From NCBI GenBank assembly GCA_027078075.1, contig JALTKP010000290.1, forward strand, positions 1 through 35,180: a DNA stretch of 35,180 bases, in the 5' to 3' direction. The notes beneath the pieces were generated by a model. That model ran no database searches and was not told where the DNA came from. It saw nothing but the letters and a program-made list of their open reading frames with translations. This DNA is from Gammaproteobacteria bacterium. Its GTDB lineage: Bacteria > Pseudomonadota > Gammaproteobacteria > AKS1. Positions 1-35,180 of this stretch are shown here, one piece after another (positions within the stretch are counted from its first letter, which is position 1; every line of letters begins with the position of its first letter). The position numbers and the translations under genes are program-made.

Positions 1-120
1 CACGGTATTGCACTCACCCGAGCCTGTCGCCAGTCTCTATCTGATGCAGAACAAAAAGTAAAAATTCTGCTTGAACAAGACGAACAATCTGAACCAGAGA
101 GTTTCAAAGACAGTGACTGA
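1..120 (+). CDS. xseB: Exonuclease VII small subunit, C-terminal fragment (5' end outside window)
   Basis: Frame 1 reads HGIALTRACRQSLSDAEQKVKILLEQDEQSEPESFKDSD*, resembling the XseB C-terminal motif (GxxLxxxCxxxLxxAExKVxxLL). Lies directly before ispA as in the usual xseB-ispA-dxs order. Confidence 0.85.
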   Translation, partial: HGIALTRACRQSLSDAEQKVKILLEQDEQSEPESFKDSD

Positions 121-1012
121 TAACAACGCCTTACAAATACTAATTAAGCAATCTCAGCAACGTGTTGAGAAAATACTCGATCACTGGCTACCTGACGAAA
201 ACACGCTCCCAAACGATTTGCATGCGGCCATGCGATATAGCGTCTTAAATGGCGGTAAGCGTGTTCGGGCGGTCTTAGTCTATCTGGTTGGTGATGCACT
301 CAATATTGATATCAATGCGCTTGACGGCCCTGCTTGCGCCGTTGAAATCATCCATGCTTACTCTCTTATCCATGATGATTTACCCGCCATGGATGATGAT
401 GACTTGCGTCGTGGCAAACCAACCTGCCATCGTCAATTTGATGAAGCAACAGCCGTTTTAGCTGGTGATGCTCTGCATTCACTCGCCTTCTATATTCTTG
501 CTCATGATCCTGCTATCAAAGCCAATGACAGCAAACGCCTTAAAATGGTCGAATGTCTTGCCAATGCGATTGGCTCTCGCGGCATGGCAGGTGGTCAAGC
601 AATTGATCTCGCCAGCGAAGGTAAAACCCTAACGCTGGCTGAGCTTGAGAATATGCATATTCATAAAACCGGTGCACTTATCCGCGCCAGTGTTGAATTA
701 GCGGCTTTATCTGGTGATTGCCCTGATACCCTTCATAAAGCACTCGACAAATACGCCAAGTGCATTGGGCTCTCGTTCCAGATCCGAGATGATATTTTAG
801 ATATCGAAGCAGATACAGATACCTTAGGTAAACCCCAAGGTGCTGATATTGCTCGAAACAAGTCAACTTATCCCTCATTATTAGGAATGAGCGAATCAAA
901 ACGCTGGGCAAATGAACTACATGAAGATGCCATTCAAGCCATTGAAATGCTTGAAGAAAAATCAAAGGCTCTGAATTGGCTCTCTAGCTATATTATTGAA
1001 CGCGGAAATTAA
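113..1012 (+). CDS. ispA: (2E,6E)-farnesyl diphosphate synthase / polyprenyl synthetase
   Basis: Two Asp-rich motifs (DDLPAMDDDD and DDILD), GGKRVR motif. The listed ORF begins at TTG 71; GTG at 113, overlapping the xseB stop, is the more likely start. Confidence 0.95.
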   Translation: MTDNNALQILIKQSQQRVEKILDHWLPDENTLPNDLHAAMRYSVLNGGKRVRAVLVYLVGDALNIDINALDGPACAVEIIHAYSLIHDDLPAMDDDDLRRGKPTCHRQFDEATAVLAGDALHSLAFYILAHDPAIKANDSKRLKMVECLANAIGSRGMAGGQAIDLASEGKTLTLAELENMHIHKTGALIRASVELAALSGDCPDTLHKALDKYAKCIGLSFQIRDDILDIEADTDTLGKPQGADIARNKSTYPSLLGMSESKRWANELHEDAIQAIEMLEEKSKALNWLSSYIIERGN

Positions 1013-1112
1013 GCTCTAAAAATCACAGTTTTGCCTCATTCTTGGCCACAATTTCCTTGCAACTTGGTCAACAAAGACCGATCATTGCCGGCCTTAAATT
1101 GCCTTAAATATC

Positions 1113-3008
1113 ATGACGACGACTGACAAATATCCACTATTAAGCCAAATCGATGATCCCAGCGATCTACGCGAGCTAAAAGAGTCTGAATTAACTCAGC
1201 TTACCGATGAAGCACGCCAATTTTTGATTGAAACTGTCAGTCAAACTGGTGGGCATCTCGCCGCGAATCTTGGCACGGTAGAACTCAGTGTTGCCTTACA
1301 TTATGTTTATGAAACTCCCCACGATCAACTTGTTTGGGATGTCGGTCATCAGAGCTATATCCATAAAATCCTCACTGGTAGACGCGATGCGATGTCGAGT
1401 ATCCGTCAGGAAGGAGGTCTAGCTGGTTTTCCTAAACGCAGCGAAAGTGAATATGATAGTTTTGGTGTTGGTCACTCCAGCACATCAGTTAGTGCCGCGC
1501 TCGGTATGGCAATTGCCTCTAAGCAAACTGGTACCAACAAACACGTTTGCGCAATTATTGGCGATGGCGCTATGACAGCGGGCATGGCGTTTGAAGCACT
1601 CAATCATGCCGGTGACTTAGACGCTAACCTACTCGTTATATTGAATGATAATGATATGTCGATTTCACCCAATGTAGGTGGGCTCTCTAACTACTTGGCG
1701 CGCGTGTTATCAGGCAAAGTCTATTCAGGCATGCGTGAAGGTAGTAAGAAAGTACTTAGTACTATTCCTCCGGTTTGGGAACTTGCCCGCCGTGCAGAAG
1801 AACACGTCAAAGGCATGGTCGTGCCTGGCACTCTATTTGAAGAATTGGGCTTTAACTATATCGGCCCGATTGATGGTCATGATCTCCCTACCCTGATCAA
1901 AACACTGCGTAATATGCGTAAGTTACCGGGTCCTCAATTCCTGCATATTATTACCAAGAAAGGCAAAGGCTACGCGCCAGCCGAAGACAACCCCTGTGGT
2001 TTTCACGGTGTTTCCAAGTTTGATATGGAAAGTGGTGAAGCACTTTCAAAACCAGGCAGTGGCCCAACCTATACGCAGGTGTTTGGCGAATGGCTTTGTG
2101 ACATGGCCAAACAAGATCCAACCTTAATGGCGATCACCCCCGCTATGCGTGAAGGATCGGGCATGGTGAAATTTGCCGAGCAGTTCCCAGAACAATACAT
2201 TGATGTTGGTATCGCCGAACAACACTGTGTCACACTCGCAGCTGGTCTTGCTTGTGAAGGTATTAAACCGGTTGTTGCGATTTACTCTACTTTCTTGCAA
2301 CGCGGCTATGATCAACTTATTCATGATGTTGCAATCCAAAACTTACCGGTTTTATTCGCAATCGATCGCGCCGGTCTAGTTGGCCCCGACGGCCCCACTC
2401 ATGCAGGCATGTTTGATTTAAGCTTCCTGCGCTGTATTCCAAATATGCTAGTCATGACACCGACTAATGAAGATGAATGTCGCCAAATGCTTTACACAGG
2501 TTACAAACACAACGGCCCAGCGTCGGTTCGTTACCCTCGTGGCACCGGCATTGGTACTCAGGTTAATTCCAGCATGACTGAATTAGCTATAGGACGTGGC
2601 TTAGTTACCCGTCAGGGACAGCGTGTTGCCTTATTAGTGTTTGGTAGCCCCCTTGCTGAAGCAAGCATTGCAGCTGAAAGCCTCAATGCTACCGTCGCTA
2701 ATATGCGCTTTGTTAAGCCAATTGATGATGCCTTAATTGCCAAACTCGCGTCATCACATGATTTACTCGTCAGTATCGAAGAAAATGTCGTCGCAGGTGG
2801 CGCAGGCAGTGCTATTCATGAGTCTTTAACCGCTCAGGGCATCACAATGCCCTTGCTGCAACTAGGGCTACCTGACAAATTTGTCGACCATGGAGAGCGA
2901 AATACACTATTAAGCGCTTGTGGACTCGATTCCAGTGCTATAATCCGCGCCGTTGAAAACAGGTTAGAGGATGCCGATTGCGTGCCTCAGCCAGTACGCG
3001 TAAAATAA
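1113..3008 (+). CDS. dxs: 1-deoxy-D-xylulose-5-phosphate synthase
   Basis: 631 aa transketolase-like protein; [18 protein letters not shown] thiamine-PP motif, typical DXS sequence throughout; downstream of ispA. Confidence 0.97.
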
Positions 3009-3036
3009 TCCTTAGTATTTTAGTCAGGTTATAATC

Positions 3037-3417
3037 ATGAACGCCCGATATACGCTGAAAGTTGTTTCTGATTTTGCATCAGCGCATACACTGCGAGACT
3101 ACCCCGGTGCCTGTAGTCGCATGCATGGCCATAACTGGAAAGTAGAAGCAGAAGTTATTACCTCAAAGCTAAATACCGTCGGCATGGGAATTGATTTTAA
3201 GAAAATAAAATCTGCCGTGAAAGAATTAACTGATGTGCTTGATCACCGTTACTTAAACGAGATTGAGCCTTTCGACAGTATTAACCCAACTGCCGAAAAT
3301 ATCGCTGCTTGGTTATACAAGGGCTTAAGCGAACAACTAAACAATGAACATGTACAGGTTAGCGCCATTACCCTTTGGGAAACCGAACGCGCCTGTGTGA
3401 GATATACCGAGGAATAA
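3037..3417 (+). CDS. queD: 6-carboxy-5,6,7,8-tetrahydropterin synthase (QueD family)
   Basis: PTPS-family fold sequence with CSRMHGH (CxxxHGH) zinc/catalytic motif and C-terminal [10 protein letters not shown]. Confidence 0.88.
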
Positions 3418-3422
3418 AGAGC

Positions 3423-4229
3423 ATGACTTCTAAAACTTCCGGCAACGATATTGCCGACGTTCAAAACACAGCTGATACACGTAAGATCGCCATCGACAAA
3501 GTGGGTATTAAAGATATTCGTCACCCTGTTGTTGTCAATGATCGCAGTGGTGGCCAACAGCATGTTGTTGCTAACTTTAATATGTACGTGAACTTGCCTC
3601 ATAATTTTAAAGGCACACACATGTCTCGTTTTGTTGAGATCTTAAATCAACACGAACGTGAATTAACAGTTAAGTCATTTAAAGAAATGATGACTGAAAT
3701 GGTCGAACGCCTTGATGCTAATTCAGGGCACATCGAAATGAGCTTTCCTTATTTTATGAATAAAAAAGCACCTGTATCCGGCGTTGAAAGTCTGCTTGAT
3801 TATGATGTGACCTTTATCGGTAAAATTAATGACAACAAGCCTATGCTTACGGTTAAAGTCGTTGTACCAGTAACGAGTCTTTGTCCTTGTTCGAAAAAGA
3901 TTTCAGACTACGGTGCACACAATCAACGTTCACACGTAACAGTATCAGTTGAAACAGCTGGTTTTATTTGGATTGAAGATATTATTGATTTAGTTGAAGA
4001 ACAAGCATCTTGCCAGCTTTACGGTTTATTAAAACGACCTGATGAAAAGCATGTTACTGAAGAAGCTTACAATAATCCTAAATTCGTTGAAGATATGGTG
4101 CGTGATGTTGCGGCACAATTAAACAGTGATGATCGGATTACGGCTTATACGGTTGAGTCAGAGAATTTTGAATCTATTCATAACCATTCTGCTTACGCAC
4201 TAATCAGTAAAGACAAAATGCAAGATTAA
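3423..4229 (+). CDS. folE2: GTP cyclohydrolase FolE2 (type IB)
   Basis: Contains [25 protein letters not shown], characteristic of FolE2. The listed ORF starts at 3375; ATG 3423 (MTSKTSG) is the likely start, 5 nt after queD. Confidence 0.93.
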
Positions 4230-4906
4230 AATTTCTTTTTCAATTTGAGTGAACCACCATCGTTTTTCATATCAAGCTGCCCAAGAAAAGACATACCAAG
4301 TAATATGGTGTGTGGACTATCACTATCATTAACGAAAGCTTTTACATTTCTTAAGGTAACACTACCAACCTGTACTTTATTCAATGTAACGCTCCAAGTC
4401 TTAACAATACCATTTGCAGTTCGTGCGTAACCACGCTTACCAAACTGACGGAAATCAATCCCAAGTCGACGCGCTTCATTTCGGTTCATTGCGATATGCG
4501 AGGCACCTGTATCCACAAGAAAATTAACTGGGAAATTATTAATTGTTCCAATCACACTGAACATGCCATTTTCATCTTTATAAATCGATACTTCAGGTTG
4601 CGCATCACGCTTAAAACTTGAACCAATATGACTACCTAGCCGATAGCGATCTCTTACGCCATCAATTTCTAAAACGGCTTCATCACTATTAGAGGAAACC
4701 AGTAATACACCTTCGGGCGAGGCTTTACCGATCTTTAAGATGCGCTGCTTACCATCAATCTTAAGCATCACTTTATTACGAAATAAACCTAATACAACAA
4801 CATCAATAGCAAAGACATCACCAGCAAACACCAGTAATATGAAACCGGAAATCAAGCTTCGCCATTGTACCGAGCGTTTATTTCCTGCGAATATGATAGC
4901 GATCAC
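4226..4906 (-). CDS. Retropepsin-like (clan AA) aspartic protease, membrane/periplasmic
   Basis: [15 protein letters not shown] (DTGAS active site) plus [10 protein letters not shown] second motif; hydrophobic N-terminal segment. Confidence 0.85.
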
Positions 4907-5279
4907 CGCTCGAACGGGTTAAATCAACCATCACTCGTTGTTTGCTCCAGCCATGCTTTTTGTCATGTGCTTCAACATAAATAATCGATTGGTCTGCAGG
5001 AATATTAATATTTGAAAGACTACGGGTAAATGGTTGCTCATTGATATGAGGATGGAACAAAACACGCGTTTTATATAGATGACCATTACCATCAACAATT
5101 CGCCAAGCATCAGCGTAATGTTCCCAGTTAGCATCAGCATGCTTTAAGGTAACTTCAGCTCGCCAGCCCGAATCAGTTTCTTGCATATAAACATTCAGTA
5201 TTTCAACTTCATTCGCTTGCGCGAGTTGAGAAAAACTTGTCACTACCGCAAGCATTATTGTTAAAAATAAGCGTTTCAC
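4878..5279 (-). CDS. Conserved secreted protein of unknown function
   Basis: N-terminal signal peptide (MKRLFLTIMLAVVTSFSQLAQA) followed by a domain with NWEHYADAWRIVD...TRVLFHPHINEQPFTRSL, which I recognise as a conserved proteobacterial hypothetical family. Overlaps the protease gene by 29 bp. Confidence 0.75.
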   Translation of the reverse strand: MKRLFLTIMLAVVTSFSQLAQANEVEILNVYMQETDSGWRAEVTLKHADANWEHYADAWRIVDGNGHLYKTRVLFHPHINEQPFTRSLSNINIPADQSIIYVEAHDKKHGWSKQRVMVDLTRSSGDRYHIRRK

Positions 5280-5359
5280 TGGTTTAACCCCTTAATTACT
5301 AACAGCCAAAGACCATCCACTAATATCTGACCTTTAGCTATGCATAACGTTCCCAGTAT

Positions 5360-5842
5360 CTATACCAACCAAAACACTAGTAACTGTAGTACAACTGCCG
5401 CATAAATGCCTGCTAAAACATCATCGACCATGATCCCTAGGCCGCCAGATACCTTGGCATCTAACCATGATATCGGCCAAGGCTTCCAAATATCAAATAA
5501 ACGAAATAAGACAAAGCCAATGATAATCCATATTAATCCAGCAGGTGCTAAAAACATCGTAATCAGATAACCAACTATTTCATCCCAAACAATACCAGGG
5601 TGGTCATGAACACCGAGTTTTTGTGCCGCAGAACCACACAAAAATATACCTACAAAAAATAAAACCAGTGTGATTAGTGAATAACAAAGAATGGAGAGTG
5701 GTTGCATAAACCAATAGAAAGGAATCGCCGCCAATGTGCCAAATGTGCCTGGTGCAAAGCGTGCTAACCCAGTACCAAAACCAAGTGCCAATATTAAAAC
5801 AGGATCTTTCATAGCAGATAATGGGATAGGCGTAGCTTTCAC
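5360..5842 (-). CDS. pgpA: Phosphatidylglycerophosphatase A
   Basis: GFGTGLARFAPGTFGTLAAIP and DVKPWP-like/DD motifs; follows thiL with 4-bp overlap. Confidence 0.93.
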   Translation of the reverse strand: MKATPIPLSAMKDPVLILALGFGTGLARFAPGTFGTLAAIPFYWFMQPLSILCYSLITLVLFFVGIFLCGSAAQKLGVHDHPGIVWDEIVGYLITMFLAPAGLIWIIIGFVLFRLFDIWKPWPISWLDAKVSGGLGIMVDDVLAGIYAAVVLQLLVFWLV

Positions 5843-6807
5843 GATATCAATTCCTTATTTAAGCTCGAAGTAAAATGTTCATAACCTAAATCATCGGGTA
5901 AATCCCATTTACCTGTTGAAGTGAAACAACTAATACCCTTCCCTTCTACCACTGTTCCAATTCTTGTTAACCTACAGTGCTGTCTCTCTAATTGTGCTAT
6001 CGCTGAATCAGGTACGGTAAAGCAAAGCTCATAATCATCACCCGCATTCAATGGTAATAACCAATCACCTTTTGCTGTCAAAGATGATACGGCTTCAGTC
6101 AGTGGTAAGTCTTGCAATTGTACATGAGCACCTAATTGGCTTGCATCTAAAACATGCCCCAGATCAGCAAGTAAGCCATCTGAAATATCAATCGCAGCAT
6201 TAGCGATACCCAGCAATGACTGACCTAATTCTACACGCGGAGTTGGTTGATTTAATCGCACCAAACAGTCTCTATTAATAGTTTCTTTAGCGAGTAACTG
6301 ACGTAGAGCCAAACCAGCATCACCCAATTGCCCAGATACAAAAATTGCATCACCAACTTGGGCATTACCACGCTGCAAATATTGATTCGATGTAACTGTG
6401 CCTTGTAGGGTCAAGCTCAAGGTTAATGAACCACGTGTTGTATCTCCACCTACTAACTGTACTGAATACTGTTTTGCTAACTCAAACAACCCTGCTGAAA
6501 ATTCTTCTAACCATATCTCATTTGAATCAGGCAATGTTAGAGCTAAGGAGGCCCAACGCGGTACCGCCCCCATAGCAGCAAGATCGCTTAAATTAACTGC
6601 CATCAATTTATAACCGATATCAAAGGGGGAAGTATCTTCAGGGAAATGAACACCTGACACCATAGTGTCAGTCGAAACAACCAGTTGTTCATTTGGCGCA
6701 AGCTGCATAACTGCTGCATCATCACCAATACCGAGTAACACGTCATCACGGGAAGCAGTTTGTCGGGAAAAATATTTCTCTATCAGACTGAATTCACTGC
6801 ATGACAT
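5839..6807 (-). CDS. thiL: Thiamine-monophosphate kinase
   Basis: GIGDDAAVM, STDTMVSGVHF, GGDTTRG motifs; follows nusB. Confidence 0.95.
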   Translation of the reverse strand: MSCSEFSLIEKYFSRQTASRDDVLLGIGDDAAVMQLAPNEQLVVSTDTMVSGVHFPEDTSPFDIGYKLMAVNLSDLAAMGAVPRWASLALTLPDSNEIWLEEFSAGLFELAKQYSVQLVGGDTTRGSLTLSLTLQGTVTSNQYLQRGNAQVGDAIFVSGQLGDAGLALRQLLAKETINRDCLVRLNQPTPRVELGQSLLGIANAAIDISDGLLADLGHVLDASQLGAHVQLQDLPLTEAVSSLTAKGDWLLPLNAGDDYELCFTVPDSAIAQLERQHCRLTRIGTVVEGKGISCFTSTGKWDLPDDLGYEHFTSSLNKELIS

Positions 6808-6832
6808 ATGAAGTGCTCACTGGATAGCAGAC

Positions 6833-7279
6833 TTAAGACTTGCCTTTGCCTTTATTTGCCGCTTCGATTTCAACAGCGCGTAATTTTTTGGCAACCTGAT
6901 CAACTATACCATTCACATATTTATGACCGTGTTCAGCGCCAAATCGTTTTGCCAATTCAACCGACTCATTAATAACAACACGATAAGGTACATCCAAACA
7001 AAATTCGAGTTCATACACTGCTAAACGCAACACTGCTCGTTCAACCGGATCGATTTCATCAACAGCGCGATCTAGAAAAGGAATTAAATGGTCATCTAGC
7101 TCATGTAAGTGCAACGGCACTTGTCGGAAGAGTTGTTTAAAATACTCAACGTCGACTTTTTTCATGTCGTATTCGGCAAGAAATTGGGCTTCAATATCAG
7201 CAAGATCATGCCCAGCTAATTGCCACTGATACAGTGCTTGCACAGCATTACGTCTTGCCTTGGTGCGTGCATTACTCAC
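6833..7279 (-). CDS. nusB: Transcription antitermination factor NusB
   Basis: ARRNAVQALYQWQLAG and INESVELAKRFG...YVNGIVDQVAK motifs; rib-nusB-thiL gene order. Confidence 0.96.
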   Translation of the reverse strand: MSNARTKARRNAVQALYQWQLAGHDLADIEAQFLAEYDMKKVDVEYFKQLFRQVPLHLHELDDHLIPFLDRAVDEIDPVERAVLRLAVYELEFCLDVPYRVVINESVELAKRFGAEHGHKYVNGIVDQVAKKLRAVEIEAANKGKGKS

Positions 7280-7315
7280 TGCCTTCTCCTACTACTGCTA
7301 TAAAATATCTCACGC

Positions 7316-7792
7316 TTATTTATCAAGTTCGCGTAATAAATTAATCATTTCGATCACAGACATGGCAGCTTCACCACCCTTATTACCTGCTTTCGTGCCA
7401 GCACGCTCAATCGCTTGCTCGATACTTTCAACCGTCAACACACCAAAGCCAACTGGCAAACCAGTTTGCATGCTTACGCCAGCCAACCCTTTTGAGCATT
7501 CACCAGCAACAAAATCAAAGTGTGGTGTTGCACCACGAATCACAGCGCCCAATGCAATAATGCCGTCATAGCGACCAGAGGTAGCCAACTTTTGAGCGGC
7601 TAAAGGAATTTCATGCGCACCCGGTACCCAAATAATATCGATATCTTTATCTGCTGCACCATGTTGTTTTAGTGTGTGCACTGCACCATCAACTAAAGCT
7701 TTAACGATAAAATCATTAAAGCGGCTCGCAACTAATGCAAAGCGTGCACTGCGTACCGACAAATCACCTTCAATTACATTTACACCTGACAT
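7316..7792 (-). CDS. ribH: 6,7-dimethyl-8-ribityllumazine synthase
   Basis: [17 protein letters not shown] and [17 protein letters not shown] motifs. Confidence 0.97.
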
Positions 7793-7816
7793 GAAAAACC
7801 CCTTAAACCTAAATAT

Positions 7817-8926
7817 TTATTCAAAACTAACGTAATCACTAATTTCTAAACCAAAACCAGACAGACCATGCAGCTTCACCTTAGAGCCGAGTACTTGCAT
7901 GTTGCTTACACCAAGGTCGACAAGAATCTGTGCGCCTAAACCGAAGGTACGTAAATCACCCTGCGCCTGTTGTGGCAAGTTTACACCACTCTGTTGCTGA
8001 TGGTAATTTTTGATGTGCTGTAAAATAGTATTCGAGTCATTCGAACTACGTAATACAACAACGATGCCCGAACCATTTTTAGCAATGTGCTGCATTGCCG
8101 CATCGAGGCTGTGGCTACAATCACGGAAAAGGCCACCCAGCGAATCGCATAAGCTATTCAACATATGCACTCGCACTAATACCGGCTCATCCATATTCGG
8201 TTCACCATAAACTAACGCCATATGAACATTTTCATCATAGGCATCAAGGTAAGAGACCAAACGGAAATCGCCGTATTGCGTTGGCATGGTACATTCTTCC
8301 ATGCGCTCAACGGTTTTTTCATTTTCAATACGATAATGAATTAAGTCCGCAATGGTGCCCATTTTCAAATCATGTTGTTTAGCAAAGACTTCCAGATCAT
8401 CTCGACGCGCCATGGTGCCGTCTTCATTCAAAATTTCAACAATGACACTCGAAGCTTCACATCCTGCCAGTTTCGCTAAATCGCAACCGGCTTCAGTATG
8501 CCCTGCTCGTGTTAGCACACCACCCGGTTGTGCTTTAAGTGGGAATATATGACCTGGCATCACAATGTCATCTGGTGTTGCATCAGCCGCAATCGCCGCT
8601 TGTACTGTGGTTGAACGATCTGCCGCTGAGATACCCGTCGTTACACCACGAGAGGCTTCGATTGAAACGGTAAAGTTGGTACCGTGTGCATCGGTGTTAT
8701 TGATCACCATCAACGGCAAATTAAGTTGCTTACAACGATCTTCTGTCATCGTCATACAAATCAAACCACGACCATGGGTTGCCATAAAGTTAATCGCTTC
8801 CGGCGTTACTTTCTCCGCAGGAATAATCAAGTCGCCTTCATTCTCACGATCTTCATCATCCATCAGGATAACCATCTTACCCTGACGCATATCTTCAATA
8901 ATTTCTTCTATGTTACTTAACGCCAT
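7817..8926 (-). CDS. ribB: 3,4-dihydroxy-2-butanone-4-phosphate synthase fused to a degenerate GTP cyclohydrolase II-like domain (RibBX type)
   Basis: N-terminal DHBP synthase motifs (DDEDRENEGDLI, THGRGLICM, RAGHTEA). C-terminal domain aligns to GTP cyclohydrolase II but the Cys/Arg active-site motifs are replaced (RVHMLNSLCDSLGGLFRDCSHSL; LRSSNDSNTI). Confidence 0.92.
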   Translation of the reverse strand: MALSNIEEIIEDMRQGKMVILMDDEDRENEGDLIIPAEKVTPEAINFMATHGRGLICMTMTEDRCKQLNLPLMVINNTDAHGTNFTVSIEASRGVTTGISAADRSTTVQAAIAADATPDDIVMPGHIFPLKAQPGGVLTRAGHTEAGCDLAKLAGCEASSVIVEILNEDGTMARRDDLEVFAKQHDLKMGTIADLIHYRIENEKTVERMEECTMPTQYGDFRLVSYLDAYDENVHMALVYGEPNMDEPVLVRVHMLNSLCDSLGGLFRDCSHSLDAAMQHIAKNGSGIVVVLRSSNDSNTILQHIKNYHQQQSGVNLPQQAQGDLRTFGLGAQILVDLGVSNMQVLGSKVKLHGLSGFGLEISDYVSFE

Positions 8927-8964
8927 AATTTTTCTTCACAGTTAAAATTCATTACTTATTTAAT

Positions 8965-9636
8965 CTAGTTTGCAGAAGCAAAACCATTTTCTGCTAAAAA
9001 TGCACGACTTAAATCTGCACCACTGCTACCAGACTCTGCAGCCTTATCACCCAACAATAAACGTTCTAGATAGCGAGCGATTATATCAACCTCAAGGTTT
9101 ACTTTAGTTCCCACAATAAAATTAGCCATCGTGGTTTGATCTATTGTATGCGGCACAATATTCAACTCAAATACATCACCATCAACCGCATTAACCGTTA
9201 AACTAATACCATCAACACAAATCGACCCTTTTTCTGCAATATAACGTGCCAGTGCCGCGGGTGTTCGCACACTGAAGCGCACGGAGCGAGCATCAACCTG
9301 ACGACTAATAACTTCGCCAATACCATCAACATGCCCACTAACTAAGTGACCACCTAACGCCGTTGTCGGTGTTACCGCTTTTTCAAGATTAACAGCTGAA
9401 TTCTTTTTTAAATTTCCCAAACCTGTTCGAGATAAAGTTTCACCCGATACATCTGCACTAAAACCATCCGCATGTTTTTCAATCACCGTTAAACAAACAC
9501 CATTGACAGCAATACTGTCACCCAATTCAACATTCACTAATGACAGTCCCGCTGTATTCAAACGCACACGCTTATCACCACCAATGTCTTGCATTGATGC
9601 AATTGAACCCACCGCTTGAATAATGCCAGTAAACAT
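8965..9636 (-). CDS. ribE: Riboflavin synthase alpha subunit
   Basis: MFTGIIQAVGSI start, duplicated lumazine-binding domains with VNGVCLTV and VDGISLTVN. Confidence 0.96.
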   Translation of the reverse strand: MFTGIIQAVGSIASMQDIGGDKRVRLNTAGLSLVNVELGDSIAVNGVCLTVIEKHADGFSADVSGETLSRTGLGNLKKNSAVNLEKAVTPTTALGGHLVSGHVDGIGEVISRQVDARSVRFSVRTPAALARYIAEKGSICVDGISLTVNAVDGDVFELNIVPHTIDQTTMANFIVGTKVNLEVDIIARYLERLLLGDKAAESGSSGADLSRAFLAENGFASAN

Positions 9637-9639
9637 ACG

Positions 9640-10764
9640 CTAGTTATCCTCATACTCGGGTCTAATGGTAAAACGCCAATCAACCCCAACCTTTCTCACA
9701 TCGTCAATTTGCAAAGTGATGCTTTGTGCCATTTTTTCCAGTCCCGGCAATTGAAACAAACCACGTGCTGAATCGCCCATCAATTTAGGCGCCATATAGA
9801 CAATAATTTCATCTATCAATTGTTGTTGCAGTAAGGCTCCGGCAAGACCGGCACCGGCTTCAACCAATACTTCATTAATTTGTGACTCTGCCAATTCGTG
9901 CATCACAGCACTTAAATCAACACGGCTATCACGTGCAGGTAACATCACAATTTCGGCACCTACGTTATGTAAGGCATCACGTCTATTTGGCGGTGCATCC
10001 GCCAAAGTATAAATTCTTACTGTCCCTTCTTGCCTGAATACCGATGATTGAGGTGACACTTTTAATTCGCTATCAACAATCACTCGCAGTGGTTGTTCAG
10101 TTCGCCGCTCAGCTTCTTCACAGCGTGCAGTCAATGACGGGTTGTCTGATATTACTGTACCGCTGCCGCTCAAAATGGCTGAACTACGCGCCCGTAATCG
10201 GTGCACATCGTCTCTTGCTGCGGCTGAAGTAATCCATTTACTCTCACCCGAAGCCATTGCCGTACGACCATCTAAACTCATTGCCAATTTACAACGAACC
10301 CATGGACGCCCATCTCGCATACGTTTGAGGTAACCGGGATTAAGCGCTTCGGCTTGCTGCTCAAGCAAACCACTCTCTACCTGAATGCCAGCTTTTGTCA
10401 GTAGCTGCAAGCCTTTACCAGCCACTTGTGGATTTGGATCCGTCATTGCCACAACAACACGTGCAACCTTGGCATCGATCAATGCCTGCGCACAGGGTGG
10501 TGTTCTCCCAAAATGTGAACAAGGTTCCAGCGTGACATACGCCGTTGCCCCTTTAGCTTTTTCACCGGCTTGCTCTAAGGCATTCACTTCTGCATGCCCT
10601 TCGCCAGCACGAACATGCCAACCTTCAGCAATAACCATTTCATCCTTTGCAATAATACAACCTACACGTGGATTTGGATCGGTGCTGTATAAACCCCGCT
10701 GCGCCAATTTAATTGCCGCTGACATATGTATTGTATCGACAGAAGAAAAGTCAGCTTGAGTCAT
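9640..10764 (-). CDS. ribD: Bifunctional diaminohydroxyphosphoribosylaminopyrimidine deaminase / 5-amino-6-(5-phosphoribosylamino)uracil reductase
   Basis: Deaminase motif GHAEVNAL...VTLEPCSHFGRTPPC plus reductase domain CKLAMSLDGRTA. Confidence 0.96.
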   Translation of the reverse strand: MTQADFSSVDTIHMSAAIKLAQRGLYSTDPNPRVGCIIAKDEMVIAEGWHVRAGEGHAEVNALEQAGEKAKGATAYVTLEPCSHFGRTPPCAQALIDAKVARVVVAMTDPNPQVAGKGLQLLTKAGIQVESGLLEQQAEALNPGYLKRMRDGRPWVRCKLAMSLDGRTAMASGESKWITSAAARDDVHRLRARSSAILSGSGTVISDNPSLTARCEEAERRTEQPLRVIVDSELKVSPQSSVFRQEGTVRIYTLADAPPNRRDALHNVGAEIVMLPARDSRVDLSAVMHELAESQINEVLVEAGAGLAGALLQQQLIDEIIVYMAPKLMGDSARGLFQLPGLEKMAQSITLQIDDVRKVGVDWRFTIRPEYEDN

Positions 10765-10790
10765 GTCATTACACGGTCCGTCGCCAGAAC

Positions 10791-11348
10791 TCAGCGAGCG
10801 GGATCTGTTTTCCCTTTGCGTGACTTAATACTGGTTATTTTTTTACTGCCTTTTGATGGCAATAAAGAAAGTTGCTGCTTACGAATTTCTAGAGATGGCT
10901 CGCGTTCCAGTTTTTCAATTTCTTCGCGAAACTCATTCACATCTTCAAAGCTACGGTATACCGATGCAAAACGAACATAGGCAACATGATCCAATTCACG
11001 TAGTTGTTCCATGACACATTCGCCAACCATAATTGAAGGTACTTCACGATCACCTGTTGCTCGTAAGCGCTGCTTTATATGGCTAATCGCGGCATCAATC
11101 TGTTCCGTTTCTACCGGCCGTTTTTCCAGTGCACGCATGATCCCCGAAGACAGTTTGATTTCATCAAACGGAACACGGCTACCATCGGTTTTAACAATAC
11201 GAGGCATCACTAATTCGGCTGTTTCATAGGTTGTGAATCGCTCAGAACAAGTCAGGCACTCACGGCGGCGGCGCACAGCATCACCTTCATTCGCTAAGCG
11301 CGAATCAATGACTTTAGTTTCTTCTGCATTACAGAACGGGCATTGCAT
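10791..11348 (-). CDS. nrdR: Transcriptional repressor NrdR
   Basis: MQCPFCN...[27 protein letters not shown] zinc ribbon followed by ATP-cone. Confidence 0.97.
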
Positions 11349-11386
11349 ATCAACGCTCCATCGCTATGAAAAGGAAATCTCTTGGT

Positions 11387-12643
11387 TTAATCAGCTTGAT
11401 AAACCGGTAATCTGCCACAAATGTCTAACACCTGAGCTTTAATGCCTTCAATAATAGACTGATCTTCAAGATTATCTAATACATCACACATCCAGCCGGC
11501 TAACTCACTTGAATCTGATTCATTAAAACCACGTGTTGTAATGGCTGGGGTACCGACACGAATACCGCTGGTCACAAAAGGTGACTGTGGATCATTCGGC
11601 ACAGAATTTTTGTTCACAGTAATGTTCGCAGCACCCAAAGCGGCTTCTGCATCTTTACCTGTTATGCCCTTCTCAATGAAATCAACGAGGAATAAGTGAT
11701 TATCTGTTCCGTTTGATACCACCTTAAAGCCACGCTCAAGAAATACTTCAGTCATAGCACGCGCATTATCAACAACTTGTTGTTGATAAACTTTAAACTC
11801 AGGTTCTAAGGCTTCTTTAAAGGCAACCGCTTTTGCCGCAATCACATGCATCAATGGACCACCTTGAATACCAGGGAAGATCGCTGAGTTTAGTTTCTTT
11901 TCAATTTCAGGGTTTGCTTTCGCTAAAATTAAACCTCCACGCGGACCACGCAATGTTTTATGTGTGGTACTGGTTGTGATGTCAGCAATTTGAGTTGGAT
12001 TTGGGTAAATACCTGCTGCAATCAAACCCGCAACATGTGCCATATCAACCATGAAATAAGCGCCTACTTGATCCGCTATATCGCGAAAACGCTGCCAATC
12101 GACAATACGCGAATAAGCACTAAAGCCGGCAATAATCATTTTAGGTTTGTGTTCTTTAGCGAGTGCTTCAACTTGCTCGTAATCAATTTCACCAGTTGAC
12201 TCATCTAAACCGTACTGAACCGCATTATAAGTTTTGCCTGAAAAGCTCACTTTCGAACCATGTGTCAGGTGTCCACCATGCGCGAGGCTCATGCCAAGAA
12301 CCGTATCACCGGGTTGCAATAAAGCCATGTAAACAGCGGCGTTTGCCTGAGAGCCTGAATGTGGCTGCACATTGGCGTAATCAGCACCAAATATCTCTTT
12401 AGCTCGGTCGATGGCTAACTGTTCCGCAATATCAACATACTCACAACCACCGTAGTAGCGTTTGTGAGGGTAACCTTCTGCATATTTATTGGTTAAAACA
12501 GAGCCTTGGGCTTCCATTACACGTGGGCTGGCATGGTTTTCAGACGCAATCAGCTCGATATGCTCTTCTTGTCGGCGTTCTTCAGCCTGCATGGCATCCC
12601 ATAATTCTGCGTCAAAATCAGCGATTGTCTCTTTACCAAACAT
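11387..12643 (-). CDS. glyA: Serine hydroxymethyltransferase
   Basis: [37 protein letters not shown] and [17 protein letters not shown] motif. Confidence 0.97.
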
Positions 12644-12771
12644 CTTGTTAACCCTCTAATACCAGCAAATAAACAGGTAAGTTGTTGAATTTAATTGTTT
12701 AATTCCTAAATCCGACCGTTACTATGTAACCATGCAAAAACGGCTACATGGACAAGTACATTTCCTCGGAA

Positions 12772-12788
12772 AAGGGCGCATAGGATAC
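12772..12788 (-). promoter_or_regulatory. Putative glyA promoter -10/GC-rich discriminator
   Basis: Minus strand reads GTATCCTATGCGCCCTT, closely matching GTATCATGCGCCCTT upstream of purL. The -35 is weak. Confidence 0.4.
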
Positions 12789-12888
12789 CCGATCTGGGCG
12801 CTAGATGCATGAAATAGGCTGTTACAAAGCAAATTTAATATCTAAGGCAGATTGCCTCATAGATGAAGTGATTTACTGCTGATCCCGC

Positions 12889-13338
12889 CTAGCTCTCAGG
12901 AGCAGCGCCATGATTCAGCTTAAGCCAATAAGTCCCTATTTTCTCAACTGCATCAACAAATTGTCTGTAGTTAACCGGCTTGCGAATATAGCTATTCGCA
13001 CCAGAACGATAACTGGTTTGAATATCAATTTCTTCATTGGATGATGTTAATACTACAACAGGAAGGTTTCGTGTACGTTCGTCGGCACGCATTGCTTTTA
13101 ACACTTCATGACCATTTACCCGTGGCAAATTAAGATCTAGCAATACAACTTTAGGTAATGATGAAGACGGCTGTTCTGCGAAATCTCCACGAGAAAACAA
13201 GAAATCAAGTGCTTCAACACCATCATGGGCAACAACAACATTATCTGCCATTTTATGATGACGCAACGCTCTAAGTGTTAGCTCTTCATCATCTGGGTTA
13301 TCTTCAACCAGCAATATTTTTGCTGCTGCATTGCTCAT
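12889..13338 (-). CDS. Single-domain response regulator (Rcp1-like receiver)
   Basis: ILLVEDNPDDEELTLRAL, VVLLDLNLPRVNGHEVL phospho-acceptor, VVLTSS, YIRKPV; no output domain. Confidence 0.92.
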   Translation of the reverse strand: MSNAAAKILLVEDNPDDEELTLRALRHHKMADNVVVAHDGVEALDFLFSRGDFAEQPSSSLPKVVLLDLNLPRVNGHEVLKAMRADERTRNLPVVVLTSSNEEIDIQTSYRSGANSYIRKPVNYRQFVDAVEKIGTYWLKLNHGAAPES

Positions 13339-13341
13339 TCA

Positions 13342-15189
13342 TTATTCTCCAAGAGTAAAAAATATCGCCGCGCCACTACCAGCACTGCTTTCTGCCCAAA
13401 CTTCACCGCCATGTCGTCGTACGATTCGCTGCACAGTTGCAAGCCCAATACCAGTCCCCTCATATTCTTCATTTGAATGTAAACGCTGAAATGGTTCAAA
13501 CATTTTATGCTTATACTTCTCATCAAAACCAGCACCATTATCACTAATGAAGTAAACATCTCTTGTTTTCTGATGTTCAACACCAAACCGAATTTGAGGG
13601 TTTTCAGTATGAGCCGTAAACTTCCAAGCATTACCAATTAAATTTTCAAACATTGCTAATAAAAGACGAGCATCGCCCGAAACAACACATTCTGACGTAC
13701 AACTAAAATCAACTTTACGCTCAGGATCCCGTGCGGTCAATTGCTCAATTACCTGCCTAGCGAGATGCCCCAAATCCACATCCGATTCAGACATATCTGA
13801 ACGCACAACTTTCGATAATTTTAATAAATCATCAATCAGCTCCCCCATCCGTTGACTAGATGCACAAACTCGATTCAAATAATTTTGAGCTTGGTCATCA
13901 AGCTGTTCAGTACAATCCTCCAATAATGCTTGGCTAAAGCCATCAATACTACGTAATGGTGCTCGTAAATCATGTGAAACTGAATAACAAAATGACTCTA
14001 ACTCACTATTTGCTATTTGAAGCTTCTGAGTGCGCTCTTCGACCATTTCTTCTAAATGTTCCTGATACTCCTGTAACTGATTAGTTGCTTCTTTTCGTTC
14101 TGTAATATCAGTTTGAATACCGACATATTGATAAGGCTTACCTTGCTTATTAAGAAAAGGCACAATTGTTGTATCTACCCAATAAAAACTACCATCCTTA
14201 CGCATATCCCTAATTTCACCATGCCAAATATTTCCTGTTGAAATGGTTTGCCATAGTATTTTAAAGAAATCATTCTCATGTTGACTAGAATTCAAAACAC
14301 TATATCGATTACCTAATAATTCATCTTTTTTAAAGCCTGTTAACTCACAAAATTTATCGTTCACATAGGTTAGTCGACCATCCTGATTAGTAATGCCAAC
14401 AATGGCATGTGCATCAAGTGCTAATTTGATGTCTTTTAAATCTTTGCTTGAAGAATAAATTTGATGTGAAGCGTAATTTAATGCATGTTCGAGCTGTTCA
14501 ATTTCAAAAGCACTTTTCTCAAATGGCATTACCTTTCCGGTGTTCTTAAAAAGCCCTCTGGCAAATTTGGTTGCATTACCAATTGCTCGCATTGGTCTTT
14601 TTAACAAAAAAACTAAAATAATAATACTAATAACAAAAGCCAACACTGCGGTTGTTATACCATTCCTCCAGATTTCAACTTGGATTTTTTCAGCATTATC
14701 AAGGCTAAAGCGAAGACGAACCCAACCTAAACTTCCATTTTCAACCGGCTGCCAAAGCTCCATTGATTTTTTAAATATGGAAACATGCCCTTCCACTGAA
14801 GTTGGTGGATCTATTTGTTGCGTAATAAAAACAGGTTCTATATCCCCTTCAGAATTTCGTTGTACGCTCGCAAAAATAACACCGGTTGAATTTGTTATTG
14901 TAAATGACTCCACATCAGGGAAAGCTGCCGCGTGTATTAATAGCTCTTCTAATGCGCCAAGATCTTTTGTAACCAAATAATTTCCTGCTACTGATGCCGT
15001 GTTTCTCACTAATGTCTGTGCTTGGGTTTTGTTTGAATTTAATGCAAAAGCAAGTTGTTCACTACCTATCTTCCAAGTAAACAGTAAAATAGCTACTGCA
15101 ACAGCAAAGGCACCAAATACAACTAGTTGAAAGTAAAGTCTTCGAATTAATGGTGGTTTATTGTTTTTTTTATTTTCAAGCGAAAACAT
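13342..15189 (-). CDS. Membrane PAS-domain sensor histidine kinase
   Basis: Two TM segments, PAS/PAC (GITNQDGRLTYVNDKFCELTGF...DITERKEA), H-box SVSHDLRAPLRSIDGF, N/G boxes (NLIGNAWKFT, DNGAGFD, GTGIGLATVQRIVRRHGG). Confidence 0.94.
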   Translation of the reverse strand: MFSLENKKNNKPPLIRRLYFQLVVFGAFAVAVAILLFTWKIGSEQLAFALNSNKTQAQTLVRNTASVAGNYLVTKDLGALEELLIHAAAFPDVESFTITNSTGVIFASVQRNSEGDIEPVFITQQIDPPTSVEGHVSIFKKSMELWQPVENGSLGWVRLRFSLDNAEKIQVEIWRNGITTAVLAFVISIIILVFLLKRPMRAIGNATKFARGLFKNTGKVMPFEKSAFEIEQLEHALNYASHQIYSSSKDLKDIKLALDAHAIVGITNQDGRLTYVNDKFCELTGFKKDELLGNRYSVLNSSQHENDFFKILWQTISTGNIWHGEIRDMRKDGSFYWVDTTIVPFLNKQGKPYQYVGIQTDITERKEATNQLQEYQEHLEEMVEERTQKLQIANSELESFCYSVSHDLRAPLRSIDGFSQALLEDCTEQLDDQAQNYLNRVCASSQRMGELIDDLLKLSKVVRSDMSESDVDLGHLARQVIEQLTARDPERKVDFSCTSECVVSGDARLLLAMFENLIGNAWKFTAHTENPQIRFGVEHQKTRDVYFISDNGAGFDEKYKHKMFEPFQRLHSNEEYEGTGIGLATVQRIVRRHGGEVWAESSAGSGAAIFFTLGE

Positions 15190-16031
15190 TACCTTTCACC
15201 ACTACGATATTTTTCTAGATCAAACTGTTCAAGAAACGCGTAATCTCGTTCGTAATTTGCACGCACTGGCGAAGATATTTGAATACCGATTAACAATTTA
15301 CGTCCAGCTGCTGTATCTCCTAATGCTCTCATACTATGCGAAAATGCAGTTTGAATCTTCTTGGGAACACGCTGATGTACAGCCAATGGATGTGCCGCAA
15401 CACCAGGGATCTCATATAAAACGCGCACTAACTCACGTAATGATGCAGGCTGACTTGCCAATGTTGCATTAACACCGCCTCCTGCGCTTGCAAAGCCTCT
15501 GACGACATTACGATAAACATTACCGTGTGTGCCTACATAACGAGCAGTAAAATCAATGCCCACTTTTTCACGCAACCAAGCCCTTAAATATAGAGAGGCA
15601 GCAAAAGCATTTGGTGACGGAAAGGCAATACTTTTACCTTGCAACTCACTAATGTTTTTTATTGGACTATCTTTCCGGACTACAACTAAGCCAACTAATT
15701 GTTTATCTGCATCTCGAAGTAATGGAATATATTTTTGTCGCTGACGTGCGAGAACCAGATGATAAGGTGACAGATAAGTAAAATCAGGTTCACCATCTCG
15801 TAATGCTTTTATAAATCCTTTGAAATTATTATACGTTTGGATCTCAAACTGGACACCAATATCCTTCTCAAGCTGGTCGATTATTGGGCGCCAATAGCGA
15901 TATATAAGCAGAGGGGTATGTTGTGGAACAATCGCTATTTTATAAACAGGCTTTTCAGCATATGCTGACAGTGACATTAAACACAGCAAGACAGCTAACA
16001 GCCAACGGCCACACCTCTCGATGTATTTCAT
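15189..16031 (-). CDS. PhnD/phosphonate-family periplasmic substrate-binding protein
   Basis: Signal peptide (MKYIERCGRWLLAVLLCLMSLSAYA) then YKIAIVPQHTPLLIYRYWRPIIDQLEKDIG...LQGKSIAFPSPNAFAAS, typical PhnD-like. Start at ATG 16031 preceded by GGGAGG; the ORF track start 16058 is longer. Stop overlaps kinase ATG (TAATG). Confidence 0.85.
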   Translation of the reverse strand: MKYIERCGRWLLAVLLCLMSLSAYAEKPVYKIAIVPQHTPLLIYRYWRPIIDQLEKDIGVQFEIQTYNNFKGFIKALRDGEPDFTYLSPYHLVLARQRQKYIPLLRDADKQLVGLVVVRKDSPIKNISELQGKSIAFPSPNAFAASLYLRAWLREKVGIDFTARYVGTHGNVYRNVVRGFASAGGGVNATLASQPASLRELVRVLYEIPGVAAHPLAVHQRVPKKIQTAFSHSMRALGDTAAGRKLLIGIQISSPVRANYERDYAFLEQFDLEKYRSGER

Positions 16032-16107
16032 CAAGTGTTCCTCCCAAATATAAGCCATTATTACTTTTTTTGTTGGCTTTGACCTTATTGAGAATAACTA
16101 TAGCAGA

Positions 16108-16716
16108 TTAAATCGAAGCTGCCGCCCTAGCCTGCCGATCCCACCATGCCCTCATGCCAAGTAAGATAATTAAGATAACACCATAAATGATTGGTTCCTG
16201 TACATCCGCTTTAACTAACCAAAGAAAATGCAATACACCTAAACCAGAAATAAGGTACACCAGCTTATGTAATTTCTGCCAACGTTGTTTTAAGCGACGA
16301 ATTGAGAATTTGTTTGATGTGACTGCTAAAGGAATCAACATCACGAAGGCTGAAAACCCAACCGTTATATAAGGGCGTTTAAGTATATCTTCTATCACAT
16401 CGCCTAACTGTAATTCACGATCAAGCCAAAACCAGACAAGGAAATGTAAAAATGCATAAAAGAATGCGTATAAACCAAGCATTCTTCTGAGCCTTAATAC
16501 TCGAGACCAGCCCGTAAACCTTCTTAGGGGAGTTATAGCAAGAGTGATCAGAAGAAACCGTAATGTCCACTCGCCGGTAAATAATGTTGCATCTTTAATC
16601 GGATCAGCACTCAGATTCTCTGAATAAATATCAAATGAGAAGAAACCAAGTGGTACTAAACAAAGTAAAAAAATAACTGGTTTTATCAACCAGCTCATTA
16701 TTTGTTCCTTGTTCAT
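16108..16716 (-). CDS. msrQ: Heme-binding membrane subunit MsrQ (YedZ)
   Basis: Multi-TM protein, TGEWTLRFLLITLAITPLRR and HKLVYLISGLGVLHFLWLVKAD motifs; overlaps msrP stop as TAATG. Confidence 0.93.
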   Translation of the reverse strand: MNKEQIMSWLIKPVIFLLCLVPLGFFSFDIYSENLSADPIKDATLFTGEWTLRFLLITLAITPLRRFTGWSRVLRLRRMLGLYAFFYAFLHFLVWFWLDRELQLGDVIEDILKRPYITVGFSAFVMLIPLAVTSNKFSIRRLKQRWQKLHKLVYLISGLGVLHFLWLVKADVQEPIIYGVILIILLGMRAWWDRQARAAASI

Positions 16717-17702
16717 TAGTAAAATTTACGCAGATCCATGCCAGCATACAGGCCAGCAACTTGTTCACCGTAACCGTTGTATATTTGAGTTTTTACTTTT
16801 TTGGCGAAAAAACCTGAACCCAATACACGTTCTTTGGACTGAGTCCAACGAGGGTGTGAAACAGCAGGATTAACGTTTGAATAAAAACCGTATTCACGTG
16901 GTGCTGAGGTATTCCATGCTGTTGCAGGTTGTGTTTCAGTAAAACGAATCTTGGCAATTGATTTAATGCTCTTAAATCCATATTTCCATGGCACAATTAA
17001 GCGCAACGGTGCGCCATTCTGATTTGGTAAAACCTCACCATATAAGCCAACAACCATCATCGTCAGTGGGTTCATCGCTTCATCCATACGCAAACCTTCT
17101 GTATAAGGCCAATTCAGAATACGACGGCGTTGACCTGGCATATTTTCTGGATCATGTAACGTCGTGAACTCAACATACTTTGCTTTTGACGTAGGATTAA
17201 AGCGTTTAATTAAATCACTCAAGGGAAAGCCTACCCAAGGCACGACCATTGACCATGCTTCAACACAGCGAAAACGATAAATGCGTTCTTCAAGCGTGTG
17301 TGGTTTTAAAATATCTTCAAGGTTATAAACACCTGGCTTCTCAACTTCACCTTCAATGGCGACCTGCCAAGGTGATGTTTTTAGTGTATGTGCGTTAGCA
17401 GCAGGATCACGTTTGCCTGTACCAAATTCATAAAAATTACAGTAATTGGTAATATCTTTATATTTGTTCGGTTTTTGATCTGTACTAAATGGCCCTTTAA
17501 TAACCCCGTCTATTTTGGCACGAGCTGAGGCAGGTGAGGGTAATGACCCAGCAGAGAGTATTTGAGGCGTAGCTAAGGTACCTGCGGCAGCTAAAGCAAA
17601 CTGACCGCTTTGCTTAATAAATTCACGGCGTTGCTTAAACACCTCTGGATCAGTGATCTCAGAAGACATTATGTCATTTTTATTTTTGGTTTTAATTAAC
17701 AT
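16716..17702 (-). CDS. msrP: Periplasmic molybdopterin methionine-sulfoxide reductase catalytic subunit MsrP (YedY)
   Basis: Twin-arginine signal ([29 protein letters not shown]), [20 protein letters not shown] molybdenum-ligand Cys motif. Confidence 0.95.
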
Positions 17703-17775
17703 CCTGTTTACCTGCCTTTATCTTAATTAACTGTTGTTAAGACACTGTCTAATAAAGAAAGTTGCATACCTTTAC

Positions 17776-20700
17776 TTAATCTACCCAAACCCTCGCATTT
17801 CTGAACATTCTTAACCAAGGGCCATCTTCACCCCATTCATCTGGGTGCCAAGAGTACTGCATAGTGCGGAAAACACGTTCAGGATGCGGCATCATAATCG
17901 TAAAACGCCCATCCGTAGTAGTCAGACCCGTAATACCATTTGGCGAACCATTTGGATTAGTTGGGTAATTCTCTGCCACATCACCGTAATTATCAACGTA
18001 GCGTAAACTCACCAAATTAGCCGCGTCAGCCTCTTCAACACTTTGTCGAATAAATTCAGCTTGCCCTTCGCCATGTGCCACGGCAATCGGTAAACGTGAA
18101 CCTTCCATGCCCGCTAACAGTAATGATGGGGATTTTTGAATTTCTACCATTGCCACACGTGCTTCAAATTGCTCTGAATCATTGCGTACAAATTGAGGCC
18201 ATGCATCACTACCCGGAATCAATTCGTGCAAGGATGACATCATCTGACAACCATTACAGATACCTAAACCAAAACTATCATTTCTTGCAAAGAATTCAGC
18301 AAACTCATCACGTGCACGCGAATTAAATAAAACTGATTTTGCCCAGCCCTGACCCGCACCTAAAACATCACCATAAGAGAAACCACCACAAGCAACTAAG
18401 CCACGGAAATCAGACAAACTCACTTGACCACTGATCACATCACTCATGTGTACATCAACCGCTGTAAAGCCCGCTTTATCAAATGCGGCGGCCATTTCAC
18501 GTTGGCCATTGACGCCCTGCTCTCGCAAAATTGCCATGCGCGGACGTTCACCTTTACCAATGTAAGGTGCCATGATGTTGTCTTCAGGATCGAAGCTCAA
18601 CACAGGTTGCATGCCTGGGTTCTCCGTATCCAATAAACCATCGTATTCTTGCTGTGCGCGTATTGGATTATCACGCAAACTTTGCATACGCCAACTGGTT
18701 GCTGACCAAGCACGATGTAAATCAACGCGTGTTTCGTTTAATAATTCTTGTTTAGTAGTGCGGAAAATGATTTTATCATCATCGTTCAGCGTACCGATAA
18801 CATGGCTGTAATGGGCTAAGCCAGCATCATGAATAGCTTCAAGCACCGCATCAGTATCACAATGGGCAACTTGAATCACCGCACCTAGCTCTTCATTAAA
18901 GAGGGCTGCCGTGCTGTCGTCGCCTAATGCATCTAACTCTACTGTCACACCACAGTGACCCGCGAATGCCATTTCAGTCACTGTTGCAAACAAACCGCCA
19001 TCAGAACGATCGTGGTATGCCAACAATAGATTATCGTCGTTGAGTTGTTGAATTACATCAAAGAATTGCTTCAAGGCATGTGCATCATCCAAATCGGCAG
19101 GATGATGACCAATTTGTTTATAAACTTGTGCGAGTGCCGAACCGCCTAAACGATTTTCACCTTTACCTAAATCAATCAGTATTAAATCCGTATCACCTTT
19201 GTCAGTACGAAGTTGTGGCGTCAATGTTTTGCGTACGTCTAAAACGGGTGCAAACGCTGAAATAATTAATGACAACGGTGAAGTGACACTGCGATCTTCA
19301 CCATCTTGTTGCCACACAGTTTTCATCGACATCGAATCTTTGCCAACAGGAATACAAATCCCTAGTTCAGGACATAACTCCATACCAACGGCTTTAACTG
19401 TATCGTAAAGTCCCGCATCTTCACCCGGGTGTCCAGCAGGTGCCATCCAGTTTGCAGACAATTTTAAATCACTGAGTTTGTTAATTCGCGATGCAGCAAT
19501 ATTGGTAATCGATTCAGCAATCGCCATACGACCCGATGCGGCATGGTGTAATAATGCAACCGGTGTACGTTCACCTATTGCCATCGCTTCACCACAGTGA
19601 TGTTCAAAACCACTCGCTGTAACAGCAACATCTGCCACTGGCACTTGCCATGGACCGACCATTTGATCACGTGCCACTAAACCCGTCACACTCCGATCAC
19701 CAATGGTAATAAGGAACGTTTTATCAGCCACCGTCGGCAAATGTAGCACTCTGTAGGCAGCTTCTTTTACATCAATACCTACCGTTTCAAAATCTTGTTT
19801 TTGAAATGGCTTATGGTGTACATCACGTAGCATTTTAGGCGGCTTGCCTAATAATACGGTGAGAGGAATATCAATCGGTGTGTTATCAAAGTGCGCATCA
19901 CCCAGAACTAAATCAGTTTCTTCAGTGACTTCACCAATAATCGCGTATGGACAACGTTCACGAATACACAGTGCTTCAAATTCTTCGATGCGTTCAGGAT
20001 CGATCACTAACACATAGCGTTCCTGTGATTCATTACACCAAATTTCCATTGGGTTCATTCCTGGCTCGTCATTAGGAATGGTACGTAATTCAAATTTGCC
20101 ACCGCGACCACTGTCATTAACGATTTCAGGTACGCCATTAGATAAGCCACCGGCACCAATATCATGGATACTTTGAATTAGGTTTTCTTCAAGGTTAGTA
20201 CAGTGATCTATCACTTCCTGACAACGTCGTTGCATTTCAGGGTTGCCACGTTGCACTGAGGCAAAATCCAAATCTTCGGCACTGGTACCACTTGCCATCG
20301 AAGACGCCGCACCGCCCCCTAAACCGATTAACATTGCGGGACCACCCAAAACCACAACGGGGGCACCTGCGTTTAGGTTTAGCTTTTCAACATGTTCGGT
20401 GCGCATGTTACCCAAACCACCCGCCAACATAATTGGCTTATGGTAACCACGTACTTCATCGCCCTCTGGACCCGGTACTTTTTCTTCAAAAGTACGGAAG
20501 TAACCACACAGATTGGGACGACCAAATTCATTATTAAAGCTAGCCGCACCAATCGGTCCTTCAAGCATAATATCGAGCGCTGAAACAATGCGTCCTGGTT
20601 TACCGTGATCTGTTTCCCATGCTTGTTCCGCTTCTGGTATGCGAAGATTTGAAACAGAAAAACCCGTCATGCCCGCTTTAAAACGTGAGCCTCGACCCGT

Positions 20701-21669
20701 TGCACCCTCGTCACGAATTTCACCACCCGAACCTGTTGCTGCACCCGGTGCAGGAGAAATTGCGGTTGGGTGATTGTGTGTTTCAACCTTCATTAAAATA
20801 GGAATATCATCTTCGATGTGACCATATTCACGCCCCACTGGATCGGCCTGAAAACGGCTCGCCTTAGAACCTTCCATGACTGCTGCATTATCTTTGTAGG
20901 CAGACAGAACACCATCAGCATGTAATTCATGAGTATTACGAATCATCGCAAACAACGATTTATCCTGTTGTTCTCCATCAATAATCCAATCGGCATTAAA
21001 AATTTTATGACGGCAATGCTCTGAATTGGCTTGTGCGAACATCATTAACTCGATGTCGGTTGGATTACGCTTTAAGGCGATGAAATTTTCGACTAGATAC
21101 TCAATTTCATCATCGGATAGAGCTAGACCTAATTCCTTATTTGCTATCGCAAGTGCCTGATGACCACCACCTAAAACATCAACTGAGGTAAACGGTTTTG
21201 GCTCAGCCTGACTAAACAGGTTCACTGCATCATCCATTGACTCAAATACGGCTTCAATCATTCGGTCATGCAATATATCGGAAGCAAGCCGCCAATCACC
21301 CGCACTCAATGGCTCACCATTCTCTGTTCTTAGGTAAAAAGCCTTACCACGCTCAATGCGCTGCAAGGTCGCTAAACCACAATTATGCGCAATATCAGTT
21401 GCCTTACTCGACCAGGGAGAAATAGTACCAGGACGCGGCACAACTAATAGCAGCTCTCCTTTTGGGACTAAACCAGACTTTGCTGGACCATAATCGAGCA
21501 ACCGCTGAAGAATCGACACTTCATTGTCATCAAGCTCAGTGTCTAACCACGCAAAATGCATAAATTCAGCATCAATAGCGCTAATAGCCGGGATCGACTG
21601 ACGGAGATGGGTTAATAGTTTGTTCAGTCGGAATGCCGACAGGGCGGGACAACCACGTAAACGCAGCAT
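17776..21669 (-). CDS. purL: Phosphoribosylformylglycinamidine synthase
   Basis: 1297 aa; [18 protein letters not shown], [13 protein letters not shown]-terminal glutamine amidotransferase GICNGCQMM. Confidence 0.98.
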
Positions 21670-21700
21670 GAAGCCTCTCTTTAAATATACGTCACTGCAG

Positions 21701-21715
21701 AAGGGCGCATGATAC
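21701..21715 (-). promoter_or_regulatory. Putative purL promoter -10 with GC-rich discriminator
   Basis: Minus strand GTATCATGCGCCCTT, about 30-45 bp upstream of ATG. A possible -35 CTGGCA lies 18 bp upstream of TATCAT. Confidence 0.5.
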
Positions 21716-21790
21716 TGAAATCATTGCTGCCCTGCCAGCCATTGTGGCCGTGCAGAGCACATTTTAATGATAAAAATATCGAATTGGGGC

Positions 21791-23842
21791 TTAGTTGAGT
21801 TTGAACTGGCTTAACAGCGATTCCAGCTTGCTAGCATTATCCCACAGGCTACTACTGCTATCCGAGGTTTGCTGGGCATTTTCCATGCTTTCATTGCCAA
21901 TTCGGGCAATATTAATGACATTTTTGTCCACTTCTTCAGCCACTTCACTTTGCTGTTCAGCTGCATGGGCAATTTGTGTGTTCATATCATTAATGGTTGA
22001 AACTGCTTGTGTAATTGCCGCTAACGATTCACCTGCCTTCACGGCTTGTTCAACACTGATTACAGTTTGGCTCTTACCTGTTTCCATCGCAGTTACTGCT
22101 TTACGCGCGCCACCTTGAACACGTTCAATAATTTGCATGATTTCTTCAGTCGACTCCTGCGTCCGACTTGCCAATGTTCTCACTTCATCTGCTACCACAG
22201 CAAAACCACGGCCTTGTTCACCTGCTCGAGCCGCTTCAATTGCCGCATTCAATGCCAGTAGATTGGTTTGTTCCGCAATACCCTTAATAACATCGATTAC
22301 TTTTCCGATGTCTTCACTGTCCGCTTCCAACTGATCAATCACCGATGCGGCCTGATCCACTTCACTCGCAAGTGTTTGAATCGAATCAACTGTTAATTTT
22401 ACAACTGATTGCCCATTTTGTGCTTCACCATCAGCTGCATGAGCTGCGTCAGCCGCACCTGATGCATTACGTGCAATTTCCTGTGCCGTTTGTACCATTT
22501 CAGTGATCGCCGTTGCTGTTTGGTCGGTTTCACTTTGTTGCTCAGTAATGCCCTTATTAGTTCTTTCTGCCGTCATCGACATTTGTGAAGCCGATGCAGC
22601 AATTTCATTTCCTACTTCACTTACTGATGTTAATAACACCGCTATTTTGGCAACAAAGACATTAAAGGCTTTAGATAAGCCAGCAATTTCATCTTTACCA
22701 TCTTCATCCAGTTTCTGAGTTAAATCACCATCACCTTCAGCAATATCTTGCATCGCATCAACGGCATGTTGAATTCGTCCACAAATCGCTTCACTGGTTG
22801 CAAAAGCACTCAGTAATCCAGATATTAACCCAGCAATTAATAGTCCAGTTACCAACGTTTGTAAGGCATCTAAATCTCCTGATGTCGCATCAACATAATC
22901 TAAGACATATTGCTTTTCCAGGCTAACTAAACTTTCAACATTCTCTTTTATCGATGACAACAATGGCCCTATTTCACTACGGATTAACCACGCATCTGTT
23001 CGCCATTGCTCACCACCATGAATGTTTATCATCTCTTCTAAATTCGTGGCGTATTGTTTTTGGAATATCACCAATTGCTCTAATGAATCAGCTTGATCAA
23101 GCGTTAACTCATCTTCTTTAGAAGCAAGCTTATCCATCAGTGCCAATACATTTTCACTGTACAAATTCATTTCATCTATTGTGTTTGGACCGCGAAATGC
23201 CAAATAAGCGCGCACAGCATTGAGCATGTTTGCCCACGAATACCGAATATCATTGATCGCTTTCAAAATTTCTCGACGTTCTTCAGTTGCTTCTTCCTCT
23301 TCTTCTGAAAGAATCATCTGACTTACATTCTGAAGAAATTGTTGGCTTAACGGATTTAATTTTTGTGCAGAAAACATCATAGCGGGAATATTTTTTGCGT
23401 CACCTGATGCAAGCTCAAGCATTTTAGTTTGGTAACCAATATATGCGGTAACATCTGCAACAATTTTATTAACCAATTCAGCTGATTTTGGATCTTGCTG
23501 TAAAACAGGCATCGCTTTCAATTCCGCAAGCTGCTGAGTTAGACCCTCTAGCTCAGAAATATAATCTTCTTTGTGAATCTCTTCTTTGCTTAGTAAATAA
23601 AACCCCATACTTTGTGCACTGCGATTAACTTGTTCAGAAAGTGCAATAGATGCCAACATCGCTGGCTGACTCTCATCAACAACTTTAGAAAAATTATCTC
23701 TTATAGCTTCTTCGGCAAAAAGCACTGAACTTGCAATAATTATGATGATCGCAAGCAAAGCACTATAACTAAACCAAAGTTTCTGACGAATCGTGAATTG
23801 TGAAGATACCCTTTGTACAAAGGCAGAAATGACTGTTTTCAT
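21791..23842 (-). CDS. Methyl-accepting chemotaxis protein with large helical periplasmic domain
   Basis: TM1, long helical extracytoplasmic region, TM2, HAMP, and the conserved hairpin signalling tip [37 protein letters not shown]. Confidence 0.97.
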
Positions 23843-23905
23843 ATGAACACCTGATAATCCATTAAATTTAGCTAGGAATAAAAATACCCTCCATACTTGG
23901 CTAAG

Positions 23906-23932
23906 TTATCGGCATAAGTTAAGCGTTCTTTA
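23906..23932 (-). promoter_or_regulatory. Sigma-28 (FliA) type promoter upstream of the chemotaxis receptor gene
   Basis: Minus strand reads TAAAGAAC-N11-GCCGATAA (TAAA-N15-GCCGATAA), the FliA consensus, about 64 bp upstream of the MCP start codon. Confidence 0.85.
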
Positions 23933-24017
23933 ATCAAAAAATGATTTATTTTTTTTATATATTTCAGATAGATAAGCATGAAGAAAAGAAGAAGAAACAA
24001 CCGGAATTCCACACTTA

Positions 24018-24785
24018 TTAACGGGAAATGCTGAGCCAATCAAGCCCCTGTTCTTGCTCCGCAAGCACAATTTCGCCCTCCGTGCAGCCAAGCGCTTGTG
24101 CCAGTGCGGTACTAGCAAGTTCTTCGGTATTATTCTTATCACTGATATGTGCCGCCACAATATGCTGCAAACAAGAAGTATCAAGGCTTGCCAATAAACG
24201 AGCCGCCTGGATATTACTTAAATGACCGAAATCGCCACCAACACGTTGTTTTAAATATCCAGGGTAAGGCCCCTTCGCCAGCATGTTCACATCATGATTG
24301 CATTCAAGAATCAGTGCATCACAGCCATTTAAGCTATCGACAATATGCTGTGTTGGGCTACCTACATCAGTCAAAATACCAAGACGCAAGTTTCCATCGC
24401 TAAAGACAAACTGTACTGGCTCACGTGCATCATGAGGTACAGGGTAAGCCTGAATTTCAATATCACCTATTGAGAAACAATCATGTACATCAATAAAATG
24501 GAGTTGTGAAACTGCGCCGTGCTTTTCTTGGGCTGCTGTACCCCGCGTCATATAAACAGGAATACCATGCTTGCGCGCAACAGCACCAACACCATTAATA
24601 TGATCACTATGCTCGTGAGTTACGAGTATCGCATCAATTTGAGAGGGGTCTAATTCACGCTTTGCAAGCCGTTGTCGGAAACGGGTTTCCGAAAATCCAC
24701 AGTCAAGCATCACACGTGTAGAACCGGCTTCGACAATCGTGGCATTGCCACGACTGCCGCTACCGAGAGATGAAAAACGAATCAC
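24018..24785 (-). CDS. MBL-fold metallo-hydrolase (YycJ/WalJ-like)
   Basis: FSSLGSGSRGNATIVE...THEHSDHINGV (HxHxDH). Confidence 0.93.
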   Translation of the reverse strand: MIRFSSLGSGSRGNATIVEAGSTRVMLDCGFSETRFRQRLAKRELDPSQIDAILVTHEHSDHINGVGAVARKHGIPVYMTRGTAAQEKHGAVSQLHFIDVHDCFSIGDIEIQAYPVPHDAREPVQFVFSDGNLRLGILTDVGSPTQHIVDSLNGCDALILECNHDVNMLAKGPYPGYLKQRVGGDFGHLSNIQAARLLASLDTSCLQHIVAAHISDKNNTEELASTALAQALGCTEGEIVLAEQEQGLDWLSISR

Positions 24786-24799
24786 TACTTATCAAATAA

Positions 24800-25981
24800 T
24801 TATTTAAGCTGCTCATGCAATAAGGTCAAGATACGTACAGCAGTATCTGATTTCTCTAACTTACCTTTATCGTTCAATATGGTGACATTAGTTTCCTCGC
24901 CTTGTTCTTTAAGACTCACAAGGTAAGTACTTTTATCTTGTACCTCATCATCGCCACTAAAAATATTAAAGGTTAACTTATCTAAAATACCTTTTTCTCT
25001 TTTTGAATTACTATCTTTCAACGGATCGATGTAGCGCACGTAGTAAAGTCCACGAGAACGGTCACGATCTTCAACGGTGAAACCAACGCGATCAAGCGCT
25101 AAGCCCGTACGTCTCCATGCACGTGCAAAGCTTTCTTTCACTGTTAGTTTTGCTTCACCTGAACCATTACGCGCTAACTGTGCACGTTCAATACGGTTCT
25201 TTCGTTTCGCAAATAATGTCCGTGCTTTATTTTCTTCCACACCGAGGAAAATAGTGATACGACGCAACATTTCAATTTCTAATTCAGGATCAGCCGGTCG
25301 AGGTGCCCATACGGTATTAGTGCTAGTACCATCCGAATTACTCACCACTTCTTCTGCACCACGATGTGTTAAATAAAGTTCTGTTGTACCTGGTTCAATA
25401 CCTTCTTCAAGACGAATACGGTACTTATCTCGTGTCGCCGAAGAATAAATAGAATCAAATAATTTACTTATATTTCGTGTAATAAAATCTTGTGGAATAT
25501 CGGCGCGGTTTTCTGCCCAACCTGTTTCAATAATACCAATACGAGGATCTTCACGTTTGATTAAGAAACCATTCTGTAAAAAGAATTCACGTAAACGAGG
25601 CCAAACTTGTTGCGCAGACCCTTTAATAACCAACCAGCGTGAATTATTATCTCGTGCTAAACGAATATCATCTTGTTTTGGCAAAACTGCGGCATTTCGT
25701 AAGGTACGATTCCCCTGTCTCTCACGATTGTAATCCGTAATGCTCGCCGAGCCTGAACCAGGTCCAAGATCAGGGATAATAAGACCATCATCAATCGTTG
25801 ATGATGTTAAATCAGGTGGAATTTCCAAAGTAGGTTCTTCACGCGTTTCACGGTAATCAACCTTCTTTTTATCAGGAAGAAATTCTTCTTTAATACTTTT
25901 AACCGTGCCACACCCAGCAATAATTGCTGTCAGCGCACTGAGCATTAAAATTCGACTTAAAACCTTCATTACTTTCCCCAT
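24800..25981 (-). CDS. bamC: Outer membrane assembly lipoprotein BamC
   Basis: Lipobox LSALTAIIAGC, PPDL motif, BamC-like tandem helix-grip domains; immediately downstream of dapA. The start may be ATG 25969. Confidence 0.88.
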   Translation of the reverse strand: MGKVMKVLSRILMLSALTAIIAGCGTVKSIKEEFLPDKKKVDYRETREEPTLEIPPDLTSSTIDDGLIIPDLGPGSGSASITDYNRERQGNRTLRNAAVLPKQDDIRLARDNNSRWLVIKGSAQQVWPRLREFFLQNGFLIKREDPRIGIIETGWAENRADIPQDFITRNISKLFDSIYSSATRDKYRIRLEEGIEPGTTELYLTHRGAEEVVSNSDGTSTNTVWAPRPADPELEIEMLRRITIFLGVEENKARTLFAKRKNRIERAQLARNGSGEAKLTVKESFARAWRRTGLALDRVGFTVEDRDRSRGLYYVRYIDPLKDSNSKREKGILDKLTFNIFSGDDEVQDKSTYLVSLKEQGEETNVTILNDKGKLEKSDTAVRILTLLHEQLK

Positions 25982-25984
25982 TAA

Positions 25985-26866
25985 TTAACTTGGCACTAAC
26001 TCGGCGGCTTGCATGGCTTGCCGCAGCGGTGCGTGAAATTCATCCGACAACACCGTCATTGGTAAACGGATACCGCTCTGTATTTTACCCATTTCAGTGA
26101 GTGCCCACTTCACTGGAATTGGGTTTGCTTCGAGAAACAAGTTCTCGTGTAAGCCCTTCAAAGGCTCATTAATCTGTCTTGCTTTGGCTTCATCACCCGC
26201 CAATGCAGCTGCACACATCTCATGCATGGCTCTAGGTGCTACATTAGCCGTGACCGAAATATCACCTTTCGCGCCAGCCAAAATACAATCTAATGCTGTA
26301 GCGTCATCGCCACTATACAGGTCGATTTTATCACCACAAGCACCAAGAATCTCTTTAGCTCGAGCAATATCGCCAGTTGCCTCTTTAATTCCAATAATAT
26401 TAGGGATATCCGCCAATCGAATTACTGTCTCTGGCAGCATGTCGCAAGCAGTTCGGCCCGGTACGTTATAAAGGATCTGAGGCACCGGCACGGCTTCTGC
26501 CACGGCTTTATGGTGCAGGTACAAGCCTTCCTGAGTCGGCTTATTATAATAAGGTGTCACTAATAAGCAGGCATCGACACCCGCTTCCATGGCGCAGCGA
26601 GTTAAATCTATCGCTTCAGTTGTCGAATTAGCACCCGTTCCAGCGATAATAGGCATGCGGCCTGCAGCCTTATCCACTATGAAACGGATAACATTACAAT
26701 GCTCTTTTTGGTCTAATGTGGCAGACTCACCCGTGGTTCCCATCGCGATAATCGCATCGGTACCTTGTTCTATATGCCATTCAACCAATGCGGCCAAAGC
26801 AGGCTCATCGACTGAACCATCTTGGTGCATGGGGGTCACTAATGCGACCATACTGCCGTGAAACAT
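25985..26866 (-). CDS. dapA: 4-hydroxy-tetrahydrodipicolinate synthase
   Basis: MFHGSMVALVTPM, GTTGESATL, YYNKPTQEGLY, YNVPGRT, GIKEATGD. Start at ATG 26866 rather than the extended ORF start 26938. Confidence 0.96.
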   Translation of the reverse strand: MFHGSMVALVTPMHQDGSVDEPALAALVEWHIEQGTDAIIAMGTTGESATLDQKEHCNVIRFIVDKAAGRMPIIAGTGANSTTEAIDLTRCAMEAGVDACLLVTPYYNKPTQEGLYLHHKAVAEAVPVPQILYNVPGRTACDMLPETVIRLADIPNIIGIKEATGDIARAKEILGACGDKIDLYSGDDATALDCILAGAKGDISVTANVAPRAMHEMCAAALAGDEAKARQINEPLKGLHENLFLEANPIPVKWALTEMGKIQSGIRLPMTVLSDEFHAPLRQAMQAAELVPS

Positions 26867-27070
26867 TGAAGTCTCCATAAATTCTATAAAAAACACGCAG
26901 GCGCATGTTACTGACGCCCCCGCAGGAACACAAGCCAAGCAGTCAAAAATGCAATAAACTCTAGCTATAGCCGCATTGAGTTTTTCAGCGTGCCATCTGT
27001 GGTTCGGGCGTGTTTAATGGCGTCCATCATACTCAGTTAATGAGTAAAAAGACCCAATTAGGAGAATTCG

Positions 27071-28162
27071 GTGAGTAAAAAACCCAGTCCATCTGTCCGT
27101 GAGATACGTATCAACCCTGTTATGCCCAGTGAATCTGTGCTGGTAGCAACAGCTCGCGGTATGCGCCCACGCAAAGAAGAAGAACGTGTAGAACAAAAAA
27201 CCGTTGAGCATAAAGATACCTGTCCTTTCTGTCTTGGTAATGAAGACAAAACACCGCCAACCATTGCGGCATGGCCTTCTGAAAAAAACTGGGCTGTGCG
27301 CGTTGTAGAAAATCTCTACCCTATTCTAGGTGAAGACAGCCAAAATGATGGTCTGGTGTTCGGTTTACAACAAGTGGTTGAAGGTTATGGCCGCCACGAA
27401 GTGATTATCGATCACAATAATCACGGCATCGCTATCCATAATATGAGTGTTGAACATTTAATGACTTTGTTTAGTGCCTACCGTGATCGCATGGAAAAAC
27501 TCTATAAAGCAGATCCCCGAATTCAATACGTATTAGTGTTTAAGAATTTTGGCCCGGCTGCCGGAGCCAGTATTCCGCATACCCACAGCCAAATCATCGC
27601 GATGCCCGTGGTACCTGAAAATGTTATCAACGAAGTTGAATATGCCAAAATCCATTTTGATAAACATCATCAATGTATTTACTGTTCATTGATTAATGAA
27701 GCACTCACCTTCGAAGCCACTATCTATGATCGTGACTCCGGTGAAATCAAACGCAAAATTGATGTTGGTCAGTATGTAGTAGAACGTGGTGAAAAATTTA
27801 TTGCGATTAAACCTTTCGCAAGTCGCTATGAATGGGAAATTCATATCATGCCTCTCAATCACAGCGCAGATTATGTGGATGTATCGCCAGAAGACATGGA
27901 AGATCTAGCACGTGTAACACGCCGAGCTATGGCAAGGTTAGATGCTGTTATCGGTGGAGCACAATACAATTTCTTCCTGCACTCTATTCCTCAGGGTGAT
28001 AAATACGCCGATTGTCATAGCAGCTACCACTGGCACATTGAAATTTGCCCACGAACCAGTATTCCAACCGGTTTTGAATTAGGCTCCGGATTGTTCGTCA
28101 GCACCATTAGTCCCGAAGACGCTGCACAGCAATTGAGGGAAATTCAACTCGACGAAGATTAA
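27071..28162 (+). CDS. galT: Galactose-1-phosphate uridylyltransferase family protein
   Basis: GTG start with upstream AGGAG; CPFCLGNEDKTPP, GPAAGASIPHTHSQI, SSYHWHIEICPR HIT-type motifs. Confidence 0.85.
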   Translation: MSKKPSPSVREIRINPVMPSESVLVATARGMRPRKEEERVEQKTVEHKDTCPFCLGNEDKTPPTIAAWPSEKNWAVRVVENLYPILGEDSQNDGLVFGLQQVVEGYGRHEVIIDHNNHGIAIHNMSVEHLMTLFSAYRDRMEKLYKADPRIQYVLVFKNFGPAAGASIPHTHSQIIAMPVVPENVINEVEYAKIHFDKHHQCIYCSLINEALTFEATIYDRDSGEIKRKIDVGQYVVERGEKFIAIKPFASRYEWEIHIMPLNHSADYVDVSPEDMEDLARVTRRAMARLDAVIGGAQYNFFLHSIPQGDKYADCHSSYHWHIEICPRTSIPTGFELGSGLFVSTISPEDAAQQLREIQLDED

Positions 28163-28202
28163 GCCTCTGGTCAAACACCAGCGAGGCTGATACCTTATTG
28201 CT

Positions 28203-28733
28203 ATGGATAATTTTCTTGTTATATCTGCCGTCGGTGAAGACCGACCTGGTATCGTCAATACTCTCTCTGAAAAGATTCTTGAGCATGACTGCAATATTAT
28301 AGACAGTCGTATGACTGTGCTTGGCGGTGAATTTGCGATTATTGTTATGGTTTCAGGTAGTTGGAATACCATTGCTAAATTAGAAAGCACGCTGCCAGTA
28401 CTAGAAAAGCAGCTCAAACTGACGATCATTGCCAAACAAACCGAATCTCGCGATCAATCCAGTAAGAAAGTCCCTTACATGGTTGAAGTAGTATCAATGG
28501 ATCACCCCGGTATTGTGAATAATGTTGCCGATTTCTTCTCTAGTAGAAATATTAATATTGAAGACCTCTCAACCGGCAGTTATTCCGCTGCACATACTGG
28601 TACCAATATGTTTACCATGCAAATGGTTATCAGTATTCCAGCTGATCTACACCTCGGGGATTTACGCGAACATTTCACCGAATTTTGCGATAACTTGAAT
28701 CTCGACGCCATCATGGAACCGGTAAAAGGATAA
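28203..28733 (+). CDS. gcvR: Glycine cleavage system transcriptional repressor-like, tandem ACT domains
   Basis: Two ACT domains (VISAVGEDRPGIVNTLSEKI and VEVVSMDHPGIVNNVADFF), adjacent to bcp as in other gammaproteobacteria. Confidence 0.85.
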   Translation: MDNFLVISAVGEDRPGIVNTLSEKILEHDCNIIDSRMTVLGGEFAIIVMVSGSWNTIAKLESTLPVLEKQLKLTIIAKQTESRDQSSKKVPYMVEVVSMDHPGIVNNVADFFSSRNINIEDLSTGSYSAAHTGTNMFTMQMVISIPADLHLGDLREHFTEFCDNLNLDAIMEPVKG

Positions 28734-28741
28734 TTATAAAA

Positions 28742-29218
28742 ATGGCTAAAGTAAAAATTGGCAAGAAAGTAAACGATATTAAATTACCGGCAACAGGCGA
28801 TCAGGAATTAAAAATTTCTGACTTTAAAGGCAAAAATATTGTTGTTTACTTCTACCCTAAGGATAGTACCTCTGGATGCACCAAAGAAGGTCAGGATTTC
28901 CGTGACAATATTGCTAAATTCCTTCGTGCAAGTACGGTTATTCTTGGCGTTTCTCGTGACAGTATTAAGTCACATGAAAATTTTAAAACCAAACAGGAAT
29001 TTCCTTTTGACCTATTATCAGATAAAGAAGAAAAACTTTGTGACCAGTTTGATGTCATTAAAGAAAAAAATATGTACGGTAAAAAGGTTATGGGTATTGA
29101 ACGCAGCACTTTTTTAATTGACAAAGAAGGTGTGCTACAACAAGAATGGCGTAAGGTAAAAGTAGATGGGCATGTTGAGGAAGTCCTCGCAGCCGCAAAG
29201 GAACTAAGCAAAAAATAA
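28742..29218 (+). CDS. bcp: Peroxiredoxin of the BCP/PrxQ family
   Basis: VVYFYPKDSTSGCTKEGQDFRD motif. Confidence 0.93.
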   Translation: MAKVKIGKKVNDIKLPATGDQELKISDFKGKNIVVYFYPKDSTSGCTKEGQDFRDNIAKFLRASTVILGVSRDSIKSHENFKTKQEFPFDLLSDKEEKLCDQFDVIKEKNMYGKKVMGIERSTFLIDKEGVLQQEWRKVKVDGHVEEVLAAAKELSKK

Positions 29219-29253
29219 ACAACTCACTCAATCGACAGGGGCAACCAGCAACT

Positions 29254-30657
29254 ATGTTCAATAAGGAAAGTGAAGCTAAACGAACGTTTGTCCTCGACAC
29301 CAACGTGCTGATGCACGACCCCTCTTCTCTCTTTCGCTTTCAAGAACACAATATTTATATTCCCATGATTGTCCTCGAAGAACTCGATGACAATAAACGT
29401 GGTGCTTCTGAAGTGGCGCGTAATGCACGACAAGCAAGCCGATTTCTTGATGACCTTCTACGTGATGTTGATGCCGACAATATAGAACAAGGTATTGAGT
29501 TGCCACACGGTAGCGAAGTTGAACCTGAAAAAATTGGCCGATTATTTTTACAAACACAATCACTACATGAAGATTTACCCGAAAGTTTGCCTGGTGACAA
29601 ACCCGACAATCATATTCTTGCTACCGCTCTAGGGTTAAAACATAAACAACCAGACCTAGCCGTCACAATAGTCTCTAAGGACATTAATCTCCGTATTAAA
29701 GCCTCCATTCTCGGCATCCACAATGAAGACTATTACAATGATCAGGTGCTTGAGGATGTTGATCTACTTTATTCCGGCACCATCGATTTTGATACTAACT
29801 TTTGGACTGAACACGACAAAGACATGGAATCATGGCAAGAAGAAGGTCGCACATTTTATCGCCTCTCCGGCCCACTGATTTCTGATTGGTATAGCAACGA
29901 ATGCTTATCAGTTGGTAGCAAAGATTTTGAAGCCATCATTAGACAAGTCGATGAAGAAAGTGCCGTTATTGAACGCACTAAAAACTATCGCCAAAAAAAC
30001 AATGCTATCTGGGGTATCACTGCTCGTAACAAAGAACAAAACTTTGCGCTCAATTTACTCATGGATCCGGACGTCGACTTTGTCACTCTGCTTGGTATGG
30101 CTGGCACCGGTAAAACATTACTTACTTTAGCCGCCGGTCTTCACCAAACACTGGATCTGAATCTTTATAACGAAATCATTATGACCCGTGTGACTATCCC
30201 AATGGGAGAAGATATTGGTTTCTTACCCGGCACCGAAGAAGAAAAAATGACACCGTGGATGGGCGCCTTAATGGATAACTTAGAAGTCCTCACCGGCGTT
30301 GAATCTGAAGGTGAATGGGAACGCGCTGCTACTGGCGCCCTACTACAAAACCGCATAAAACTCCGTTCTATCAACTTTATGCGTGGACGTACCTTTTTAA
30401 AGAAATACATCATTATTGATGAAGCACAAAATCTGACATCCAAACAAATGAAGTCACTTATTACCCGCGCAGGCCCAGGAACCAAGGTCGTTTGCTTAGG
30501 TAACGTAGCCCAAATCGACACCCCTTATTTGACAGAAACCACATCTGGACTAACCTATGTCGTAGATAGATTTAAAAACTGGCCTCATAGTGGACATATT
30601 ACGTTACAACGAGGTGAACGTTCACGATTGGCAGACTATGCATCCGATACGCTTTAG
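29254..30657 (+). CDS. PIN domain-PhoH family ATPase
   Basis: N-terminal PIN (FVLDTNVLMHDPSSLF) and PhoH P-loop (LLGMAGTGKTLLTLAAGL), Walker B IIIDEAQNLT. Confidence 0.95.
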   Translation: MFNKESEAKRTFVLDTNVLMHDPSSLFRFQEHNIYIPMIVLEELDDNKRGASEVARNARQASRFLDDLLRDVDADNIEQGIELPHGSEVEPEKIGRLFLQTQSLHEDLPESLPGDKPDNHILATALGLKHKQPDLAVTIVSKDINLRIKASILGIHNEDYYNDQVLEDVDLLYSGTIDFDTNFWTEHDKDMESWQEEGRTFYRLSGPLISDWYSNECLSVGSKDFEAIIRQVDEESAVIERTKNYRQKNNAIWGITARNKEQNFALNLLMDPDVDFVTLLGMAGTGKTLLTLAAGLHQTLDLNLYNEIIMTRVTIPMGEDIGFLPGTEEEKMTPWMGALMDNLEVLTGVESEGEWERAATGALLQNRIKLRSINFMRGRTFLKKYIIIDEAQNLTSKQMKSLITRAGPGTKVVCLGNVAQIDTPYLTETTSGLTYVVDRFKNWPHSGHITLQRGERSRLADYASDTL

Positions 30658-31096
30658 GCAACAACATAAAAAGTTATTACTACTGATATTAATCAGTAGT
30701 CTTTCCTTATTACGTACTGATTTAGTAACTGCGGCTCCAACACCAATTTCAGCACCAGAGGCAATTTATGCCGCACTCGAACGCTGGAAAGATGCTTGGC
30801 AAACATTAGATGCCGATAGCTACATTTCAAGTTACAGCCCACACTTTCATCACCAGCAATATACTAGTCATATCAATTGGGTAACTGCTCGTCAGCAACG
30901 ACTTCAGTCACAACAATGGGTAAAGCTAAAACTATCAGGGATTGTTATTTTTATTCGTGACGATGGACGTTATGTCGCTAACTTTACACAAGATTATAAA
31001 TCGGATAGTTTTTCGGACATCTCCCGCAAGCAACTATTATTCGAAAAATACCCCAATGGCTGGCTTATCGTGGCTGAAAATGAGATTGAAAATTAA
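30638..31096 (+). CDS. Small secreted NTF2/SnoaL-like protein
   Basis: Signal-like hydrophobic N-terminus (LLLLILISSLSLL...TAAP) and SnoaL-like domain (AALERWKDAWQTLDADSYISSYSPHF). ATG 30638 overlaps the phoH end by 20 nt. Confidence 0.6.
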   Translation: MHPIRFRQQHKKLLLLILISSLSLLRTDLVTAAPTPISAPEAIYAALERWKDAWQTLDADSYISSYSPHFHHQQYTSHINWVTARQQRLQSQQWVKLKLSGIVIFIRDDGRYVANFTQDYKSDSFSDISRKQLLFEKYPNGWLIVAENEIEN

Positions 31097-31749
31097 TTAC
31101 CTAAAAACACCTCAGTTATCCCCTTTTTCCAAACAACTTCTTTTTTCATTACTCGCTTAAATAATTCAAAATCTAGCAATGCGTCTAACCATTTTTGTAA
31201 ATAAATATAATCTGTCGCATCAAACCAATTCTTATCAACATACGCGAACTGCCGAATAAAAGGGAAGACGGCAACATCAACATAAGAAAGTTTATCACCC
31301 ATTAAATAAGCTGATTCCTGTAGGTAACCATCTAGCTTGGTAAGAAACTCTTCCCCTTTTCGTCGAGTCTCTTCTAAATTTAACTCTGGGAACCTATCTG
31401 CATATTTATATTGATCAAGATGCTGTTTAAATTCAGTATCATTTTCATCAATAATTTTATTGCTTAAATTCAATTGTTCTTCATTCAGATTTAACAGCCA
31501 ACCATCCGGATCAAAAGTTGATAACGACCACTTCATAATATCCAGGCTTTCTTCAAGAATGGAACCATCGGTTAAAACTAAAACTGGGACAGTCGCTTTT
31601 GGCGAGACTTGTAACATTTGCGAAGGTTTATCGCGCAAATCAACTTCACGCAATAGCGTTTTTGTATTTGAATACAATAGCGCCATTCTAGCACGCATGG
31701 CATAAGGACAACGGCGAAAAGAATAAAGTATCGGGTAACTTGAACTCAA
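31093..31749 (-). CDS. Glutathione S-transferase family protein
   Basis: Thioredoxin-fold N-terminus with LYSFRRCPYAMRARMAL and SPKATVPVLVLTDGSILEES; helical C-terminal domain. Confidence 0.88.
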   Translation of the reverse strand: MSSSYPILYSFRRCPYAMRARMALLYSNTKTLLREVDLRDKPSQMLQVSPKATVPVLVLTDGSILEESLDIMKWSLSTFDPDGWLLNLNEEQLNLSNKIIDENDTEFKQHLDQYKYADRFPELNLEETRRKGEEFLTKLDGYLQESAYLMGDKLSYVDVAVFPFIRQFAYVDKNWFDATDYIYLQKWLDALLDFELFKRVMKKEVVWKKGITEVFLGN

Positions 31750-31755
31750 GAGAAC

Positions 31756-32106
31756 TTATTTAGAGTCGTCAGTATAATCTTGATAATGTTTTTCAAACAT
31801 AACCTGCAACTCATCAATCACATCAAGTGCTGCTCTGCCTTGCATAATATGCTCAGACATTAAGCCTGAAGCATCATGAAGCAGCTTATCCATATTTAAC
31901 ATAGGATAGGTTTGTGAAAGACGTTTCATCGCTGCAACAACTGTTTCTTCTGCAGGACGTATAATTTCTAAAGGAATTGGGCTAACTGTCTCTACCTGAT
32001 GTGTTGAACGTGACACCATAAACTCAGCATAGTCGAGTAATGTTTTTTGTTCATCTGCACTGAGGTTCTCAGCTAATGATTGCAACTTATCCGTTAACTT
32101 ACTCAT
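31756..32106 (-). CDS. Conserved hypothetical protein, 116 aa
   Basis: Intact ORF in tight same-strand arrangement between the LysR and GST genes; no recognised motif. Confidence 0.6.
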   Translation of the reverse strand: MSKLTDKLQSLAENLSADEQKTLLDYAEFMVSRSTHQVETVSPIPLEIIRPAEETVVAAMKRLSQTYPMLNMDKLLHDASGLMSEHIMQGRAALDVIDELQVMFEKHYQDYTDDSK

Positions 32107-32117
32107 ACCGTTTATAC

Positions 32118-33026
32118 CTAAGCATTGTCCTTAGCGTGGTCAACACAGTACTGACGAGCAAAGGTTAATAACTCATCCATTGCACGTAAACGGAATTTTT
32201 GTTTTTGATGCACAAAAGAGAAAGGACGCTCAAGCTGTGGCTCAAGGTTAAGTGCAACCAATGAACCCAATAATAATTCTTTACTAACTGTAGCACGTGA
32301 TACAACTGAAATACCCATGCCAGCTTCAACTGCACCCTTCACTGCTTCAGGGCTACCTAACTCCATGTTGATATTGAGTGAGCCTTTCAGATTATTTTCT
32401 TGCATGTACTCTGCAATCACTTCGCGTGTACCTGAACCTTCTTCACGACAAATGTAAGGATATTCAGTTAATTCATCAATCGGTAGGCTTTCACGATCTG
32501 CTAGTTCATGTCCAACTGGCACAATTAATACCAACTGGTCATTTCTACATACTTCAACAGCAAGGTTCTTGTTACTGACAGGCGCTTCAACCACACCAAG
32601 GTCAATCACATTGTTCTCAACCATCTGCACAACACCTTCCGTATTTGATACTTTCAGGCGCACATTTACATCAGGGTACTTACGTTTAAAATCACCCAAC
32701 AGTGCAGGCAACATGTATTCGGCAATTGTGGTACTGGCACCAAGAATTAACAAACCACTCACTTCACCGGTTAATTCACGAACTGCATTTTCCATTTCAC
32801 CGTAAAGCTCAAAAATACTATCGGCATAACCAAACACACGCGTACCAGCATCCGTTAAGCTAATCCTGTTGTGAGTACGATCAAAAAGGCGGGTATTAAA
32901 ATATTCTTCTAATTGGCGAACCTGAAAAGTCACGGCGGGTTGCGTCATGTGTAACGCTTCAGCAGCTTTCGTAAAACTCAAATGCCGTGCCACTGTATGA
33001 AAAACCTGTAATCTACGATCAGCCAT
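32118..33026 (-). CDS. LysR-family transcriptional regulator
   Basis: HTH FHTVARHLSFTKAAEALHMTQPAVTFQVRQLEEYFNTRLFDR. Start at ATG 33026 (MADRRLQVF) rather than 33083. Confidence 0.95.
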   Translation of the reverse strand: MADRRLQVFHTVARHLSFTKAAEALHMTQPAVTFQVRQLEEYFNTRLFDRTHNRISLTDAGTRVFGYADSIFELYGEMENAVRELTGEVSGLLILGASTTIAEYMLPALLGDFKRKYPDVNVRLKVSNTEGVVQMVENNVIDLGVVEAPVSNKNLAVEVCRNDQLVLIVPVGHELADRESLPIDELTEYPYICREEGSGTREVIAEYMQENNLKGSLNINMELGSPEAVKGAVEAGMGISVVSRATVSKELLLGSLVALNLEPQLERPFSFVHQKQKFRLRAMDELLTFARQYCVDHAKDNA

Positions 33027-33144
33027 GCCTACCCCACCCAATTTGAACAATTCACCCCTAACAGCATAAAGCCAATACTCCACACTGGGGGCGAGGATTA
33101 TAAGCTATTTTTATCGTAGCAAAAAGCCCCACACTAAGCTCGCT

Positions 33145-33789
33145 TTGCGATATGCTATGGAAATGAATAATGAACAGAGCTCAAACCGCATAGCTAAACG
33201 CTTTCGCGGCTTTTTACCCGTCGTAATTGATGTTGAAACAGCCGGTTTTAACGCTAATAAAGACGCATTACTCGAAATTGCCGCCGTTATCATCAATATG
33301 GATGATGACGGTAAACTCTATCAGGGAGAAGCCTGTGCCGCCCATGTCGAGCCATTTAAAGGTGCAAACCTTGACGAGGCGGCATTAGCATTCAACGGCA
33401 TCGATCCATGGCACCCCTTTAGAATGGCGATACCAGAACGAGATGCATTGGAAAAAGTCTTTGAATCAGTTGAACATGCCTTGCAAGACACTGGCTGTAG
33501 CCGCGCTATTTTAGTCGGCCATAACCCCTTCTTTGACCTAAGTTTCCTCAATTCTGCCGTCAAACGCTGCAAGCTCAAAAGTCCTTTTCACGCCTTTAGT
33601 AGCTTCGACACGGCCACCCTAGGCGCACTCGCCTATGGTCAAACTGTCCTCGCTCGTATTGTGCAAACCGCAGGACTAGACTGGAATGACGAAGAAGCCC
33701 ACTCTGCGGTTTACGACACTGAACGAACAGCGGCACTATTCTGTAACATCATGAATCGCTGGCATACGTTGGATAAGCTATCTAAATAA
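33145..33789 (+). CDS. rnt: Ribonuclease T
   Basis: RFRGFLPVVIDVETAGFNANKDALLEIAAV, LAFNGIDP, HNPFFDLSFL, HSAVYDTERTAALF: DEDD exonuclease closely matching RNase T. Exact start uncertain (33145 or 33163). Confidence 0.94.
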   Translation: MRYAMEMNNEQSSNRIAKRFRGFLPVVIDVETAGFNANKDALLEIAAVIINMDDDGKLYQGEACAAHVEPFKGANLDEAALAFNGIDPWHPFRMAIPERDALEKVFESVEHALQDTGCSRAILVGHNPFFDLSFLNSAVKRCKLKSPFHAFSSFDTATLGALAYGQTVLARIVQTAGLDWNDEEAHSAVYDTERTAALFCNIMNRWHTLDKLSK

Positions 33790-33879
33790 TTTTTTAGAAT
33801 AGTTAAGAACGCATGCTGAGATCCGATTCTTTTCTAAACCGGCACTTATACGTTCACCTTTAAACCTAAAATCTTCACG

Positions 33880-33955
33880 TATTGCGGTTATCTGATCTTC
33901 TTCGTCGACGTCAAGCATTCAGCGTGGAGATGAAGGAAAGCAGATAACCGCAATA
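33880..33955. repeat. Foldback element copy 1: 76 bp with perfect 15-bp terminal inverted repeats
   Basis: TATTGCGGTTATCTG (33880-33894) and CAGATAACCGCAATA (33941-33955) are exact reverse complements; the interior is imperfectly self-complementary. Confidence 0.95.
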
Positions 33956-34016
33956 CCCCAACCATTCAGATAATCTAAGCCAATCCCAACAAATTCTAGA
34001 AGCCTAAAACTACACA

Positions 34017-34092
34017 TATTGCGGTTATCTGATCTTCTTCGTCGACGTCAAGCACTCAGCGTGGAGATGAAGGAGAGCAGATAACCGCAATA
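34017..34092. repeat. Foldback element copy 2: 76 bp with perfect 15-bp terminal inverted repeats
   Basis: Identical to copy 1 except two substitutions (aagcaTtc/aagcaCtc and ggaAag/ggaGag). Flanking similarity extends the repeat to about 33865-33970 versus 34003-34107. Confidence 0.95.
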
Positions 34093-34123
34093 CCCCAACT
34101 ATTCAGAAAACAAAAAAAACAAA

Positions 34124-34161
34124 CATAAAAAAAGCGCTGACACAGTCGCATCAACGCTTTT
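34124..34161 (-). terminator. Rho-independent terminator of grxD
   Basis: Minus strand AAAAGCGTTGA-TGCGACTGTG-TCAGCGCTTTTTTT: 11-bp stem with one G-T pair followed by a T-tract, just past the grxD stop. Confidence 0.85.
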
Positions 34162-34181
34162 AAAACAACTTACTAAAAAAT

Positions 34182-34514
34182 TTACTCGCTAGCGTCTTTC
34201 TTACCCGCTGCTGCTTGCGTCATTTTCTGCAATTCGCCTGTTTGGAAAAGCTCCAAAGTAATATCACAACCACCGATCAACTCACCATCGATATACAACT
34301 GAGGGAATGTTGGCCAATCCGCATAATTCGGCAAGTTTTCGTAGACTTCCTGATCCGCTAATACATTAATGTATCCAAATTCCACTTCACATTGCTGTAA
34401 CGCCTGAGCGGTACGGCTTGAAAAACCACACTGTGGAAACTGAGGTGTTCCCTTCATGTATAAAACAATCGGTGTGCCTTCAACCTGTTCTTTAATTCGA
34501 GCTAATGGATCCAT
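34182..34514 (-). CDS. grxD: Monothiol glutaredoxin, CGFS type
   Basis: VLYMKGTPQFPQCGFSSRTAQAL, WPTFPQLYIDGELIGGCDI. Confidence 0.96.
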   Translation of the reverse strand: MDPLARIKEQVEGTPIVLYMKGTPQFPQCGFSSRTAQALQQCEVEFGYINVLADQEVYENLPNYADWPTFPQLYIDGELIGGCDITLELFQTGELQKMTQAAAGKKDASE

Positions 34515-34561
34515 AACCGCTACAACCTCTTCATTTATCTATTAATGACTAATTCTGTCTC

Positions 34562-34592
34562 ATTATATGGGTACAAGAAATCCCGCTTTCAA
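34562..34592 (-). promoter_or_regulatory. Putative sigma-70 promoter of grxD
   Basis: Minus strand TTGAAA-N19-TATAAT, about 50 bp upstream of the grxD ATG. Confidence 0.45.
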
Positions 34593-34673
34593 GCTCCCAT
34601 GTCAAATTGGCGGGCAATTCTACCGATACTACGGACCAATTACCATACTAATTTACTTGGGTATTAGGTGATT

Positions 34674-35180
34674 CTACGAATCTAAATGTGTCTGACACCA
34701 TAATTCCAACAACGCGAGGTGCCAAAGCTTACTGCCCTGAATTGCTGTCATATACTTCTCGGGTGCAGCTAATAAGCGATCAATATAGGCGCGTTGCAAC
34801 ATCCCCCGTTCACGACAAGCTTTAGACTGCAAAATATCATGCATGAAATCATAAAACTCACCCCGCACAAACTTCAGCGCAGGCACAGGAAAATACCCCT
34901 TAGGGCGATCAATAACAGCGTCAGGAATCAAACCACGTGCCACCGCTTTAAGCGGGTACTTACCACCTTCACGTAATTTCAATTCAGGCGGCATTTGCAT
35001 CGCCAACTCCACCAACTCATGATCAAGAAAAGGAACCCTTGCCTCCAATCCCCATGCCATGGTCATATTATCAACCCGCTTTACTGGATCGTCCGTAATC
35101 AACATAGTTGAATCCATCCGCAAAACCTGATCAGTAAAGGTATCTGCACCAGATTGATTCAAGCGCGCATCAATCATACC
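34674..35180 (-). CDS. Asparagine synthetase-like glutamine amidotransferase, C-terminal fragment; probable N-acetylglutaminylglutamine amidotransferase
   Basis: DPVKRVDNMTMAWGLEARVPFLDHELVELAMQMPPELKL...IDRPKGYFPVPALK...GSKLWHLALLELWCQTH, from memory most like the NAGGN amidotransferase subfamily. Truncated at the window edge. Confidence 0.7.
   Translation of the reverse strand, partial: GMIDARLNQSGADTFTDQVLRMDSTMLITDDPVKRVDNMTMAWGLEARVPFLDHELVELAMQMPPELKLREGGKYPLKAVARGLIPDAVIDRPKGYFPVPALKFVRGEFYDFMHDILQSKACRERGMLQRAYIDRLLAAPEKYMTAIQGSKLWHLALLELWCQTHLDS

Follow-up and report, generated by a model that had tools for sequence, protein, structure and literature searches.

Two tandem copies of one palindromic unit lie between two convergent genes, presumed to be rnt-like and grxD-like, in the window (the whole stretch of DNA that was analysed, 35,180 nucleotides). 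We consider it probable, at roughly 55%, that the unit belongs to a REP/BIME-like family of non-autonomous palindromic DNA elements, the arms of which are kept matched by way of a single-stranded DNA hairpin. This reading is directly backed by a repeat family with a conserved loop and covarying arms, which occurs in inverted pairs and mosaics, is placed downstream of genes and shows an excess of G.T mismatches on its loop strand.

Structure and position of the hairpin pair

The pair and its surroundings comprise the features below; the names of the two genes were taken from general knowledge of their families and from the initial annotation.

33869..33973, + strand: copy 1 of the 105-bp duplicated unit (direct-repeat comparison)
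34006..34110, + strand: copy 2 of the 105-bp unit, 93% identical, direct orientation (direct-repeat comparison)
33879..33956, + strand: hairpin 1, type A arms GTATTGC...GCAATAC (folding and covariance model R1, E = 8.3e-20, the sequence being itself part of that model)
34016..34093, + strand: hairpin 2, type A (covariance model R1, E = 4.8e-20, the sequence again being part of the model)
33906..33929, + strand: hairpin 1 loop core CGACGTCAAGCATTCAGCGTGGAG, one substitution off the family core (core search)
34043..34066, + strand: hairpin 2 loop core CGACGTCAAGCACTCAGCGTGGAG, the exact family core (core search)
33145..33789, + strand: upstream, convergent ORF, which we take to be an rnt-like gene (RNase T), start codon uncertain
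34182..34514, - strand: downstream, convergent ORF, which we take to be a grxD-like gene (monothiol glutaredoxin)
34130..34161, - strand: intrinsic terminator-like site with a T-tract, apparently that of grxD, outside the element (terminator search)

The initial annotation had described duplicate foldback units 137 bp apart, each bounded by a perfect 15-bp inverted repeat, differing by only two substitutions over 76 bp, with similarity running into the flanks (a unit of about 105 bp) and no T-tract behind either hairpin, and all of these points were confirmed. The direct repeat is 105 nt long and 93% identical, with a start-to-start spacing of 137, and the inverted repeats TATTGCGGTTATCTG were located at 33880-33894/33941-33955 in copy 1 and 34017-34031/34078-34092 in copy 2. 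Within the 76-bp hairpins the copies differ at 33918 (T/C) and 33938 (A/G) only, while 29 bp of flank hold five further differences, so the hairpins diverge less than their own flanks (2/76 vs. 5/29, P-value = 0.017, Fisher test). Each stem is 27-28 bp long with an interior mismatch, around a 24-nt loop, and the two units stand in direct orientation, A(+)A(+), with a gap of 60 bp. The predicted foldback is far more stable than expected from shuffled sequence (-39.6 kcal/mol vs. -18.9 +/- 2.8, z = -7.4), and 100 shuffles of the window yielded no occurrence of the 24-nt loop core. A homologue of the rnt-like gene, 71-91% identical, was found in 4 of 4 genomes of the genus.

The terminator search found no T-tract after either window hairpin, the sole terminator-like site nearby being that at 34161-34130 on the minus strand, and a terminator identity for the hairpins was rejected for this reason. 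No sigma-70-like promoter was found near the pair, and no Rfam family matched in 33.8-34.2 kb at gathering thresholds. Elsewhere in the window, at 8726-8829, there is an Rfam match to V_AS9, a Vibrio antisense RNA (56.3 bits vs. a gathering threshold of 50), which is unrelated to the hairpins; it lies antisense inside a ribBA-like ORF (7817-8926, minus strand), and coding conservation may account for it.

Family I, its sites and related families

The genome that contains the window (G000) is a MAG in 333 contigs and 80% complete, and it was compared with a sister species (G001, MAG JALTKS01), two further members of the genus (G002 and G003) and G004, from another bacterial family. Counts of hairpins cover about 964 kb of G001, about 240 kb or less of G002 and G003, about 400 kb of G004 and selected loci of G000. 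Given the incompleteness and fragmentation of G000 and the sampling of the other genomes, all copy numbers are lower bounds.

A search with the unit gave two short partial matches in G000, both on contig C229, and more matches in G001. The part common to the copies, which we call family I, is the 24-nt loop core, set in hairpins with unrelated arms. Allowing up to 3 mismatches, we found four cores in G000 (twice each on C290 and C229) and five in G001 (twice each on C109 and C6, once on C99); there were none in G002 and G003, where the R1 search likewise found no family I. A scan of the GTDB r220 species genomes, which may omit records near the genome of the window, found the exact core in the sister MAG JALTKS01 only; there were no occurrences in viral contigs, and blastn against plasmids and phages gave no matches.

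The hairpin scan of orthologous regions revealed an additional pair of the same architecture downstream of argG in G000, with a diverged loop (TGACGTTAGCGAAGCATTAGCGTGGAG), located between stop codon and terminator. In this way, three intergenic sites are occupied by elements in G000 and G001 alike, namely the rnt/grxD gap, the asd/leuB gap and the region downstream of argG, and at least six copies of family I were found in G000. The asd/leuB copy of G001 is a remnant with one arm mostly missing. Because every family I site is common to the two species, no recent insertion is seen. The orthologous sites in G002 and G003 are without the element and strongly diverged, too much to define boundaries, and no clean empty site or target-site duplication was found there.

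The rnt/grxD pair is B(-)A(+) in the sister species and A(+)A(+) in the window, from which we infer that an ancestral inverted pair B(-)A(+) probably gave rise to the window arrangement by tandem duplication of unit A and loss of B. The rnt/grxD gap of G001 (L034, about 1660-1800) contains a scaffold gap of 100 N with the type B arm end CACTTCGCTTC on both sides, which may conceal tandemly repeated B units.

The usual arrangement is an inverted pair, A(-) ~50 bp B(+) (e.g., L034, L037, L038 and L041), with gaps of 35-95 bp; the units being inverted, the loops of A and B are reverse-complementary. Besides the window pair, two other pairs are in direct orientation, and single copies also exist. 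Hairpins with long stems and loops of 12-44 nt number 27 in 964 kb of G001, whereas 430 kb of locally shuffled sequence contained none, and at least five loop families are visible in that genome. Family II (loop GACGCATTGGTGCAGCGCAGCGAACCTCTAAGGA) gave 15 matches in G001 and 9 in G000, and family III (loop gaatcgaa..gagattccctga) 19 and 3, a few of these matches being one palindrome counted on both strands, or fragments; neither family matched in G002 or G003. The two families alternate as III(-)II(+) at C56, C101 and C27 of G001, with a mosaic III(-)II(+)III(-)II(+)III(-) at C56:108255-108770. The arms of family II fall into species-specific subfamilies (G001 GCGCTATCAGGTRAA.., G000 GCGGTYAG.CTTATCTTTCC), which suggests that the family may have spread by copying after the species split.

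Several other loci were recorded. At L187 73-200 (G000 C246), the loop of a family II hairpin is interrupted by another palindromic element. One orthologous intergenic region (L198 about 1507, L199 about 1504) has a family II unit in opposite orientations in G000 and G001, with differing arms, which may be due either to independent insertion or to loop inversion. At L068 19469-19891 and L077 396-602 of G001 there are more inverted pairs, which belong to families IV and V and again have loops complementary to each other.

When R1 was run against 369 genomes of the class, the sole convincing match outside the genus was G004, with seven places at E below 1e-5, an almost invariant loop CGCGACTGAGCCAC(A/G)GTGTGGAGTG and differing, matched arms. 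One G004 locus has an inverted pair, and three copies have near-identical arms. A match in G308 (30 bits) was not counted, being weak and with a loop unlike the family. Long hairpins numbered 0 in the G002 sample (213 kb) and 1 in that of G003 (239 kb), and an E. coli control of 150 kb contained one, with a 12-nt loop and of another kind.

The proposal in the initial annotation of a palindromic repeat family (REP/MITE-like) is thus supported by related hairpins elsewhere in G000 and in two other genomes and by mosaics of the sister families, and its refuting case, with no other copies and no conservation in relatives, is ruled out by the copies in G000 and relatives. Its expectation of conserved termini did not hold: termini and arms vary among copies, while the loop core is conserved and the arms covary.

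Matching of the arms and the strand under constraint

The loop sequence is conserved within families I-III, whose units measure 68-92 bp, with stems of 21-30 bp and loops of 22-34 nt, and the arms of about 25 bp differ from site to site and between orthologues, yet stay self-complementary, with G.U pairs tolerated in the stems. In an alignment of ten intact family I hairpins (A1), 94.9% of 273 pair cells pair, compared with 63.5% in shuffles, and when the partner is slid the pairing falls to 37-53%. Both sides have changed in 23 of 31 pairs, and double-changed cells number 90 against 29.3 in shuffles, an excess that is inflated by the relatedness of the copies. Direct comparison of G001 and G000 orthologues revealed the same pattern of re-pairing at fixed sites. 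Per side, 9-14 of 28 arm positions differ; in argG hairpin A, 8 pairs have changed on both sides and still pair, 2 have changed on one side and 0 are unpaired, and pairs changed on both sides number 7 in argG_B and 9 in rnt_A. Something keeps the arms re-matched, hence the interest of variable arms that match themselves. Since they re-pair at static sites, a requirement of transposition alone would not explain the re-pairing, which counts against the reading that we prefer.

Where pairing is selected in one strand, G.T wobbles should be tolerated and A.C mismatches should not. We set the orientation of each family by its loop before these mismatches were counted. On the loop strand, families I-III have 41 G.T and 10 A.C (P-value = 1.5e-5); with the G004 family added and shared events removed, the ratio is 38:13 (P-value = 6e-4), an excess of a few dozen mismatches in related copies. 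Family III alone gives a weak signal (7:5 after de-duplication). The context was readable for 40 copies of families I-III on simple ORF calls: 18 lie between convergent genes, 20 between tandem genes, 2 between divergent genes and 0 inside an ORF, so that 38 of 40 are downstream of at least one gene. In the 20 hairpins between same-direction genes, G.T:A.C is 13:1 on the loop strand and 6:8 on the transcript strand. We therefore favour a constraint that would act on the single-strand hairpin defined by the loop, rather than on the mRNA of the neighbours. An asymmetry of the same sign could also arise if the loop strand had an RNA of its own, or through strand-biased deamination of cytosines.

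The most serious alternative, which we hold possible but doubtful, is that these are REP-like repeats in which one arm is copied from the other by template switching during replication, with no selection on the hairpin. Such arm-homogenising switching is documented and has been proposed to be common in proteobacteria (PMC8604942), and it agrees with orthologous arms that have re-paired without changing site, leaving few intermediates. It also agrees with arms that are free while the loop is conserved, although the conservation of the loop itself is left unexplained. The opposite loop orientations at L198 (minus) and L199 (plus) are as spacer inversion predicts, and independent insertion fits them equally. 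What argues against template switching is that strand-symmetric copying of arms predicts as many G.T as A.C, while 41:10 (38:13 de-duplicated) was seen on the loop strand; strand-biased deamination could mimic this asymmetry.

The same mismatches bear on the suggestion of the initial annotation that the units are a duplicated structured RNA, here taken as an RNA in the 3' untranslated region of the neighbours (a stabiliser, processing site or terminator) with its arms selected on the transcript. The 38 of 40 copies downstream of a gene, the argG pair between stop codon and terminator, the strong predicted RNA folding and the tolerated G.U pairs would all suit such an RNA. This reading is nevertheless disfavoured, and we regard it as unlikely, because the asymmetry follows the loop strand (13:1) rather than the transcribed strand (6:8) of the same hairpins; moreover, both units of an inverted pair cannot show the loop strand in one transcript, the T-tract is absent, and no Rfam family matches at the window pair.

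Still less probable, and in our judgement very unlikely, is that the reverse-complementary loops of A and B, about 24 nt each, pair with one another to form a compact pseudoknotted RNA or DNA. Complementary loops do occur in 7 inverted pairs with unrelated arms, families IV and V included, and at argG in G000 units A and B have diverged loops that changed together; but three pairs, that of the window among them, are direct, single copies occur, and inverted duplication of any hairpin yields complementary loops anyway. The idea that a chance palindrome was neutrally duplicated in tandem on a single occasion can practically be dismissed, since, although the window copies are a genuine tandem duplication with flanks included, elements stand at three orthologous sites of the sister species, related families occur in the same and another bacterial family, the arms covary, and such hairpins number 0 in 430 kb of shuffled sequence against 27 in 964 kb.

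Comparison with REP elements and the candidate enzyme

Table 1 of a 2013 survey gives REPs units of 20-40 bp, stems of 5-13 bp and loops of 2-20 nt, and the survey defines the GTAG and CGTC superfamilies with an unpaired tag at one end of the palindrome (PMC3733652). Families I-III exceed these sizes, and an unpaired GTAG or terminal CGTC tag is absent from the ends of all their hairpins. Like REP/BIME elements as that survey outlines them, they are short intergenic palindromic DNA in multiple copies, mostly downstream of genes (18 convergent, 20 tandem, 2 divergent), with opposite, alternating units 20-100 bp apart and mosaics (the window pair itself being direct), and they share compensatory stem changes, G.T pairs, several families per genome and the presence of a RAYT gene, with which REP/BIME elements are associated (PMC3733652, PMC2817692). 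They differ in the missing tags, in stems of 21-30 bp instead of 5-13 bp, in family I having only 6 copies found in G000, and in that the loop (22-34 nt) is conserved and the arms are free, whereas REP stems, in the survey's description, are largely conserved within a family (PMC3733652). Since tags and sizes do not fit and the conserved part is in the loop, the elements are REP/BIME-like and not REP proper.

REPINs consist of two inverted copies of a conserved sequence of about 16-24 bp with a variable structured spacer and frequent compensatory changes (PMC3116915). They likewise form tandem clusters that take in flanking sequence, as in the window pair, but their conserved parts are the base of one big hairpin, while here every core forms the loop of a separate long hairpin (PMC3116915). 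The survey also describes REP dimers inside long palindromes, Anabaena variabilis GTAG-15 and Halothiobacillus neapolitanus CGTC-1, in which, as in our elements, a longer palindrome has a repeat in its middle; those dimers are each enclosed by a single consensus palindrome, while here each unit has its own palindrome at each site, and the survey's account of these dimers makes no mention of such site-specific private arms (PMC3733652). Literature searches on conserved loops with variable stems and on double-hairpin elements gave nothing useful. Membership of the CGTC REPs was considered, since the core has CGTC, and not adopted: the letters sit in the loop and not at the stem base. Integron attC sites are single-strand hairpins with hypervariable self-complementary arms, of which one strand is used, and with conserved boxes that flank the variable part. 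The arms described here are likewise variable but self-matching; unlike in attC, the loop is conserved rather than flanking boxes. BoxC/triplex repeats were not adopted either, as loops in the published triplex search are 1-6 nt long.

One RAYT (REP-associated tyrosine transposase) was identified in G001 by the curated model NF047646 (158 bits vs. a cut-off of 80), and close homologues are present in G000 and G002. The RAYT that the initial annotation had suggested looking for is thus in the genome, but it does not adjoin family I copies: the flanks of RAYT hold a CGTC-type dimer in G000 and G002, another hairpin in G001, and family I in none. As CGTC dimers rather than family I follow RAYT in G000 and G002, and G002 has the RAYT homologue and no family I, a link between RAYT and family I is no more than putative. 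At L051 1091-1170 (G000 C246) and L053 about 2015-2090 (G002 C7), RAYT is directly followed by the inverted CGTC-type REP dimer, a neighbourhood that is noteworthy because the 2013 survey describes CGTC REPs as being without a dedicated transposase (PMC3733652). TnpA_REP recognises single-stranded REP and not its complement, and stem mismatches lower its cleavage in two systems (PMC8266576); this strand specificity would fit the loop-strand signal.

In the reading that we prefer, the unit would be a DNA hairpin with a family-specific loop of about 24 nt and arms of 21-30 bp that drift freely while matched, and it would act as the single-stranded DNA hairpin of the loop strand. A putative strand-specific enzyme of the HUH/Y1 type would read the loop plus stem of this ssDNA, spread the elements and, together with a constraint on the hairpin, maintain the pairing of the arms; the one candidate seen for this role is the resident RAYT. 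The absence of GTAG or terminal CGTC tags, the oversized stems and loops and the position of RAYT away from family I also count against it, as do the RAYT homologue of G002 in a genome lacking family I, the sharing of every family I site by G000 and G001, the failure to find a target-site duplication or clean empty site, and a G.T signal of a few dozen mismatches in related copies. We put forward only tentatively, as somewhat improbable, the broader idea of a class of mobile or maintained gammaproteobacterial DNA hairpins, read by a putative strand-specific ssDNA-binding enzyme through the loop and the pairing of the arms, whatever the arm sequence.

Few bacterial repeats are as common as REPs and BIMEs, and the reason for the persistence of their palindromes is unsettled. 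A fixed loop with coordinated drift of the arms can be compared between species at the same sites, and the residual mismatches separate selection on a transcript, recognition of single-strand DNA and repair by template switching; the loop-strand G.T excess is a cheap test applicable to any REP-rich genome. If recognition does proceed through the loop and arm pairing, each copy would have a private, co-evolving stem.
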